Shown here one piece after another: positions 1-64,000 of a DNA stretch of 64,000 nt. The notes under the pieces were generated by a model, which was not told the origin of the DNA, made no database searches, and worked only from the letters and a program-made list of their open reading frames with translations. The DNA comes from Candidatus Bathyarchaeota archaeon (GTDB taxonomy: Archaea; Thermoproteota; Bathyarchaeia; Bathyarchaeales; Bathycorpusculaceae), in the NCBI GenBank assembly GCA_026014615.1, contig JAOZHZ010000020.1, forward strand, positions 248,001 to 312,000, written 5' to 3'. The position numbers and the translations under genes were made by a program. How positions within the stretch are numbered: the stretch's first letter is position 1; the number at the start of each line of letters is the position of its first letter.

Positions 1-670
1 TGGTTCCTTCGCGGATGTAAAGCGCCCCTGTTCCGCGTGGGCCAAGGATTTTGAAGCTGCTCAGAGTTGCCATGTCAACTTTGAGGTCTTGCACGTTGAA
101 GGGTACTCTGCCGTAGGCGTCGGTGGCGTCAGTGTGGAATATGGCGGCGGGGTTGCGGTCTTTAACTATGTCCACGGCTTCTTTGATGGGCTGAATGGTG
201 CCGATTTCGTTGTTGGCTAGGTGAATGCTGACGATTGCCGTGTCTTTGTCCACGGCTTCTTTGAGCTTTTCAAGGTCTAAGGTGCCTTCTCTGTCTACGG
301 GAACCTTCGTGGTTGTGTACCCCTGCTTTTTCATCAAGTCGGTGACGTTGAGGACGTTTATGGGTTCAATTTCGCTGATGACCATTTTCTTGCCCTTCTG
401 AGGGTTCGCCGCGGCGGCTCCCATCAAAGCAAGGTTGTTGGCTTCGGTTGCGCCAGGTGTGAAGTTGATTTCTTCAAGAACTTTAGCGCCGATGGAGTCC
501 GCGATTTGCTGTGAAGCGGTCATGATGGCGGTGAAGGCTTCCCACCCCGGTTTGTGCGTGAGGGTTGGGTTGCCGTAGGCTTTTTTGTTGTAGTAGGGGC
601 GCATGGCGTCGAGGACTTCTTTGGGCACCATGGTGCTGTTTTCGTTGTCAAGGTAAACTTCACGTTTCAT
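1..670 (-). CDS. Cysteine desulfurase-like PLP enzyme (3' end beyond window)
   Basis: Fold-type I, class V aminotransferase family; true members use PLP to take sulfur from cysteine for Fe-S clusters and tRNA thiolation. The visible 223 residues start at ATG 670 with YLDNENST, then GATEANNL, LANNEIG and FHTDATDAYG (Asp181, PLP pyridine nitrogen). The Schiff-base lysine is Lys207 in SSFKILGPRG. Three active-site positions differ from IscS: the PLP-stacking His is Pro103 (IEPINV), the Gln of the DATQ motif is Asp184, and the His before the catalytic Lys is Phe206. The fold is secure but cysteine desulfurase activity is doubtful. The sulfur-accepting Cys loop lies outside the window. TATA-like sequence lies near 748-767. 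Confidence 0.8.
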   Translation of the reverse strand, partial: MKREVYLDNENSTMVPKEVLDAMRPYYNKKAYGNPTLTHKPGWEAFTAIMTASQQIADSIGAKVLEEINFTPGATEANNLALMGAAAANPQKGKKMVISEIEPINVLNVTDLMKKQGYTTTKVPVDREGTLDLEKLKEAVDKDTAIVSIHLANNEIGTIQPIKEAVDIVKDRNPAAIFHTDATDAYGRVPFNVQDLKVDMATLSSFKILGPRGTGALYIREGT

Positions 671-876
671 GCCTTCGTGAAGCTTAAGCAGCTCTTTCAC
701 ATTTTCAACCAAACAACATCACACCATATCAGAACAATAATAACAGGCTTATATCCTATATAATACTGCGGAACAACTAAAAAAACCTTAAGCGGGCACC
801 TTGATTTGAATTGCTAATCGATTCATACGTCAGAAAAAACAGGTGCAAGACACCCCCTCTTGGTTAAATAAAGAAA

Positions 877-2520
877 TCAATCTATTGACAAAACAAACCA
901 AGGAAGCTCCATTTGATGTCTACCTATAATGGTTTTGAACACTCCGGTGTCGCCGTAATCATTGACGCTAATCCTCTGCGCCGTGATCTCCTTGAGCTCT
1001 GTAAATGTTACTAATGGAGCCTTCCCTTCTGGCTTGATTTCTGTCACTATATTTGAAACGAGCAATGGAAAAAAATAAAGTTTGTTCTTACATTTTTCCG
1101 AAATATTATCACTTCGCTGTAATCGAATATTACCTCTAATTTTGTGGAAATTGGCGCACACCCACTTCGCACGGTAAAAATGTTCGATGCTATACTTTGT
1201 CATTAAGTTCTTTGTACTAATAGAAGGAGGCGTCCATTTTGCTTCTTTACATTCGATTACTAAGACTACTTGGTTATTACACGCTATGACATCAACATCT
1301 GTGCCCCGTTTTATTTTACCCCACAGCTTAACTGAAACTTCTTCAGGGAGGAAGGGTTCCGCGATAACAACACGCTCAGTAAAAGTAAGGAAGCCATTGG
1401 CTTGAAGCATCTTCCGACAGCCTTCCTCAAACATTACGCCTTTAAGGTTGTTATCATAAGCTTCATAGAAGCACTTTTCAAGCAATGAAAACTGCATATG
1501 GCTGAGCCTTTTGAAATTTGTCATGACCCAGCCGTTAACTCGAATTAAACCCAAATGAGTATCATTACTGCATAACAATTCGAGAACTTTTCTAAGGTTA
1601 CTCAAACCGTATTTTTTAACCAGCATACGATCGTTCAAAAGATCAGTAAAGGACCAAATGCCCACTGTGTGCACATTGTAGTAGCAACGAATTACAAGAT
1701 CATATACCATATTGGAGAAAACGCTTAGATCGACAGAGTACAAATTTAGAAATGTTTGTGGAAAGCCCTCCATCATATTGAAGCCTTTAAAAATTTCCTC
1801 AGACTCTTTTTGCAGATTGACTATGTTCTGTTTTCCTTTCCCTTTGTCGATCGTTCGCAAAGTCTCAATCATTATTTCTTGAAAGTCGGAAGTCCAGTCC
1901 CATATACCGCAATCAGCATCAAGACTTCTAGAAGTGAACCCCTTCTTTTCCAATAAGGCTTCTCCAGAAAAGTCTTCGGGATACGATATATCCATTATAC
2001 CATCAGCCTCAAACCTGACCTCTGTCCCAGCAGGCAGGTTATGAACCATTGCAAGCAACAAACCTCTTCGGTAGAGCATGTCTTTCAATCGCAAGATTTT
2101 TTCAATATCCTTGCTCGTGGTCTTTCTAGTGGAGTCGTCCATAACAAGACAGGTAGAACCAGGTATTTTTCCGAAGAAAAGTCTTGGCTGGACAAAAGAA
2201 ACTGGCTTATTTCCAATTGTTCCTTCTAACCTAAGTTGATTAACAAAGTTCTGCATCTCCTGATTTTGCTCATCTTGTGTGCCCAAGAAAACTCCAATAT
2301 TCACCCCCGCAAGCTTCATTTTACTTGATTCATCATAAAAACCATGCTCAAGAACTAAAGATTGTATTTCCTCCAGCATTCTGAACCATTCGTATACGTA
2401 ATTGCCTAACGATAGATTAATGAGTGGATGAATCAGACTTGTACTGCGAAGACTGCTTTTTTTAAATATGCTTTGTTGCAGATTATCTATTGCATCCTCA
2501 AGACATAAAAGCAAAGGCAA
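877..2520 (-). CDS. Orphan protein with C-terminal PD-(D/E)XK nuclease-like domain
   Basis: I do not recognise the full-length family. Of 547 residues, roughly the first 370 are mixed helical sequence without a known motif. The C-terminal part resembles a restriction-endonuclease-like core: a Glu-rich helix (FEEGCRKML), then GTDVDVIA (Asp408/410), then VIECKEAKW (Glu423-x-Lys425), the D...ExK arrangement of Mrr/NERD-type nucleases. The listed start is TTG 2520. The same frame stays open to a stop at about 2624 with no ATG, GTG or TTG; an ACG at codon 5 of that extension is possible. Codons are much more A/T-rich than in the neighbours, which suggests transfer. It sits alone with no partner gene. 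A DNA-processing or defence role is inference. Confidence 0.7.
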   Translation of the reverse strand: MPLLLCLEDAIDNLQQSIFKKSSLRSTSLIHPLINLSLGNYVYEWFRMLEEIQSLVLEHGFYDESSKMKLAGVNIGVFLGTQDEQNQEMQNFVNQLRLEGTIGNKPVSFVQPRLFFGKIPGSTCLVMDDSTRKTTSKDIEKILRLKDMLYRRGLLLAMVHNLPAGTEVRFEADGIMDISYPEDFSGEALLEKKGFTSRSLDADCGIWDWTSDFQEIMIETLRTIDKGKGKQNIVNLQKESEEIFKGFNMMEGFPQTFLNLYSVDLSVFSNMVYDLVIRCYYNVHTVGIWSFTDLLNDRMLVKKYGLSNLRKVLELLCSNDTHLGLIRVNGWVMTNFKRLSHMQFSLLEKCFYEAYDNNLKGVMFEEGCRKMLQANGFLTFTERVVIAEPFLPEEVSVKLWGKIKRGTDVDVIACNNQVVLVIECKEAKWTPPSISTKNLMTKYSIEHFYRAKWVCANFHKIRGNIRLQRSDNISEKCKNKLYFFPLLVSNIVTEIKPEGKAPLVTFTELKEITAQRISVNDYGDTGVFKTIIGRHQMELPWFVLSID

Positions 2521-2623
2521 TATTTTTTTAGTATTGAACGCTCTTGCAGCATTTGAAATTTCTTCATTCAGCTCGACAATTTTCTTTGCCGCTTCTTGTC
2601 GACTCGTTGCATGAAACTCAGGC

Positions 2624-3114
2624 GCTCAGACCACCCACCGATTAACTGTTAAATAGCATCAAAGATATTTCGTTTTATTGTTTTCCCTGAAACTAAGTCA
2701 TGTCAACTCAGTACTTGTTACCATTTACCATTACAAAGACGGTGTACATTGATAGGGATTAGTAAAAAATCGCAACATAGCCCCAAGAGCTAATTATTAC
2801 TACAAGTTCTCGAATTGCTATTCTACCGTCCATATACAAGCCATATACAAAAGCATCAAAACCAACACACAAAAAACTCAACCAAACCCTAAGAAATTCA
2901 ACGCCCAATCAAGCATGCGACAACACCTGAGAAATAACAAAAAATAACAAAAAGTTATCAATTTGTTTCTGCTTACAAATTCACAATTCACAAACAGACC
3001 CCGCAAAAACCAACATGTCACCCAACGTAAATGGGCAGGTCTAGCGAAAAAACACTATTAACCTCCACTTTCCCATACATTCAGCAGGATAATTCGCTTG
3101 TTGGCGTGTAAACC
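2624..3114. other. AT-rich gene-free stretch before Hel308
   Basis: About 490 bases without a credible gene. It holds the 5' side of the orphan nuclease-like gene and the upstream region of the helicase. Near 2934-2955 there is a short direct repeat of an AATAACAAAA-type unit. No tRNA, terminator hairpin or mobile-element end is visible. Confidence 0.5.
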
Positions 3115-5346
3115 GTGAAAGTTGTTGATCTTGATATTCCGATGCAGCTTAAGGAGCTCATCTTGCAGGGCGGAATTGTGGAGTTGTTTCCTCCGCAGCA
3201 GGAAACCGTAGAAGCGGGAGCACTAAAGGGCAGAAACCTAGTTTTGGCCAGTCCAACCGCCTCAGGCAAAACGCTAGTTGCTGAGCTGTGCTGCCTCAAA
3301 CACGTCCTCGAACGGGGCGGAAAAGCAGTCTACCTAGCGCCGCTGCGGGCGCTTGCAAGCGAAAAATACGACGACTTCCAACGCTACACCAAACTCAAAA
3401 AAACCAACGGCCAACCAGTCAACGTTGGCATAAGCACGGGAGACTTTGACAGCGGCGACCCCTGGCTGGGAAGATATGACATCATCATAACCACCAACGA
3501 AAAAGCCGACTCACTACTGCGGCACCGAGCCAAATGGATGGACGAAATCTCGCTGGTAGTCGCTGACGAAGTGCATCTGCTTAACGAGGCAGAACGTGGA
3601 CCCACCTTAGAAGTGGTTTTGGCTAGGCTGATGGAGGTTAACCCCGACATCCAAGTCCTCGCCTTAAGCGCCACCATGGGTAACGTGGACGAAATCGCTG
3701 GGTGGCTCAAAGCAGAATACGTCATCACCGAGTGGCGACCCGTCAACCTCAAAGAGGGTGTTCTGCTGCACGACGAAATCCAATTCAAAGACGGCGACGC
3801 CCGCAAAATCGAACGCAAAACAAGCAACGACGCCGTCAACCTCGCCCTAAACACCGTAAAAACCCGCGGACAAGCCCTTGTTTTTGCTTCTACCAGACGA
3901 AATGCAGCTTCACTGACAAAAAAAATCGCGGATCAAACAGGCAAGGAACTGAGCAAGCTCGCCAAGAAAACCTTGGAACACGAGGCGGAGCGAATCCGAA
4001 CCGCAGACGAAAAAACCCGCCTAAGCGAAAGCCTCGCGGACCTTGTGGCCTGCGGCGCAGCGTTTCACCATGCAGGTTTAGCGGGAGCGCACCGCAAAAT
4101 AATCGAAGACCTCTTCCGCCAAGGCAGAATCAAAGTGTTAACCGCCACACCCACACTGGCTTTTGGCATGAACCTGCCCGCCCGTATCGTTGTGGTCCAA
4201 GATTACCGCCGTTACGCGGCAGGCTACGGCTACTACCCCATAAGCGTCTTAGAATACAAGCAGATGGCAGGACGCGCGGGCAGACCAAAATACGACAAAA
4301 ACGGCGAAGCCATCCTCATAGCCAAAAACGCAGACGAAGCCGACTACCTCATGGAAAACTTCATCCTCGCCCGCCCAGAACGCATCTGGTCAAGACTCGC
4401 AGTCGAGAAAATCCTGCGCGGACACGTGTTGGCGACGGTCGCTTCAGATTTCGCCCACACCGAAAACGGCGTTTACGAGTTTTTCGGCAGAACCTTCTAC
4501 GCATACCAATACGACGTGAAAGCCATCAAAGTGGTCATAGCCAACATCCTCAAGTACCTCTTCGACGAACAGTTACTTTACTTGGATAAGAGGAACCTGT
4601 ACGCGACGCCGTTGGGTAAACGCGCCAGCGAGCTCTACATCGACCCTGTATCTGCCGTGACCATCCGCGAAGCCCTAAAAAACAAGCCCCCGCAAATAAC
4701 CGAACTTAGCCTACTACACCTAATCACGCACACGCCCGACATGGGACCCGTCATGCGCCCCTACGGCGAAGAAATCGAAATCATAGCCGTCCAAGCTGAA
4801 CAACACCGAGAAGAACTCTTCATACCGCCACCCAACGAATGGGACGACCAATTCGCCTTCCAAGAATACCTCGGCGAGCTGAAAACGGCGATGATTTTGA
4901 AGGCGTGGATTGAGGAAACCAGCGAAGAAAAACTCATGGACAAGTACAGAGTACAGCCAGGCGACTTGTACCGCATAATCGAAAACGGCAAATGGCTGCT
5001 CCATGCAGTTCAGGAACTTGCTGGGCTGCTAAAAGAGAAAGAGCTTTCGCCTCTGATTAGTGAGTTGAATGAACGCGTCTCCAAAGGCATCAAAAAAGAG
5101 CTTCTGCCCATCGTGAAGCTGGACGGTGTCGGTCGTACTCGCGGGCGCGTCCTTTTTGATGCGGGATACAGAACCGTTGAAGACGTGAGGCGTGCTACGC
5201 TTGATGATTTGACTTATTTGCCCACGATTGGACCGCGACTTGCCAAGAAAATTAAGGAGCAGGTTGGCGGTTTTGTTAAGAAAAATAAGTGGGAGCAGCT
5301 TGACAAGGTGGAAGAGTGGAAGCAGAAGGCGCTTTCCGATTTTTAG
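3115..5346 (+). CDS. hel308: ATP-dependent DNA helicase Hel308
   Basis: Superfamily 2 Ski2-like 3'-5' DNA helicase that acts at stalled forks; 743 residues is slightly above the usual 700-720. Walker A is ASPTASGKT (45-53), motif II DEVH (151-154), motif III SATMGN and motif VI QMAGRAGRP (from 383). A winged-helix and ratchet region follows. The C-terminus has a helix-hairpin-helix segment around LPTIGPRLAKKI that fits the Hel308 autoinhibitory/DNA-binding domain. The start is GTG 3115, giving MKVVDLDIP. It overlaps the convergent purB stop by a few bases. Confidence 0.95.
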   Translation: MKVVDLDIPMQLKELILQGGIVELFPPQQETVEAGALKGRNLVLASPTASGKTLVAELCCLKHVLERGGKAVYLAPLRALASEKYDDFQRYTKLKKTNGQPVNVGISTGDFDSGDPWLGRYDIIITTNEKADSLLRHRAKWMDEISLVVADEVHLLNEAERGPTLEVVLARLMEVNPDIQVLALSATMGNVDEIAGWLKAEYVITEWRPVNLKEGVLLHDEIQFKDGDARKIERKTSNDAVNLALNTVKTRGQALVFASTRRNAASLTKKIADQTGKELSKLAKKTLEHEAERIRTADEKTRLSESLADLVACGAAFHHAGLAGAHRKIIEDLFRQGRIKVLTATPTLAFGMNLPARIVVVQDYRRYAAGYGYYPISVLEYKQMAGRAGRPKYDKNGEAILIAKNADEADYLMENFILARPERIWSRLAVEKILRGHVLATVASDFAHTENGVYEFFGRTFYAYQYDVKAIKVVIANILKYLFDEQLLYLDKRNLYATPLGKRASELYIDPVSAVTIREALKNKPPQITELSLLHLITHTPDMGPVMRPYGEEIEIIAVQAEQHREELFIPPPNEWDDQFAFQEYLGELKTAMILKAWIEETSEEKLMDKYRVQPGDLYRIIENGKWLLHAVQELAGLLKEKELSPLISELNERVSKGIKKELLPIVKLDGVGRTRGRVLFDAGYRTVEDVRRATLDDLTYLPTIGPRLAKKIKEQVGGFVKKNKWEQLDKVEEWKQKALSDF

Positions 5347-6680
5347 TTGCCCTGCGCGAAGGCTTCCGCCTGCTTAACCGCCGTACCCAAATAGTTCTTC
5401 GGGTCCAACGCTGCGTCAATTTCTTCGCCGGTCAGCGTTTTATGCACCAACTCATCCGCCAGCAAGACTTCCTTGAAGGGCTTCTTTTCCACTTCACTTA
5501 CGATGGTGAGTTTGCGTAGAAGCTCGTGAGCTTCCTGCCTGTTCACACCCTTACGTGCCAGAGCCATCATGACAGATTCGGACATGCAGCGCCCCCGAGT
5601 CAAACCCACGTTCTGCAACATCTTCGCTTCGTCCACCCGCAAGTTAGCCACAACGAAATTCATCAAAGAAAGCAAATAGTCAGTGAGTATGCAGGCTTCT
5701 GGCAGAATGAACCGTTCCACTGAGGACTGGGTTAAATCACGTTCATGCCACGTTGTGATGTTCTCAAGCGCAGGTATAGTGAGGCTTCGAACTATGCGGG
5801 CTAAACCGCAGACACGTTCGCAGGTTTCAGGGTTCCGCTTATGAGGCATCGTAGAACTACCAACCTGCTTCTTAGCCTCAAAAGACTCGAACAACTCTGC
5901 AATTTCTGGTCGCGCCAACTCGCGGATCTCCGTGGCAAAATTCTCCAGCGAAGAAGCCAACATGGCTAAGTCACAGATTACTTCGGCGTAGCGGTCACGC
6001 TGCACAATCTGCGTAGAAATCTCCGCCGCCTTGATACCCAGACGCTGCATAACAAGGGCTTGGATGCGTTCGGCATTCTCGCCCAAACTTGCCTGAGTGC
6101 CAACCGCGCCGCTGACCTTACCAACTAATGCTCTTTCGTGGCTTTGGCGTAGCCGTTGAAGGTGCCTTTCAACTTCGCGCCCCCAAACTGCAAACTTGAA
6201 ACCCAACGTAATCGGCAAAGCATGCTGCCCGTGAGTTCTACCCATCATCGCCGTTGCCTTGTACTGTCCAGCCTTCTGCTGCAGAATCTCCCTCAAGCAG
6301 GAAAGACGCTTCTCAATTATAGCCAAAGCATCCTTAAGTTGCAAGGCATTAGCAGTATCGACGATGTCATAGCTGGTTGCGCCCAAATGCACGTAGGCAC
6401 CACTGGAGCCACACTGCTCAGCAAGAGCCCTAACCAGCGAGGCAATGTCATGTTTAATTTCTTTCTCTATGGCTTTAACGCGTTCAACTTTAACGTATTT
6501 GGTGGATGCCATAGCCGCGATTTTTTTCGCGTCCTCTTTGGGTATGTTTCCTACTTCGGCGTGCGCCCAAGCCAAAGCCGCTTCCACATCAAGCAGCTTC
6601 TGGACGCGCATTTCTTCTACGAATACATTAAGCATTCCGGGGGTTCCATAACGACCGGTATCTATTGGCAAGATTGGCAA
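5343..6680 (-). CDS. purB: Adenylosuccinate lyase
   Basis: Fumarase/aspartase superfamily enzyme of purine synthesis: splits SAICAR and adenylosuccinate, releasing fumarate. The family signature SSTMPHKRNP is present, as are GRTHGQHA (catalytic His region) and VHLGATSYD. The frame opens further upstream to 6755, but I place the start at TTG 6680 (MPILPIDTGRYG). That is where homologues begin, and a GGAG SD lies about 8 bases before it. This gives 445 residues, normal for the family. The gene is divergent from the asparagine-synthetase homologue, with about 100 bases between them. Confidence 0.93.
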   Translation of the reverse strand: MPILPIDTGRYGTPGMLNVFVEEMRVQKLLDVEAALAWAHAEVGNIPKEDAKKIAAMASTKYVKVERVKAIEKEIKHDIASLVRALAEQCGSSGAYVHLGATSYDIVDTANALQLKDALAIIEKRLSCLREILQQKAGQYKATAMMGRTHGQHALPITLGFKFAVWGREVERHLQRLRQSHERALVGKVSGAVGTQASLGENAERIQALVMQRLGIKAAEISTQIVQRDRYAEVICDLAMLASSLENFATEIRELARPEIAELFESFEAKKQVGSSTMPHKRNPETCERVCGLARIVRSLTIPALENITTWHERDLTQSSVERFILPEACILTDYLLSLMNFVVANLRVDEAKMLQNVGLTRGRCMSESVMMALARKGVNRQEAHELLRKLTIVSEVEKKPFKEVLLADELVHKTLTGEEIDAALDPKNYLGTAVKQAEAFAQGN

Positions 6681-6776
6681 GGCTGTTTTCTCCTTTGCAA
6701 ACTGATAATGCAGGTTAAACATTAATGTTTTACCAAACCCTTTAGACAACAACATCGAAATAAGAAGGCGGTTAAC

Positions 6777-8210
6777 GTGAAGACTACGATTGCGGTTTTG
6801 GATAAGTGGGGCGCGAACGCAGTTGAAAGTGTTGTCTCGGTGCTTGCAAAGATTTCTACGGAAGGCACCACATGTTTTGAGCTTTCAACCCCTGAAAAGC
6901 GGGTGGCAACAAAAAATACTGAAGAATTGCTGGCTGAAAAGATAGACTCGCCTGTCGCGGTTGGTTCAGCTTCAGCGATGCCCCAACGAAACGAAATCCC
7001 CGTGCTGAAAACGCAGGACGCAGCGGTTGTTTTTGAAGGCAGAATCTATCCGCCCCCCACGAATGCCCTTGCTGAGGTCATAACCGCAAAAATACAGTTC
7101 CCTTACCGAGAAGCAGTCACTACGTTCCTTAAAGATGTGGAAGGCGATTTTTCCATCTTAATCGCCCAAACTGGGCAATTACTTGCTGCAAGAGACCCTG
7201 TGGGCGTGCAGCCCCTTTACTTTGGCGAGAACAAGGAGGTTGTAGCGTTGGCTTCAAACCGTAAAGCTCTCTGGAAACTGGGCATAGACGAACCCAAATC
7301 GTTTCCGCCAGGGCATTTAGGAACGGTTACCAAAAACGGATTCAAATTTGAACCAGTCCAAACGTTGGTGTATCGCGAACCTAAGTCGATTGACGTGGAG
7401 CAGGCGGCAGAGAAATTGCAGATGCTGTTGGAGGATTCGGTTCGTATGCGGGTTTCTGGGCAGGAAAAAGTGGCTGTAGCTTTCTCGGGGGGATTGGACA
7501 GCAGTGTTGTTGCGTGCTTGGCTAAGCGTTGTGGCGTGGATGTGGAGTTGATTCATGTGAGTTTGGAGGGGCAGCCTGAAACTTTGGAAGCGCGAAAAGC
7601 CGCCGACGCCCTAAAGTTGCCCATGCAGGTTCACCTGTTTACCGAAACGGACTTAGAAAGGGTCATTTCCAATGTTGTGGAGCTCGTTGAGGAGCCCGAC
7701 CCAATTAAGGCAAGCGTGGGGGTACCGTTTTATTGGAATGCGCAGAAAGCCGCCGAGGCAGGTTACCAAGTGTTGCTTGCGGGTCAAGGGGCAGACGAGT
7801 TGTTTGGGGGCTACCAACGATACGTTAACGAGTACCTGCTGGATGGCGACGAAAAAGTCAGACGCACGATGTTTCACGACGTTGCCGTGATTCATGAAAG
7901 CAACATTGAGCGGGACGAAAAAATTTGTGGTGCCCACGATGTGGAGTTGCGGTTGCCGTTTGCTTCGGTTCCGATAGCTAAGTTTGCTATGAGTTTGCCT
8001 ACCGCGCTGAAGTTTGAGTGCACGGTGGATTCTTTGAGGAAGCTGGTTCTAAGGAGAACTGCGGAGAATTTGGGTTTGCCTAAAAGTATTGTAGAGAAGC
8101 CTAAGAAGGCGGTGCAGTACAGCACGGGGATCAACAATGCACTCAAGAAACTGGCAAAGAAACAGAACCTTACTTTAGCGGAGTATATCAATCAACTTTT
8201 TTTGATGTAA
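6777..8210 (+). CDS. Asparagine synthetase B homologue lacking the glutaminase Cys
   Basis: 477 residues with the AsnB two-domain layout. The N-terminal half resembles a class II glutamine amidotransferase domain (GDFSILIA, AARDPVGVQPLY), and the C-terminal half is an ATP pyrophosphatase with the PP-loop SGGLDSS and the conserved GQGADELFGGY. Class II amidotransferases need Cys right after the initiator Met. Here the GTG start is followed by Lys-Thr-Thr and no Cys lies near the N-terminus, so glutamine hydrolysis is unlikely. The enzyme may use free ammonia or another amine, or amidate a different substrate. An AAGG-containing SD lies just upstream of GTG 6777. Confidence 0.88.
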   Translation: MKTTIAVLDKWGANAVESVVSVLAKISTEGTTCFELSTPEKRVATKNTEELLAEKIDSPVAVGSASAMPQRNEIPVLKTQDAAVVFEGRIYPPPTNALAEVITAKIQFPYREAVTTFLKDVEGDFSILIAQTGQLLAARDPVGVQPLYFGENKEVVALASNRKALWKLGIDEPKSFPPGHLGTVTKNGFKFEPVQTLVYREPKSIDVEQAAEKLQMLLEDSVRMRVSGQEKVAVAFSGGLDSSVVACLAKRCGVDVELIHVSLEGQPETLEARKAADALKLPMQVHLFTETDLERVISNVVELVEEPDPIKASVGVPFYWNAQKAAEAGYQVLLAGQGADELFGGYQRYVNEYLLDGDEKVRRTMFHDVAVIHESNIERDEKICGAHDVELRLPFASVPIAKFAMSLPTALKFECTVDSLRKLVLRRTAENLGLPKSIVEKPKKAVQYSTGINNALKKLAKKQNLTLAEYINQLFLM

Positions 8211-8286
8211 AAAGCCAACATAGAAAAGACGGATAAGATTGGAATGGTTTTAGGCAAAAAAGCTTCAATAAAGAAAGGAAGAGTCA

Positions 8287-8310
8287 GTTAACTTCTTTTG
8301 AAGAGTTAAC
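8287..8310. terminator. Hairpin between convergent genes
   Basis: GTTAAC is repeated as an inverted pair around TTC-TTTT-GAA with a two-base bulge, between the convergent asparagine-synthetase homologue and ferredoxin. It could terminate either transcript. There is no long T-run directly after it, so the role is uncertain. Confidence 0.35.
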
Positions 8311-8339
8311 TAACGGGCAACGAAGTCGAAGCGTGGTGC

Positions 8340-8519
8340 TTACTCGATGACTTGAATGGCGCCTGGTGGACACTGAGCTTCACATGCGCGGCAAACGAGG
8401 CACTCGTCAACTTTGACGGGTACAGATTTGCCGTCTTTCATTTCGTAAACGCCTACTGGACAAGTGTTTACGCAGGTTTCGCATCCGTTGCATTTATCGT
8501 CAACTACGATTTTTACCAT
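8340..8519 (-). CDS. 2[4Fe-4S] ferredoxin, 59 aa
   Basis: A small bacterial-type dicluster ferredoxin, absent from simple long-ORF lists because of its size. It has two Cys motifs, CNGCETCVNTCPVG and CLVCRACEAQCPPG, each C-x2-C-x2-C-x3-C-P in the usual layout. Start is ATG 8519 with a GAGG SD and stop is TAA at 8340. It is probably a low-potential soluble electron carrier for ferredoxin-dependent oxidoreductases. It lies 62 bases downstream of the surface-protein gene on the same strand. Confidence 0.95.
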   Translation of the reverse strand: MVKIVVDDKCNGCETCVNTCPVGVYEMKDGKSVPVKVDECLVCRACEAQCPPGAIQVIE

Positions 8520-8581
8520 GTTTCATACCTCTATTAATTTTTATCAAAAGCTAAAAAGAGGGATAAAAGCGTTTAGGTAAA

Positions 8582-10348
8582 TTATCGAACTTCTTTATGT
8601 AATCCCTGTAAGAGTTCGTCAACGACAGCTTTGGCGTTCTCTTTGCGCTGCTCTAAGTCAGTTAGCTGCTTTTGATACTCTTCGTTCGAGATTTCGTCTG
8701 CTTCATGACGCTCTCCAAGGGGCTGCAGGCTCAATTCAACATCGTTAAGTTCCACTTCGACCGCTTCGAGTTCTTTTGCAGTGTCCGCGTAGTTTCCGCC
8801 TGCGCTGGCAAGAAGCGCCTTACCTTCAGCTACCGTCTGTGAGAGGCTTTCAAGACGGATTTCAAGAGTTTTACGCTGCACTTTGTATCGTCGCCTAGGG
8901 ATTCTGCCGTGCCGCACGCGTGCTTCCAACGCTTTTATCTCTTGAGTTATACGCTGTTTCTCCTCGTAAGCTTCGACGAATTCTTGTATCTTCTCGGCGC
9001 TTAACTTCGCTCCCGTAGGCGCTTTCGCTGGTGTCACTTTCGGAGTTATCGGAGTTACCGCTTTCGTTTTAGCTTTGGCTTTAGGTCTCTTCCAGAAAGC
9101 AACAACCACTACGCCAACGAGAGCGATGACCCACACCCAAGAAGTTGGGCGGAAACTTATCCAAAGAGGGTTATAATTGAAGGTTATTGGAACAACATCT
9201 TCCGATTGTGCCAAGCTGTCTATGTAGCTGACGCCTTCCCGTTTGATAGTGAGGCTTTCTTGGAAAACGTCTCGGGACAAATCTGCCGAAGACCCAATAT
9301 CTGAGAGGTTTGGCGATGTGATGGTTGCACCTTCGGGCGGGGTTACAGTTACAGATGCCGAGTCAACATAGTAGTTAAGATAGGGAAACAGGTCAAGGTT
9401 CAAAATGTACTGTGAAGCCTCAACATCAGAAATACTCGGTAACGAGTAATCCAGTGTTATGACGTTGGATTCTCCGACGCCTATGAAAACTTCAAACGTT
9501 ACATTCTGCACGGACCCAAGGCTATTGGATTGTTGAAGTTTTGTAGACAAAACTCTGCCAAACTGGTCTCTTGCAACAATATTAGATGCGCCAACAGGCA
9601 AGTTAATCAAAAATGAGGCTATGCCTGTTGTGGAGTTGTTGTCAATTTTGTAATTGTCAGTACAGGTTACATCTCCAGAGGGCGTTATGTTGATTTTACG
9701 GTCAAGAAACGGCATGTTTACTTCTTGAATAACACCATAAGACGCAGAAATCGTGGCTGTAGCGGGGGCGTTAGTGAAGGCAGCTAAATTCTGTTTGTTG
9801 TATGTGCTGGCGTTGACTACGCCGTCGGGTTTGTCGATGCCCACAACGTTTGCTCCAGCTGGAAGAGTTATGTTACCGTTATAGCTGTTAACTGTTGCTG
9901 GAAGGGCAAGATATACTGGAAAATCAAGATTGTACCCCGTTGAGGTAGTAGTGAGAACTGCGTTCGATAACACGAAAAACACTGTAAACTCCGACGTTCC
10001 AGCGGGTAAGTTCACGCTGACACCATACAAACCGCTTTGGCTTTGCAGCTGCACGCCAAGAACCACTGGCAAAACGTTGTAGTCTTTGTCATATGCGGTT
10101 ACTTCAAGGATTGAGGGTGCGTATCTAAAGGGAAGCCCAAGTTCAAAAGTGCCTGAAGCTGAGCCTGATAGCTGAATTTTTTCGGCTACGACAACGTGTC
10201 CAGAGTAAAGCACCTGGACATTGTGTTCAACATTCTGGACACTGTAGGTGACTGTTTGAGCGTTAGCTGACTGAATGTCCGCAGAAAAAGGCAGGACAAT
10301 AGCCATTGAAAAAATAATCAGCGCAAAGACTACGGCGGTTTTCTTCAT
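8582..10348 (-). CDS. Membrane-anchored surface protein with cytoplasmic coiled coil
   Basis: 588 residues, family not recognised. A signal peptide occupies about residues 1-30 (MKKTAVVFALIIFSMAIV, then ANAQ). About 370 residues of beta-rich extracytoplasmic sequence follow, with a repeated pattern of Val/Thr strands and Ser/Asn loops. One transmembrane helix lies near WVWVIALVGVVVVAFWKR. After a Lys/Ala/Pro-rich linker comes a charged helical, coiled-coil tail (EAYEEKQRITQEIKALEARV and on). The layout is outside domain - TM - inside coiled coil, as in an envelope sensor or anchor. No enzyme motif is visible. Confidence 0.8.
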   Translation of the reverse strand: MKKTAVVFALIIFSMAIVLPFSADIQSANAQTVTYSVQNVEHNVQVLYSGHVVVAEKIQLSGSASGTFELGLPFRYAPSILEVTAYDKDYNVLPVVLGVQLQSQSGLYGVSVNLPAGTSEFTVFFVLSNAVLTTTSTGYNLDFPVYLALPATVNSYNGNITLPAGANVVGIDKPDGVVNASTYNKQNLAAFTNAPATATISASYGVIQEVNMPFLDRKINITPSGDVTCTDNYKIDNNSTTGIASFLINLPVGASNIVARDQFGRVLSTKLQQSNSLGSVQNVTFEVFIGVGESNVITLDYSLPSISDVEASQYILNLDLFPYLNYYVDSASVTVTPPEGATITSPNLSDIGSSADLSRDVFQESLTIKREGVSYIDSLAQSEDVVPITFNYNPLWISFRPTSWVWVIALVGVVVVAFWKRPKAKAKTKAVTPITPKVTPAKAPTGAKLSAEKIQEFVEAYEEKQRITQEIKALEARVRHGRIPRRRYKVQRKTLEIRLESLSQTVAEGKALLASAGGNYADTAKELEAVEVELNDVELSLQPLGERHEADEISNEEYQKQLTDLEQRKENAKAVVDELLQGLHKEVR

Positions 10349-10842
10349 TTGGATTCCTCGGTGTCAGTTTTCTCTACTTTAACGTGACGTTGTTTATTTA
10401 CTTTTAGACCATGGTACGCTTTGAACGTATTTAGGCTTTCGTATGAACAAAAGACGGCTTATAGTTTGGTTTTTTAATTGTATCTTTATTGTTGCTTCAG
10501 GCTCCAGATGCCGTCGGGCGACTTAGCTGGTCCAGCCGAAACGATGGCTCTTTGTAAGATAACTGGCTAAACTTATCATATGCCATTTTTAGGGCTATAT
10601 AAGCGAAAATCGGCCGCATGGGGTATGAACTTAAAAACTTGTTGCGATCGCCTAATCAGCAGAATTTAACATTCTTACTTGATTCTAAATGGGGGGAATT
10701 AATGTTTTGTGAGGTTATGTCTTACTGGATTTTAATCCTTTTTTTGTGGGATGTTTTGTCTTTGAATATACAAATTTTTGCTAAATTTTATATAGTTAAT
10801 GCAAACAAATAAATGAGCACAAAAATTTGTGGAGAGACAAAA
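10349..10842. other. Intergenic region with two TATA boxes
   Basis: Roughly 490 bases between the divergent surface-protein genes. Good TATA-like sites lie at 10595-10603 and 10786-10795 (plus strand). An ATG 15 bases after the first opens a 64-codon frame (10618-10812). I do not trust it as a gene because its composition is poor and its only hydrophobic run is short. The first TATA may instead drive a long leader or an unannotated RNA. Confidence 0.4.
10786..10795 (+). promoter_or_regulatory. TATA box of the PQQ-propeller gene
   Basis: TTTTATATAG lies about 50 bases before the ATG at 10843. This predicts a transcript start near 10820, just ahead of the GGAGAG SD at 10831-10836. Confidence 0.5.
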
Positions 10843-13449
10843 ATGAAAATCCTGAGTGCAAGAAAAATAGCAAACATCTCGACACGCAGTCCAAAAGCTG
10901 CAACTACCTTGTTTCTGGTACTGTTGCTGATACTCTCTGCCTTGTTTGTCGGTTTGCAAACTGTAGGAGCACAAACAGAAAATGATGTTACGCAACAAAC
11001 AACACTCTATGCTTTCCTAAATGTTGCGCCTAACAACATAGGCGTCAATCAAGTGCTATACCTTTCGTTCTGGCTGGATAAAGTTCCGCCAACAGCAGAT
11101 GTGCAATATGGTGACAGATGGGAAAACTTGATGATTGACATCACAAAACCTGATGGTGGCAAAGAAACGCTTGGACCCTTTACTACAGACAACATTGGAG
11201 GTGCTTACACAATCTATAACCCTGACCAAATTGGAACATATAAATTCAAGTTTCAATTCCCAGGACAAACGATAGAAGGAAAAAACCCTAGACCCGATCG
11301 CGGCACAAACAACGCTCACACTGTTGGCTGGTATTACAAACCAGCTGATTCAGACATAGTAGAAATCACGGTAAATCAAGAGCCACTAGAGACGCGGTCA
11401 CCAACTCCGTATCCAACTGACCTTTATTGGACGCGTCCAGTATCAGGGTTAAACCCTGAATGGCGGTACAAAGTAGGTGATTGGCTAAATGTTGACCCTG
11501 GAGCTAATAGCTTTGTTGCAACTGTTACAGGTCCAGAAAGTGTCCACGTGATGTGGACAGAGCAGATAGCATTTTCGGGTGTCGCTGGAGGAGACTTCCC
11601 AGACTGGAACTACTACACAGGATTGGCTTATGAAACGAAATTCGGTACTCCAATAGTCATGAATGGCAGAGCCTACTACAGTCTGCCCTTTGGAACATCG
11701 GGCAGAGGCGGTGGATATCGATGCGTTGATATGCGTACGGGAGAATTGATCTGGGAACTGGATAACGTGACGATGTCGTTTGGTCAAAACTATGACTACC
11801 AATCACCAAATGAATTTGGAATCAAAGCGTACTTATGGACAACTGGCAGCACTTATGACGCCTATGACCCGTGGACTGGCAGATGGTTATTCTCACTGGT
11901 CAACGCTACTACAGGCACAGTTACATTTGGTCCTAATGGGGAACTGTTGGTGTACACTCTAAACGGACGCAACAACTGGTTGACTATGTGGAACTCGAGT
12001 AAATGTATAATATCGCATATGAGCAACATATGGGAATGGCGACCTCAAGGAAGGACAATGGATTGGAACGCAGGCATCGAATGGAACGTTACCGTACCTG
12101 AGTTTAATGGACCAAGTCCTCAAGCAATTCATAGAATTGATGTAGACAGCAACGTAATAATTGCCACTACCCGAGCTTCGTGGGCACCACGAGATTATAC
12201 ACAGGTTATCGGTTATAGCGCAGAAGATGGAAGTTTGTTGTGGTCAGATAACAGAACAGGTCCACCCGGACATATAATATCATGGAACACATATCAAGGA
12301 AGCCCAGCAGGCGAAGGTGTATTCGTAGAATTCTATCCAGAATCGAAGGTCTTCTATGGCTACAACTCTACAACAGGAGAACAGATTTGGGGCCCAACTG
12401 AGCCTTTACCCGACGCTTTCAGCATATACACTTGGCAAGCAAGAATCGCTTACGGTAAACTCTTTGTACCTGACTTTGGCGGATACGTGCACGCTTTCGA
12501 TGTGCATACAGGCGATAAACTGTGGTCGTATTTCCTTGGAGAAGCTGGATACGATACCCCGTATGGACATTACACTATTGAAACACCGCTGATTATTGCT
12601 GACGGAAAGGTCTACACTTCCGCGGGGCACGCTTACAGTCCACCAATATTCAAAGGAGCTACACTTATGGCACTCAACGAATCCACCGGAGATTTGATAT
12701 GGGATATATCATTCTATGGCGACCGTATGGGCATGGCAGTATCAGACGGCTACCTCATGACCTACAACATCTATGATGGGCAAGTTTACGTCTTTGGTAA
12801 AGGACCAAGCGCCATTACAATCGATGCACCAATGACTGCAGTACAACTTGGATCCAGCCTAGTTATTAGGGGCCAAGTTACCGACGAATGTGCAGGCGCC
12901 CAGCAACTGGTGGCAGAAGACAAATTCAAGAGCGTACCCGCAATTTCAGACGAAGACCAAAGAGAATGGATGGAGTATCTATACATGCTGCAGCCAAAAC
13001 CAGCCGACGCAAAAGGAGTCGAAGTGCATCTAACAGCTATTGACCCCAACGGGAACCACCAAGACATCGGCACAGTAACCAGCGATGCATTAGGCAACTA
13101 CGCAATTGACTGGACCCCGCCAGTTCCTGGACTATACACCGTGAAAGCTACATTTGAAGGTTCTAAATCGTACGCTCGCAGCGAAGAAGGCACCGCATTT
13201 GTGGTTTCAGACGCAGCAGTTGCACCAGTAGTGATGCCGACTCAGCAAACAGGCGGAAACGCAGCACCATCACAGACAACGACAACTCAGATACCCTCAC
13301 AGTCAAGTGCACCTTCAGCGGCTCCAACCCAAGCGGTACAACCACCAACAAGCAGCGGCATGCCGACCACAACCTACATAGCAATAGGCGCAGCCATAGT
13401 CGTTATAGTCGTTGCGGTTGTTGCTCTCATCCTCAGAAAACGCAAGTAA
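10843..13449 (+). CDS. Cell-surface PQQ-like beta-propeller protein
   Basis: 868 residues. The start is ATG 10843 because GGAGAG at 10831-10836 is well spaced; the ATG at 10813 lacks an SD. A signal peptide with a hydrophobic run (TTLFLVLLLILSALFVGL) ends near VGAQ. An Ig-like domain comes next. The body has PQQ-type propeller blades with motifs such as STTGEQIWG, DVHTGDKLWS and NESTGDLIWD. A second Ig-like domain, a Thr/Ser/Gln/Pro-rich stalk and one C-terminal TM helix (IAIGAAIVVIVVAVVALIL) plus RKRK complete it. It is probably anchored in the membrane or S-layer. Ligand and partner are unknown; PQQ binding is not implied. Confidence 0.85.
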   Translation: MKILSARKIANISTRSPKAATTLFLVLLLILSALFVGLQTVGAQTENDVTQQTTLYAFLNVAPNNIGVNQVLYLSFWLDKVPPTADVQYGDRWENLMIDITKPDGGKETLGPFTTDNIGGAYTIYNPDQIGTYKFKFQFPGQTIEGKNPRPDRGTNNAHTVGWYYKPADSDIVEITVNQEPLETRSPTPYPTDLYWTRPVSGLNPEWRYKVGDWLNVDPGANSFVATVTGPESVHVMWTEQIAFSGVAGGDFPDWNYYTGLAYETKFGTPIVMNGRAYYSLPFGTSGRGGGYRCVDMRTGELIWELDNVTMSFGQNYDYQSPNEFGIKAYLWTTGSTYDAYDPWTGRWLFSLVNATTGTVTFGPNGELLVYTLNGRNNWLTMWNSSKCIISHMSNIWEWRPQGRTMDWNAGIEWNVTVPEFNGPSPQAIHRIDVDSNVIIATTRASWAPRDYTQVIGYSAEDGSLLWSDNRTGPPGHIISWNTYQGSPAGEGVFVEFYPESKVFYGYNSTTGEQIWGPTEPLPDAFSIYTWQARIAYGKLFVPDFGGYVHAFDVHTGDKLWSYFLGEAGYDTPYGHYTIETPLIIADGKVYTSAGHAYSPPIFKGATLMALNESTGDLIWDISFYGDRMGMAVSDGYLMTYNIYDGQVYVFGKGPSAITIDAPMTAVQLGSSLVIRGQVTDECAGAQQLVAEDKFKSVPAISDEDQREWMEYLYMLQPKPADAKGVEVHLTAIDPNGNHQDIGTVTSDALGNYAIDWTPPVPGLYTVKATFEGSKSYARSEEGTAFVVSDAAVAPVVMPTQQTGGNAAPSQTTTTQIPSQSSAPSAAPTQAVQPPTSSGMPTTTYIAIGAAIVVIVVAVVALILRKRK

Positions 13450-13458
13450 AACCAACAA

Positions 13459-13480
13459 TTTCTTTTTCTTTTTTTTCCTT
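13459..13480 (+). terminator. T-rich terminator after the propeller gene
   Basis: A run of T interrupted by single C bases, starting 10 bases after the stop codon. Archaeal transcripts commonly end on such T tracts. Confidence 0.55.
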
Positions 13481-13536
13481 AAACAATCCTTTCTATCATG
13501 GGTTTAGAAAAAAGGAAGCCCGACTTGAAGGTAACT

Positions 13537-15135
13537 TCAGGCAAGTAAGCGTTGAAGTGCTGCAACAACGTTCTCTTTACCCATAGCCAACACATAAGGT
13601 CCCAGTCTTGGTCCCTGTGGTGCACCCATCAGGATGTTGTAGAGCAGCTTGAAGAAGTCACGCGGTTTTACGCCGTTGGTTTTGGCCGCGTTGAATATGG
13701 CGTTCTGTACCATGTCTGGGTCTTCCATGTCTGCCAGAGCGTTGATGAGTTCGTTGACGGCTACTTTCTCCTGCTCGGTGAGGGTGACAGGTGTTTCTTT
13801 GATTTCTTCGAAATCTTCCACCCAGTTGAAAGCATACGCGACTCTCTGCTTTAGCTCTCCGTCAAGATGCTGGTTCTTCTGCAGGTAACCATAACTCTGC
13901 AACTTTTCAACCAAGAACTCCTCAGGGTTCTCTTTGGGTGCCATTTTCGCCAGAAACGCCAGCAGGTTATAGGGAACGTGAACGCTTGGCTTTTCTGGAG
14001 GCTTAGTAACCCAGCAGTACTCAAAAAGACCCTTTAGCTTCACGAGGTCACGTTTGCTGACTTGCTTTTTGCCGAAGTAAACGTCTTCGAGGCAATCTAA
14101 CTCATTCATGTAAGCGGGGATGTCAGAAACGTCCAGAGTGCGTGTGCCCACAAACCTCTTCAGCATGAGCAGTAAAAGCGATTGGGGATTGCCGTAGCGG
14201 AACCACACCTGCGGGGTGAACACGTTGCCTGCGGATTTGCTGATTTTCTTACCGCCCTTGTCCAAGAACATTTCGTAGCGGGCGTGGCTTGGCGGCTCAA
14301 AGTTGAGCACTTCGCGGCTGATGCGGTCGTTAATGCGCACGGAGTCAGCGATGTCTTTGCCGAAAGCCTCAAACCGTATATCCAGCGCTTTCCAGCGGGC
14401 GGCAAATTCGCCTTTCCACGTCAGTTTGCCTTCGCCTTTGGTTATGTCGGCTTCGCCTTCGTGTCCGCAGCCTTTGATGAGTTTTCCGCGGATTTCTAAG
14501 CCTTCACATTTGTAGAGTACTTTGTCGGTTTTAGGTTCAAACTCGTAAGCTTTTGTTGTGTAAATGCGTCCGCAATTTGCGCAGACAGGGAAAAACGGTA
14601 GCCTTTCAATGTAGCGTTCCTGCCCCACTTCCTCCTTAACGATTTCACCCACCTTCTGTGCGTTCGTCAGTATGGTGCGGATTTCAGGCAAAAGCAAGCC
14701 CTGCTCATAAACTTCTTTAGCACTAAAATAGCGGTATTCTATGCCGCACTTGTCCAAAGACTCCAACAGTAGCGAGCTCATGTGTTTGCCAAAGCTTTCG
14801 TGGCAGCCGAACGGGTCAGGAATGCTCGAAACAGGAAAACCCAGATACTTTTCCAATTTTTCTTTGGATAAGCCTGCGGGAACCTTGCGTAAGCCGTCTT
14901 TGTCATCGCAGTAAGCCACCAACTCTGAATTGAAGCCCATGCCCTTTAGCGCCAGCGTGACGGTATAGCTGCGTGCAGCGTCGCCTAAGCTGCCTATGTG
15001 GGGAAAACCTGAGGCGCCCAGACCCATTTCTGTCCTGATTCGGTCTGTGTTTCTGCCTAGTTTCTGCTCTCTTTCGATTATTTTTTTCGCCATCAGGTCG
15101 TACCATGTGCCGCGTCCGACAATCTTTGTACTCAT
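13537..15135 (-). CDS. lysS: Lysyl-tRNA synthetase, class I
   Basis: Charges tRNA-Lys. This is the archaeal class I type (LysRS-I): Rossmann signature GFPHIGSLGDAAR (HIGH equivalent) and KKISKSAGN (KMSKS equivalent). A four-Cys zinc insertion (CANCGRIY... CEG... GCGHEG) lies between them. I place the start at ATG 15135 (MSTKIVGRGTWYD) rather than the longer frame to 15255, because family sequences begin here and AAGG lies upstream. That gives 532 residues, the usual length. It is the last gene of a six-gene minus-strand run, 73 bases after the small membrane protein. Confidence 0.93.
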   Translation of the reverse strand: MSTKIVGRGTWYDLMAKKIIEREQKLGRNTDRIRTEMGLGASGFPHIGSLGDAARSYTVTLALKGMGFNSELVAYCDDKDGLRKVPAGLSKEKLEKYLGFPVSSIPDPFGCHESFGKHMSSLLLESLDKCGIEYRYFSAKEVYEQGLLLPEIRTILTNAQKVGEIVKEEVGQERYIERLPFFPVCANCGRIYTTKAYEFEPKTDKVLYKCEGLEIRGKLIKGCGHEGEADITKGEGKLTWKGEFAARWKALDIRFEAFGKDIADSVRINDRISREVLNFEPPSHARYEMFLDKGGKKISKSAGNVFTPQVWFRYGNPQSLLLLMLKRFVGTRTLDVSDIPAYMNELDCLEDVYFGKKQVSKRDLVKLKGLFEYCWVTKPPEKPSVHVPYNLLAFLAKMAPKENPEEFLVEKLQSYGYLQKNQHLDGELKQRVAYAFNWVEDFEEIKETPVTLTEQEKVAVNELINALADMEDPDMVQNAIFNAAKTNGVKPRDFFKLLYNILMGAPQGPRLGPYVLAMGKENVVAALQRLLA

Positions 15136-15208
15136 AACGTTGAGCCTTCTGCACAATGAACTGCGTGAGGGAATAGAAAAATGTTTAGAAGAAAAACTGA
15201 GAAGAGGC

Positions 15209-15547
15209 CTATTTGTGTCTGAATGCTGCGACAATTGCCAAAGCTGCCAAGGCAATCAGTATCACTGCCACCGAGTAGAGCCAGTTGAAGCTGAACAGGT
15301 ACCAAGAGCCACCGACGGCAATGAACAGCAATCCCATGCTTAATGTGCTGAAAGCGCCGCGTTCATACTTCTGGGTGCTGCCACTGCGCATAGCCGCCAA
15401 AGCCAGCAGCCAAACGCCGAAAAACGCCAAAACCAAGGGAAAAATCAACGTCCACTCTATGACACCTGCCGCGTAGAGCACAATGGCTACAACAAGAACA
15501 ATTAAAAAAGCGCCGACCGTTAGCAGCTGCCGCTTCGCTTCCGCCAT
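15209..15547 (-). CDS. Small membrane protein, three to four TM helices
   Basis: 112 residues, unrecognised. Hydrophobic segments are near 8-28, 31-52, 70-84 and 88-106, with Lys/Arg at both ends (MAEAKRQ, FRHK). It lies 13 bases downstream of the SPFH gene and is probably co-transcribed with it. A membrane partner of the SPFH/zinc-ribbon proteins is a guess from position only. Confidence 0.72.
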   Translation of the reverse strand: MAEAKRQLLTVGAFLIVLVVAIVLYAAGVIEWTLIFPLVLAFFGVWLLALAAMRSGSTQKYERGAFSTLSMGLLFIAVGGSWYLFSFNWLYSVAVILIALAALAIVAAFRHK

Positions 15548-15560
15548 GTATTTGCCGCCT

Positions 15561-16541
15561 CTATGAGATTTGTTGACCGCATTCAGGACAGAATTTTGAG
15601 CCTGCTGGAATTGATTTGCCGCATTTGGGACAGTTAATTGCGCCTGCCGTTGGGGGCGTTAGAGAGTTGCCGCATTCAGGGCAGAATTTGCTAGTTGCCG
15701 GAACTCTAGAGTTGCATTTGGGGCAGATGACAAGGGCTGCTGTCGGTGCTGCTTGCGCTCCAGTGGGCGTCATTATCTGTGGAATAAGCACCATTCCTGT
15801 GCCTAAGGCTGCACCGCCTCCTCCGCCTGATTTGCCCAAAGATTCTGCTGCGCTCTTCAAGGTTTCCATGCGCAGAACCTCGTCAGGTGCAGTTCGTCCT
15901 GTTTTGAGCCAGAAGAGGCGTTCACGGTACTCTGGTGTGGTGTCGATGCCTTCGAAGCGCAGGTCAGTTATTTCGATGCCGACGCGTTTGAAGTAGTCTG
16001 TCACGGTGTTCTTAACGATGATTGAGGTTTCATCCACACGCGTAAAAACAGTGATTAAGTCGTAGTGGCTAAGTTCGTCAATGATTTTCTCGTTCAGAAA
16101 CCCACGCAGGTAGTTGTTGACGTCGGTGGTTGTGTAAGCATTTTGTCCGCCGACAACTTCATTCACGAAAAGAGACGTGTCTTCGATTCTAAACCAGAAC
16201 TGCCCAAACACCTGCAAGGGCGCAAGTTCAGTGGTCTGAGCTCGGGTGCCCCATTTACCGTCGAAGACTCTAGTGCTGATAAATATAACGCTGGCTTTGA
16301 AGGGTTTGTTGCCACCGAATCCTGCAAGACGGGTTAGTAGGCCAGTCAACAGCGGCAAGTTCAAGGTGGTAAGAGTGTGACGACCAGCGTTAAAGACGTC
16401 GTAAGCTTTTCCATCTCGGAAGAACACCGCCATCTGATACTCTTGAACTACGAGTTGGGCGCCCCATGTGATTTCGTCGTTTGGGTAACGCCAAACTATA
16501 TCTTCCGGACCCGCATTTTTCCATTCAATAACTTGAGGCAT
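15561..16541 (-). CDS. SPFH/band-7 protein with two C-terminal zinc ribbons
   Basis: 326 residues. Residues 1-220 match the cytosolic SPFH group of YdjI type (virion core protein-like): MPQVIEWKN, a VVQEYQMAVFFRDGKAYDV opening and a long helix after RFEGIDTTPEYRERLF. A Gly-rich linker follows, then two zinc ribbons, CPKCNSRVPATSKFCPECG and CPKCGKSIPAGSKFCPECG. The start ATG is one base after the TAG of the upstream gene, with GGAG inside that gene's end, so the two are tightly coupled. Bacillus YdjI works with PspA and the zinc-ribbon protein YdjG in membrane stress; by analogy this is a membrane scaffold. There is no N-terminal TM segment. Confidence 0.85.
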   Translation of the reverse strand: MPQVIEWKNAGPEDIVWRYPNDEITWGAQLVVQEYQMAVFFRDGKAYDVFNAGRHTLTTLNLPLLTGLLTRLAGFGGNKPFKASVIFISTRVFDGKWGTRAQTTELAPLQVFGQFWFRIEDTSLFVNEVVGGQNAYTTTDVNNYLRGFLNEKIIDELSHYDLITVFTRVDETSIIVKNTVTDYFKRVGIEITDLRFEGIDTTPEYRERLFWLKTGRTAPDEVLRMETLKSAAESLGKSGGGGGAALGTGMVLIPQIMTPTGAQAAPTAALVICPKCNSRVPATSKFCPECGNSLTPPTAGAINCPKCGKSIPAGSKFCPECGQQIS

Positions 16542-16542
16542 G

Positions 16543-17079
16543 CTAATTCACTCCTAAAATTACTTCTCCACGTTTATCAAACGTGTTTTCTAACTTTTCA
16601 AGCTTGTCAGTTACAACTTGAATTTGAGTTTTGAGGTTCTTGGTTTCGCCGCTTGATATCTCGGCTTTGAAGGCGCCAACCGCTGAGGTAACCTCATCTA
16701 TTTCGTCCATTAAACTGCTGTCAAACGCGATCATTCTGTCTAACGCTTCCTCTTTAACTTTCACGGCGTCAAAGAAGCCCGTGTAACCGTAAGAAGCATG
16801 ATTAACTTTCTCGACAACGCGGTCTATTTTAGCCACTAACCGATCCATGTCGGTTAAAACGTCAAAGTATCGGCGGTCAGACAACTTCTGGAAAATGTCC
16901 TTGAGGTCCGTTTTAGCCGTGGAAAGTTTCAGGTACAAATGATTTCTAAGCAGCTTGTCGCTTTCGCGGCGAAGCTCTTTTTCTTTGTAGCCTCGAAAAC
17001 CCGGGATAAACGCGGCTATGCGCTCAGAAAGGCGCATTTGACCTTTAACTTCTGAATATACCTCTTTTTTTTCGTTCAT
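16543..17079 (-). CDS. Helical coiled-coil protein coupled to the SPFH gene
   Basis: 178 residues, no family recognised. It is almost wholly charged helix, with heptad-like stretches at about 30-90 and 140-170 (LKTQIQVVTDKLEKLENTF). A short motif near the N-terminus, RIAAFIPGFRGYKEKELRR, is likely the most conserved part and may be an amphipathic membrane-binding helix. The gene ends one base before the SPFH start. The helical character plus the SPFH and zinc-ribbon neighbours recall PspA/YdjH-type partners, but the sequence is not clearly PspA. Confidence 0.75.
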   Translation of the reverse strand: MNEKKEVYSEVKGQMRLSERIAAFIPGFRGYKEKELRRESDKLLRNHLYLKLSTAKTDLKDIFQKLSDRRYFDVLTDMDRLVAKIDRVVEKVNHASYGYTGFFDAVKVKEEALDRMIAFDSSLMDEIDEVTSAVGAFKAEISSGETKNLKTQIQVVTDKLEKLENTFDKRGEVILGVN

Positions 17080-17146
17080 GTCTTTCTCCGCCTTTTGATA
17101 TTGTTGAATAAAAGGTGCTTTTAAGGTTATTTAATGGAAACCAAGC

Positions 17147-17893
17147 TTAAAATCTTGTGGATGGAATGTCGCCCTTCACAGCCTGCCCATTTGCGCCGTC
17201 CATGATGAGTTGGTAGCTGTTGCCTTTGTATTTGTATTTTATGAACCAGATGGGCGTGTGCAGGTAAACCATCTGTTTAAGGTTCAGTTTGGTCTTAATT
17301 TCGATTATACGGTCCACGTCTTCTTGAATTAAGAAACGGTGGCGGGTGCCAATTTGGGTTTGGGCAAGGTCTAAGGCTTCTTCACGGTTTATTTCGCTAT
17401 TCAAAACTTTAGCAAAGCCTTCGATTCTTCGGAAATCGTAGGGTATTTTGCCCTCTAAGGGAACTTTGTATTCGCGGGTGGGAAAACCTGAAGCCTCCCG
17501 CGCCAGAACCAGCCAATCATACTCTTTTGTAAGAGTACCTTCCTTAACTATCGCGGGCGATATACGCTCAAAGATGCCTCTGTAGCTGCTCTTGGCTTCT
17601 GCAGAAACCACCCAAAACGGCAAGTACACCAAATTCTTCTCAGTAAGCTTTGACTTCCGTGCCAAGTCGCCGGGTTTCAGGAAACCGCCGATCATCCAAG
17701 CCCTAATCGGCTTCTCAATGCCCTCAGGGTCGTACTTGTTCAGTATGAGGCTATGCTCAAAAGTGAATGCTTGCCCAGTTTGTATAACTGTAGTGAAGCC
17801 GCAGTACTTGCAGGTAGCGATTATCTCGCCGGGGTTAAACTGCACGGGAGCGCCGCAGTGGCTGCACCGAATTTGCTGGGCAACCGCGTCCAT
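17147..17893 (-). CDS. Zinc-ribbon protein of YdjG-like type
   Basis: 248 residues. An N-terminal ribbon has Cys10-x2-Cys13 and Cys28-x2-Cys31 (CSHCGAPVQF ... CKYCG). Later come LVYLPFWVV and TPIWFIKYKYKGNSYQLIMDG, the repeated 'hydrophobic-P-hydrophobic-W' strands seen in YdjG and related DUF proteins. There is no TM helix. It lies 4 bases after the flavoprotein gene and 67 bases before the helical gene. A role in assembling or regulating the SPFH complex is inferred from the bacterial ydj cluster. Confidence 0.75.
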   Translation of the reverse strand: MDAVAQQIRCSHCGAPVQFNPGEIIATCKYCGFTTVIQTGQAFTFEHSLILNKYDPEGIEKPIRAWMIGGFLKPGDLARKSKLTEKNLVYLPFWVVSAEAKSSYRGIFERISPAIVKEGTLTKEYDWLVLAREASGFPTREYKVPLEGKIPYDFRRIEGFAKVLNSEINREEALDLAQTQIGTRHRFLIQEDVDRIIEIKTKLNLKQMVYLHTPIWFIKYKYKGNSYQLIMDGANGQAVKGDIPSTRF

Positions 17894-17897
17894 GGTG

Positions 17898-19289
17898 TTA
17901 CGCCTTCAAATGTGCACGTTTAAGGATTTCCCGCGCTACAATAACACCCGATGCAGACGCCTGAATTAAGCCTCTTGTGACGCCCGCGCCGTCGCCTATG
18001 GTGAACAGGTTAGGTATCTTGGTTTCCAAAGAGTTAGTCAACTGTAGATGAGACGAGTAGAACTTTACTTCCACACCGTAAAGCAACGTGTCCCGCGAAT
18101 GCACACCCGGAGCAATAACATCCAACGCCTGAAGCATTTCACGTATGTCTTGCAGGTACCTGTAGGGAAGCACGAAACTCAGGTCACCTGGGGTTGCGTT
18201 CTTCAAAGAGGGAGTGACAACGCTTCGAGCTAAACGTTCAGGCGTGCTGCGTCTTCCCGCAACCAAGTCGCCTAAGCGTTGTACCATTACGCCGCCGCTG
18301 AGCAGGTTTGAAAGGCGGGCAATGTATTTCCCGTAAGCGATTGGTTCCTTAAACGGCTCAGTGAATGAGGTGCTCACAAGCACAGCGAAGTTTGTGTTAT
18401 CTGTCCGTCTTTCGGCGTAGCTTCCGCCGTTGACAGTTAAAACGCCGTCGTAGGATTCTGTTGTGACCTCGCCGTAGGGAGAAACACAGAAAGTCCGTAC
18501 CATGTCATCAAAAAGTTTGCTGTAGTAAACCAGTTTAGGTTCATAAAGCACTTTGGTTAATCGTTCCATGGCGGTGGCGGAAACTTCCACGCGCACTCCA
18601 ACGTCGACGGGGTTGTTGACGGTTTTTAAGCCGCGGATTTGGGCTTCAGTCTGTAACCATTCTGCTCCGCCTCTGCCGGGCGCCACAATTACGTATTTGC
18701 CCGTTATTTTTTCTCCGTTTGCTGTTTCGATGCCTTTGAGTGTGTGGCGGTTCTCGATAAGGAGCCCTTTTACGTCTGTTTTGGGCATAAATGTGATTTT
18801 ATCGTCAAGTTCCTTGCGCATCATACGCAGAGTATCGGCGCATTTTTCGGTGCCCATGTGGCGAATTTCTTGCCTAATCAACCGTAAACTTGCGGCGGCA
18901 GCTTGCCTTTCAATTTCGTCTACAGCGTCAGTGTCGCCTCCGTAGACTTGCTCACTGGCACCAAACTTCAGGTATATGTCGTCAACGTACTTGACTAAGT
19001 CCCTGAGTTCTTTTTCGGTAACGTACTGGTTTAGCCAGCCGCCTACCTCCGTAGACAAGGTAAGCTTTCCGTCGCTGTATGCGCCTGCGCCACCCCAACC
19101 TGAAAGAATCGAGCAGGGCTCACAATGGTGACATTCTAAGCCTCGGCTTGAGGGACATTTGCGTTGGTCAATTTCTTGTCCCCTGTCTAAGATCAAGACG
19201 TTAAGGTTGTTTTTTTGAGTGAGTTCTAATGCTGAGAATATTCCAGCTGGTCCGGCACCGACGATTATAACATCGTACTTCAATGGCAT
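17898..19289 (-). CDS. FAD-dependent dehydrogenase, uncharacterised (COG2509-like)
   Basis: 463 residues with a dinucleotide-binding GAGPAGIFSALEL at 11-23 and a second conserved block GWGGAGAYSDGKLTLS. Four Cys lie between (RKCPSSRGLECHHCEPC) and could bind a metal or Fe-S cluster. The C-terminal FAD motif is LFTIGDGAGVTRGLIQASASG. This fits the NAD(P)/FAD-dependent oxidoreductase group of unknown substrate. It is the first gene of the run leading to the SPFH cluster, only 4 bases from the next start, so redox control of that system is possible but unproven. Confidence 0.85.
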   Translation of the reverse strand: MPLKYDVIIVGAGPAGIFSALELTQKNNLNVLILDRGQEIDQRKCPSSRGLECHHCEPCSILSGWGGAGAYSDGKLTLSTEVGGWLNQYVTEKELRDLVKYVDDIYLKFGASEQVYGGDTDAVDEIERQAAAASLRLIRQEIRHMGTEKCADTLRMMRKELDDKITFMPKTDVKGLLIENRHTLKGIETANGEKITGKYVIVAPGRGGAEWLQTEAQIRGLKTVNNPVDVGVRVEVSATAMERLTKVLYEPKLVYYSKLFDDMVRTFCVSPYGEVTTESYDGVLTVNGGSYAERRTDNTNFAVLVSTSFTEPFKEPIAYGKYIARLSNLLSGGVMVQRLGDLVAGRRSTPERLARSVVTPSLKNATPGDLSFVLPYRYLQDIREMLQALDVIAPGVHSRDTLLYGVEVKFYSSHLQLTNSLETKIPNLFTIGDGAGVTRGLIQASASGVIVAREILKRAHLKA

Positions 19290-19398
19290 TAACTCCGTGG
19301 AGCCCAGATTTAGATGCAGCCACTAGCATATATTTTTAACGAAAGCCACACGAGAAAAAGAAGAACACCTCCATGTTGCCTTGCAAACTATGTGGACG

Positions 19399-20316
19399 CT
19401 AAAACTTTCTCTTGGGCGCCCTAAAATCTAATGCTTCCGCCAGTTCGCGGTAATTAATAACCATCAGAGAAATTAACGTAAAGAAAGGAATAAACGCGTA
19501 ATAGTAAAGGGGCGTAGTAACACCAGATGCCCAAACCATTCCGAAAAAACCCAAAGCTAAACCGGGATAAAGCAGCATCAAGTTGGAAACAACCAATGTG
19601 ACAACCGCGCTCAGGGCAGCCGCTTTGAGGCTTCTCCGATTATACATCACAAAGAGGGGCAATGCTAGTAAGCCGAAACGGGGGTCAAAAAACCCAAGCG
19701 CCAAGGCGATTCCCGACAGGTACGGTTTGCCTCGGCTGCCGAAGTAAAAACTGAGCAGAAGCAAGAAAGTGATTAAGACTTTGGCTTGTCCTTCGCCCCA
19801 CTGCCAGTAGTAGATTACCGAGAAGCCTTTGTTTGGTGCTGGAGAAGGCAGTAACAAAGCGATTATGGTAACGACAAAAGTTGCCACCAGTCCCTTCTTT
19901 TCTAAAAGGTGATAGAGCAGAAAAGCCATTATGGGCAAAAGCAAAAACTGGAAAACGTCAAAAACAATAAGCGCTTGCTGATAATCCAAAAGAAGCAGTG
20001 GCGAAAGCATCAGCGAAAAAGAAGGCAGGTACTTGTAGGTTTGCGGGTGGGGCTGTATATAGGGTTCGCCCCCGCCGATGGCGCCGACCGTGTAAATCTG
20101 GGCAGGATTATTCCATAGTCGCCACGCACTGACATAGTAAGCCGAGAAATCCTTTGCTAGTACGCTGCCAGATGTGTTAATTCCGGGGGTAAGCGTGTAC
20201 GTCTCTGGGTACGCCACAAAAAAAGTATACACGTTCAGGGCGAGTAACACGGCAACTCCGACAACGAACAGGCGTTTACCTAATCTAGAATAACCTGCCA
20301 TGATAAATTCAACCAA
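19399..20316 (-). CDS. Polytopic membrane protein, GT87/DUF2029-like
   Basis: 305 residues with about eight hydrophobic segments. LAKDFSAYYVSAWRLW followed by a YKYLPSFSLMLSPLLLL stretch is the catalytic-loop region of the GT87 (DUF2029) mannosyltransferases, which use polyprenyl-phosphate sugars. The protein is shorter than the usual 400 residues and may be a reduced member. The start may be TTG 20316 (AGAAGG SD) or ATG 20301 (MAGYSRLG). Divergent from the next membrane gene. Confidence 0.72.
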   Translation of the reverse strand: MVEFIMAGYSRLGKRLFVVGVAVLLALNVYTFFVAYPETYTLTPGINTSGSVLAKDFSAYYVSAWRLWNNPAQIYTVGAIGGGEPYIQPHPQTYKYLPSFSLMLSPLLLLDYQQALIVFDVFQFLLLPIMAFLLYHLLEKKGLVATFVVTIIALLLPSPAPNKGFSVIYYWQWGEGQAKVLITFLLLLSFYFGSRGKPYLSGIALALGFFDPRFGLLALPLFVMYNRRSLKAAALSAVVTLVVSNLMLLYPGLALGFFGMVWASGVTTPLYYYAFIPFFTLISLMVINYRELAEALDFRAPKRKF

Positions 20317-20434
20317 AATAGCCTTCTGCTTATAGTTTCAACTCTGGGCGTTTTTATACTTTGGTTTTCAGTGCATTGTGAAGCGTGCCCAGAACGGTGC
20401 CAAATAATTAAAAGCATAAAGCGTTCAGTATCTA

Positions 20435-20872
20435 TTGGCGGAGATGCAGACTTTGCAGACGCGCCAAATTGGAAACCAGAAACAAGTGAGCCAAGCGTTT
20501 ATCTTATCCACGGTTTCAGGGGCGTTGATACTGCTTCAGGGTGCACTTCGGGTAATTCGTAGCCAATGGGGACTGGAACTTGGCATCGGAGAATTTCGCA
20601 GACACGCCCTCGAAGGAGCAGACTACAAGATACTGGGAGTTGTCTCAGTTATAATCGGCGTAATGGTGATTGCTGGAGCGTTTCTGCTGAAAAAGCCTTC
20701 CTGGGCAAGGCACGGTGGAATCACTGTGATAGCGTTTTCGGTCTTGAGCATTTTTGCTGGCGGCGGCTTCATCGTAGGACTTATATTGGGGGTAATCGGT
20801 GGTGTCCTCGCATTAAGCAACTATCCTATTGAAAGCAAGACAAAAAATTCAAGCCAAAAAGGGAACAATTAG
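20435..20872 (+). CDS. Small four-TM membrane protein
   Basis: 145 residues with hydrophobic segments near 22-42, 65-85, 93-112 and 115-128, and a hydrophilic Ser/Lys/Asn C-terminus. It resembles small DUF-type membrane proteins common in archaea, and no function can be read. The start is unclear: TTG 20435, or ATG 20444 (MQTLQTRQ). A TATA-like AATAATTAAAAG near 20402-20412 would put the transcript start almost on the codon. Confidence 0.65.
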   Translation: MAEMQTLQTRQIGNQKQVSQAFILSTVSGALILLQGALRVIRSQWGLELGIGEFRRHALEGADYKILGVVSVIIGVMVIAGAFLLKKPSWARHGGITVIAFSVLSIFAGGGFIVGLILGVIGGVLALSNYPIESKTKNSSQKGNN

Positions 20873-20956
20873 CGTTTCCGTTGTCGCTCTCAGCGTTTTC
20901 AAATTATTTTTGGGGTTCCTTTTTCTTTTTGGGTAACGTTTGCCCATTGAACTTAG

Positions 20957-20966
20957 TTTTATATAC
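20957..20966 (+). promoter_or_regulatory. TATA box of the ferritin-like gene
   Basis: TTTTATATAC about 50 bases before GTG 21007. An AGGTGAG SD at 20996-21002 lies between the predicted transcript start and the start codon. Confidence 0.55.
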
Positions 20967-21006
20967 CGAGTACACGTATTTTACCTTACACTTCTAGGTG
21001 AGTTAA

Positions 21007-21465
21007 GTGACTTCTGAAAAACTTTTAGAATTCTTAAACAAAGCCATAGCCCGTGAACTCCAAGTCAGCATCCAATACATGTGGCAACACATCCAAGTGA
21101 CAAGCTTAGACGGCGCCGTGGTTGAGGGCATATTCCGCCAAATTGCCATCGCCGAAATGAAGCATGCAGAGCGGCTTGCGGAACGTTTAGACTATTTGGA
21201 TGGTGTGCCAACCGTTACGCCAGACCCGATTTTTGTGGGCGGCAGCCTCCTTGAGATGCTTAAGCAGGATGAGCATGATGAGGAAGAATCCATACTGCTC
21301 TACAAGCAAGCTATACAGGCGGCAGCTAAAGAGGGTGATTACACCACAAGACGCCTGCTCGAAGAAATATTGGCAGAAGAGGAAACTCACATAAACACGT
21401 TTGGCAAGCTTCTTGTCGGTATGACTGAGCCATTCACGCAGCCTGGAATATCGGGGGTAGAATGA
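21007..21465 (+). CDS. Ferritin-like diiron protein (bacterioferritin-type)
   Basis: 152 residues, a four-helix bundle with the expected diiron ligands: Glu in AIARELQ, E-x2-H in EMKHAE, Glu in EHDEEESI and E-x2-H in LAEEETHI. Iron storage or peroxide detoxification is the likely role. GTG start, with AGGTGAG four bases upstream. A 62-residue Cys protein follows after 64 bases with its own SD. Confidence 0.85.
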   Translation: MTSEKLLEFLNKAIARELQVSIQYMWQHIQVTSLDGAVVEGIFRQIAIAEMKHAERLAERLDYLDGVPTVTPDPIFVGGSLLEMLKQDEHDEEESILLYKQAIQAAAKEGDYTTRRLLEEILAEEETHINTFGKLLVGMTEPFTQPGISGVE

Positions 21466-21529
21466 ACTCAACAACAAAACTTTCCGTCTTTAATGTAGAA
21501 ATTGTAACCACCCAAAAGGAGCTTTCGGT

Positions 21530-21718
21530 TTGGAGAACGAATTCGAAAGACAACTTAGCACGCTTCAACTAGACGCTGAAACAAAGCGCAAAATCTTGCA
21601 GATTATTCATTCTACGGGTGAAGAGAACCCTTGCTTGGCTTGTCCTTCAAAGGATGAGTGTAACAGCTTTAAGTGGTTCATAAAATGGTTTGGCAACGCC
21701 TTCCCGCAGCAGCAGTAG
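21530..21718 (+). CDS. Small Cys-containing protein
   Basis: 62 residues starting at TTG 21530, with AAAAGGAG 8 bases upstream, which supports this start. The N-terminal half is helical. The C-terminal half has CLACPSKDEC (C-x2-C-x5-C) and a Trp/Phe-rich tail. This could bind zinc or an Fe-S cluster. It follows the ferritin-like gene and may share its transcript. Family not recognised. Confidence 0.65.
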   Translation: MENEFERQLSTLQLDAETKRKILQIIHSTGEENPCLACPSKDECNSFKWFIKWFGNAFPQQQ

Positions 21719-21719
21719 C

Positions 21720-22904
21720 TTAACCTGTACCTATGATTGTGCCGTTCCACCAAATCAACGTGTCATAATGGTATCCGCCAAATACCTGTGTCCACGGCGA
21801 GCCGATGAGGATGTCAAAGTTGTCTCCGTAGGTCTGCACCAGACTGTTCACTTCCTCCCATATCACCTGTGAGTTTTCGTCTGCTTCCCAGACTCCCCAG
21901 ATGGTATCCTGCGGGTTGCGGAAGCCCCATCCATAATTGTCTGGAACAACATACGCCACCTTCTCCACATTTGACGACTTATTCTGCGGGTTCGCCAAAA
22001 CGTAATTCCTGAAGTCTTCGATGGCGCTAAAGTGTTCTTCGCCCAGCAACCCATAAGGTCCAGTTTGCGGGTAATTATAAACAACCACATACTTGGCGCC
22101 CGCATCGTAAGCCGTAACCATGTCCTGATAAAGCTCAGACGGCGCCTCAATGTAAGGCGGATTTTCGTAGGTCCAGGTAATCATGGCGCCCCACGTTTTG
22201 TTATGCATCTCCGCCGCCCCTCGGCAAAGCGCAATGTTGAGTGGTCGAGAAAGGTTCCATCCGAACTCGCAAAGAACCACATCGTAGCCTGCCTCGTAAT
22301 CGTACCAGTAGAGCCCGTAGTCGGAGGTGAATAGCTGGTTTTTTATGAAGTCCCGCATCTGCAAGTAAAGGTAATACACGTAAGTGTTAGCCGCATCCCG
22401 ATAGTCATAGGGCATGGTTGTGTTGTCAAACTGCCTAAAACCACCTCGGTCCAGTTGATTTCCACCAGGTTCATCCCAAATGTAAAAACCCAGAAACTTT
22501 TCGCCGTACTTGTTTTTTGCTTCTGAACCCCAAGTTATCGGGTTGTACGTGAAGTTTTTCGCGAAAGGCGAGGGGTAAACGGTGAACACCAGAAAACTTA
22601 GTCCGTTGCCGTAGGCGTAGTCAGTTACCTCTTCAAGACGAGTCAAATTCTCAGTAACTGCCAAATTAGTAAAGGCAATCATGTTCGTGTAGTCTTTCAC
22701 TTTGTCTATTAGTAACTTAGTTTCTGTTACGTTGCCGTCTGCGGTTACGCCTAAAAAGAAGTCTTCAGGCAAAGGCTCAGCCGAAGCGGGTTTTTCGAAT
22801 AAGCCAAAGGATACGACCGAAACCAAAGAGGCGGACAGCAGAATTACCATAATCCCCAAAACAATGACGGCGCTGTTCAACCTGAGTGGAGTAACGGGTG
22901 ACAT
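21720..22904 (-). CDS. Secreted TIM-barrel glycosidase-like protein
   Basis: 394 residues from ATG 22904 (MSPVTPLRLNS); the longer frame to 22961 starts at TTG and is less likely. A signal anchor lies at about 9-32. The rest looks like a glycoside-hydrolase barrel: FLGFYIWDEPGG (typical Asp-Glu at a strand end), WGAMITWTYE and YVVVYNYPQTG, with many N-x-S/T sites. Asp/Glu in IWDEPGG are candidate catalytic residues. The substrate is unknown. There is no clear SD; an AT-rich TTAATTTTTTATG just upstream of the ATG suits a leaderless mRNA. It converges on the Cys protein with almost no gap. Confidence 0.72.
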   Translation of the reverse strand: MSPVTPLRLNSAVIVLGIMVILLSASLVSVVSFGLFEKPASAEPLPEDFFLGVTADGNVTETKLLIDKVKDYTNMIAFTNLAVTENLTRLEEVTDYAYGNGLSFLVFTVYPSPFAKNFTYNPITWGSEAKNKYGEKFLGFYIWDEPGGNQLDRGGFRQFDNTTMPYDYRDAANTYVYYLYLQMRDFIKNQLFTSDYGLYWYDYEAGYDVVLCEFGWNLSRPLNIALCRGAAEMHNKTWGAMITWTYENPPYIEAPSELYQDMVTAYDAGAKYVVVYNYPQTGPYGLLGEEHFSAIEDFRNYVLANPQNKSSNVEKVAYVVPDNYGWGFRNPQDTIWGVWEADENSQVIWEEVNSLVQTYGDNFDILIGSPWTQVFGGYHYDTLIWWNGTIIGTG

Positions 22905-23011
22905 TGGAAATACTTGCGGTAAACAAGCATAAAAAATTAACCGCCTCAGCGAACATAACAAAATATTTTCTGAATTAAGTAGAACTAAAAGAAAAAGAAG
23001 AAAATTGGGTT

Positions 23012-24358
23012 TTAACGTAGCCTCATGAGAACCATTTCTGCTGCGAGAACCATGGGTTCCCAGGTTTCGTTCAGCGGTGGCGCGTAAGCCGTGTCTGCCT
23101 TAGCGAGGTCGCGCACGGTCATGCCTTTTTGGATGGCGAAGCTTAACGCGTTAATGCGTTGTGTGACTTCTTCTCCTCCAACAACTTGCCCGCCGATGAT
23201 GCGTTGTGACTCTTTATCCACCACAAGTTTGACCTTGATGGGTTTGGCGCCTGGGAAGTAATCTGCTTTAGTCTTGCTGCTTATTGCTCCAGTGACAACT
23301 TCGAGGCGGTTGCGCGCTGCAGAGGTTTCTGTCATACCTGTGTTGCCTGCTTCAATCTCGAATAGTCGTGTAACCGCTGATCCCAAAATGCCTGTGAACT
23401 GAGCGTATTTGCCCCCAGCGTTTGAGCCTGCAACTTTGCCTTGGCGAACGGCTATGGTTCCCAGTTGCGCGCACATGGGACGGTGGGTAATCATGTTGGG
23501 TGCTTCCGCGCAGTCACCTATAGCGTATACGTCTTTCACAGTGGTTTCCATGCGTCCGTTTGTCTTGATGGCGCGTGTTTCGCCCAATGGGATGCCTGCG
23601 TCAACGGCAAGTTTCGTGTTTGCACGTACGCCAAAGGCGCTGATGAACAGGTCTGCTTCGATTTTTTCGCCGCCAGCCATGATTGCGGTGACTTTGTCGT
23701 CGCCGAGGACTTCTTCGACGCCCTTGCTGGTTAGGATACACATGCCCTTTTCTTCTAAGTGTTCTTGGACAAGTTTTGCCATGTCTGTGTCCAGCAACTG
23801 AGGCAGTATTTGCGGTAACATTTCTACTATGGTAACTTTCAAGCCTTGCTCTATTAAGCCAACACCCACTTCCAAGCCGATGAGTCCTGCACCCATGATG
23901 ACTGCGGATTTCGCGCCAGCCTTCACTGCTGCTTGAATCTTTTCGCCGTCTTCCAAGCTACGCAGGCTTAGGATGCCCTGTTTCTCATGACCTTTGATTG
24001 GAGGCATAAACGCGTTTGCGCCTGTTGCAATGATGAGGCTGTCGTAGGGCATGTTTTCAGTGGCGTCTTCCTTTGTGGTGTAGGTGACGGTTTTTTCTTT
24101 GGTGTCTATGGCGGTTACAGTGGTTTCGGTTTTCAGTGTTAGTTTAAGCATCTGGAAGTATGCTGGTGGATAAACAATCAGGTCCGAGAAGTTTGCGATT
24201 TGCCCGCCTATGACGAAGGGTAATCCGCATCTGCTGTATCCTGCGTTTTTCTCTTGGTTAATCAGAATAATTTCGGCTGTGCGGTCTTTTTTGCGTGCTG
24301 CTGAAGCGGCTTCTACGCCTGAAGCGTTTGCGCCAATGACTATGATGCGTTTAGCCAT
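23012..24358 (-). CDS. NADH oxidase / CoA-disulfide reductase family flavoprotein
   Basis: 448 residues. It has the FAD motif VIGANASGVEAA (7-18), a single redox Cys44 in AGYSRCGLPF and the NAD(P)-binding GAGLIGLEVGVGL. The second FAD motif is VYAIGDCAEA, and TAYAPPLNETWEP comes from the dimer partner. These mark the Nox/CoADR/persulfide-reductase group, which reduces O2, CoA disulfide or persulfides. The exact substrate cannot be told from sequence. It is 10 bases downstream of gcvH and probably in the same transcript. Confidence 0.88.
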   Translation of the reverse strand: MAKRIIVIGANASGVEAASAARKKDRTAEIILINQEKNAGYSRCGLPFVIGGQIANFSDLIVYPPAYFQMLKLTLKTETTVTAIDTKEKTVTYTTKEDATENMPYDSLIIATGANAFMPPIKGHEKQGILSLRSLEDGEKIQAAVKAGAKSAVIMGAGLIGLEVGVGLIEQGLKVTIVEMLPQILPQLLDTDMAKLVQEHLEEKGMCILTSKGVEEVLGDDKVTAIMAGGEKIEADLFISAFGVRANTKLAVDAGIPLGETRAIKTNGRMETTVKDVYAIGDCAEAPNMITHRPMCAQLGTIAVRQGKVAGSNAGGKYAQFTGILGSAVTRLFEIEAGNTGMTETSAARNRLEVVTGAISSKTKADYFPGAKPIKVKLVVDKESQRIIGGQVVGGEEVTQRINALSFAIQKGMTVRDLAKADTAYAPPLNETWEPMVLAAEMVLMRLR

Positions 24359-24368
24359 TTTGTTGCCT

Positions 24369-24779
24369 TCATTTAGCTTGGTTTTCGTGCCATTGTACGG
24401 CAGCGTTGAAGTCCATTAGGTTGGCGAGGTCTGCCTGTAGATCTGCTGGTTTCACAACTAAAAGCCAACCTGCCTCGTAGGGGTCTTCGTTGAGGAGTTC
24501 AGGTTTAGACTGGACTTCTTCGTTTACTTCTTCGATGGTTCCGCTAACGGCGGCGACAAGGTCAGAAACAGCTTTAACTGACTCCACTGTTCCGTAAGGT
24601 TCGCCCTGTGTAACGTCGTCCCCCGCGCTGGGCAATTCTGCGTAAACGATTTCTCGCAGCGACTTTTGTGCATAGTCAGTAACACCCATGCGAACGAGGT
24701 CGCCTTCGATTTTGATCCATTCAAAATCTTTCGAGTAGTAGAGGCCTTCTGGCACTTCATATGCTCCAACTTTAACCAT
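24369..24779 (-). CDS. gcvH: Glycine cleavage system H protein (lipoyl carrier)
   Basis: 136 residues from ATG 24779, with AGAAGG 8 bases upstream; the frame runs a little longer from a GTG. The lipoyl-lysine motif GTVESVKAVSDL is present, with EVNEEVQSKPELLNEDPY and GWLLVVKP typical of GcvH. In glycine cleavage it shuttles the aminomethyl group between P, T and L proteins. None of those partners lies in this window. The only linked gene is the disulfide oxidoreductase, which could act on the lipoyl arm; that is inference. Confidence 0.92.
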   Translation of the reverse strand: MVKVGAYEVPEGLYYSKDFEWIKIEGDLVRMGVTDYAQKSLREIVYAELPSAGDDVTQGEPYGTVESVKAVSDLVAAVSGTIEEVNEEVQSKPELLNEDPYEAGWLLVVKPADLQADLANLMDFNAAVQWHENQAK

Positions 24780-24987
24780 ATTATGCACCTTCTAAATAAC
24801 AAGAAGAGTGGAATACTTCGACGCTTAAAAGTCTTCACGGTTAAGAAAACAAAAACAAACACGTCAAGACGGTTAGCGTTTGCATTTACTCGCAGCCACA
24901 CCTGGGCTACCGAGGCCCTAATTCATTCCTTGTTTAACACTGATGTTTCTGGAAGAAGCCGTTCTTTTCCCTTCTAGTTCTGAAGTG

Positions 24988-25773
24988 TTAGCCTACTAGA
25001 AAAGCAAGTGTGTCCTGTTGGAACCGTTTTCCTAACGGTTCATGACCCTTGCCTTCGTAAATTACCAGTTTTGCGTTGGGAATCCCTGAGGCTGTTTCAC
25101 GGAGTAATTCTGCGGGACAAAAATAGTCTCTGTCGCCAGCGACAATTAATGTGGGAATCAAAATGTGGGATAGCTGGTTTCTGCTGTTGTGCATGACTTC
25201 AGCTTTGCCTTCCACAAGCAAGTCCTGTGGGTTTTGGGTGTTTAGTATTCTTGAGCCGAAGATGCTCATGAAAAACGATAACAGATGCCGTTTTACTCGG
25301 TTACCTGTCAACATAGGTGTTAGACTTCTAAACGCTGCTCTGGTTTTTCCTTGACTTGCCAATTGTGCAAATTGCATGTCCAACTTGGCGCCTTCTTCGC
25401 TGAAGCGGTAAGCCGACATTGAAAGGACCAACCGGCGAATTAATGTTGGGTGGTTGGCGGCTAGATGTTGGGCGATTAATCCGCCATAGGATTCCCCGAT
25501 TACATCGACTGGTTCGCCGTTGAAATCGTTTCTAATCACAGCCGCAAAGTCCTCCGCCATATCCATCGTAGAATAGACTTTAGGCAACCCACTTTTTCGA
25601 GAAACCATGAAGATTGTGTAGTGTTTGCCCAAAAAATTGAATTCTTTAGACATTGAACTTGAGAGGTAGTTTCCTGGTCCGCCGCAAAAGATTAACAGTG
25701 ATTTTACTCCTTTGCCGAAGCGGATGTAAGGAACCCCGTTTCTGAAAGTCCCCTTCTCAACCAAAGCTATCAC
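24988..25773 (-). CDS. Alpha/beta-hydrolase
   Basis: 261 residues. The nucleophile elbow is GESYGG, with Ser at its centre. Oxyanion-side FCGGPGNYLS and the acid and histidine of the triad in VAGDRDYFCP and YEGKGHEPLG follow the usual order. An esterase or lipase-like role is likely; substrate unknown. The upstream side faces the wHTH operon, whose palindromic sites lie about 105-150 bases away. Confidence 0.82.
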   Translation of the reverse strand: MIALVEKGTFRNGVPYIRFGKGVKSLLIFCGGPGNYLSSSMSKEFNFLGKHYTIFMVSRKSGLPKVYSTMDMAEDFAAVIRNDFNGEPVDVIGESYGGLIAQHLAANHPTLIRRLVLSMSAYRFSEEGAKLDMQFAQLASQGKTRAAFRSLTPMLTGNRVKRHLLSFFMSIFGSRILNTQNPQDLLVEGKAEVMHNSRNQLSHILIPTLIVAGDRDYFCPAELLRETASGIPNAKLVIYEGKGHEPLGKRFQQDTLAFLVG

Positions 25774-25879
25774 GCAATTAAGTTTGCTTCAACTTCACCT
25801 ATCTTTGCAGTTTGGTACAAAACCAGACGGGGGGCAGGTTATAAAGATTGATGGGGGGCAAGGTGGTTTAGTGGTTTGT

Positions 25880-25889
25880 TTACTTGTAA
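25880..25889. promoter_or_regulatory. Upstream operator-like site
   Basis: TTACTTGTAA, an inverted repeat with arms TTAC/GTAA. It lies 37 bases upstream of a second copy, and the pair bracket a TATA-like TTTATTA at 25897-25903. Confidence 0.5.
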
Positions 25890-25916
25890 CAAAACGTTTA
25901 TTAGGTAATCTTTTGA

Positions 25917-25926
25917 TTACATGTAA
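25917..25926. promoter_or_regulatory. Downstream operator-like site
   Basis: TTACATGTAA, a perfect 10-base palindrome. It overlaps the region where transcription would begin if the TATA at 25897-25903 is used. A wHTH regulator is encoded about 180 bases downstream, so autoregulation is plausible. Confidence 0.5.
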
Positions 25927-25928
25927 CA

Positions 25929-26069
25929 ATGGTGCTTCAAAATGACGCAAAGGACGTGGAAGAAACTGTTGCTCACAATAAAAATTGTGCCAGTAGTGGG
26001 ACGTATCACATATGGTGGGATTTGCGTTTGATACTCAACAAAGAGGAGCGAAACAATAATGCTGTTTGA
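25929..26069 (+). CDS. Possible small protein, 46 aa, first in the wHTH operon
   Basis: ATG 25929 lies about 30 bases after the TATA-like sequence, which suits a leaderless start, and 3 bases after the palindrome. The product is hydrophilic with one Trp-Trp motif (YHIWWDLRLIL) and no Cys pair. Its last codons overlap the ATG of the next tiny frame, and GAGGAG for that frame lies inside it. No family is recognised, and it could be non-coding leader. Confidence 0.35.
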   Translation: MVLQNDAKDVEETVAHNKNCASSGTYHIWWDLRLILNKEERNNNAV

Positions 26070-26103
26070 ATACTTAACAATAAATCAAAGAATAGGAGGA
26101 TAA
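26059..26103 (+). other. 14-codon frame in phase with the wHTH gene, ended by TAA
   Basis: ATG 26059 has GAGGAG nine bases upstream. The frame runs 14 codons to TAA at 26101-26103 and is exactly in phase with the wHTH reading frame that follows. Its last codons form AGGAGG (26094-26099), the SD for the next gene. It is either a leader peptide coupled to the regulator or the true N-terminus cut by a nonsense codon. Confidence 0.4.
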
Positions 26104-26109
26104 CAGTTA

Positions 26110-26412
26110 ACGCCCAAGATTGCCGAACTAGCAAGCACCTTAGATGCATTGGGGCATCCGTTGAGGCTCCGAATAATAGTCTTGCTTGCAGCCAAAGAGT
26201 TATATCTAAATGAAATAGCCATCGGTCTTGGCGTAAGTAGAGCATTAGTGAAGGTACACCTCAAGAAGCTTGAAAGGGCAGGTATCGTGAAAAGCCGCGT
26301 GGAACTGGTTGAAGGCGAAGCTAAAGCACTTCGTTATTACAAACTTTTGGATTTTGATGTTCATGTTTCTCCACAAATTCTCAGAGAGGCGGTGAAAAAT
26401 AATGGGTGCTAG
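26110..26412 (+). CDS. Winged-helix regulator (ArsR-like) without canonical start
   Basis: About 100 residues. The wHTH core runs from LASTLDALGHPLRLRIIVLL through EIAIGLGVSRALVKVHLKKL (recognition helix) to the wing AGIVKSRVEL...ALRYYKL. Homologous domains need the LDALGHP helix. The first standard start, TTG 26149, lies inside it and lacks an SD, whereas AGGAGG at 26094-26099 points to codons near 26107-26112 (TTA, ACG). I list ACG 26110. Its stop overlaps the next gene by 11 bases. Likely autoregulator of the operon through the palindromes upstream. Confidence 0.72.
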   Translation, partial: TPKIAELASTLDALGHPLRLRIIVLLAAKELYLNEIAIGLGVSRALVKVHLKKLERAGIVKSRVELVEGEAKALRYYKLLDFDVHVSPQILREAVKNNGC

Positions 26413-26581
26413 AGCGGTAATAATTGGGGCTACTTGGTTTGCCATAATGATAATCGTTATGATGTACATTAGCGTCGGAGGGCTAACCTTAGCTACCAGC
26501 ATAGCCACAACATTACTCATTGCAGTTGCTTTCATCGTTACTTTTGGAGTTGCGTTTGGGCTTCAAGAACACCAAGCATAA
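26402..26581 (+). CDS. Small two-TM membrane protein, ends at in-frame TAA
   Basis: 59 residues from ATG 26402, overlapping the wHTH stop by 11 bases, so the two are translationally coupled. Two hydrophobic helices occupy most of it (IIGATWFAIMIIVMMYI and ATTLLIAVAFIVTFGVAFGL). The same frame continues past TAA 26579-26581 for 41 further sense codons. It is a probable membrane partner of the regulator. Confidence 0.65.
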   Translation: MGARAVIIGATWFAIMIIVMMYISVGGLTLATSIATTLLIAVAFIVTFGVAFGLQEHQA

Positions 26582-26707
26582 CTTGACAAAGAAAGCCCCT
26601 CAACCAAAACGTTAGCGCAGCTGTCGACAGAATTCACTGAGATGAAGTCAATGATGAACGACCTTCCAAAGAAGGTTAATGCAATCCAAAAGGAACTGGA
26701 AGAGTAA
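26582..26707 (+). other. In-frame continuation encoding a coiled-coil tail
   Basis: Directly after the TAA the frame stays open for 41 codons and ends in TAA 26705-26707, just before the terminator. It encodes a charged amphipathic helix (TLAQLSTEFTEMKSMMNDL, then PKKVNAIQKELEE), the natural cytoplasmic tail of a two-TM protein. This suggests one ancestral 101-codon gene interrupted by a stop, or readthrough. Confidence 0.6.
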
Positions 26708-26740
26708 ACCCGCCCTTTAGCGGGCTTAACCACTTTTTTA
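26708..26740 (+). terminator. Hairpin plus T-run terminator
   Basis: CCCGC and GCGGG (26709-26713 and 26720-26724) form a 5-bp stem with a 6-base loop. A run of six T follows at 26734-26739. It closes the wHTH operon and also faces the convergent ino1 gene. Confidence 0.6.
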
Positions 26741-26763
26741 TTCACTTAAGATAAAGGAAAGGT

Positions 26764-27843
26764 TTAGCGTTCGCGTTTGCCTGCTATCCAGTCTTCAGTC
26801 ATCTGTCTCGCAACGGAGTCTGGTACCTGAATCGGTGGATGCTTAAACGCGTAAGCTGGCATGCTTAGCAGAGCTCCGCTGATTTTGCGGTCTAGGGCGA
26901 TTTTTGCGGCTCGGATGAGGTCGATGACTACGCCTGCACTGTTGGGAGAATCTTCTACTTCGAGTTTGACGCTGATGTTTATGGGGCGGTCGCCGAACTT
27001 TCTGCCCTTTAGGCTGATGTAGCAGATTTTCTTGTTTCGCAAGAAAGGCACATAATCTGAGGGGCCAATCCTTGTGGGCAGAGCATAAGGAACTAGGCTG
27101 GTGACGGCTTCGGTTTTGCTGATGCGTTTGGATTTAAGGCGGTTCTCGACGGTCATGTTCTGGAAGTCGGTGTCACCTCCCAAGTTAAGTTGATAAGTTT
27201 CATCCACGATGACTCCTCGGTCCAAGCAGAGCCGTACAATGTTTCGGTGCAGTATGGTGGCGCCGACTTGGCTTTTTATGTCGTCTCCGAGCACGGGTAC
27301 GCCTGCGGCTTCGAATTTTCTGCTCCATTCCTGTGTGGAGCCGATGAATTCAGGCATGCAGTTGACAAAGGCGCATTTGGCGTCCATGGCACATTGTGCA
27401 TAGAATCGCGTGGCGTCGTGGCTGCCTACGGGCAGGTAGTTAACGAGGACTTCGGTTTGGGTTTCTTTGAGTTTTTCTACGACACTTTCTTTGGTAGTTT
27501 GGTTGTCGTCGTAGACGTTGAAGGTTTCCCGCATGTGTGGCGCTACGCCGTCAAGGATTGGGGCGGGGCTAACTTTAACGTCAAGGTGAGGGACGTCAGC
27601 GAATTTTTCGCACACGTTGGGTTTTTCCCATATGGCTTCTGAGAGGTCTTTGCCAATTTTGTCTTTATTCACTTCAAAAGCCGCAACGAATTTTATGTCT
27701 TTTATGTGGTAGCCGCCGTAATTGACGTGCATCAAGCCGGGTACGGTGGTGTCTTCTTTGGCGTTCTTGTAGTATTGGGTTCCTTGGGTGAGGGCGCATG
27801 CGCTGTTGCCTACACCTATGAGTGCTACGCGGATTTCAGGCAA
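26764..27843 (-). CDS. ino1: Inositol-3-phosphate synthase
   Basis: 359 residues. Converts glucose-6-phosphate to inositol-3-phosphate, the first step to archaeal inositol phospholipids and related solutes. The NAD-binding N-terminus is VALIGVGNSACAL. Conserved active-site blocks are LVNYLPVGS, VPVLGDDIKSQVGATILHR and LNLGGDTDFQNM. Length matches the short archaeal/actinobacterial type. Start TTG 27843 with AGAAGG about 9 bases upstream. Single gene, convergent with the wHTH operon. Confidence 0.95.
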   Translation of the reverse strand: MPEIRVALIGVGNSACALTQGTQYYKNAKEDTTVPGLMHVNYGGYHIKDIKFVAAFEVNKDKIGKDLSEAIWEKPNVCEKFADVPHLDVKVSPAPILDGVAPHMRETFNVYDDNQTTKESVVEKLKETQTEVLVNYLPVGSHDATRFYAQCAMDAKCAFVNCMPEFIGSTQEWSRKFEAAGVPVLGDDIKSQVGATILHRNIVRLCLDRGVIVDETYQLNLGGDTDFQNMTVENRLKSKRISKTEAVTSLVPYALPTRIGPSDYVPFLRNKKICYISLKGRKFGDRPINISVKLEVEDSPNSAGVVIDLIRAAKIALDRKISGALLSMPAYAFKHPPIQVPDSVARQMTEDWIAGKRER

Positions 27844-28232
27844 ATTAGATTACCTTCTGTTGTTGATGGCTTACGCGTGTCTGCGCTATAACTTTTTCTC
27901 ATGTAACTTTGTTCTGGCAGCTTGGTTGTTATTCTGTTATGTGTTACAAAGAACTTGGTTATACAAAAAATGAAAACGGGTTCTGTTCGTAATCCTGAAC
28001 GTTCTTTTTATGCATGCATGTATAAATGCTTGCTTTAGCTGAATAAACAAGCTGTGGGTTAAGTAACCATCAACGCCGTAGCCAAACATAACAACAAAAA
28101 CGAATAAACCGTGCTTTTCTGTAATCAATTTTCCTGACACGCGGCATCTAATACTTGATTCTTGGCTTGCCCACAGTTATTCTTAAATATGCGTTTCATG
28201 AGGGTTAAGGTGCAACAAGTAAGGTAATAGCC

Positions 28233-28673
28233 ATGCCAAAGCAGGAAAAAGGAAAATCACACAGTATTCGTCCAGTTAGCAGGCGGCCTCCAAGCTGGTG
28301 CAAATACGAACCAGAAGAAGTTGAAGCCTTCATAATGAAACTAGCCAAAGAAGGTCACAACATGAGCAGCATCGGCACCGTTCTACGAGACCAATACGCC
28401 ATCCCGCTGGTCAAGCCCCTAACGGGCAAAAGCATAAGCCAAACCCTCAAAGAAGCAGACCTAGCACCCGCCATGCCCGAAGATTTAGCGAACCTCGTTA
28501 AAAAAGCTCAACGCATGGCAGTACACATGGACAGAAACAAGAAAGACTCCCACAACAAACGCAGCATGGTCATGATTGAAGCCAAAATCCACAAGCTCAG
28601 CCGCTACTACAAACGCGAAGGCGCCGTGCAGAAGAACTGGAAGTACGTAGCAAAAATCGCTTCCATCACCTAA
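28233..28673 (+). CDS. rps15: Ribosomal protein S15 (archaeal S15p/S13e)
   Basis: 146 residues, including the archaeal N-terminal extension (SRRPPSW) missing from bacterial S15. The core shows NMSSIGTVLRDQYAIP and the C-terminal HNKRSMVMIEAKIHKLSRYYK that binds 16S rRNA. ATG 28233 has AAGGTAA upstream, and a TATA-like TTAAATAT lies near 28182. It heads the conserved archaeal unit S15 - DHH nuclease - Pcc1. Confidence 0.96.
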   Translation: MPKQEKGKSHSIRPVSRRPPSWCKYEPEEVEAFIMKLAKEGHNMSSIGTVLRDQYAIPLVKPLTGKSISQTLKEADLAPAMPEDLANLVKKAQRMAVHMDRNKKDSHNKRSMVMIEAKIHKLSRYYKREGAVQKNWKYVAKIASIT

Positions 28674-28753
28674 ACATACCCTAATTGTACGCGCAAAGCA
28701 TATCTGCCGCGCACCCCTACCCTTTTCAAACATTATTCAAGTAAGTGGATACT

Positions 28754-30223
28754 ATGCCGCACGACTCCCAAGCAATCGAAGCTTTTCTGGCAGACGCCCA
28801 AAAAGCCGCCAACGTCATCCTAGAAACCGTCCAAAACGATGGGTTCATCCACATCTTCTCACATCTGGATGCTGACGGCATTACAGCTGCTGGCGTAATT
28901 GGCAGAGCCCTTTTCCGACTTGACGCAAGATTCCGCATACGGATTACGCAGTGGGTTGACGAGAAAATTATAGGCGAAATCATAGCCGACAAACCTGAAC
29001 TTGTCATACTTACTGACTTTGGCAGCGGCTACCTTGACCTGATTAACGAGAAAATCCCAGACTTCAAAGTCGTTATTCTGGACCATCACCAAGCCGCTGG
29101 AACAAATCAGAACCCAAACATAACCCAAGTTAACCCCCACATGCACGGCATGGACGGAGCAACAGACGTTAGCGGTTCAGGGGTAGCCTACTTCGCAGCC
29201 AGAGCCATGGACAAACGCAACGTAGACTCAGCCCCTATCGCGTTGGTCGGCGCGTTAGGCGATATGCAGGACCGTTATGACCAGCGAAAACTCGGCTCCT
29301 TAAACGCGTTAATCGTGGAAGACGCCGTGAACGCCAAGCTGGTTTCCGTCGAAAAAGACCTCACCTTTTTTGGTAGAGAAACCCGTCCCATCCACCGAAC
29401 CCTTGCTTCGACGACCAACCCGTTTCTACCCGGCATAAGCGGCGAAGAAGACAAAAGCCTCGCTTTCCTGTCCAGCCTAAACATCCCACTCAAAGACGGT
29501 GACCGCTGGCGAGCACTCCGTGACTTAACCGCTGAAGAGAAGAAACGGCTTTGCTCTGCGCTAGCAGATTACCTGCTCTCAAAAGGACTGCATTACGAGA
29601 TAGCCAACTTGATTGGACACATTTACATTTTAAACACTGAGGAACCGTGGACGCCGCTGCGGGACGCCCGAGAATTCGCAGTTGTCCTCAACTCCACAGG
29701 ACGTATGGAGCGTCCAAGCTTAGGGATTGCGGTTTGCATGGGAGACCGCGAATCAGGGCTGGACGAAGCCAACAAGGCACTGGAAGATTACCGCAAAAGC
29801 ATAAACAAGTACCTGATTTGGGTCTGGGAAAAACCCGAACGCCTCCGCGAACTCGAAAACATCTACGTCGTTAACGGCGAAGACTTCGTAAGCGAAAAAA
29901 TAATCGGCACAATATCCTCCATACTGGTCAGCGGCTTGCCAAACGTCGAAAAACCCCTCATCGCCTATGCCAACGTGCCCGGCGAGGGTTTAGCTAAGCT
30001 TTCTTCAAGAAGTACCGCCCTTGGAGTTAATAAGGGCATAAACTTGGGTGTGGCTATGCGGTTAGCTGCGGAACCGTTAGGAGGCAAAGGCGGCGGACAT
30101 AACATCGCGGCTGGGGGTCAGGTGCCGTTGGATAAGATTGATGACTTTGTGACCGCCGTTAACGAGCTTGTTGGGCGACAGTTGAAGGGCGAAAAACTTG
30201 AAGAAGACGACCATAAAGCTTGA
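28754..30223 (+). CDS. DHH-family nuclease, archaeal RecJ/GAN-like
   Basis: About 489 residues from ATG 28754 (MPHDSQAIEAF); GTG 28745 in the same frame is an alternative. DHH motif I is FSHLDADGITAA, motif II LTDFGSG and motif III LDHHQ, with the C-terminal DHHA1 nucleotide-binding loop GGKGGGHNIAAGG. Archaeal relatives are single-strand exonucleases tied to GINS/CMG or to RNA decay. Placement between S15 and Pcc1 is typical for archaea. Confidence 0.9.
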   Translation: MPHDSQAIEAFLADAQKAANVILETVQNDGFIHIFSHLDADGITAAGVIGRALFRLDARFRIRITQWVDEKIIGEIIADKPELVILTDFGSGYLDLINEKIPDFKVVILDHHQAAGTNQNPNITQVNPHMHGMDGATDVSGSGVAYFAARAMDKRNVDSAPIALVGALGDMQDRYDQRKLGSLNALIVEDAVNAKLVSVEKDLTFFGRETRPIHRTLASTTNPFLPGISGEEDKSLAFLSSLNIPLKDGDRWRALRDLTAEEKKRLCSALADYLLSKGLHYEIANLIGHIYILNTEEPWTPLRDAREFAVVLNSTGRMERPSLGIAVCMGDRESGLDEANKALEDYRKSINKYLIWVWEKPERLRELENIYVVNGEDFVSEKIIGTISSILVSGLPNVEKPLIAYANVPGEGLAKLSSRSTALGVNKGINLGVAMRLAAEPLGGKGGGHNIAAGGQVPLDKIDDFVTAVNELVGRQLKGEKLEEDDHKA

Positions 30224-30449
30224 GTACGACGACCCCCAAACGGCGGCGGCGGTTGCAGGAGCAGTTTCACCCGACAACTTCAAAACCCCTGCAGGTTTAA
30301 CAGTGAAAACCGAGCAAAACGGCGCAGTCGTAACCACCAACATCGTCTTGGATGGAAAACTTTCCACATTAATAGCTACCATAGACGACCTGCTAGAGAG
30401 CGCTTCAACAGCCGAAAAAACGCTGCAAGTCATGAAAAAAGAAAAGTGA
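30198..30449 (+). CDS. pcc1: KEOPS subunit Pcc1
   Basis: 83 residues, the small dimerisation subunit of the KEOPS complex that makes t6A37 in ANN-decoding tRNAs. The pattern TIKLEYDDPQTAAAVAGAVSPDN, VKTEQNGAVVTTNIVLDG and ATIDDLLESAS is characteristic. TTG start, overlapping the DHH gene by 26 bases, which implies coupled translation. Kae1 and Bud32 are about 2 kb away. Confidence 0.88.
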   Translation: MKKTTIKLEYDDPQTAAAVAGAVSPDNFKTPAGLTVKTEQNGAVVTTNIVLDGKLSTLIATIDDLLESASTAEKTLQVMKKEK

Positions 30450-30465
30450 CCACACAAAAGCCGAT

Positions 30466-31155
30466 TTAGGAAGGCTTAATTTTCAGGGTTCGGAATCCTC
30501 TTGCGACTGGATTCAGCATCTCTGTTATCACAACTTCAGATAGAACTCCCGTGTCATCTTCTGCGTAACCTCTCACGTCATGCTCCGCGTCCATTAACGA
30601 ATGCAAGTAAACTTTGCCGTCGGCAACTCTATGTTGGCATTTCGTGGGCAGCCCCAACAACAGCGGTTTCTTTGTTTCCGCTGTTTCGTTGCAGACATAG
30701 ATCACTGCTTCGGCGCCAGCCGTTAACTCCGCAACCCGCACCGCCACGCTTCCTTTGCCAATAGCTAACGTTTCGATGGCGTGTTTTCTGCGGATTTCCC
30801 CCGCCGTTCGCCGCAGCTTAGGCAGAATTTTCAGTAAACTCCCCCTTGCCTTGTTAGAAACCCTCATGTTAGCAAGCTCAACAGGAGACAACTCCTCCAC
30901 TGGAACGCTACCCAACGAACAATCCAAATGCACCACATCCGCCTTGACGGTTTCAAGCAGTACCTGGCAGAGTTGCGCTTCATGAACGATTACGTCGTAG
31001 GTGTCGTCAACTTCCTTGAAGATGGGTTCAGATAGGTGCGTACGCGCTTCTCTGTAGGGCGGCTCAACCAGAACAGCGGCAGACGCAACCAGCACCTTCG
31101 GCTGGAAGTATTCGTCAAGTATAGCGGCCGCGGAGTCCGCGGAGATAATCCTCAA
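30466..31155 (-). CDS. Conserved archaeal protein, probably DUF4152
   Basis: 229 residues. The opening MRIISADSAAAILDEYF, then VVHLDCSLGSVPVEELSP, fits the archaeal DUF4152 family as I recall it. Conserved acidic residues on predicted strands (SADS, HLDCS) could suit an RNase H-like fold, but I cannot confirm this. TTG start 31155. It is the last gene of a minus-strand run after rlmE (40-base gap) and the RPC34-like gene. Confidence 0.65.
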   Translation of the reverse strand: MRIISADSAAAILDEYFQPKVLVASAAVLVEPPYREARTHLSEPIFKEVDDTYDVIVHEAQLCQVLLETVKADVVHLDCSLGSVPVEELSPVELANMRVSNKARGSLLKILPKLRRTAGEIRRKHAIETLAIGKGSVAVRVAELTAGAEAVIYVCNETAETKKPLLLGLPTKCQHRVADGKVYLHSLMDAEHDVRGYAEDDTGVLSEVVITEMLNPVARGFRTLKIKPS

Positions 31156-31195
31156 ATCAACACCAAACGCTAATGGATGTTTGGAGAAATTAGTT

Positions 31196-31828
31196 TTACT
31201 CTTCCACGTTTTTATGGGACTTCAAGCCTAACGCTAAAATGTACATTTCGCTACTTTTAGCTCGGCTTGCCTTAGGCTTAATCAGCTTAACCTCTTCAAA
31301 CAGCGGCTTAACCTTCTCAAGATACTCCTTGAACATGTCCCCTTCAAAAACTTTCGTGAAAAAGTTTCCGTTTACGCACAGAATCTGCTGAGCAACCCCT
31401 AAGGCTTTAGTTGCCAAGTCGATTTGTATTGCTTGGTCCATTTCCCAGACGCCTGAAATATTGGGTGACATGTCTGAAAGCACTACGTCAGCCTTTGTGG
31501 GTAGAAAACTAAGAATCTGTTGTACCGCGTCAGGCTCCGTCATGTCCAGAACTATGGTGCGAATGTACGTCTGTTCAAAAGGCTCAATCGGTTTAAGGTC
31601 AACCCCCAAAACAAAACCCTTTTTTCCTGCAGCTTTTCTTGCTGCTTGAATCCACCCACCTGGAGCAGCGCCCAAATCGACAACTACATCGCCGTATTTT
31701 ATGAAATGATATTTCTCTATGGTTTGAGCTAGTTTGTAGGTAGCTCTGGAACGGTAGTTCTCGGCTTTAGCCTTCTTGTAGTAGTATTCTTGTTTGCGCT
31801 CAGTAATCCACGTTTTCGTTTTGCCCAC
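31196..31828 (-). CDS. rlmE: 23S rRNA (uridine-2'-O-)-methyltransferase, RlmE/FtsJ family
   Basis: 210 residues. SAM motif I is VVDLGAAPGGW. The K-D-K-E catalytic set can be followed: Lys in YRSRATYKL, Asp in VLSDMSPN, Lys in FFTKVFEG and Glu in AKSSEMYI. The family 2'-O-methylates a uridine in the 23S A-loop, or tRNA in some archaea. It is 15 bases downstream of the RPC34-like gene. Confidence 0.92.
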   Translation of the reverse strand: MGKTKTWITERKQEYYYKKAKAENYRSRATYKLAQTIEKYHFIKYGDVVVDLGAAPGGWIQAARKAAGKKGFVLGVDLKPIEPFEQTYIRTIVLDMTEPDAVQQILSFLPTKADVVLSDMSPNISGVWEMDQAIQIDLATKALGVAQQILCVNGNFFTKVFEGDMFKEYLEKVKPLFEEVKLIKPKASRAKSSEMYILALGLKSHKNVEE

Positions 31829-31843
31829 TAAAAAGCCACCGAC

Positions 31844-32215
31844 TCAAACCTCTGGTTCTTCAGGGGGTTTATCTAACCCAATAATCCACTCTGTAAGCCT
31901 CTCACAGCTTTTAGGCGAAATAACCGTAGTGGGGTCACATCGCGCGTTGTCTTGACACATAAGGCAAGGGCAATCCACGATGGTTTCAATGTTTGCAGGC
32001 ATACGTTTGGGGAAAAGCCTGTAGGTCCATCTGCCGCCTTCCAGCTCTTTTTCCCTGCGGATAAGTCCCTTCTCCTCCAGTTTGATGGCTACTCGGGAGC
32101 CTTCCCTGCTGCTTGCCCCCAGTTCCCGCCACAGCTCCGACTGCAGTACGCCTTGGTAACCTGTGTTCATCACAAAATGGAGCGCTTTCTGTTCCAGATC
32201 ATTACGTTTTGGCAT
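31844..32215 (-). CDS. RPC34-like winged-helix factor with Fe-S motif
   Basis: 123 residues from ATG 32215 (MPKRNDLEQ); the longer frame is rejected because a TATA box sits 28 bases before this ATG. An N-terminal winged helix covers about 7-70 (VLQSELWRELGASSREGSRV). The C-terminus has Cys82, Cys84, Cys87, Cys93 and Cys104, with ISPKSCERLTEWI. The C-x2-C-x5-C-x10-C spacing and S-P-x-x-C-x-x-x-T-E-W sequence match the [4Fe-4S] tail of eukaryotic Pol III subunit RPC34/RPC39 as I remember it. A TFE-beta-like or initiation-factor role is expected. Confidence 0.8.
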   Translation of the reverse strand: MPKRNDLEQKALHFVMNTGYQGVLQSELWRELGASSREGSRVAIKLEEKGLIRREKELEGGRWTYRLFPKRMPANIETIVDCPCLMCQDNARCDPTTVISPKSCERLTEWIIGLDKPPEEPEV

Positions 32216-32237
32216 CTTGTTCAATCCAGTGAATACA

Positions 32238-32247
32238 GTATATATAA
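32238..32247 (-). promoter_or_regulatory. TATA box of the RPC34-like gene
   Basis: Read on the minus strand, TTATATATAC lies with its centre about 28 bases from ATG 32215, predicting a leaderless mRNA. It sits in the 102-base gap to the divergent kae1. Confidence 0.65.
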
Positions 32248-32317
32248 GCACTAGTTGCGAGATAAAAAGTGTATCCCAAAAACCTGATGAATTACCCGTA
32301 AAGGAAACGAACACATC

Positions 32318-33346
32318 ATGACTGCTGACAAACTGAATGAACGCATCTGTTTAGGCATCGAATCCACAGCTGACGACTTCGGCGTCGGAGTAGCCACCTT
32401 CAACGGCGACATCTTAGCCAACGTCTCAAACGGCTACATCCCCGAAACAGGCGGCATACACCCACGGGAAGCCGCAAGGCACCACGCAGAAGTCGCCGAC
32501 AAAGTCCTATCCGAAGCCCTCACCCAAGCAAAAATCAAACCCAAAGACGTTTCCGTGGTTGCTTTTGCCCAAGGACCCGGCTTGGGACCATGCTTGCGAA
32601 CGGGCGCTACGGTAGCGCGGGCGTTAGCCGCCTACTTGGAGGTGCCGCTGGTCGGCGTTAACCACTCCGTGGGGCACATAGAAATCGGCAAACTCAAAAC
32701 CGGCGCCAAAGACCCCTTAACTCTTTACGCGTCAGGCGGCAACACCATGGTCACCGCTTACACTTCAGGAAGGTACCGCGTGTTCGGCGAGACCCTTGAC
32801 ATTGCTTTGGGCAACTGTTTAGATGTATTCGCAAGGGAAGCGGGGCTCAAACACCGCAAAGGACTGCCACTTGGTGCCGCCGTTGAACAGTTAGCCCTAA
32901 AAGGCAAGAGGCTGGTTCCGTTGCCTTACGTGGTGAAAGGTATGGATCTGTCTTTGAGCGGTTTACTCACTGCCGCCGTAACCGCCTTGCAGAAAGGCAT
33001 GTTTAGTCTTGAAGATGTATGTTACAGCCTGCAAGAAAACGCGTTTTCCATGGTCACAGAAGTTACAGAGCGTGCATTGGCTCACACGGAGAAGAAAGAG
33101 GTTTTGCTTACGGGCGGGGTCGCTGCGAACAAGCGGTTGCAGACTATGCTAAGAGTTATCGCTGAGGAGCATGATGCCTCGTTCAGTGTGGTTCCGCAGT
33201 CGTTTGCCACAGACAACGGCGCCATGATTGCTTGGACTGGCGTGTTGGCGTACACTCATGGGTTAACGGTGCCTGTTGCGGAAAGCTTTGTCAGGTTGCG
33301 TTGGCGGGTGGATAAGGTGGATGTTCTATGGGTGAAGCAACCATGA
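32318..33346 (+). CDS. kae1: tRNA t6A synthase subunit Kae1
   Basis: 342 residues; the catalytic subunit that transfers threonylcarbamoyl to A37. The ASKHA fold begins with CLGIESTADDFGVGV. The metal-binding pair is in VNHSVGHIE (H-x3-H), and ATP contacts are in GPGLGPCLRTG, ASGGNTMV and LTGGVAANKRL. The iron-ligand Asp is in ATDNGAMIA. It overlaps bud32, the usual archaeal order (sometimes fused). Pcc1 is encoded nearby on the same strand. Confidence 0.96.
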   Translation: MTADKLNERICLGIESTADDFGVGVATFNGDILANVSNGYIPETGGIHPREAARHHAEVADKVLSEALTQAKIKPKDVSVVAFAQGPGLGPCLRTGATVARALAAYLEVPLVGVNHSVGHIEIGKLKTGAKDPLTLYASGGNTMVTAYTSGRYRVFGETLDIALGNCLDVFAREAGLKHRKGLPLGAAVEQLALKGKRLVPLPYVVKGMDLSLSGLLTAAVTALQKGMFSLEDVCYSLQENAFSMVTEVTERALAHTEKKEVLLTGGVAANKRLQTMLRVIAEEHDASFSVVPQSFATDNGAMIAWTGVLAYTHGLTVPVAESFVRLRWRVDKVDVLWVKQP

Positions 33347-33999
33347 CGCAGACGCTCATTAAGAAAGGCGCGGAAGCCAGCCTCTACATTGCCGACTGGC
33401 ACGACAGACACGTAATAATCAAAAAGCGTTTACCCAAAAAGTACCGCCCCGAACAACTGGATTTTACGATTCGACGTTACCGAACGGTGCATGAACCCCA
33501 ATTGATGCATGAAGCCAAACGGGCAGGGGTGCCCACGCCGACCATTTTCTTGGTAGACGTACAAAACTCTACGATAGTCATGGAGTACATCGAAGGCAAG
33601 CAGGTCAAGCAGGTTCTTGACGCCGCTACGAAGATGCAAAGGCAAAAAATCTGCCGAGAAATTGGCGAACTAATTGGTAAACTGCACCGCCACGGGTTGG
33701 TTCATGGGGATTTGACCACTTCCAACATGATTCTAACTGATTTGGAGAAGATTTTTTTGGTTGACTTTGGTTTGGGCGACAAGAACGCAGAGTTAGAAGC
33801 TCAAGGTGTTGACTTACACCTGCTCAAGCGGGCGTTGCAGAGTACACATTTCAAAGTTGCTGACGAATGCTTCCATGCTGTCCTTGACGGCTATGTTTCT
33901 GTGCGGGGGCAGGATGCGGCAGCAACGGTTTTAGCGAAGATAAGGGAAATAGAAAAAAGAGGGCGCTACATAGCAGAAAGGCAACAAGACGCGCCGTAG
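33328..33999 (+). CDS. bud32: KEOPS kinase/ATPase Bud32
   Basis: 223 residues from ATG 33328; the in-frame ATG 33343 overlaps the kae1 TGA as ATGA and is an equally good start (218 residues). A small atypical kinase with VIIKKRLPKKYR (ATP lysine and basic loop), GLVHGDLTTSNM (catalytic loop) and LVDFGLG (DFG). It drives the KEOPS cycle by ATP hydrolysis. The stop abuts the next gene. Confidence 0.94.
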   Translation: MGEATMTQTLIKKGAEASLYIADWHDRHVIIKKRLPKKYRPEQLDFTIRRYRTVHEPQLMHEAKRAGVPTPTIFLVDVQNSTIVMEYIEGKQVKQVLDAATKMQRQKICREIGELIGKLHRHGLVHGDLTTSNMILTDLEKIFLVDFGLGDKNAELEAQGVDLHLLKRALQSTHFKVADECFHAVLDGYVSVRGQDAAATVLAKIREIEKRGRYIAERQQDAP

Positions 34000-34008
34000 G
34001 TGGGAACT

Positions 34009-34599
34009 GTGAGTTTCAAATTGAAGGGCAAAGTGGTTTTCTTCGCCACCGGCAACATCCATAAATTTAACGAAGCACGAGCAGTGCTGACGCAACATGG
34101 GCTATCGGCAGGTATGCTTCGCGCAAAAACTGTGGAAATCCAAAGCGGCAGCCTCACCGAAATCGCCGTAGCCAGCGCCCAAGACGCCTACAAACGTTGC
34201 CATCTGCCGTTAATTGTTGAAGACGCAGGCTTGTTCATTGACGCCTTGAAGGGGTTTCCGGGACCATATGCGGCTTATGTTTACAAGACCCTCGGAAACA
34301 AAGGGCTGCTTAAGCTGCTGGAGAACGTTCAGGACAGAAAAGCCACATTCCGCTCCGCCATAGCATACTGCGACAGCGAAACTGACGAAATCATCTGTTT
34401 CTTAGGTGAAGTCTCGGGAACAATCACCCCAGAGGAACGTGCACGCGATTCTGAGTCTGCTTTTGGGTTTGACCCGATTTTCCAGCCTGAAGCAAGCAGC
34501 AGGACGTTTGCGGAGATGACCCTGCAGGAAAAGAACGGAGTCTCCCATAGGGCGCGGGCGCTTCACAAGTTTGCAGAGTGGTATCTTAAACAAGCCTGA
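34009..34599 (+). CDS. rdgB: XTP/dITP diphosphatase (HAM1/RdgB)
   Basis: 196 residues. Cleans non-canonical purine nucleotides from the pool. Motifs: FFATGNIHKFNEA at the N-terminus, LIVEDAGLFIDAL (metal), FPGPYAAYVYKTLG, and GFDPIFQPE and SHRARAL at the C-terminus. Two GTG starts are possible, 34000 right after the bud32 stop and 34009. AGGTGG at 33998-34003 favours 34009. Confidence 0.93.
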   Translation: MSFKLKGKVVFFATGNIHKFNEARAVLTQHGLSAGMLRAKTVEIQSGSLTEIAVASAQDAYKRCHLPLIVEDAGLFIDALKGFPGPYAAYVYKTLGNKGLLKLLENVQDRKATFRSAIAYCDSETDEIICFLGEVSGTITPEERARDSESAFGFDPIFQPEASSRTFAEMTLQEKNGVSHRARALHKFAEWYLKQA

Positions 34600-34671
34600 G
34601 CGGCGCTTGAATTAGCGGGAACAGGGCAAAGCCTTTTAGTTCGTAAACAAGCAAAGTTATGAGGCAGTGCG

Positions 34672-35361
34672 TTGGAAACCCAAAAAACCAGTCCTGTGCC
34701 CCTTTGCGAAGCAGCGTTAGTTATCATAGCGACCTTTTTCATCTTTGTATTCATCAGCACCGCTGTTCAGTTCACGTTCGGCGACGAACCCACACTCATA
34801 ATAGGCGAACTACTCATACTTGCCGTTCCACTCACCTACCTGCTGCTAAAACACATAAACATAACCTCCTTCATGAAAATCGGGGCTAACCCAAAATCCG
34901 TCGCGACCGGCTTAGCCCTTGGGGTCTTGCTGATTCTGATAAACATTGCAGTTTCAAACCTACTGGTTACCGTTTTCGGAGAAAGCACCGCCGTGGAGCA
35001 ATCTAACCAGCTTCTTTCGGGGCTCAGCGTCACACCTACAGGATTTGCGGCGGTTGCGACTTCGTTGGTTTTAGCGGGCATATGCGAAGAATTTGCGTTC
35101 CGTGGTTTTCTGCAGAACTCAATCTTCAAAAACCTAAAAAACGGGCGCGCTCCCCAGTACGCTTTCCCCGCTGCATTGATTATTTCTGCGGCAATTTTTG
35201 GCTTCTTCCATTTTGACCCACAGCTGGTTTACACGTGAGCCGCCTTCATAACTGGACTTGTTTTAGGCTACATTTACCACCGATGGAACTACACGACAGT
35301 AGCGACGGCGCATGCCAGTATGAACCTTATTGTTCTTGCGTTGCTGCTGCTTGGGATATAG
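34672..35361 (+). pseudogene. CPBP (CAAX protease/Abi) family gene interrupted by TGA
   Basis: From TTG 34672 the frame encodes a polytopic membrane protein. It has the CPBP glutamate motif ICEEFAFRGFLQ and the histidine motif GFFHFDPQLVYT, and then meets TGA at 35236-35238. The same frame continues for 40 more codons, ending at TAG 35359-35361, with the expected last CPBP segments (ITGLVLGYIYHRWN and VATAHASMNLIVLALL). The final conserved His-x3-Asn motif lies after the TGA. So it is a recent nonsense mutation, a sequencing error, or readthrough. The family cleaves prenylated proteins or acts in bacteriocin immunity. Confidence 0.8.
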
Positions 35362-35372
35362 CGCAAAGTTGC

Positions 35373-36248
35373 TTAGGCGGCTTGAACTATCTCCAAACTG
35401 ATATCCAACGCCTTCACGCTGTGTGTTAGCTCGCCTAAACTAATTAAATCCACACCCGCCTCAGCGTACTCCAACACGTTCTCCGACGAAATCCCCCCGC
35501 TAGCCTCCAACAACACTTTCCCAAAGAAACCCGCCTTCTTGAACAGTTCAACGGCTTCTTTGATTTGTGGAGAAGAAAAGTTGTCCAGCATCACGATATC
35601 AGCGCCTAATTCGGCGGCTTTCACGGCGTCCCCAGCGTTGGTGACTTCCACCTCGATTTTCTTGCTAAACGAAGCGTTTTGCTTGGCGCGTTTTAGGGCT
35701 TCTTCTAAGCTTCCAGCTAGCACCAGATGATTATCTTTTATGAGCACCATGTCATCCAAGTGTAGCCTGTGAGCATCGCCGCCGCCGACTATGACGGCTT
35801 TCTTGTCAAAGTAAAGCAAGCCGGGGGCGGATTTGCGTGTTGCTGCGATTCGTGTTTTCAGTTTGGCCTTTTTTGTTTTCTTGGTTAGGTTTTTTGTGGC
35901 TGTGGCGATGCCGCTCATGCGCGACATTAAATTCAGAAGCGTTCGCTCAACCGAAAGAATGGTGGCTGCGTCGCCGTAAACCTTTAGCAGTACTTGCCCC
36001 TTTTTAATGTCGTCGCCGTCGTCAACTTCAGCGTCAACTTCCAGCCCCAGAACCTCAGCTAAAACCGCGGTTTCTTCAATCCCTGCAACGGTGCCGTTCG
36101 CTTTGGCTATCACCTCGGCTTCTGCAGTGCATTCAGTTGGGACAACGGCGGAGCTTGTTACGTCGCCTTGACCGATGTCTTCTGCGAGAAGTTTGATGAG
36201 TTTCTCTTCCAGAATCTTACGGGGAACAAACATACCTGGTATTTTCAC
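35373..36248 (-). CDS. nadC: Nicotinate-nucleotide pyrophosphorylase (carboxylating)
   Basis: 291 residues; makes NaMN from quinolinate and PRPP in NAD synthesis. Hallmarks are LAEDIGQGDVTS, ERTLLNLMSRMSGIAT, TRKSAPGL and VIVGGGDAHRLHLDD, then EVEVTNAGDA, IVMLDNF and LEASGGIS. GTG 36248 is listed; ATG 36233 in frame is also possible. No nadA or nadB is in the window. Confidence 0.95.
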   Translation of the reverse strand: MKIPGMFVPRKILEEKLIKLLAEDIGQGDVTSSAVVPTECTAEAEVIAKANGTVAGIEETAVLAEVLGLEVDAEVDDGDDIKKGQVLLKVYGDAATILSVERTLLNLMSRMSGIATATKNLTKKTKKAKLKTRIAATRKSAPGLLYFDKKAVIVGGGDAHRLHLDDMVLIKDNHLVLAGSLEEALKRAKQNASFSKKIEVEVTNAGDAVKAAELGADIVMLDNFSSPQIKEAVELFKKAGFFGKVLLEASGGISSENVLEYAEAGVDLISLGELTHSVKALDISLEIVQAA

Positions 36249-36350
36249 GTTTAGGCTTTAAAACCCTTCTTGCTGATGCTGCTTTGGTTTGTGGCTTTTT
36301 GTCGTGTTTAGGGGATGATTAAAATAAATCCACTAACGTCATGTTTGTTT

Positions 36351-37493
36351 ATGAGATTGATGTACGCTTGCTCCGAGCTCGGGTTAGGACACGCCTCCCG
36401 AACTATCGCGTTAGGGAAGCGGCTGGAGCAGCGTGGGCATGAAGTTTTCTTTTTTTCAGGCGGTAGAGCCTTTCAGCTTTTGAAGAAAGAGTTCAAACAC
36501 GTTTACCCTGTTACGCCTGTTGCGTGGTACGAGAACAGTAGTGGCGTAGTCACCTCCGTCTCACTTATCAACATCCTGTTTCCCCTGCCCGTATATAACA
36601 GCGAAGCCGACAAATTCGAAGTAAAAACTTCCTGCGCCATGGAAACCATCCACCGCTACTATGACCTCAGAAAACGAGTTTACGAAATCGCGCCTGATGC
36701 CCTCATCGCAGACGGCGACCTCAACGCACTGCGGATGGCGCAAAGATGGAAAATCCCCGACATCTACGTCACAAACGTAGTCAGACCAAGCTTTGGCTTC
36801 TCTTCTCTTCTTAGTCCAGGCGAAAGAATTACGGAAATCTACGTCAAAAAATGTAGAAAAATCATAGTTCCCGACAACAAACCCCCACACACCATATGCG
36901 AATACAACATAGGCGACCTGCAAAGTGTCGGAGTGGTGAATAAAACTGAATTTGTCGGCAGCTTTTTCGACACTAACCCGCTAGAAGTGTCGGAGAAACG
37001 TGTCTTTGCGCCCGTAAGCGGACCTTTCGGAACCAGAGCTAGGCTTCTGAACATGTTGCTTCCTGTCTTTAGGGAGCTCGGCGTGAAGAGCATCATCAGT
37101 TTGGGGACGCCTGGGGAACAGAAAACCGTTAAGAGCGGCAACTGTGAAGTTCGCTCTTGGCTGTCCACACAAGAACGCGCTGAAGCCATGCGGGAAGCGT
37201 CCATTGTGGTTTTCAGTGGTGGCCACATAACCTGCTTCGAGACCATAAAGTATGCTAAGCCCAGCATTTGCATCCCAACCCAGCCTGAGCAATTTGCAAA
37301 CGCCGAAAAACTGCAAGACCTGCACTGTTCAATAGTTGCAAAAAACAAGAATCAGCTGGCGCGGGCAATTCGAGAAATCGAAGAAAACCGTGCAACATTC
37401 AGAGCCAACGCAGAAGTGCTTAACGAGGTTTCGAACAAGTATGACGGGTTAAACCGAGCGGTCGAAATCGTCGAAGAAGTCGGCGCTGCTTAA
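36351..37493 (+). CDS. GT-B glycosyltransferase, MurG/GT28-like
   Basis: 380 residues from ATG 36351 (MRLMYACSELGLGHASR); a longer frame from 36315 has an adjoining G-run rather than a spaced SD. TATA-like TTAAAATAAATC at about 36318-36330 suggests a leaderless mRNA starting here. GLGHASR at the N-terminus and the C-terminal FSGGHITCFETIKYAKPSICIP (UDP/donor site) with QPEQFANAEKL are GT28 features. Substrate unknown; perhaps a surface polysaccharide or glycolipid. It ends with a 4-base overlap with convergent AMMECR1. Confidence 0.82.
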   Translation: MRLMYACSELGLGHASRTIALGKRLEQRGHEVFFFSGGRAFQLLKKEFKHVYPVTPVAWYENSSGVVTSVSLINILFPLPVYNSEADKFEVKTSCAMETIHRYYDLRKRVYEIAPDALIADGDLNALRMAQRWKIPDIYVTNVVRPSFGFSSLLSPGERITEIYVKKCRKIIVPDNKPPHTICEYNIGDLQSVGVVNKTEFVGSFFDTNPLEVSEKRVFAPVSGPFGTRARLLNMLLPVFRELGVKSIISLGTPGEQKTVKSGNCEVRSWLSTQERAEAMREASIVVFSGGHITCFETIKYAKPSICIPTQPEQFANAEKLQDLHCSIVAKNKNQLARAIREIEENRATFRANAEVLNEVSNKYDGLNRAVEIVEEVGAA

Positions 37494-38140
37494 GCTTCGG
37501 CGAGGCTTTTGCGTTTGACTTCTCCGTTGGGGCTTTCTTCCTCAAAGACTATGGCGCTGAAGCGGTAGATTTTGGTGCCTTTAGTGAGCCAACTGTCAGG
37601 TGGCAGCCCAGCTTTCACGCAGCATTGGCACAGGAATTCCTCGCTGCACCAGCACCACTCCACAGGCACCTGAGGCAACAACAACCCCTTATAGAACCCC
37701 TTCTCCACAATTAAACCGTGTTCACCCACCTTAACCTGACTCGTATAATCTTCGGGTTTATCAACTTGAACAGGTTCAGGAGGCGTGAGGACGCTGACTT
37801 CGAAAACAACGTGGTCAAGCTCTTCCTTCTGAAGCGGTTCGAACCGTGGGTCTTGGGTTGCAGCGTTTACTGCGTTGTCGATGGCGGCATTAACGAGTGG
37901 AGATGTTGGGTAAGGGTAACCGATGCATCCACGAAGCGCTTTGTCGTTGCTTCTGACTGCGTTTATGGTGACGAATACGCCGCAGTTCTCAAAAAGCTTC
38001 TTAGGCGTATCTTCTGGAGGTTTAAGGGTTTTGCCCGTTTCAAGAAAAGTTTTTGCGGTGTTTCGCGCGAGTTGTATTAGGAATTTTCCTTCTTCATCAC
38101 TTAGCTCAAACGGCAAACGATACTCACTCTCCAAAGGCAT
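37490..38140 (-). CDS. AMMECR1 family protein
   Basis: 216 residues. The family motif LRGCIGYPYP is present, preceded by GVFVTINAVRSNDKA and followed by FEVSVLTPPEPV, GLIVEKGFYKGLLLPQVP and CCVKAGLPPDSW. AMMECR1, Memo and a radical SAM enzyme (AmrS) form a widespread three-part system of unknown chemistry. An AmrS homologue lies at 50359 in this window, but Memo is not seen. Confidence 0.93.
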   Translation of the reverse strand: MPLESEYRLPFELSDEEGKFLIQLARNTAKTFLETGKTLKPPEDTPKKLFENCGVFVTINAVRSNDKALRGCIGYPYPTSPLVNAAIDNAVNAATQDPRFEPLQKEELDHVVFEVSVLTPPEPVQVDKPEDYTSQVKVGEHGLIVEKGFYKGLLLPQVPVEWCWCSEEFLCQCCVKAGLPPDSWLTKGTKIYRFSAIVFEEESPNGEVKRKSLAEA

Positions 38141-38175
38141 AGCTACAACTATGCCGTATGATTAAAAAGGGGATT

Positions 38176-38817
38176 TTAGAATTTTACGGTTTCTTCGGTT
38201 GCGCCTTCTTTGGTTATAACCAGAAGGTCTATGCCGTCGCCGCTCATGGTGTCTCTGCTGATGGCTGATTTAATGGCGCGGGTTACAAGGTTTTTGCCGT
38301 CAGCAACTGTGAGGTCTTTTCGGTATCCGCCCTCGATGACTGCCATGGCAATTTCAGTTCCTGAACCCACCACTGCGTAGTCGTCAGGCAAAACTGAACC
38401 CAAAACGTCCAGAACCCAAAGGGAAGGTCCCTCAGCGTCTATTCCGCCCACGATGGTTTGGGTGATAAGTGGCGCCATGCGCCTGTTGAAGAGGATGTTG
38501 CTCATGAGTTTAGCTGATGCGCGTACGCTAATGGGTCTGCCTACGTCCATGCTGAACAGGTTCGCGTTGGCTTCCACATCGCGGACCAGCACCTGCATAT
38601 CGCTAACCAGTCCTGCGCAGGCTGCACCGATTTTGTCGGTTATTTTGAAGACTTTTTTTCCGCCTTTGCTGGCGATGAAGTAGCCGTAGGAGACGCGTTT
38701 TTCAGAGGCAAGAATTACGCCGTCTTGGCATACGACGCCGACGGTTGTGGCTCCTGGAATCCACGCCATGCCTTGAGCTTGTGATTGTGAGGGTGATTGG
38801 GTTCCGTATGCTTCCAT
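38176..38817 (-). CDS. psmB: Proteasome beta subunit, probably non-catalytic
   Basis: 213 residues. The beta fold is clear: PGATTVGVVCQDGVILASEKR, the SKGGKKVFKI lysine region, GLVSDMQVLVRDVE and GSGTEIAMAVIE. Aligning VG and Glu17/Lys33 equivalents (E in ASEKR, K in GKK) with catalytic subunits puts Ala23 where the nucleophilic Thr1 should be. Active subunits read TTTVG; this one reads ATTVG. Sulfolobus-type TACK proteasomes have such a silent beta1 plus an active beta2. A second beta gene is therefore expected elsewhere. Confidence 0.93.
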   Translation of the reverse strand: MEAYGTQSPSQSQAQGMAWIPGATTVGVVCQDGVILASEKRVSYGYFIASKGGKKVFKITDKIGAACAGLVSDMQVLVRDVEANANLFSMDVGRPISVRASAKLMSNILFNRRMAPLITQTIVGGIDAEGPSLWVLDVLGSVLPDDYAVVGSGTEIAMAVIEGGYRKDLTVADGKNLVTRAIKSAISRDTMSGDGIDLLVITKEGATEETVKF

Positions 38818-38961
38818 AAGTTTGCACCTTTTCCTAAGGAATTACACAAGACAAACTATTAAGCTTAATCTAAACCACATTTTAGCTGAAAACACGTTTG
38901 CCTTAGGAGTTACGTGCTCCTGAACGTGTTCGACTTTAAAAAAGATTGGAACGGAAGGATT

Positions 38962-39936
38962 TTAGATGCTTATTTCGAACATTAGTCTTTCGACGAGTTC
39001 TTTGTAGCGGTTCCTGATGGTGACTTCGGTGACCTGCGCGATTTCTGCGATTTCTCGCTGCGTTTTCCGCTCGCCCGTCAAAACGGAGGCGATGTAGCTT
39101 GCGGCTGCAGCGATGCCCGTTGGACCCCTGCCTGAGGTTAACTTTAGTTCTTTGGCTGAGGCGAGGATTTTGTGGGCGATTTCTTCAACTTTTCCCTGCA
39201 TGGTCAGTTGGTTGCTGAATTTGGTGATGTACTGGCTGGGTCTTAGCGGCGGAATCGAATAGTTCAGTTCCTTAATGAGGAAGCGGTAGCTGCGTCCGAC
39301 TTCTTTCTTGTTTACGTTGGAAGCTTGGGCTACCTCGTCCAACGTTCTGGGCAACCCACATTGCCTACACGCCAAATAAAGCGCGGCTGAGGTTACGCCT
39401 TGAATTGAACGCCCCCGGATAAGTCTCTCCTTCACCGCTTTACGGTAAATCACCGAAGCAGTTTCCAAAATATTCTTGGGCAGATTCAGATTATTAGAAA
39501 TCTTTGTAATTTCAGACAAGGCAAACGCCAAGTTACGTTCCGTGGCGTCAGAAACCCTAATGCGCCGCTGCCACTTGCGCAGACGGTAAACTTGCGCTTT
39601 CTGTCCCGGGGACAAGCTTTTGCCGTAGACGTCTCGGTCATGCCAGTCGATGGTTGTGGATAAGTCTTTGTCGTGGATGGTGTATGTTAAGGGGGCGCCG
39701 ACTCTGGTTCGTTTTGAACGTTGCTCGTCGTCGAAGGCACGCCATTCGGGTCCTCGGTCTGCGATTTTGGCGGCAACTACAAACCCGCAGTCCATGCAGA
39801 CGATTTCTGCGCATTCATAATCACGCATAAGCCTAGTGCTGCCGCATTCAGGGCAAGACTGAACTTTGACGGCTTCTACTTTCTGAGAAGTCATTGACGA
39901 ATCCTTATTCTCACGCAACCCATTATTCCCACTCAT
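38962..39936 (-). CDS. tfb: Transcription initiation factor TFB
   Basis: 324 residues. The N-terminal zinc ribbon is CPECGST ... CMDCGFV, followed by the B-reader/finger region [21 protein letters not shown]. Two cyclin folds come next, the second with [21 protein letters not shown] and a C-terminal [23 protein letters not shown] helix-turn-helix that reads the BRE. The start is ATG 39936 with GGAG about nine bases upstream; ATG 39942 is too close to it. It lies 14 bases after gar1, a conserved archaeal pair. Confidence 0.95.
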
Positions 39937-39950
39937 TCGCATTAGCTCCG

Positions 39951-40184
39951 TTACTTTTTCGAGGGAGAAACATAGAGCTGTTTGTTCGCATACTTTTCGG
40001 GAGTTTTTGCAGAGGACTTAATAACGGCGTACGGAGAGGAAACTGGGCCTACGATGTCAAAGATTCTTCCTATAACTTTTAGATTCTCATCAACGACTGC
40101 GGCGCCAATCTTGGGGAATTTTTCAGTTTTTACGATGAGGTTTTGTGACGGCGTCACGTTGAGAACTTTTCCTAATCTCTGCAA
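39951..40184 (-). CDS. gar1: H/ACA RNP component Gar1
   Basis: 77 residues from TTG 40184 ([10 protein letters not shown]); GAGGGG six bases upstream fixes this start better than TTG 40217. The Gar1 beta-barrel sequence [50 protein letters not shown] is typical. It assists Cbf5-guided pseudouridylation. L7Ae, another H/ACA component, is encoded divergently next door. Confidence 0.88.
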
Positions 40185-40226
40185 CACGTTCCCCTCTCGA
40201 AAAACAATCAACGTCAACGTAGTAGC

Positions 40227-40237
40227 GCTTATAAAGT
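40227..40237 (-). promoter_or_regulatory. TATA box of gar1-tfb
   Basis: Minus-strand CTTTATAAGC about 45 bases before the gar1 start. It predicts a transcript start near 40205, leaving room for the GAGGGG SD. Confidence 0.55.
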
Positions 40238-40347
40238 TTTCTACAGAAACCGATTATGCGTTGTTCCGTTAAACAGGTTTACAGTAGAAACGTTCTTTAG
40301 GCAGAAGCGGCGATTAGTTTGTGCCTTAAAAGGGTGAGGCCAAGAAT

Positions 40348-40728
40348 ATGTCAAAACCATTTTATGTAAAATATGAAGCGCCAAAAGAAGTAATAGATGC
40401 AGCCTATGAAGCCCTAAACATAGCTTCAAAGTCAGGCGTAGTTAGGAAAGGAACAAACGAGGCAACTAAAGCGGTTGAGCGTGCCATAGCTAAGCTTGTA
40501 GTTATAGCTGAAGATGTTGAGCCGCCAGAAGTCATTGCTCATTTGCCTTTGCTCTGCGACGAAAGAAAAATCCCGTACGTGTTTGTACCCAGCAAACTGG
40601 AAATCGGTAAAGCCATCGGCATCGATGTTCCCGCTGCGTCTGCGTGTATACTTAAAGAAGGAGAAGCCACAGGCTTAATTAAAGAAATCATTTCGCGTCT
40701 TGAGCAGATTAAAAGAGGCTCGCAGTAA
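40348..40728 (+). CDS. rpl7ae: Ribosomal protein L7Ae
   Basis: 126 residues; binds kink-turns in 23S rRNA, box C/D and H/ACA RNAs and RNase [18 protein letters not shown] is the RNA-binding loop, and [20 protein letters not shown] and [17 protein letters not shown] follow. GGTGAGG lies upstream of the ATG. The stop overlaps the S28e ATG by one base. Confidence 0.97.
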
Positions 40729-40955
40729 TGAGCAGAGAAGAGAGGGCACAGGCAGCTGAAGTAACACCGGCAGAAGTCATTCAAGTCATCGGCAGAACTG
40801 GCGTTACAGGCGAAATCACACAGGCAAGAGTACGCATTCTCGAAGGCAGAGACAAAGGGCGCATCATAACCCGTAACGTTAAAGGTCCAGTCCGTGCTCA
40901 AGATATTCTGATGCTGCGAGAAACTGAACGCGAAGCCAAGAAAATCAACAGATAA
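40728..40955 (+). CDS. rps28e: Ribosomal protein S28e
   Basis: 75 residues. It has the conserved C-terminus [22 protein letters not shown] and the OB-fold core [21 protein letters not shown]. It overlaps rpl7ae by one base and is followed by rpl24e after 14 bases, the standard archaeal order. Confidence 0.97.
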
Positions 40956-40969
40956 GAAGGGTTCAAAAA

Positions 40970-41167
40970 ATGCCGAAACCAAGAAAATGTTCATTTTGCG
41001 GTGCCGAATTTCCAGCTGGCACTGGCATGATGTACGTTAAAAACGACGGCACAATCTTGTGGTTCGATTCCAATAAATGCAAGAACAGCTCGCTAAAGTT
41101 CAAGCGAGACGCACGTAAGCTGAAGTGGACTACTTACTTCGGTAAAGAAGAAAAAGGCAAAGCCTAA
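40970..41167 (+). CDS. rpl24e: Ribosomal protein L24e
   Basis: 65 residues with the L24e zinc site CSFCGAEFPAGTGMMYV. In most archaea the second pair is FCSSKC; here it reads FDSNKC, so one of four zinc Cys is Asp. KLKWTTYFGK is the usual end. The gene pair ndk-infB that often follows is absent; a T-run at about 41191-41197 probably ends the transcript. Confidence 0.95.
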   Translation: MPKPRKCSFCGAEFPAGTGMMYVKNDGTILWFDSNKCKNSSLKFKRDARKLKWTTYFGKEEKGKA

Positions 41168-41513
41168 ACAGCTCACTGCCCAACAACATTTTTTTCATTC
41201 AAATTTTCAGTTCGTTTCTTATACTTGACTAAAGAATATACGTATTATTTCTAAACAATCCATATGGCCTAAAAGTGATAAAAAATCCGTTCGTGCCCAA
41301 TGCAACCGCAATTTGGTAAAGGCGGTCATATTTGGATGCTAATATCCAATCTATGCAGCAGGATAGGAGGAGGGTCTACTGTTCAAGCCAGAAGAACCCG
41401 TCTATTTGGTTGCTATTAGTAATTGTATGCAGAAACGATAGGGGGGTCTACGCCATTGGCGAAAAACCAACTCAAAAATATGTTAAGAATAGAAAAGCGG
41501 TTTCTGGAGTTGT
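41168..41513. other. Intergenic region with imperfect direct repeat
   Basis: About 345 bases between rpl24e and the 3' end of the initiator tRNA. Blocks at 41353-41379 and 41427-41451 share TATGCAG-N-A-N-GATAGG and GGGTCTAC, 72-75 bases apart. A plus-strand frame crosses both and runs into the tRNA, so it is not credible as a gene. The repeat next to a tRNA 3' end could mark an old integration site. Confidence 0.35.
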
Positions 41514-41615
41514 TGGTAGCGGGGAGTAGATTTGAACTACCGATCTCTGGGTATCTCACAGCGACACTGCGCCGTTATGAGCCCAGCGGGTTAATCCTGG
41601 CTACCCCACCCCGCT
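41514..41615 (-). tRNA. Initiator tRNA-Met (CAU) with intron at 37/38
   Basis: Acceptor AGCGGGG pairs with CCCCGCT, then discriminator A and an encoded CCA. The D-stem is GGGT/ACCC and the T-arm GGTAG-TTCAAAT-CTACT. The anticodon stem is CTGGG/CCCAG with anticodon CAT at 41577-41579. A1-U72 and three consecutive G-C pairs at the base of the anticodon stem mark an archaeal initiator. About 23 bases at 41553-41575 interrupt the loop after A37; ACGGCG and CGCTGT form the hairpin of a bulge-helix-bulge substrate. Intron ends are exact only to a base or two. Confidence 0.9.
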
Positions 41616-41750
41616 GCAACCTTCTTAGGCGGAACCTAAAGGGATTCTTTGATACTACCAGTCTGCCGATTATTAATAGTTTCTTTTTTAAAAAGCGCAA
41701 AAGCCTTTTAGTACCCGTCCATTCACATACGCTTTGAGGACACAGCACAA

Positions 41751-42407
41751 ATGGACACGCCGTACCTGCGCGAAACCGCAAACCCGAATCTGGAAACCCC
41801 AATCTTCATACAGGGACTTCCAGGATTTGGAAACGTCGGCAAAATCACCGCGCAACTCCTCATAAAATACACCGACGCCAAACCCTTCGCCCAACTTTAC
41901 TCCCCCACATTTCCTGATTACGTTATCGTAAACTCGAAAGGAACTTGCCGTCTTCCCCACTACGCCTTTTACTCAACCACCATAGACGACACAAACTTTG
42001 TCATCATGACGGGAGAAACCCAGCCCTCATTTGACGATGTACTTGCCCAATATGCCGTTTGCGGCGAAATCGTCAACTATGTAAAAACACTCAACTGCCA
42101 ATTTCTCATAACCATAGGCGGCGTGCCCCTCACCGAAGACAAAGCTCAAATTTACGTGGCAGCGACATCCAAAAAACTTGCTGAAGATTTCACAAGCAAA
42201 GGCGCAGCAGTTTACAGCCGTGGCAGAATCGTGGGCGGAACAGGCTTAACACTGGCGTTGGCAAAGGAGCAAGGCTTGAGAGGCGTCTGCCTTTTAGGTG
42301 CAACAACAGGTTTCAAAACAGACAAAAACGCTGGTTCACTCGCCTTCAAGTTTCTGATGAAGGCTTTAGGAAAAGAGATAAAAGAAGCGTTACCAGAAAC
42401 ACTTTAA
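41751..42407 (+). CDS. PAC2 family protein (proteasome assembly chaperone-like)
   Basis: 218 residues: PIFIQGLPGFGNVGKITAQ, YSPTFPDYVIVN, VIMTGETQPS and LITIGGVPL are family features. GGTGLTLALAKEQGLRGVCLLG sits at the C-terminal half. Archaeal PAC2 homologues resemble eukaryotic PAC2 but their function is not settled. The small membrane gene follows after 28 bases. A beta subunit of the proteasome is 3 kb upstream. Confidence 0.9.
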   Translation: MDTPYLRETANPNLETPIFIQGLPGFGNVGKITAQLLIKYTDAKPFAQLYSPTFPDYVIVNSKGTCRLPHYAFYSTTIDDTNFVIMTGETQPSFDDVLAQYAVCGEIVNYVKTLNCQFLITIGGVPLTEDKAQIYVAATSKKLAEDFTSKGAAVYSRGRIVGGTGLTLALAKEQGLRGVCLLGATTGFKTDKNAGSLAFKFLMKALGKEIKEALPETL

Positions 42408-42435
42408 TCGTTAACGAATGCATAGAAGGGCTTAC

Positions 42436-42675
42436 ATGACACAACCCCAACGAAATCAAAACGTTGACAGCAGCTTCCTCAACTCAAAAATCGGCAAACT
42501 ACTTCTAACTATAGTTTCTGTTTTCCTGATTTTCGCTGGCCCTACCTATGTTGTGTACGGACTCGCCGTGATCATAAACGTTGACTTAGCCGTATCATTT
42601 GTTGTCGGCTTTGTCTTGTTTGCCATTGGTTTAGTTATGATGCGGTATCTAGTGAAGAATAAAGTTGTAACGTAA
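42436..42675 (+). CDS. Small two-TM membrane protein
   Basis: 79 residues from ATG 42436, which has AGAAGGG upstream; an earlier in-frame ATG 42418 is less likely. Two helices (LLLTIVSVFLIFAGPTYVVYG and VSFVVGFVLFAIGLVMM), then KNK. The pattern recalls DUF-type archaeal membrane proteins near PAC2. No motif points to a function. Confidence 0.72.
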   Translation: MTQPQRNQNVDSSFLNSKIGKLLLTIVSVFLIFAGPTYVVYGLAVIINVDLAVSFVVGFVLFAIGLVMMRYLVKNKVVT

Positions 42676-42873
42676 ACTTTTGCCTCGGATACCCCAGGGT
42701 GCATCATCAAATCAGCTTTTAAAGATTCGTCATCGGCGAATTCTAAAGCAGCGTGGCAACTATTAAATTTGTTCGCAACAAAAACCGCTTCTGCAGATGC
42801 ATGCTCTGGCTCAGATATTCGAAGGTTGAGAGTCTAAGAAGTTAGATTTTTGCTCTATACTACCATGCAATAA

Positions 42874-42883
42874 AGCATATAAT
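42874..42883 (+). promoter_or_regulatory. TATA box of the RHH-like gene
   Basis: AGCATATAAT, about 24 bases before ATG 42898, suggests a leaderless transcript. Confidence 0.55.
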
Positions 42884-42897
42884 GTGTGCGTGTAAAC

Positions 42898-43482
42898 ATG
42901 TTCTGTATGCAAAGCATCGGGAAACGAAATCCCCCCGTATTCTTCCAAAGAAAAGACGAAACAGGTGCCAAACGAACCACAATCATACTTGAAAAGGAAG
43001 AACGCGAATACATCGACAGCCTGATCCGAGAAGGTAAAGAACCTGGAATCAAACCCCTCATAAGCAAAATGCTAGACGTTTACCGAAGTATGATGGTTTA
43101 TGACTGGCGTTTCCCCGGGGAATACTACTGTGGTATAAGCCGCATCGCATTCGTCAACGTTGAGCTTCTTGACATCCTTATTCAGCAGATTCCCAAAGAA
43201 GAATGGCGTGAACTCGACAAGAAGCTGGGTTGCGCCCTGAAAGTTTCTATGGAGACCACACTGGATTTGCCTGCGATAAGTCGGGAAAACTGGGATAACG
43301 TTTTCAAAAGGCTGCGGGTGCAAGGCTTCGGTGACTTCTATATGAAAGACAAGTACCTTCTGGCAAGAATGCCCTTCATCAACGAACCCGTCATTTTAGC
43401 AGGCATTCTTGAAGGACTGTTAGAGGTCGAGTTGGACCTGAAAAATTCTGTTCCTCCTTTTGTTTTTGAAGTGCTTTTTTGA
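42898..43482 (+). CDS. Ribbon-helix-helix-like regulator with C-terminal domain
   Basis: 194 residues from ATG 42898; TATA spacing favours it over GTG 42886. KRTTIILEKEEREYIDSLI followed by GIKPLISKMLDVY looks like a ribbon-helix-helix DNA-binding module. The remaining 120 residues (FPGEYYCGISRIAFVNVE, GFGDFYMKDKYLLARMPFI) form an alpha/beta domain I do not recognise, perhaps a ligand sensor. It lies upstream of the his operon but has its own promoter. Confidence 0.65.
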   Translation: MFCMQSIGKRNPPVFFQRKDETGAKRTTIILEKEEREYIDSLIREGKEPGIKPLISKMLDVYRSMMVYDWRFPGEYYCGISRIAFVNVELLDILIQQIPKEEWRELDKKLGCALKVSMETTLDLPAISRENWDNVFKRLRVQGFGDFYMKDKYLLARMPFINEPVILAGILEGLLEVELDLKNSVPPFVFEVLF

Positions 43483-43806
43483 AGTACCGTGCCGTAAAAG
43501 GCTCTCTCCCTCTCAGTGTAAATGTCTGTTTGGGTTAATCTTTAAATCATGATTCAGCCGCTAAATGTTTATTAGAATGATTTGCTTATGGTGCGGTTTA
43601 GTGGCGAAAGATGAGGGATTGTGTTCATCAAAGGCGATTACGTTCATCCAACGTAAAGGCAGCCTTAACGATTTCCGTTTAGGAACAAAAATCTATTTTA
43701 CCATAGGCATCTCCCGCATCCAAAACGCCGCATGTTTTCTAAAAACCCGAAACCGTGTAGTCAACAGACTAAATGTTATGTTAATGAAAAATTTAGGTGA
43801 CCAAAA
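43483..43806. other. Leader region of the histidine operon
   Basis: About 324 bases. A TATA-like CTTTAAATC lies near 43540. An 84-codon frame from 43565 overlaps hisG out of phase and is not convincing. I see no His-rich leader peptide and no strong hairpin. The hisG SD is AGGTGA just before ATG 43807. Confidence 0.4.
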
Positions 43807-44802
43807 ATGGATAAAATAAAATTTGCAATACCCGCAGGCTCCCTAGCCAAAGCAACCTCCGAATTCTTTGCACGTTCAGGATACAAACTTTCAGGAACTG
43901 AACGCACCTATCGACCCACCATAAACGACCCCCAAATCGAAATGAAAGTTCTGCGACCCCAAGAAATCCCTGTCTTCGTCAGTGAAGGCTTACAGGACCT
44001 TGGCATTACGGGGCAGGATTGGGTGCGGGAAAACCGCGCTGATGTGGAGATTCTGCAGAACTTGGAATACGGCAAAATCCGTCTAGTCGTAGCCGTGCCT
44101 AAAGTCATCGGCGAAACCAAAAGCATGGGCGAATTCATGGAGGACACTTGGAGCCAAGGCAAAAACTTCCGCGTAAGCACCGAGTACCTGAACATAGCCT
44201 CCGAATACCTCCAAAGCATTCCAGCCTACCAGAAACGCTTCGGCGACGTTGACCCCATGATTGTCACGCCGTGGTGGCGCAAAGGCGACAACCCCCGCGC
44301 AAAAATCTTCCTTAGCTTCGGCGCCACCGAAGCAAAGCCGCCCGAAAACAGCGACTGCATAATCGACGTAACCGAAACAGGCTCCACCATCAAAGCCAAC
44401 AACCTGAAAATCATAGACACCGTCATGACCTCCGCCGCCAGCCTAATAGCCAACAAAAAAGCCCTCGAAGACCCCGAAAAACAAGAAAAAATTTACGACA
44501 TACTCACACTGCTTAAAGGCGTCGTGGATGGCTCCAAACGCATACATGTCTTTGTTAACGTCAAGAAGGAGAACCTGCAAACGCTCCTAACTGAGCTTCC
44601 TGCTTTGAAGAACCCCACCATTTCGCCGTTGGCAGATGAGGCTTGGGTTGGCGTGAACACAGTCATCGAAAAAGACTGCTTCATACAGTTGTTGCCGAAA
44701 ATCCGCAAAATCGCGCAGGGTTTGGTGGTTTATGAGCCTCGGCAGGTGTTGGCGTTGGATGAGATTATTCGGAGAAAAGAAGGCAGATGCAAAACCGACT
44801 AG
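43807..44802 (+). CDS. hisG: ATP phosphoribosyltransferase, long form
   Basis: 331 residues; first step of histidine synthesis, joining ATP and PRPP. The PRPP-loop motif DVTETGSTIKANNLKIID is intact, and the C-terminal regulatory domain (KRIHVFVNVKKENLQTLL...) marks the His-inhibited long form that needs no HisZ. The N-terminal substrate loop reads AIPAGSL rather than the common PKGRL. It heads an eight-gene operon and overlaps hisD by 16 bases. Confidence 0.95.
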   Translation: MDKIKFAIPAGSLAKATSEFFARSGYKLSGTERTYRPTINDPQIEMKVLRPQEIPVFVSEGLQDLGITGQDWVRENRADVEILQNLEYGKIRLVVAVPKVIGETKSMGEFMEDTWSQGKNFRVSTEYLNIASEYLQSIPAYQKRFGDVDPMIVTPWWRKGDNPRAKIFLSFGATEAKPPENSDCIIDVTETGSTIKANNLKIIDTVMTSAASLIANKKALEDPEKQEKIYDILTLLKGVVDGSKRIHVFVNVKKENLQTLLTELPALKNPTISPLADEAWVGVNTVIEKDCFIQLLPKIRKIAQGLVVYEPRQVLALDEIIRRKEGRCKTD

Positions 44803-46103
44803 AAATAAAACGTTGGAAAGCCAACGCGCTCCCAGCAGACTGGTTCAAAAGAGCAAACGCCACCCAAGAAACCGACAGAGTCTCCGTTGAAAAAACTGTC
44901 CGCGACATAATAGCTGACGTGAAAAAACAAGGTGACACAGCACTTCTTGAGTACACGGAGCGGTTGGACAAAACTAAGTTAACCAAAGAAAGCCTGCGCG
45001 TAACTGCAGAGGAAATCAAAGCAGCTTACGCCGCAGTGAACGAGGAACAAATCTCCGCCCTCAAGTTCATTAAGAATAGGCTTGAATCGCGGGAAACTCA
45101 GATAATTCAGCGAGAGATGCAACAGCAGCTTACAACTGAGCAGGACGGCATCACGGTTCAGACGGTTCTTCGTTCACTGGAAAGCGTCGGTTGCTACGTT
45201 CCAGGCGGACTTGCAGTATACCCAAGCTCGGTTATAATGACTGCTGTCCCCGCAAAAGCTGCAGGTGTTCCCCGAGTCGTTGTCTGCACGCCCGTTAAAG
45301 ACAGACAACCCATTAATCCGCTGGTTCTTGTGGCAGCCGACATCTGCGGAGTAGACGAGGTCTACAAGGTGGGTGGGGCGCAGGCGATTGCAGCTTTAGC
45401 CTACGGCACAAACGCCGTCGGCAAAGTGTGCAAAATCGTGGGTCCTGGAAACAAGTACGTGATGATGGCTAAAATGTTGGTCTCTCAGGACGTAGCCATC
45501 GACATGCCCGCTGGACCAAGTGAGGTTCTAGTTCTGGCTGACGAAACGGCAGACCCAAAATCAATTGCTGCGGACATGATTAGCCAAGCAGAGCACACCC
45601 CAGACAGCGCAAGCGGCTTAATCACCACCTCAGAAAAACTGGCGAACGCCGTTAATAACCTGCTTAGAAACATGGTTGAGGTAACAGACCGAAAAGAAAT
45701 TGCCCGAGAATCCTTGGAAACCTATGGTTTCATCATTGTATGTGACTCTTCACAGGAGCTGGCTGATCTAGCTAATGCTTTTGCGCCGGAACACTTAGAA
45801 ATCATAACCGCTAACCCTCAGGAAATCGCCGATAAAATCGTAACCGCTGGGCTCATACTCCTTGGACCATACGCTCCAGTGGCGCTTAGCGACTACGCAA
45901 GCGGAACTAACCACGTGGTGCCTACGGGCGGGTTCGGGGCGTCCTTTTCGGGCTTGTCGGTTCTTGGCTTCACCCGCAGAGTAAACATCGTCCAAAGCAA
46001 CAAAGAGGGCTTACAGAAAGCAAAGCTAAGCATTGAAGTGCTAACTGCGGTGGAGCGGCTTCCTAATCACTACCGAGCGGTTGAAGCGAGGTTCCAAAAA
46101 TGA
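44787..46103 (+). CDS. hisD: Histidinol dehydrogenase
   Basis: 438 residues; the last two oxidations to histidine, Zn- and NAD-dependent. Landmarks: YVPGGLAVYPSSVIMTAVPAK, VGGAQAIAALAYGT, VGPGNKYV, DMPAGPSEVLVLAD, QAEHTPDS (zinc/base), EHLEIITANP and DYASGTNHVVPTGG. Overlaps hisG and joins hisC by an ATGA overlap. Confidence 0.96.
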   Translation: MQNRLEIKRWKANALPADWFKRANATQETDRVSVEKTVRDIIADVKKQGDTALLEYTERLDKTKLTKESLRVTAEEIKAAYAAVNEEQISALKFIKNRLESRETQIIQREMQQQLTTEQDGITVQTVLRSLESVGCYVPGGLAVYPSSVIMTAVPAKAAGVPRVVVCTPVKDRQPINPLVLVAADICGVDEVYKVGGAQAIAALAYGTNAVGKVCKIVGPGNKYVMMAKMLVSQDVAIDMPAGPSEVLVLADETADPKSIAADMISQAEHTPDSASGLITTSEKLANAVNNLLRNMVEVTDRKEIARESLETYGFIIVCDSSQELADLANAFAPEHLEIITANPQEIADKIVTAGLILLGPYAPVALSDYASGTNHVVPTGGFGASFSGLSVLGFTRRVNIVQSNKEGLQKAKLSIEVLTAVERLPNHYRAVEARFQK

Positions 46104-47215
46104 GCACAGACTGCAAGAAATGGTTAGGTAAGAAGCTTGAGCGGCTGCAAGGCTCCGAAATCTACAACGCCGAGAAAACCAATGCGGAAATCGCGCAACA
46201 GTACGGGTTGAAAGTCAGCGACATCGTGAAGCTCAACTACAACGAAAACCTTTACAGTCCCCGAGAAAAAGTTGTGCCGCTGCTCAAGGAGGTCGCGGAG
46301 GAGTGTGATTTTCGGATTTACCCGCAGAACGAGGAGGCGCGGCTGAAGGAAAAAATCAGCGAGTACATGCAGGTTCCAGCCGAATGCATTGCTATGGGTA
46401 ACAGCAGCGATGAAGTCATGGAACGCGTCATCCGCATCTTTCTGGAAAAAGGCGAGGCAGCCGTGACGTTTGCCCCCACGTTCAGCGTCTTCAAGTACTG
46501 CGTCAAATATCACGGAGTAGAATATGTTCAGGTTCCACTGCTTGACGACTTTGGCATTGACATGGCGGGTATGCGCAAAGCCTTCACGCCAAACACAAGA
46601 CTACTCTACCTGTGCTCGCCTAATAACCCGACTGCCGGTCAGCTCAGGTCCCGCGAAGTTGAAGCTCTCATCGAAGAGTTCTCTGGCATCGTGCTGGTTG
46701 ACGAGGCATACGGGGAATACGCGGATTACTCTGTGGTTCCGCTCATAAAGAAGTACGAAAACTTGATTGTGTTGCGGACGTTCAGCAAAGCCTTCAGTTT
46801 AGCTGGGCTTAGGCTAGGATATGCCGTGGCTTGTCCTGTGTTGGCTAAGGTGCTGGATAAGTCGCCTGCTCCGTACCCCGTGAATGTGGTTTCGTTGAGT
46901 ATGGGCAGAAAAATGCTGGAAAACATCGGGTTGATGCGGGAGTCTGTTGGTGCGTTGAAGGCGGAGCGGGGAAAACTCATAAACGCATTAAACGAGATAA
47001 AAGGCATAGGAGCGTTTGATTCAAAGGCAAACTTTGTGCTCTTCAACACCACCAAGCCATACGCTGAAGTGTATGAGGTTGCCCTTAGTCAGGGCTTGGT
47101 CATTAAGAAGTTGGGTAAGCTGCTTAAGTACGAGAATTGCCTGCGAACCACGGTGGGTTTGCCTGAGATGAACGCAAAACTCCTAAAAGCTCTATGCGAA
47201 TACATGGGTGATTAA
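46100..47215 (+). CDS. hisC: Histidinol-phosphate aminotransferase
   Basis: 371 residues, PLP fold type I. LNYNENLYSPRE near the N-terminus, GNSSDEVMERVIRIF, CSPNNPTAGQ, LVDEAYGEY and the Schiff-base lysine in LRTFSKAFSLAGLRLGYA. ATGA overlap with hisD; a one-base gap separates its stop from the hisB ATG. Confidence 0.94.
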   Translation: MSTDCKKWLGKKLERLQGSEIYNAEKTNAEIAQQYGLKVSDIVKLNYNENLYSPREKVVPLLKEVAEECDFRIYPQNEEARLKEKISEYMQVPAECIAMGNSSDEVMERVIRIFLEKGEAAVTFAPTFSVFKYCVKYHGVEYVQVPLLDDFGIDMAGMRKAFTPNTRLLYLCSPNNPTAGQLRSREVEALIEEFSGIVLVDEAYGEYADYSVVPLIKKYENLIVLRTFSKAFSLAGLRLGYAVACPVLAKVLDKSPAPYPVNVVSLSMGRKMLENIGLMRESVGALKAERGKLINALNEIKGIGAFDSKANFVLFNTTKPYAEVYEVALSQGLVIKKLGKLLKYENCLRTTVGLPEMNAKLLKALCEYMGD

Positions 47216-47216
47216 G

Positions 47217-47792
47217 ATGAGAGCCGAAGAAGTGTACAGAAAAACCAAGGAAACCGAAGTCACCGTCAAAGTTAATCTGGATGGCTCAGGAAAAAACAGT
47301 ATATTCACTGATGTAGCCTTCTTTAACCACCTTTTAACCAGCTTTGCCACGCACAGCCTCATCGACTTAGACGCCAAAGTGCACGGCGACCTCAAACACC
47401 ACTGCATCGAAGACCTTGCTATCGGTTTAGGAGAAGCCCTCAACAAAGCATTGGGCAGCCGAGAAGGCATCACACGATTCGGTTTCGAAGCCGTGCCCAT
47501 GGACGATTCCTTAGCGTTTGCCGCGGTGGATTTGGTTAAACGCCCCTACGCAGTGATAAATCTCAAACTCAGGGGCAAAACGGTCGAGGACATGGCAACC
47601 GAAGACATTGTACACTTCTTCGAGACGCTGGCCACTTCGCTGTCAGCAAACGTTCACGTCTGGACCGAGTACGGCGGCAACGACCACCACAAAGCAGAAG
47701 CCGCAGTCAAAGCCCTCGCACTGTGCCTCAAACAAGCCGTAGCCATGGATCCCCGAAGAAAAGGCATCCCAAGCTCTAAAGGTGCAATGTAA
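47217..47792 (+). CDS. hisB: Imidazoleglycerol-phosphate dehydratase
   Basis: 191 residues from ATG 47217, with GGTGA upstream; the GTG at 47208 is inside the hisC end. A monofunctional archaeal HisB with the metal-binding repeats FFNHLLTSFATHS, DLKHHCIEDLAIGLG and EYGGNDHHKAEAAVKAL. No phosphatase domain is fused. TAATG overlap with hisH. Confidence 0.94.
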   Translation: MRAEEVYRKTKETEVTVKVNLDGSGKNSIFTDVAFFNHLLTSFATHSLIDLDAKVHGDLKHHCIEDLAIGLGEALNKALGSREGITRFGFEAVPMDDSLAFAAVDLVKRPYAVINLKLRGKTVEDMATEDIVHFFETLATSLSANVHVWTEYGGNDHHKAEAAVKALALCLKQAVAMDPRRKGIPSSKGAM

Positions 47793-48397
47793 TGCCACAA
47801 GTACTCATCATTGATTACGGCGTGGGCAACCTGCTCAGCCTGAAATTCGCGCTCGAAAAAACAGGGTTGGACGTCAAGATTTCTCCGCCAACAAAGGACC
47901 TCAAAGACGCTGACGCCATATCGTTGCCTGGGGTAGGGAACTTTACTGCCGCCGCGAAGGCCCTGGAGCCTGTTAAAGGCGCTCTTGTTGACGCGGTTAA
48001 TTCAGGAAAGCAAATCTTAGGTATTTGCCTTGGTTTGCAGTTGTACTTTGAATGCAGCGACGAAGGACCCGGTGAAGGCTTGGCGTTCCTCAAAGGCAAA
48101 AACGTACGGCTCACAGGTCCCGTGAAGGTGCCGCATATGGGTTGGAACACGCTGCAGAAGGTGAAGTCGAATGAGCTGTTTGACGGCGTAGAAGACGGCT
48201 CCTACGTGTATTTCGTGCACTCGCTGTATCCCTCGCCCGCCGACCGCAGCGTCGTCTGCACTGAAACCGAGTATGCCCAAACGTTTACTTCAGCTGTGTC
48301 AAGCAAAAACATCTTCGGTACTCAATTCCACCCCGAAAAAAGCGGCGCCATCGGTCTGCAGATACTGAAAAACTTCGCCAAAGCTGTAGCAAGGTGA
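47792..48397 (+). CDS. hisH: Imidazole glycerol phosphate synthase, glutaminase subunit
   Basis: 201 residues, class I amidotransferase. Nucleophile elbow GICLGLQLYF, oxyanion region LPGVGNF and triad His/Glu in FGTQFHPEKSG. Works with HisF to make IGP and AICAR. Its first base overlaps the hisB stop. Confidence 0.95.
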   Translation: MPQVLIIDYGVGNLLSLKFALEKTGLDVKISPPTKDLKDADAISLPGVGNFTAAAKALEPVKGALVDAVNSGKQILGICLGLQLYFECSDEGPGEGLAFLKGKNVRLTGPVKVPHMGWNTLQKVKSNELFDGVEDGSYVYFVHSLYPSPADRSVVCTETEYAQTFTSAVSSKNIFGTQFHPEKSGAIGLQILKNFAKAVAR

Positions 48398-48402
48398 CAT
48401 AT

Positions 48403-49128
48403 GTGCAGGTTATTCCCGCGATTGATTTGATGCAGGGTAAAGTGGTTCGCTTAACCAAAGGCGACCCCGAACAAGCCACGTTCTATGATTACTTGGGCAC
48501 ACCCGTTGAGGTTGCCAAGAAGTGGCAGGCAGAAGGTGCCCAACGCATACACATCATCGATTTAGACGCCGCGTTTGGCAAACCTGACAACCTCAAAATC
48601 GTAGCCGAAGTCTCAAACGCTACGGGGTTGCCGATTCAGGTTGGCGGCGGCATACGTTCCGTTGAGGCTGTGGAGAAGCTGCTTTCAGCAGGTATAAAAT
48701 ACGTCATCTTGGGTGACTTGGCGTTCAAGGAACCCGCAGCAATCATGAAACTGCAGGAGAAGTTTGGCACTGACCGTGTCATCGTTGCTTTAGACCATAG
48801 AGACGGCAAAGTTATGGTCAAGGGCTGGACAAGCTCCACTGCGTACACTCTGATGGATGCACTGGAAACCTACGCTAAGAAGGGTGTGGAAACGTTCCTG
48901 ATTACGTCTATAACCAAAGACGGCACGCTTTCAGGTCCCGACTTAGACACACTCAAGGAAGCGTGTAGGGAGTCGGGTGTTGAGGTGATTGCGGCAGGCG
49001 GCATAGGCAGCCTAAACGACTTAGTTGGGCTTAAACGGGTCGGCGCAGACGCGGCGGTCGTCGGCAAAGCACTCTACGAGAAAAAATTCACGTTAAACGA
49101 AGCAATAGAAAAAATGCAGGAGAACTAA
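48403..49128 (+). CDS. hisA: ProFAR isomerase
   Basis: 241 residues, (beta/alpha)8 barrel. The catalytic Asp is in [19 protein letters not shown] and the second in [15 protein letters not shown]. Phosphate loops are QVGGGIRS and [14 protein letters not shown] 48403 is chosen because AAGGTGA lies five bases ahead; a GTG at 48394 overlaps hisH. Confidence 0.94.
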
Positions 49129-49129
49129 G

Positions 49130-49933
49130 ATGCCATTAGCAAAAAGAATAATCCCGTGCTTGGATGTAACGGGCGGCTGTGTCGTCAAAGGCACAAACTT
49201 TCTTAACCTCAAGAACGCAGGTGACCCTGTGGAGTTGGCGAAGCGGTACTCAGATGCAGGCGCAGACGAACTCGTCTTTCTGGATATCACGGCGTCTTCG
49301 GATAACCGTGAAACCCTACGCGACATCGTGGAAGGCGTGGCGAAAGCCATTAACATTCCCTTCACGGTGGGCGGCGGCATACGCACTGAATCTGACGCGC
49401 GGCTGGTTCTGTGTAGTGGCGCAGACAAAACCAGCGTGAACACGGCTGCCGTCGAGAATCCCCAGTTGATTTCCAAGTTGGCAGACATTTTTGGGCAGCA
49501 ATGCGTGGTCGTCGCCATAGACGCCAAACGAAACTACACCCCGCAAGAAGGCAGAATCATGGTGGAAACTGCCAAGGGTAACTGCTGGTTTGAGGTTTAC
49601 ACTTACGGCGGACGCAAACCCACGGGCATAGACGCCATCGGCTGGGCACTAAAGGCGTTGGAGTTGGGCGCAGGCGAATTCCTTGTTACTTCGATGGATT
49701 GTGACGGAACCAAAGGCGGCTACGACCTTGAACTGACACGGACGATTTCTGAGCGCGTAAACGTGCCTGTGATTGCAAGTGGCGGCGCGGGGAAGCCTGA
49801 GCATTTCTTGGAGGCATTCACGAAGGGCAAGGCGGATGCGGCTTTGGCGGCGTCAGTGTTCCACTACAGCGAGTATCCTGTGCCTGTGGTGAAGGAGTAT
49901 TTGCGGAAGATGGGGGTGACCGTTAGACCATGA
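49130..49933 (+). CDS. hisF: Imidazole glycerol phosphate synthase, cyclase subunit
   Basis: 267 residues, barrel partner of HisH. Catalytic Asp in [15 protein letters not shown] and in [10 protein letters not shown]; phosphate loops TVGGGIRT and [10 protein letters not shown]. It has an AGGAG SD and follows hisA after one base. ATGA overlap with hisI. Confidence 0.96.
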
Positions 49934-50271
49934 CAGAAACAAACGCAGACCTCCTCGATAAGTTGGATTGGAAAAAGATGAACGGGTTAATACCCGTGGT
50001 TGTGCAAGACGCCAACACACAAGAAGTCTTGATGCTGGCGTATGCTAACAAGGAAGCGCTGGAACACACCCTCAAGACAGGCAAAGGAACTTACTGGAGC
50101 AGAAGCCGACAAGAACTTTGGGTGAAAGGCGAAACAAGCGGCAACACACAGAAAATCAAACGCGTAGCAACAGACTGCGATTACGACACTTTGCTGTACG
50201 TGGTGGAGCAGAAAGGACCTGCATGCCACACGGGAAGCCATAACTGCTTCTTCAACGAATTCAAATGTTGA
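49930..50271 (+). CDS. hisI: Phosphoribosyl-AMP cyclohydrolase
   Basis: 113 residues, the HisI domain alone. Metal ligands lie in [13 protein letters not shown] and [32 protein letters not shown] is the family block. The HisE pyrophosphohydrolase, often fused to or next to HisI, is not in this operon. Confidence 0.95.
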
Positions 50272-50358
50272 ACTGATAGTTTTTTAAGGAAAACAACTCC
50301 TTACTTTTATTTGGGTCACGCCACAACGGCGTTCTTGTTACCGATAGGTGAACTTTGC

Positions 50359-51414
50359 ATGTCACTTCACGAAGCAATACTCTACACTAGAGAAAAAGAC
50401 CTCAAGGTTAAATGCAGTCTATGCGCCCGCCGATGCCTCATATCCGACGGCGCCACAGGATTCTGTTTAGTCCGCAAAAACCAAGGCGGTACCCTCTTCA
50501 CCCTCAACTATGGAAAAGCAGTTTCGGCATGCGTGGACCCAATCGGCAAAAAGCCCCTTTCACATTTTAATCCGGGTTCAACGGTTATGTCGGTTGCGGC
50601 GGCTGGATGCAACTTCCGTTGCCAATTCTGCGACAACTGGATGATTAGCCAAGAAAAAGAAATCGCAGGCAAAGACTTCCCCCCATCGGAAATCGTAAAA
50701 GCCGCAAAGCAGCGGAACTGCCAAGGCATCGCATACACCTACACCGAGCCCACGATTTACATGGAGTATGCTCTTGACACCGCCAAGCTTGCGCATGAGG
50801 CAGGCTTGTTTAACACTTTCGTCACGAACGGGTACATGACACCTGAAGCTGTCCGAACCATCGCGCCTTATTTGGATGCGGCAACGGTGGATTTCAAGGC
50901 AGGAGGCGACCCTGATTTCTACAAGAATTTCTCGGCTGTGCCTGAGGTTGGGCATATTTATGAAGCCCTCAAAGAACTTAAGTTGCAGGGCGTTCACATA
51001 GAAATCACCAACTTAGTTATTCCCAAAATGGGTGATGACAGGGAGAAAATAAGTAAGCTGGCTGAGTGGGTCAAAAACTACTTAGGCGAGGATACCCCGT
51101 TTCATTTGCTGCGTTTTCACCCTGACTACAAAATGACCACGGTACCCGCTACGTCTGTGAAGACGCTTGAGCACGCTTACCTTACTTGCAAAAACGCTGG
51201 TTTACGCTATGTTTACATAGGCAACGTTCCGGGGCATGCCGCAGAGAACACGTACTGCCCCACCTGCGACGAACTCGTCATCAGACGTTACAGTTTTGAG
51301 ATAACCCAGTGGAACCTCACAAAGGACATGCGTTGCCCTGTCTGCGATACCAAAATCCCCATCAAAGGCAACCTGCAAATTAACGGCGTCAAGTTTCCCT
51401 ACGCCCTATTTTAA
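50359..51414 (+). CDS. amrS: AmmeMemoRadiSam system radical SAM enzyme (AmrS)
   Basis: 351 residues from ATG 50359 with AGGTGA eight bases upstream. An N-terminal Cys block (CSLCARRCLISDGATGFC) is followed by the radical SAM motif CNFRCQFCDNW and by AYTYTEPTIYMEY. A C-terminal zinc-like pair, CPTCDEL and CPVCDTK, closes the protein. AmrS partners with AMMECR1 (37490 here) and Memo. The next gene is a related radical SAM protein 13 bases downstream. Confidence 0.9.
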   Translation: MSLHEAILYTREKDLKVKCSLCARRCLISDGATGFCLVRKNQGGTLFTLNYGKAVSACVDPIGKKPLSHFNPGSTVMSVAAAGCNFRCQFCDNWMISQEKEIAGKDFPPSEIVKAAKQRNCQGIAYTYTEPTIYMEYALDTAKLAHEAGLFNTFVTNGYMTPEAVRTIAPYLDAATVDFKAGGDPDFYKNFSAVPEVGHIYEALKELKLQGVHIEITNLVIPKMGDDREKISKLAEWVKNYLGEDTPFHLLRFHPDYKMTTVPATSVKTLEHAYLTCKNAGLRYVYIGNVPGHAAENTYCPTCDELVIRRYSFEITQWNLTKDMRCPVCDTKIPIKGNLQINGVKFPYALF

Positions 51415-51427
51415 TAAGCCCCCCGAA

Positions 51428-52531
51428 GTGTTTTCTTGTATGGGCATGTGGATTTTTCCGCCAGAAAACACCGGTTTCCAAGGCGAAGACTTGGTGGCAA
51501 AGAGTTTAGCTAGATACTTCGCCGTCGCCCGGAACATTAAACCTGCGAAGTTTAAGCTTGCCCAGAAAATCCCTGCCGATTTTACCTCAAACGACCCGAC
51601 GGAAACGCTTTGGGTTGAACATGAAAAGCGAACCCGCCAGTTCCGAATGTTTGAAAAGCAAATAAACTCTCTATCAAGCTGTAACCGTTTGCCTGTCCAA
51701 GAAAAATCGTATTTCGACCTGAAAATAGAACTTGCAAACAGGATTCTGCAGAACTGCCACTTCTGTATCCGAAACTGCCAAACTAACCGAGCTTTAAACC
51801 AGTTAGGCTACTGCAAATGCGGCAGCAAACTGAGACTTTCCGGAGTTTTTCCACATTTTGGCGAGGAACCAGAGCTTGTTCCTTCCGGAACCTTGTTTGC
51901 TATGGGCTGCACGATACGTTGTAGGCATTGCCAGAATTGGCCTGTCAGTCAATGGGCTGACCGCGGCGAAGACTTCACGGCAGGAGCGTTGGCTACAGAT
52001 ATTGACCGCCTTCGCCTTGAGGGCTGCCGAAACGTGAACCTTGTGGGCGGGGAACCGACGCCTTGGCTGCCTCAATGGCTGCAGGGCTTCAAGCAGGTTA
52101 AGTCTAATGTTCCTGTGGTTTGGAATTCCAACAGCTATTACAGCCCCGAAACGGCACGACTGCTAGCAGGGTTCGCTGACGTGTACCTGTTGGACTTCAA
52201 GTATGGTCCGGGCGAATGCGCTGAAAAAATCTCTGATGCCCCACGCTACTGGGAAACCTGCACCGCCAACCATTTAGAAGCAAAGAAAAACGGCGAACTA
52301 ATCGTGCGTGTACTTGTTCTGCCCAAGCATTTAGAGTGCTGTACTAAGCCCATCTTGAATTGGATAGCCGAAAACTTGGGCGTGGAAACCCGCGTCAACC
52401 TGATGTTCCAGTACCAACCCGAATGGTGGGCCAACGAAATCCCTGAACTCCGCCGAAGGCTTACACCCGAAGAGATGGACGCCGCTGAAGAGTTAGCAGA
52501 GGACGCTGGCTTGAAAAACCTGTTTACTTAG
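51428..52531 (+). CDS. Second radical SAM protein, PflX/COG1313-like
   Basis: 367 residues. It has an N-terminal region with CHFCIRNCQTNRALNQLGYC, the cluster motif CTIRCRHCQNW, then VNLVGGEPTPWLPQWL and DVYLLDFKYGPGECAEKI. It resembles a distant AmrS paralogue without the C-terminal Cys pairs. The roughly 90-residue opening (PPENTGFQGEDLVAKSLARY) has no match I know. The start is uncertain among GTG 51428, ATG 51440 and ATG 51446. Probably co-transcribed with amrS. Confidence 0.82.
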   Translation: MFSCMGMWIFPPENTGFQGEDLVAKSLARYFAVARNIKPAKFKLAQKIPADFTSNDPTETLWVEHEKRTRQFRMFEKQINSLSSCNRLPVQEKSYFDLKIELANRILQNCHFCIRNCQTNRALNQLGYCKCGSKLRLSGVFPHFGEEPELVPSGTLFAMGCTIRCRHCQNWPVSQWADRGEDFTAGALATDIDRLRLEGCRNVNLVGGEPTPWLPQWLQGFKQVKSNVPVVWNSNSYYSPETARLLAGFADVYLLDFKYGPGECAEKISDAPRYWETCTANHLEAKKNGELIVRVLVLPKHLECCTKPILNWIAENLGVETRVNLMFQYQPEWWANEIPELRRRLTPEEMDAAEELAEDAGLKNLFT

Positions 52532-52637
52532 TACCCAACGAAGTTGAGGCTTATTTATCATTATTTTTTATGCGGCTTTGAGAGTTGATGCTTATTAGTC
52601 AAGAAATAGTCACCTTCAACCAGTTGGGTGTGAGAGC

Positions 52638-53120
52638 ATGTTCACTTACAAGATAATTGGGGTTGTGCATTCATCGTTTAAGGAGCCAAAAAACGTTCCT
52701 ATACAAGCGGTTGCTTCAAAGGGTACCAAGGGGACGGTTGAAGTAGACTCACAGTATGTGGCAGGGTTAAAAGACCTTGAAGGTTTTTCGCATATCATTT
52801 TGATTTATCATCTTAACTTGGTGAAGGGCTGCTCTTTGACGGTTAAGCCGTTTCTGGACGACAACGTTCACGGCATATTTGCTACGCGTTCGCCTGCTAG
52901 ACCAAACCCCATAGGTATCTCCACTGTGCGGCTTACCCGAATCGAAAACAACACGCTGCGCATCCAAGAGGTGGACATCGTGGATGGCACGCCCCTTTTG
53001 GACATTAAACCCTACGTTCCCAAATTTGACAACAGGAGGGCCGCCAAAATAGGCTGGTTCACCCAAAAAATAGGTAACCTACCCGAAACCAGAGACGACG
53101 GAAGATTCTGTCAACAATAA
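52638..53120 (+). CDS. trmO: tRNA (t6A37) N6-methyltransferase TrmO
   Basis: 160 residues. The TsaA/TrmO beta-barrel has IGVVHSSFKEPKN, LEGFSHIILIYHL, the SAM-binding FATRSPARPNPIGIS and DGTPLLDIKPYVP. It methylates t6A to m6t6A in certain tRNAs, and so acts on the product of the KEOPS proteins encoded at 30198-33999. GGTGTGAGAGC lies before the ATG. Confidence 0.93.
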   Translation: MFTYKIIGVVHSSFKEPKNVPIQAVASKGTKGTVEVDSQYVAGLKDLEGFSHIILIYHLNLVKGCSLTVKPFLDDNVHGIFATRSPARPNPIGISTVRLTRIENNTLRIQEVDIVDGTPLLDIKPYVPKFDNRRAAKIGWFTQKIGNLPETRDDGRFCQQ

Positions 53121-53136
53121 GAAAAGAAAATGTGGA

Positions 53137-53628
53137 TTACTGGACTCTGAGGAACTGGCAACCTACTTTTTCCGCCGCAGCCGCGTCAGTATCGGCGTTG
53201 CCAACAAACAAAACCTCCCCCACTGGCACCTTCAACTCCCCGATGACCTTCAAAAGTTGCTCTGCCCTGCTTACGCTGTCCTCCCGTGTCACCACGACAT
53301 CAAACGTTAGCCCAAACTGGTCCAGAATGGCGTCAACGACTCTTTTGCCCTGTAACGTAACCAACGCCCGCGGCTTCCCCTCGTTTTCACTGTATCTGTT
53401 CATTCCTTCTTCGCAGACTGTGACACGTTTTGTCACTGCCAGTTCTGCTTTGTCCCAAACTTCAAAAACCTTCAGACGCGTCTGTCCATCTAACTGCGAA
53501 ACTGTGTCCACCAGTGGACGAATCACATCTACCTGAATGATTTGCTTGAACTCGTCAAAGAGGGCTTCCCAGTCAATTGGCAAACGAACCAGCGTACCAT
53601 CCAAGTCGAAAACGACTGCCGAAATCAT
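53137..53628 (-). CDS. HAD-superfamily hydrolase
   Basis: 163 residues. Motif I is VVFDLDGTLVR (nucleophile Asp) and motif IV is VLFVGNADTDAAAAEK; a Lys/Arg in GKPRALVTLQGKR may serve motif II/III. It has a short helical cap. A phosphatase role is likely, substrate unknown. Its ATG overlaps the TGA of the ATP-grasp gene, so the two are coupled. Confidence 0.85.
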   Translation of the reverse strand: MISAVVFDLDGTLVRLPIDWEALFDEFKQIIQVDVIRPLVDTVSQLDGQTRLKVFEVWDKAELAVTKRVTVCEEGMNRYSENEGKPRALVTLQGKRVVDAILDQFGLTFDVVVTREDSVSRAEQLLKVIGELKVPVGEVLFVGNADTDAAAAEKVGCQFLRVQ

Positions 53629-54701
53629 CAGCTATACATGGCTCCCAAAACTTTGCCGTCTTTAACTAGCCGAGCAGGCGCATCCATATGTCTGATCCAG
53701 TACAAATCCGCGGGCAAAACGTTGTATTTGGGCATTTCAGGAATTGACTCCTTGAACGCCAGCCGCGTGTACAAGTACGGGATGTTGGCGCAGTAGTCTT
53801 TGCGGACGATTTTGCTTGCGAAACTGAAGAAAAAGCTGGTCGTAAACATGCGTCCTGGGTTAATTTCGGTTACACAGGGGACGCCCGAGGCGTTTTCTTT
53901 TAAGTCCACACTAGCTATGCCGCTGAAGTTGGAGTCTATGGCTAAAACGGCTTCGGTGCCAATCCTGTTCACTTCTTCATCATGCACGGTTCTTTGCACG
54001 GCGGGGGTTCCCGTGATGCCCGAAGGCGCCAAATACGCATAAATATACTCCAACCGCTCCCGAGCCATCGAAGTCACCAACTCGCCCTCCTTCCAGAGGC
54101 TGTGAAACGCGATGTTTCTACCTGGCAGATGCTCCTGCGCAATAAACTCCCAATCTACCCCACGGCTCCGCCAATACTTAATCCAATTCACAGCGGTTTC
54201 TTTATTGTCAGCGGGAGTGCTACCTTTACCGCCCGCCCCATGTCTTGCCCTAATCCATATCGGACTGCCGAATTCCTCAAACGCCCTATCTATGTCATCC
54301 TCTGCGCGGACTTTCAGTGTTCGGGCGACAGGCACGTTTTTTTGTTTCCAGACTTTGGCGGATTCTAGTTTGTCTTGGCAAGCTTTCACGGCAGTCTTCG
54401 ACGGCAAATAAACGGGGGCATTGAGTTTTTCTCGGTTTTCCGACACCACTTCCACTTCGATGTCGGGTTGTGCATGTAAGAACTCAATGTTTTCTTTGTG
54501 GATAATTTCGTTGAGTTTGTTGATGTAGGCGGGGTCTTTTGCTCGGGGCACCAAATATCGCGCATCTGTAATCGCTAAATTCAGGAAATAATCGTTGGAG
54601 TCTGTTCCAACTAAAGTCAAGTTTTCAGGAGCTGCCCTTAGCGACTTCGTGAAATTTATGCCTGCAGGTCCACCCGCACCCGTACACAAGATTCGTTTCA
54701 T
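53628..54701 (-). CDS. ATP-grasp enzyme, carbamoyl-phosphate synthase-like
   Basis: 357 residues from ATG 54701 (MKRILCTGAGG). A Rossmann-like start, VGTDSNDYFLN, ATP-grasp lysine regions (KTAVKACQDKLESAKVW, IWIRARHGAGGKGS), then FIAQEHLPGRNIAFHSLW and metal ligands in VTEINPGRMFT. It resembles CarB-like ATP-grasp proteins that activate carboxylates in poorly known pathways. Pairing with a HAD phosphatase suggests a small biosynthetic unit. Confidence 0.85.
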   Translation of the reverse strand: MKRILCTGAGGPAGINFTKSLRAAPENLTLVGTDSNDYFLNLAITDARYLVPRAKDPAYINKLNEIIHKENIEFLHAQPDIEVEVVSENREKLNAPVYLPSKTAVKACQDKLESAKVWKQKNVPVARTLKVRAEDDIDRAFEEFGSPIWIRARHGAGGKGSTPADNKETAVNWIKYWRSRGVDWEFIAQEHLPGRNIAFHSLWKEGELVTSMARERLEYIYAYLAPSGITGTPAVQRTVHDEEVNRIGTEAVLAIDSNFSGIASVDLKENASGVPCVTEINPGRMFTTSFFFSFASKIVRKDYCANIPYLYTRLAFKESIPEMPKYNVLPADLYWIRHMDAPARLVKDGKVLGAMYS

Positions 54702-54924
54702 ATAGTCCACGCCCAACCTTAGAACCCAAACAACGGGTGTCTGAGTCTGCTGGCATTATGAGAAGCAACCAATTTATATTAATTCTCAACAGGTACTGAA
54801 CCGTGGTGCCTCGCCAAATCAATTTGGCAGGTATTCTCAGTTGCTTTTCTAAGCTTTTGGCGTTTCTGGTTTGCAGTAATGTTAATTAACAGTTTTTCCT
54901 CTGGAAATATGGAGGCTGTTGATT

Positions 54925-55383
54925 TTGTCTTGGGAAATATTTGACCAAACCGTACTTGATAAAATAAAGCAACAGAAAGAGTTTGAGGACCAGACAGTTG
55001 AGAAGTTGACCCCGCTGTATGAGTCCGCAAAGAACCCCCTCGTTAAACTCCACATTCACGGCATTATCTTGGACACCATGAAACACTCTGAAGCGTACCA
55101 GATGCTCATCGATTTGAATGCAAGCGCAGTTATGGGCAAGGAAAGCGAAGAACTCGGAAAAGAAGAGCTTGAAAGTCACATCGCTGAAGAAGCAAAAATG
55201 CTGAAGCAAGCACAGGAAATCAGTGAAGGCATAAAGGACAAGAAGATTAAGCAGTTGGTGCTGAACATACTGGAAGACGAGAAGCGGCACCACCGAATCC
55301 TGAAAGAGATGATGGAGGTTCTTGAAAAAGAATCCGCCGAATGGGACGCCTACCTCTACGACCTCATAACTGGCTTCCCTTAA
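54925..55383 (+). CDS. Ferritin-like helical protein
   Basis: 152 residues from TTG 54925, nine bases after GGAGG (54911-54915); TTG 54919 is too close. Long helices include KQQKEFEDQTVEKL, GIILDTMKHSEAYQML, ESHIAEEAKMLKQA and LEDEKRHHRILKEMM. The E-x2-H-type pairs (DTMKHSE, EDEKRHH) suit a ferritin/rubrerythrin diiron site. There is no rubredoxin domain. Confidence 0.75.
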   Translation: MSWEIFDQTVLDKIKQQKEFEDQTVEKLTPLYESAKNPLVKLHIHGIILDTMKHSEAYQMLIDLNASAVMGKESEELGKEELESHIAEEAKMLKQAQEISEGIKDKKIKQLVLNILEDEKRHHRILKEMMEVLEKESAEWDAYLYDLITGFP

Positions 55384-55515
55384 CCTTTTTTCCACCAAGA
55401 ATCTATACCTGCCGCCGTGAACTATGTTTAAGCGCTGAAGCTTCAACAAAACTTATGAAGCAGTTACCAATCCAATAGTGTAGTCTCTTAACAAAAAGAG
55501 ACAAACCGCATCTAT

Positions 55516-55593
55516 GGGCCGATCGTCTAGCCTGGTTAGGACGTTGGCTTTACGAGCCAAAGGTCGCCGGTCCGAATCCGGCTCGGCCCACCA
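55516..55593 (+). tRNA. tRNA-Val (UAC)
   Basis: Acceptor GGGCCGA pairs with TCGGCCC, followed by A and an encoded CCA. The anticodon stem TTGGC/GCCAA carries loop TTTACGA with anticodon TAC. T-arm GCCGG-TCCGAAT-CCGGC. No intron. Confidence 0.95.
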
Positions 55594-55627
55594 TCTCTTC
55601 TCAAAAAGTTTAAGTTCTTTGTTTTTT

Positions 55628-56064
55628 CTAAAAGAAGGGGTAGCGCCATGTTTTACATTGCTTGGATTGTGACTTCTCCACTTGCGATTTGGTTACTTCT
55701 TTGACGATGGAGTCTTCGACGTGTCTTGTCCAAAAGCATTTCTGGGACATCAACGGCAAGGAAAAGCACTGATAACAAAACTGTTTCGACGCCTACCACG
55801 GCGAGGTTCTGTACCCATTTCCGATGCCTATGTGGATTTGGAAGTCGTTGGTTTGTCCACTAATGAGGATGGTGAATGCTCTGTCAGCGGTGATTATGTC
55901 TCTGAGTATTCCTGCTTTTTGAGCCTGTATTATGTATCCAAGTGGCGCGGCTTTTGACTGCGTTTTGTATCCTTCACTGTCGAGTTGGCTTACTATTTGT
56001 TTGCACAGTTGGTTAAGGTCTTTGTTTCTGTTGGTGTATACCGTAAAATCCGTTCAGAAACCAT
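55628..56064 (-). pseudogene. Conserved small-protein gene with three single-base frameshifts
   Basis: ATG 56064 has GGTGAG five bases upstream. The coding sense is clear but moves between frames. MVSERI leads to NRNKDLNQLCKQIVSQLDSE, then IIQAQKAGILRDIITADRAF and TILISGQTNDFQIHIGIG. A shift gives WVQNLAVVGVETVLLSVLF and LAVDVPEML, and another gives WTRHVEDSIVKEVTKSQVEK, with stop TAG 55628. The shifts fall in homopolymers at 56045-56048, 55818-55820 and 55732-55735. The repaired product is about 145 residues. I recall similar unnamed small proteins in related archaea, but no function. Confidence 0.75.
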
Positions 56065-56140
56065 TAGACTCACCGTAACCTTTACGGTGAAGCCTTCATA
56101 TAAGGAAATGTGACTGCCAACAAACAGTAACTAACGCTTG

Positions 56141-56938
56141 CTAAGACTTTGGGGCTGCATTTGCGTTTGTAACAGAATTCAGAAAGGCAAAAGTCTTTTT
56201 CGGGTTGAAAACAGTAAAATTCGCTTTTCGTAGCCTTCTGCCAACTCTGCCGATTAAGCCCGCTGCGTCCGTGCCCAACTTGTAAACCAACGCGTGCTCA
56301 AACATGCCTAAAGTCTCCACATCGATAACGTCACGGCTTAGTCCTGCCTGAGCCACCGCCACGTTAAGCTCTTCACGGGAAGCGCCAATAATTATAAGGC
56401 GGTCTATCAGCGAATCTTTCAAATGTAGGAGTTTGCGGGTTTGGGTGGGCTGAAGGTCGGCTTCTATGAGGTTTTCTTGGGCGTTTACTTCTAAGACCTT
56501 AAGTTCTAAGGGGAGATTTTCGCTGATGCCCCATAACTCTGCCATTTTTTTGAGGGTCGTTTTTTCTCCGTTGGTTAGGTGTTTCTGCAGGCGACTCAGT
56601 GATACGACAGCGGGAACCGTGTTTGGCTCAAAAACCCCTACGTCTACAACAAGCGCCTCGGCGTTTTTGTCTAATCCCGTCACGTAGCCTTTTAGGTTGG
56701 AGAATTTTTTCACGTTCTCCACGCTGACCGGACAAAAACCGCCTGCTTCCCTCTCCAGCAACTTCGTGGCGATGGTTTCATCTTCTCCTGAAACCTCCAA
56801 CTGCACCCATTTTCCCGCTGCAGTGCCCACGACTTTTACTTCCACATTCAAGTCGCCCAGCAAGTCCGAGAGGATTGGATCTATCTGTTTTAGCTGGTGG
56901 GAATTGTAAATCTTAACCATCAAAGTAAGCGCCGTCAT
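56141..56938 (-). CDS. DUF2110 family protein
   Basis: 265 residues. Alpha/beta opening (MVKIYNSHQLKQIDPILSDL), then a middle RNA-binding-like segment GYVTGLDKNAEALVVDVGVFEP and helical SDRL-type C-terminus. DUF2110 genes often sit beside TFE in archaea, as here. Its ATG overlaps the HD gene's TGA, so it belongs to the tfe - HD - DUF2110 transcript. Molecular function unknown. Confidence 0.78.
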   Translation of the reverse strand: MTALTLMVKIYNSHQLKQIDPILSDLLGDLNVEVKVVGTAAGKWVQLEVSGEDETIATKLLEREAGGFCPVSVENVKKFSNLKGYVTGLDKNAEALVVDVGVFEPNTVPAVVSLSRLQKHLTNGEKTTLKKMAELWGISENLPLELKVLEVNAQENLIEADLQPTQTRKLLHLKDSLIDRLIIIGASREELNVAVAQAGLSRDVIDVETLGMFEHALVYKLGTDAAGLIGRVGRRLRKANFTVFNPKKTFAFLNSVTNANAAPKS

Positions 56939-57462
56939 GACTCTTCAACCAACGCTGCTATTTCATCATGAATCATCTGCACCCTATCCGCCGCTGCATC
57001 CAACTGCTCTTCTCTAAGCTTGTTAATAGTTACTTCGATGGGTGCGCGTTTGCCGTTTTCGATGAGTTTGTCGGCGTAAGAAACAATCTTCTGCTCAATC
57101 GTTGTAGGCATGTAGTTGCCTTCAGGCCAGCATAGTTTTTTTGCTTCTGCGGGGGTTATGCCGCCGCCCATGTGACGCTCAATAATCTCAATTATCTGCT
57201 CGGGTAAGCCTTGTTTGCGGGCTAATTCTGCTCCCTCAACCACATGATTGACCGAATGTGTTTTTCCGCGTCCAAGATCATGCAGAAGAGCACCAATCTC
57301 GACAAGCTCAACGTCAATGTTTACGCCTTTTTTTCGGCAAACCTGCGCCGTCTCTACCGCAAGCTCCGAGACTGCTTTACAGTGAGCGATAACTTTTTTT
57401 GAACAGTGGTTTTCTTGGAGAACTTTTAGCGCTTGCTCCCGTGAGGGAACCTTGCTACTCAC
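56935..57462 (-). CDS. HD-domain phosphohydrolase (archaeal HDIG type)
   Basis: 175 residues from GTG 57462, with AAGGA upstream; it overlaps the tfe stop by 8 bases. The metal site is spread over VIAHCKAVSE, IGALLHDLGRGKTHSVNH, IIERHMGGG and VSYADKLIE, the His-HD-Asp set. Substrate unknown; nucleotide or cyclic nucleotide hydrolysis is usual for HD proteins. Confidence 0.85.
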   Translation of the reverse strand: MSSKVPSREQALKVLQENHCSKKVIAHCKAVSELAVETAQVCRKKGVNIDVELVEIGALLHDLGRGKTHSVNHVVEGAELARKQGLPEQIIEIIERHMGGGITPAEAKKLCWPEGNYMPTTIEQKIVSYADKLIENGKRAPIEVTINKLREEQLDAAADRVQMIHDEIAALVEES

Positions 57463-57967
57463 CAAGTTCCTTCCTAAGCTGTTCAACTTTCTCGCTTAGC
57501 TTCACAATTAGGCGGTCGTTGTCTGAATGCTCAAGAGCTTTACCGCAGACGCCGCAGTGGAAAACTGCCTCAACAGCTTCTTCAAAAGTTACTCGCCTAC
57601 ACCCAGGCGTGTTACAGTAGTAAAAGTCGTGGTTTACTTCGTAGTCTAGTCGCACAGTGAGTTTTTCGAGAACGCGTCGTTTCTGGCTCAGGATAAAGCC
57701 TTCCAGTTGGTCTGGTTGGAGCCTCCAATGGAAGATGAACCACCCCGTTTTGGGGTCTCTTGTTCTGCGCAGACTCACCAATGAATGGTCGTAGAGTTTG
57801 TAGAGGATTTTGCGGACAGAATTTAACCTAATGCCCGTCTTGTTGGCTATTTCGTCGTCGGTTATTTCATCCACGTTCTTAAGATTCTCAATTAACAGAA
57901 CTGCCTCTTCCTCTCCGAGGGAAGTTGCCACCTTCATCAAAGTTGCGTCGTCAATGGTAGATAACAT
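57455..57967 (-). CDS. tfe: Transcription factor E, alpha subunit (TFE)
   Basis: 170 residues from ATG 57967. An N-terminal winged helix (ITDDEIANKTGIRLNSVRKILY ... SLVSLRRTRDPKTGWF) is followed by a helical linker and a zinc ribbon, CNTPGCRRV ... CGVCG. TFE helps TBP/TFB open the promoter. TATA at 57983-57992 lies 25 bases ahead, so the mRNA should be leaderless; the TTG at 57982 is rejected for that reason. Confidence 0.93.
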   Translation of the reverse strand: MLSTIDDATLMKVATSLGEEEAVLLIENLKNVDEITDDEIANKTGIRLNSVRKILYKLYDHSLVSLRRTRDPKTGWFIFHWRLQPDQLEGFILSQKRRVLEKLTVRLDYEVNHDFYYCNTPGCRRVTFEEAVEAVFHCGVCGKALEHSDNDRLIVKLSEKVEQLRKELGE

Positions 57968-57982
57968 AGTCTGGTTCCACAA

Positions 57983-57992
57983 TCATATAATA
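57983..57992 (-). promoter_or_regulatory. TATA box of tfe
   Basis: TATTATATGA on the minus strand, about 25 bases before ATG 57967; fits a leaderless start. Confidence 0.6.
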
Positions 57993-58057
57993 CAGATGGG
58001 GTCTCCCATAAAACTCTTCTCAATTTAGACTCAATAAACAAACATTCAACTTTGAAG

Positions 58058-58597
58058 CTACTGGACCTTTTTGCCTCTTTCTTGAGGGACTATATGCATG
58101 TTCGCGTGTTCAAAAGGCTGCCCCAAGGTTTCACCTTTAAAGAAACGGTCAAGAAATATTGCAAGCGCAGCGCATTCTGAATGTGGTTGATTGCCCACTG
58201 CCACGTTGAAATCAGAAAATTCGGCGTCATAGAATTCTCGGGGGACCTTCTGGCTGCCCGCCAACACCAAAACGTCCTTGCCCGCGCCCTTTATTCGTTC
58301 CATCACGTCACTTGATTGAATGTTCTCTCCGTACGCCGTTAAATGAACCACCACGCCGCCGTTGGTTTTCCAGTCTCGGACGGTTGTTTTCCATTTGGTT
58401 CCCATTTCAAAAAAGAAGTCGCCGCCCCAAGTATCCGTAACCTTCTGTACGGTATGCTTGATTTTCTCATCCACCGCTTCGGAAAGCACAAATCCCGCCG
58501 CACCCAAAGCCCGCGCTGACAAGGCAACATGGCTGGTTAACCTGACATCACGTTGTGGTCGGTGTCCCCACCTTAAAACAACAACTTTAGCTTGCAT
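58058..58597 (-). CDS. trm56: tRNA (cytidine(56)-2'-O)-methyltransferase
   Basis: 179 residues, archaea-specific SPOUT enzyme that methylates C56 of the T-loop. VVLRWGHRPQRDVRLTSHVALSAR is the hallmark opening; the SAM knot is near DVLVLAGSQKVPREFYD and NVAVGNQPHSECAALAIFLD. It follows hflX after 12 bases. Confidence 0.93.
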   Translation of the reverse strand: MQAKVVVLRWGHRPQRDVRLTSHVALSARALGAAGFVLSEAVDEKIKHTVQKVTDTWGGDFFFEMGTKWKTTVRDWKTNGGVVVHLTAYGENIQSSDVMERIKGAGKDVLVLAGSQKVPREFYDAEFSDFNVAVGNQPHSECAALAIFLDRFFKGETLGQPFEHANMHIVPQERGKKVQ

Positions 58598-58609
58598 GGT
58601 TTCCCCTTT

Positions 58610-59881
58610 CTATGGTAGTTTAGGTTTTATTTCGATTTTTCCCTGCATATCTTCGACGCGTTTTCGGAGTTTCTCCGCGAACTCTGGGTCTGCTTCCAAC
58701 TGGACCTGCACGGCGCTGTCTGTGTAGTCAATTTTTTTCACGTCTGCGCCTTTGTGGACCCACGAAACCAGCGACATAGTTGTATCAGTCATGGGCACGG
58801 AAAAGTTTACTTCAACGTACTCCTCCAACCGCTTAAGAATCTCTTGCCGCAACTGGCTAAAGTTTGTTCGGGCTTTAGCTGAAATAAGCATAGGATTCTT
58901 AGTTTCCTCTTTGAGGGCTTCAAGCTTTTGTTGAGCTTCTTCTTCGGTTAAACAGTCAATTTTGTTGAGCGCAGTTATCACAGGTACGCCTGAGGCGCCT
59001 ATCTGGTCAATTGTTTTCTGGCAGGTGCGGTTCTTTTTGCGTATGGTTTCCAAAGGCTCGTTTATGTCCAGCACCACAATTATGAGGTCCGAGTAGATGG
59101 TTTCTTCCAGCGTTGAAAGAAACGCTTCGATAAGCGTCAGGGGCAGGCGGTCGATGAAGCCCACCGTGTCCGTAAGCAGAAACCGCCGTTTAGAAAACTC
59201 TATCAGACGCGTCGTCGTGCTAAGCGTCGTAAACAAAGCATTGTTCACTTCTGCGGTTTCTTCTGCTAAGGCGTTGAAGAGGCTGCTTTTGCCTGCGTTC
59301 GTGTAGCCCGCCAGCGAAACCGAGTAAAAACCCAATGCAGTTCGCCTTTCCCTGTGAAGAACCCGTTTTTCGCGTATTTGCTTCAGTTTTTGCTGGATGG
59401 TGTGGATTTGCCGTTTTATGGCTTCACGGTAAATGTCGGCTTCGTATATGCCGATACCCATGAAACCCGGTTGTTCTCCTCTCTTAAACAGCCTGACTTT
59501 TTCCTTCGCATGCTTAAGTTCGTTTTTGAGGGTTGCCAACTGAATTTGAAGCTGGGCTTCGGTTGTGGTTGCGCGTTTGTTGAAGATTTCTAGAATCAAC
59601 TGGAAGCGGTCGATGTTTTCGATTTTGGTGGCTTTCGCCAAATTGTACGCTTGAATTGCCCTGAGGGGGTTGTCAAAAATTACTTTTTCCGCGCCCGTTT
59701 CTTTAACTAAGTCAGCAAGTTCTTCGACTTTTCCTCTGCCTATCTGGTAGCGGGCGTCTGAACGTCTGGTCTGCTCCATCTCCGCAACCACGATGTATCC
59801 CGCGGATTCAGCTAGCCCTCTAAGTTCAGGTAAACTGGATTGTTCCCGGTTGAGACGGCGCTGCACTATGATTACTTTCGT
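58610..59881 (-). CDS. hflX: GTPase HflX
   Basis: About 423 residues. Ribosome-associated GTPase: N-terminal domain with IGRGKVEELADLV and FDNPLRAIQAYNLAK, then G1 LAGYTNAGKSSLFN, G2/G3 TLSTTTRLIEF and LTDTVGFIDRLP, and G4 ALNKID. The frame is open across the upstream gene, but no ATG, GTG or TTG lies at the expected N-terminus. The conserved KVIIVQRR would follow an ACG at 59881, one base after the MBF1 TAG and 11 bases after GGGAGAG. GTG 59866 is the first standard start and would cut into that strand. Confidence 0.88.
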   Translation of the reverse strand, partial: TKVIIVQRRLNREQSSLPELRGLAESAGYIVVAEMEQTRRSDARYQIGRGKVEELADLVKETGAEKVIFDNPLRAIQAYNLAKATKIENIDRFQLILEIFNKRATTTEAQLQIQLATLKNELKHAKEKVRLFKRGEQPGFMGIGIYEADIYREAIKRQIHTIQQKLKQIREKRVLHRERRTALGFYSVSLAGYTNAGKSSLFNALAEETAEVNNALFTTLSTTTRLIEFSKRRFLLTDTVGFIDRLPLTLIEAFLSTLEETIYSDLIIVVLDINEPLETIRKKNRTCQKTIDQIGASGVPVITALNKIDCLTEEEAQQKLEALKEETKNPMLISAKARTNFSQLRQEILKRLEEYVEVNFSVPMTDTTMSLVSWVHKGADVKKIDYTDSAVQVQLEADPEFAEKLRKRVEDMQGKIEIKPKLP

Positions 59882-59882
59882 T

Positions 59883-60422
59883 CTAGGGTTTACTCTCCCT
59901 TGCTTTTTTGCTGATTTTGATGGCGTCGCCCAGCGTGAATTCGCGGTTTGCCGCCTTCGGAATGGGAACCTTCTCCTCCGCCACAGGAACAAGAAGCTTG
60001 ACTTTCAGGGTATGCTCAAGTTTAGCGACTAGCTGGTCGTTGGGCGCCATTTTACCTGTTTCGATTTTGCGCAGCACAGACTCTTTTTCGTTAATTTTCT
60101 TGCCCAAGTCCTCGTGGCTTAACCCCGCCTTCTCGCGTGCCTCACGGATGACTTCTGCGTAGTCTTCCACGATTTCTTGGCTAGTGTCTACTCGGGTGAT
60201 TATGACTTTCTTTTTTATCTGAATTGGCCTGCGCGTTGCTGTACTTTGCCCTGTGAAGGTTGGCGCCTGAAATGTGGGGGCAGGTTTGGGTTCTTCCCAG
60301 ACTACTTTTCCGTGTTTTGAGCATTGAGGACATACGGTTAGTTTGGCGCCTTCAATTACAACACGCATGGGCGCTTCGCGAATTTTGCGTCCGCAGACTT
60401 CGCATCGCAACAGATTATTCAC
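59883..60422 (-). CDS. mbf1: Multiprotein bridging factor 1 (archaeal MBF1)
   Basis: 179 residues. N-terminal zinc ribbon CEVCGRK ... CPQCSKHG, a flexible linker, and a Cro/C1-type HTH (VIREAREKAGLSHEDLGKKI...VLRKIETGKMAPNDQLVAKLE). It links transcription to the translation machinery in archaea. GTG start. Located upstream of hflX and trm56 on one strand. Confidence 0.9.
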   Translation of the reverse strand: MNNLLRCEVCGRKIREAPMRVVIEGAKLTVCPQCSKHGKVVWEEPKPAPTFQAPTFTGQSTATRRPIQIKKKVIITRVDTSQEIVEDYAEVIREAREKAGLSHEDLGKKINEKESVLRKIETGKMAPNDQLVAKLEHTLKVKLLVPVAEEKVPIPKAANREFTLGDAIKISKKARESKP

Positions 60423-60493
60423 CTGATTTTACTTTGTATTACCCAATCTTTATACTTGTCGAACTAAAACAGCTACATTTACGGTGAAACCGC

Positions 60494-60958
60494 GTGGAAA
60501 ACCCACTTAAACGCATAAGAAGCATAGCTGACTATCAGTTCGGGCAAGGCGTAGGCAGCAAACTCTTTCCAGATGACGTGGAAATTCAGTATTCTCCCGC
60601 GACGGGCAGGATTCGGTACGTGACCCTAAACGGGGAAAGGCTTGCGACCCTGCGACCCACCGACAGCCTGCTTAGCTTAAGTGTGAAAGTCTCTGCTGAA
60701 CTGGCAAAAACATGCCCTGACCTACACTGTTTTGTTGCAGTTCGTCAGGATATAGCAAAGTTTGTAGCAGACGGAGGAGACGTATTCGCCGCTCACGTAG
60801 TCAAAGTGGATGAGGCGGTTCATGCTAAAGATGAAGTTATCGTCAAAGATGAAACAGGAAATGTGTTGGCGGTTGGGCGCGCCTTCCTTTCAGCAGCTGA
60901 GATGTTGACATTTACGACTGGTGTCGCCGTTAAAGTCAGACACGGAAACAACGGCTGA
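60494..60958 (+). CDS. PUA-domain RNA-binding protein
   Basis: 154 residues. The C-terminal 75 residues are a PUA domain (FVAVRQDIAKFVADGGDVFA, VKVDEAVHAKDEVIV, NVLAVGRAFLSAAEM). The N-terminal half (IADYQFGQGVGSKLFPDDVEI, GRIRYVTLNGERLATLRPTD) fits the module found with archaeosine transglycosylase-type proteins. It probably binds tRNA or rRNA. GTG 60494 with GGTGA seven bases upstream. Confidence 0.82.
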   Translation: MENPLKRIRSIADYQFGQGVGSKLFPDDVEIQYSPATGRIRYVTLNGERLATLRPTDSLLSLSVKVSAELAKTCPDLHCFVAVRQDIAKFVADGGDVFAAHVVKVDEAVHAKDEVIVKDETGNVLAVGRAFLSAAEMLTFTTGVAVKVRHGNNG

Positions 60959-61275
60959 ACTCTTCAAATGAAGTAATTTCACTGGTTTGTTTTTCTCTTT
61001 CTTTCCTTTGGTTCCCGTTCCAGAGCCCCAGCAAACCCATTTTTCAGAACCTTGGATAGTGTTTTTTGGACAAGACCTGAAAACAAAAAGTGTAAAATTC
61101 GCCAAAAATTGCCTTTTTTAACCTTTTTCCGTCGTTTCCTGCCGTTTCTAGCCGTCGGTTACGCCCAAATTGAACGCTGAATCAAAAAAGCAACCCAAAA
61201 CAGGCGCTTTGGCAGGGTAGGGGGGAGGCATAAAATTGTGGAAGAGAGAAACAAAAGAAAAGGGAAGAGTTGGGT
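60959..61275. other. Gene-free stretch downstream of pgk
   Basis: About 317 bases between convergent PUA and pgk genes. Apart from the 10-base repeat array at 61105-61154 I see nothing with a clear function. Confidence 0.5.
61105..61154 (-). repeat. Phased 10-base repeat array, copy 1
   Basis: Read on the minus strand, consecutive 10-base units are CGGCTAGAAA, CGGCAGGAAA, CGACGGAAAA and AGGTTAAAAA, with a degenerate fifth. Each carries GG at positions 2-3 (GA in one) and an A-tract at its end. A 32-base core matches copy 2 (63853-63922) at 29 positions in opposite orientation. Confidence 0.75.
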
Positions 61276-62508
61276 TTAGAGTTTCTTTTCGGTGACTGCG
61301 TTTTCTAGGGCGACAACGCCTGGCAGTTTTTTGCCCATGAGGAATTCGATTAGGGCTCCGCCTGCAGTGCTGATGTAGCCGATTTTGCTGCTTAACCCGT
61401 ACTCGTTGATGGCTGCGATGGTGTTTCCGCCGCCTGCAAGGCTAAACCCATCAGAATCCGCGATTGCCTCAAACACTTTTTTGGTGCCGTAGTTGAATTC
61501 GCTGTTTTCGTACACACCCATCGGACCCGAAACCACAATGCTCTTTGCTTCCTTGATTAACACTGCAAAACATGCAACGGTTTTGGAGCCAATGTCAAAG
61601 ATGCTGTACTCAGTTGGCAACTCGGAAACCGTGATTTCCTTGCGTTTCCCGTCAACGTCCAACGCGACATCCGCAGGAAGCACAACCGCCTTCGGATACT
61701 TCTCCAGTAACTCTTTAATTCCTGGGATAAACTGCGTCAAATCCTTCTTTTCCAAAAACGCCATGGTCTTCTTGCCCAAATCCACGCCCTTCGCGGCGAG
61801 AAACAGTTGCGAAGTCACACCACCAACCAGAACCGAATCCGCGATGCCGTTACTCAACACGTACTTGCTGATTTCTAAGCTGTCATCAGCTTTGGCGCCG
61901 CCCATAACGTAAACGCACGGGTGCTCAGGCTTCTCCAACGCTTTTGCCAAGGACTTCAGTTCACGCTCCATGATTCTGCCAGCAGCAGAGGGAAGTACAG
62001 CGTTGAAGCCAACCATGGAAACGTGTCCACGGTGCGCTGCGGCGAAGGCGTCGTTAACGAATATGTCTGCCAACGGCGCAAGGTTCTGCACCAGAGGCGT
62101 TTTGGAGTGTTCTTCAGGGGTGCCTTTTTTGGTTTCGCCGTCAAAGCTGCGCACGTTTTCCAACACAAGGATTTCGCCGCCTTTGAGCGCCTTGATGGCT
62201 GCTTGGGCTTTCTCGCCGTAAACGTCATCAACGTACTTCACTTCACAGCCAAGGATTTTCCCCAGAATCTCTGCGTGCTGTTTGAGGGGTGTGTAGTCGG
62301 GGTCGCCTTTTCTGCCTTGGTGTGCCAAGATGACTGTTTTGGCGCCTTTCTCCGCCAGTTCCTTGATGGTTGCTTCTGCGTGTGCTTTGATTCGGACGTC
62401 GCTGTTGACGTTTTTGGTTTCGGGGTCGATTTCGCTGTTAAAGTCTACACGTACTAGGACAACTTTGTCTTTTAAGTTAAAATCATCTAAAGTTTTGTAC
62501 TTAGCCAT
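61276..62508 (-). CDS. pgk: Phosphoglycerate kinase
   Basis: 410 residues. VVLVRVDFNSEID, DVRIKAHAEATIKEL, LAHQGRKGDPDYTPL, ENVRSFDGE and FVNDAFAAAHRGHVSMVGF form the 3-phosphoglycerate side. VMGGAKADDSLEI, DIGSKTVACF and SLAGGGNTIAAI bind nucleotide. The GRKGDPDYT form is of archaeal type. It is downstream of gap with an 81-base gap, likely one transcript. Confidence 0.95.
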   Translation of the reverse strand: MAKYKTLDDFNLKDKVVLVRVDFNSEIDPETKNVNSDVRIKAHAEATIKELAEKGAKTVILAHQGRKGDPDYTPLKQHAEILGKILGCEVKYVDDVYGEKAQAAIKALKGGEILVLENVRSFDGETKKGTPEEHSKTPLVQNLAPLADIFVNDAFAAAHRGHVSMVGFNAVLPSAAGRIMERELKSLAKALEKPEHPCVYVMGGAKADDSLEISKYVLSNGIADSVLVGGVTSQLFLAAKGVDLGKKTMAFLEKKDLTQFIPGIKELLEKYPKAVVLPADVALDVDGKRKEITVSELPTEYSIFDIGSKTVACFAVLIKEAKSIVVSGPMGVYENSEFNYGTKKVFEAIADSDGFSLAGGGNTIAAINEYGLSSKIGYISTAGGALIEFLMGKKLPGVVALENAVTEKKL

Positions 62509-62589
62509 ATCAATTCATCTCCCAACAGGGTGGGTTTACTTGAAAAAAGAAAAGGAAGAGTTGGTTTTAAAGTTTCAGATTCCGCGTGT

Positions 62590-63609
62590 TTAGAGGCCTG
62601 CTTTTTTGCCGACCATTTCGATGAAGTCAACCATGCGGTTGCTAAAGCCCCATTCATTGTCGTACCACGAGAAGACTTTAACAAACTTGCCTTTGTCGCC
62701 CAAAACCATGGTTAATCCGGCATCGAAGACGCTGCTGTAGGTGGTGTGCATGACGTCGGTGCTGACGATTGGGTCTTCAGTGTAGTGGAGTATGCCTTTG
62801 AGTGGTCCTTCTGCGGCTTGTTTCATGGCGGCGTTGATTTCGTCTTTGGTGACTTCTTTTCCTAGCACAGCGGTTAAGTCCACGATGGATACGTCTACTG
62901 TAGGAACACGCATGGCTACACCGTTCATTAAGCCGTTGCATGAGGGCAAAACTAAGCCGATGGCTTTTGCTGCGCCTGTGCTTGTTGGGATGATGTTGAC
63001 TGCTGCTGCGCGTGCACGGCGGGGGTCTTTGTGGACGACGTCTTGGATTTTCTGGTCGTTAGTGTAGCTGTGAACGGTAGTCATGAACGCTTTCTCTAAC
63101 CCAAAGTTGTCAGCTAAGACTTTGCTGATGGGTGCAAGACAGTTGGTTGTGCAACTTGCGTTGCTGAGGATGGTGTGTTTTTCAGGGTCGTATGTGTTGT
63201 CGTTTACGCCAAGGACGATGGTTACGTCTGGGTCGGGTGACGGCGCGGATATGAGGACTTTTTTGGCTCCTGCTTGAAGGTGTTTTGAGGCTGCTTCGCG
63301 TTTGGTGAATAAGCCTGTGGACTCAACTGCGAGGTAAACACCGAGGTCTTTCCATGGAAGTGCCGCGGGGTCTCTTTCGCTGATGACTTTGAGGGTTTTG
63401 CCGTTGACAACTAGGTCTTTGCCTTGGACTTCGACGGTGCCGGGGAATCTTCCGTGAACGCTGTCGTACTTGAGCAAGTTTGCGTTGGTTTTGGCGTCTG
63501 CAAGGTCGTTGATGGCCACAAAGTCAATGTCTGCGTTTTTCTCTAACGCTGCGCGGTAGAGGAGTCTGCCGATTCTTCCAAATCCGTTAATTCCAACTTT
63601 TATTGCCAT
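62590..63609 (-). CDS. gap: Glyceraldehyde-3-phosphate dehydrogenase, bacterial type
   Basis: 339 residues of class [25 protein letters not shown] (NAD site), AINDLAD (Asp suggests NAD preference), catalytic [28 protein letters not shown] and the phosphate-binding [11 protein letters not shown], ending [17 protein letters not shown]. Most archaea use the unrelated-looking class II enzyme, so this gene was probably acquired from bacteria. Its partner pgk is archaeal in type. Confidence 0.96.
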
Positions 63610-63968
63610 ACTAAATCACCTAATTTGTTCCGAGGTAATCAGAGGCTTTATCTTAATTAATTTTCCGACCCGAACAACTACAGAAAGAAAAAACAACACA
63701 AGAAACCCGCGAAAAAACAAATTGAACAAATTTCGTGATTTCAGGTTGCTGCTTTGACTTTTGCCACATTTTTTGTCTACCTCCCCCCTCTTTCCAGCAA
63801 AACCCATTTCACGTTGCTTTTTTGATTTTGTGTCTTGTTTGGGCTCAACCCGCGGCTAGAAAAGGTTAGAAACGGCAGAAAACGGCGGAAAAAGGCTAGA
63901 AATGGTGAAAAAGGGTGAAATTGGTTTTTGGAAAAAAAATTCTCAGCCTGTATCTTGTCAAGTTTTGC
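63610..63968. other. Upstream region of gap
   Basis: About 360 bases. A short minus-strand frame at 63616-63807 has a hydrophobic stretch but no convincing start signal, and I do not call it. The 10-base repeat array copy 2 lies at 63853-63922. The gap promoter should lie within the first 100 bases, which are A/T-rich. Confidence 0.45.
63853..63922 (+). repeat. Phased 10-base repeat array, copy 2
   Basis: Seven consecutive 10-base units with no spacer: CGGCTAGAAA, AGGTTAGAAA, CGGCAGAAAA, CGGCGGAAAA, AGGCTAGAAA, TGGTGAAAAA, GGGTGAAATT. GG at positions 2-3 is invariant and A-runs sit at the unit end, once per helical turn. It lies about 240 bases before the gap start. Confidence 0.8.
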
Positions 63969-64000
63969 TTATGCCCAGAAGCTTTTGCTGTACTCGCCCA
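63969..64000 (-). CDS. Possible C-terminus of a gene running off the window
   Basis: On the minus strand the last bases read GEYSKSFWA followed by TAA at 63969-63971. It looks like a normal protein end, but only nine or ten codons are visible. Confidence 0.3.
   Translation of the reverse strand, partial: GEYSKSFWA

Follow-up and report, generated by a model that had tools for sequence, protein, structure and literature searches.

Results

Genes and signals at the locus

The window, a 64,000-nucleotide stretch from a metagenome-assembled genome (MAG) of a Candidatus Bathyarchaeota archaeon (G000; 2.6 Mb in 29 contigs, with a completeness of 88.8% and a contamination of 7.4%), carries a compact series of promoter elements, two short frames, an ArsR-like winged helix-turn-helix (wHTH) frame, a frame for a protein with two transmembrane (TM) helices, a helical tail in phase beyond a stop codon, and a hairpin (Table 1). 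An earlier note on this DNA had described two palindromes flanking a TATA-like box. Both palindromes, TTACTTGTAA and TTACATGTAA (25917-25926), were present with the box between them, and so were the 46-codon frame and the 14-codon frame with an SD-like sequence that the note had listed. The terminator that it had proposed as the end of the operon was found as a hairpin with a T run, which was not among the matches of a consensus terminator scan; the hairpin at the corresponding place in the related locus L050 gave a z of -2.57.

Table 1. Positions of the features in the window
Feature	Position	Strand	Remarks
Upstream palindrome TTACTTGTAA	25880-25889	.	Also near the dyad in L057 and L058
Weak TATA-like box TTTATTAG	25897-25904	+	Between TTACTTGTAA and TTACATGTAA; sequence and alignment
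Conserved operator GTAAT-N6-ATTAC	25905-25920	.
Extended operator ATTACATGTAA	25905-25926	.
46-codon frame	25929-26069	+	Orphan, window-specific leader
14-codon frame	26059-26103	+	GAGGAG upstream; ends at TAA 26101; chance phase match with the wHTH
AGGAGG	26094-26099	+	10 nt before ACG 26110; sequence
ArsR-like wHTH frame	26110-26412	+	100 codons plus TAG; ACG for start codon; AlphaFold2 pLDDT 88
2-TM protein frame	26402-26581	+	Cut by TAA 26579-26581 in the TM2-tail linker
C-terminal helical tail (predicted coiled-coil)	26582-26707	+	In phase past the TAA, codon-constrained; ends at TAA 26705
CCCGC/GCGGG hairpin and T run	26709-26739	+	Fold z -2.53 versus shuffles; positional counterpart in L050

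The two genes form a conserved operon

A profile of the wHTH protein matched in 14 of the 257 genomes of the class, and a scan of GTDB yielded 22 loci whose titles name Bathyarchaeota, Thermococcus, Staphylothermus, Desulfurococcales, Acidilobaceae, Pyrodictiaceae and Hyperthermus. In nearly all loci with enough sequence, the wHTH gene is followed or overlapped by one for a small membrane protein whose C-terminal tail is rich in helix. The intact operon, present in Bathyarchaeia, Thermococcus and Desulfurococcales-type archaea, consists of an ArsR-like wHTH gene (∼100 amino acids) that overlaps or abuts a gene for a 2-TM protein with a helical tail, both behind an operator. The compact operator-wHTH-membrane-protein arrangement recognized in the earlier note, with its pairing of a DNA-binding and a membrane protein, is thus found in relatives as well as in the window. 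No description of the operon was found in a literature search that covered few subscription journals, and it is apparently a conserved but undescribed archaeal two-gene operon.

Gene order supports the same position in related genomes. The order gcvH-hydrolase-operon-MIPS of the window recurs in L054, and the order gcvH-operon-MIPS is found in L056 and in genome G002, so that the operon occupies an established slot. It is dispensable, since it is missing in five of the seven genus members, whose gcvH and MIPS genes are close neighbours. The gene between gcvH and the operon in the window (24988-25773, minus strand) is alpha/beta hydrolase-like; its counterpart at the same place in L054 is 71% identical, and neither the G002 nor the L056 locus has it there. 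A second MIPS-like homologue, 42% identical, lies at G000:C29:160278-161288, and two are present in each genus member searched. Genes for ABC transporter ATPases adjoin the operon downstream in L053 and L101 and upstream in L063.

A near-invariant dyad overlaps the promoter

We found a perfect GTAAT-N6-ATTAC dyad upstream of 22 of the 28 wHTH genes (the window being counted and a few loci being near duplicates), compared to 0.00 expected from shuffled controls. Three further loci carry the dyad with one mismatch, for which shuffled controls gave an expectation of 0.23. In the window, the right arm of this dyad overlaps TTACATGTAA, which is contained in the right arm of the extended operator. 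A counterpart of TTACTTGTAA lies 5' of the dyad, at nearly equal spacing, in the Desulfurococcales/Staphylothermus loci L057 and L058. For the palindromes of the window, the pattern TTACWTGTAA gave 3 strand matches versus 0.23 expected. Most orthologues have a TTATATG-like sequence abutting the dyad at the position of the TATA box. The earlier proposal that the palindromes constitute an operator, to be checked by looking upstream of orthologues, therefore needs to be modified: an operator is indeed found there, but the conserved element is the wider dyad.

The perfect dyad occurs only once in the whole of G000, where the reversed control pattern also had one match, which makes other perfect targets unlikely. 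Both its single occurrence, indicating local regulation, and its overlap with the promoter point to autorepression. The wHTH protein thus probably binds GTAAT-N6-ATTAC as the operator of its own promoter.

The wHTH gene appears to have lost its start codon and gained a leader

The wHTH of the window matched the Pfam models HTH_5 (43.5 bits versus a gathering threshold of 22) and HTH_20 (38.6 bits versus 27); these were its best Pfam matches, and no PadR model was among them. AlphaFold2 predicted a winged-helix monomer (Table 1) whose PDB matches were ArsR/SmtB proteins, the closest solved structure by both sequence profile and fold being Phr (PDB 2p4w). With the model of the metal-sensing ArsR subfamily NF033788, two orthologues reached 47.4 and 38.6 bits, below the cut-off of 55. 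An association with defence was considered and dropped, PADLOC giving only wHTH-level similarity to Csa3-type proteins (3e-12) and nothing for the membrane protein.

Close orthologues begin with ATG or GTG at the position of ACG 26110, and no homologous N-terminal extension precedes this position in close relatives. The phase match between the 14-codon frame and the wHTH, to which the earlier note had attached meaning, is for this reason put down to chance (1 in 3), and TAA 26101 precedes the conserved gene rather than being a nonsense codon within it. While orthologue start codons are located 13 to 65 nt from the operator, ACG 26110 is 189 nt away, and the 46- and 14-codon frames sit in a window-specific stretch of ∼150 to 160 nt that orthologues lack and for which no homologue was detected. 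By alignment, the apparent lesion at the 5' end of the wHTH gene is the loss of ATG to ACG 26110 together with this leader insertion, not TAA 26101.

Several other interpretations of this region were tried and rejected. The 46-codon frame has no homologue beyond chance in the 60 other genomes of the family (best match, E 0.107) and was not retained as a gene; the leader, considered as an RNA element, had no structure beyond chance (z +1.08) and no Rfam match, and no second copy indicative of a repeat or mobile element was found in the genome. The first canonical in-frame start after ACG 26110 is TTG 26149, and its use as an internal start would remove predicted helix 1.

A stop codon separates the membrane hairpin from a conserved tail

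The membrane partner, with its two predicted TM helices, had no meaningful match in Pfam or NCBIfam, including the HAAS (DUF1700/DUF1129/DUF1048) Pfam models. For the L053 protein, AlphaFold2 predicted helices at residues 3-26, 30-53 and 60-90 (mean pLDDT 76, pTM 0.45), and a PDB search with this model gave no match. In orthologues the frame continues past the TM hairpin into the tail with no stop, sense codons standing where the window has TAA 26579, and the relatives compared keep the tail, which often ends in EE. This alignment bears out the earlier suggestion of a nonsense truncation at TAA 26579, which interrupts a conserved protein; the more general proposal of decay by nonsense mutation holds for this codon but not for TAA 26101. 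The stop falls in a variable linker and leaves both TM helices whole. In the 2-TM gene of L042 (G147:C2), from another genus, we observed an apparent one-base frameshift near the N-terminus; with this second damaged copy, the window is not the only case of loss.

The earlier note had also raised the possibility that the two stops are used on purpose, making short and long forms of both the regulator and the membrane protein. Both share the phase of coding sequence that is conserved or adjacent, and the tail is under constraint. However, stops are missing at both places in all orthologues, no homologue is seen for the extension before TAA 26101, and the leader showed neither RNA structure nor an Rfam match. 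Pyrrolysine uses TAG, and TAA is not known to serve for recoding in archaea. We consider programmed stops highly improbable.

Coding constraint and divergence of the window copy

Compared to L050, the wHTH frame differs mainly at third codon positions (26/20/60; Fisher P 9e-9), as does the tail (15/10/23; Fisher P 0.006, reaching 2e-5 across relatives); these P values are guides only, since the relatives have a common history and the tests assume that sites are independent. Divergence of the tail does not exceed that of the TM part (dN 0.38 versus 0.45), which, along with the third-position bias, indicates that the tail has been translated during most of its past. Given such codon-level constraint in the wHTH and the tail, the lesions must be recent, reflect an altered use of the copy, or result from a wrong base call.

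The last of these would mean that one or both lesions are errors of sequencing, assembly or binning. They are single-base changes, codon constraint is seen on both sides of TAA 26579, and the completeness and contamination of the MAG leave room for such errors. Arguing against this, several independent changes fall in one operon, including a leader of ∼150 nt, while the four neighbouring genes have no internal stops relative to G002 over 1,331 codons, compared to two coding lesions in ∼200 codons of the operon. We regard errors as an improbable source of these differences.

An altered but still functional copy is also unlikely, though slightly less so. Here the wHTH would be translated from ACG 26110 behind AGGAGG, helped by the coupled upstream short frames, and the membrane protein would be tailless. 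The wHTH frame is whole over 100 codons, codon-constrained and confidently folded, the operator dyad is perfect, AGGAGG lies 10 nt before the ACG, and the TAA in the variable linker spares both TM helices. Nevertheless, relatives retain the tail and its frequent EE ending, no canonical in-frame start precedes TTG 26149, and divergence is raised on the window branch. A literature search for efficient ACG initiation in archaea found no precedent, which also speaks against such a use.

We thus favour, as the likely explanation, that the conserved archaeal operon is present here in a damaged copy, a recent or ongoing pseudogene. In the genome of the window, the leader would have gained ∼150 to 160 nt, the ATG of the wHTH gene would have become ACG, and the TAA would have removed the tail, so that the repressor and the full-length partner are probably not made properly. 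In its favour, the end branch of the window copy measures 0.45 and 0.58 in the two protein trees versus 0.05 to 0.34 in the nearest group, consistent with relaxed constraint. Among the observations that count against this reading are the SD-like AGGAGG before ACG 26110, the differing placement of the window copy in the two trees, and the codon constraint in the wHTH and the tail, which suggests a loss that is recent or incomplete. Third-position divergence also exceeds that of MIPS (0.60 versus 0.335; P 1.5e-6). Neutral decay alone is insufficient to account for this excess, and instead of a simple vertical pseudogene the copy may represent an allele that is older or was transferred.

Discussion

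In intact copies, a dimer of the ArsR-like wHTH would probably bind GTAAT-N6-ATTAC abutting its own TATA box and repress the operon. Its co-translated partner combines a helical TM hairpin with a tail helix, for which a cytosolic location is predicted; this protein would most likely hold the repressor at the membrane or release it as the state of the membrane changes. A membrane-sensing role of the pair, as the earlier note had suggested, is plausible.

Several of the Desulfurococcales-type archaea have a third gene. At 13 loci outside Bathyarchaeia (L064, L066-L068, L071, L094-L097, L099, L100, L102 and L103), the membrane gene is followed by a gene for a protein with an N-terminal TM segment and repetitive beta-type sequence. 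Two of the eight such proteins tested (L100 and L103) scored above the cut-off for the Toastrack domain DUF4097, two more scored below it, and profile comparison joined the third-gene proteins into two groups. No Toastrack gene adjoins the operon in the window.

Of the known systems, Phr, the heat-shock regulator of Pyrococcus furiosus, is the closest in solved structure. It is, however, ∼200 amino acids long, whereas the operon wHTH has ∼100 and shares its operon with a membrane gene, and the Phr model gave 22 bits versus a cut-off of 320. In organization, the operon resembles SdpR/SdpI of Bacillus subtilis, in which a membrane-controlled ArsR autorepressor is bound by its neighbouring membrane partner SdpI (PMC11995493): both pair an ArsR-type regulator, in the operon a probable autorepressor, with an adjoining membrane protein. 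SdpI, which responds to SdpC, has six TM helices, while the operon partner has two and a tail; no SdpC counterpart was seen, and the SdpR model gave 22.1 bits on an orthologue versus a cut-off of 100.

A further parallel is provided by the bacterial HAAS-PadR dyads with Toastrack, proposed to be membrane-stress switches and an alternative to two-component systems (PMC11237479). Like the operon, HAAS-PadR/Toastrack/PspC dyads combine a small stand-alone wHTH repressor with an adjoining small alpha-helical, membrane-associated partner, and in some archaeal relatives a Toastrack-type gene follows the operon. The operon differs in that its wHTH is ArsR-like rather than PadR, and its partner, which has no HAAS/DUF1700 match in Pfam or NCBIfam, consists of a TM hairpin and a tail helix; the term ArsR does not appear in the main text of PMC11237479. 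We treat both SdpR/SdpI and HAAS-PadR as analogies, since the marks of those families (a match to the SdpR model, a six-TM partner, a PadR-type wHTH, a HAAS domain with its GxP motif) are lacking in the operon.

The damaged copy in the window is in itself a minor curiosity. Few transcription switches linked to the membrane have been described in archaea. The value of this operon lies in an operator that stays near-invariant across Bathyarchaeia, Thermococcus and Desulfurococcales-type archaea, in the consistency of its gene order, and in a possible link to envelope stress through Toastrack. Together, these make direct testing feasible in a tractable archaeon with an intact copy. We tentatively propose, as a possibility that falls somewhat short of being probable, that a membrane-stress switch, so far undescribed, is common to archaea of several phyla, in which an ArsR-like autorepressor is held or released by a 2-TM coiled-coil protein, with Toastrack in some lineages and the window copy in the midst of being lost; such a switch would be an independent archaeal counterpart of the HAAS-PadR dyads.
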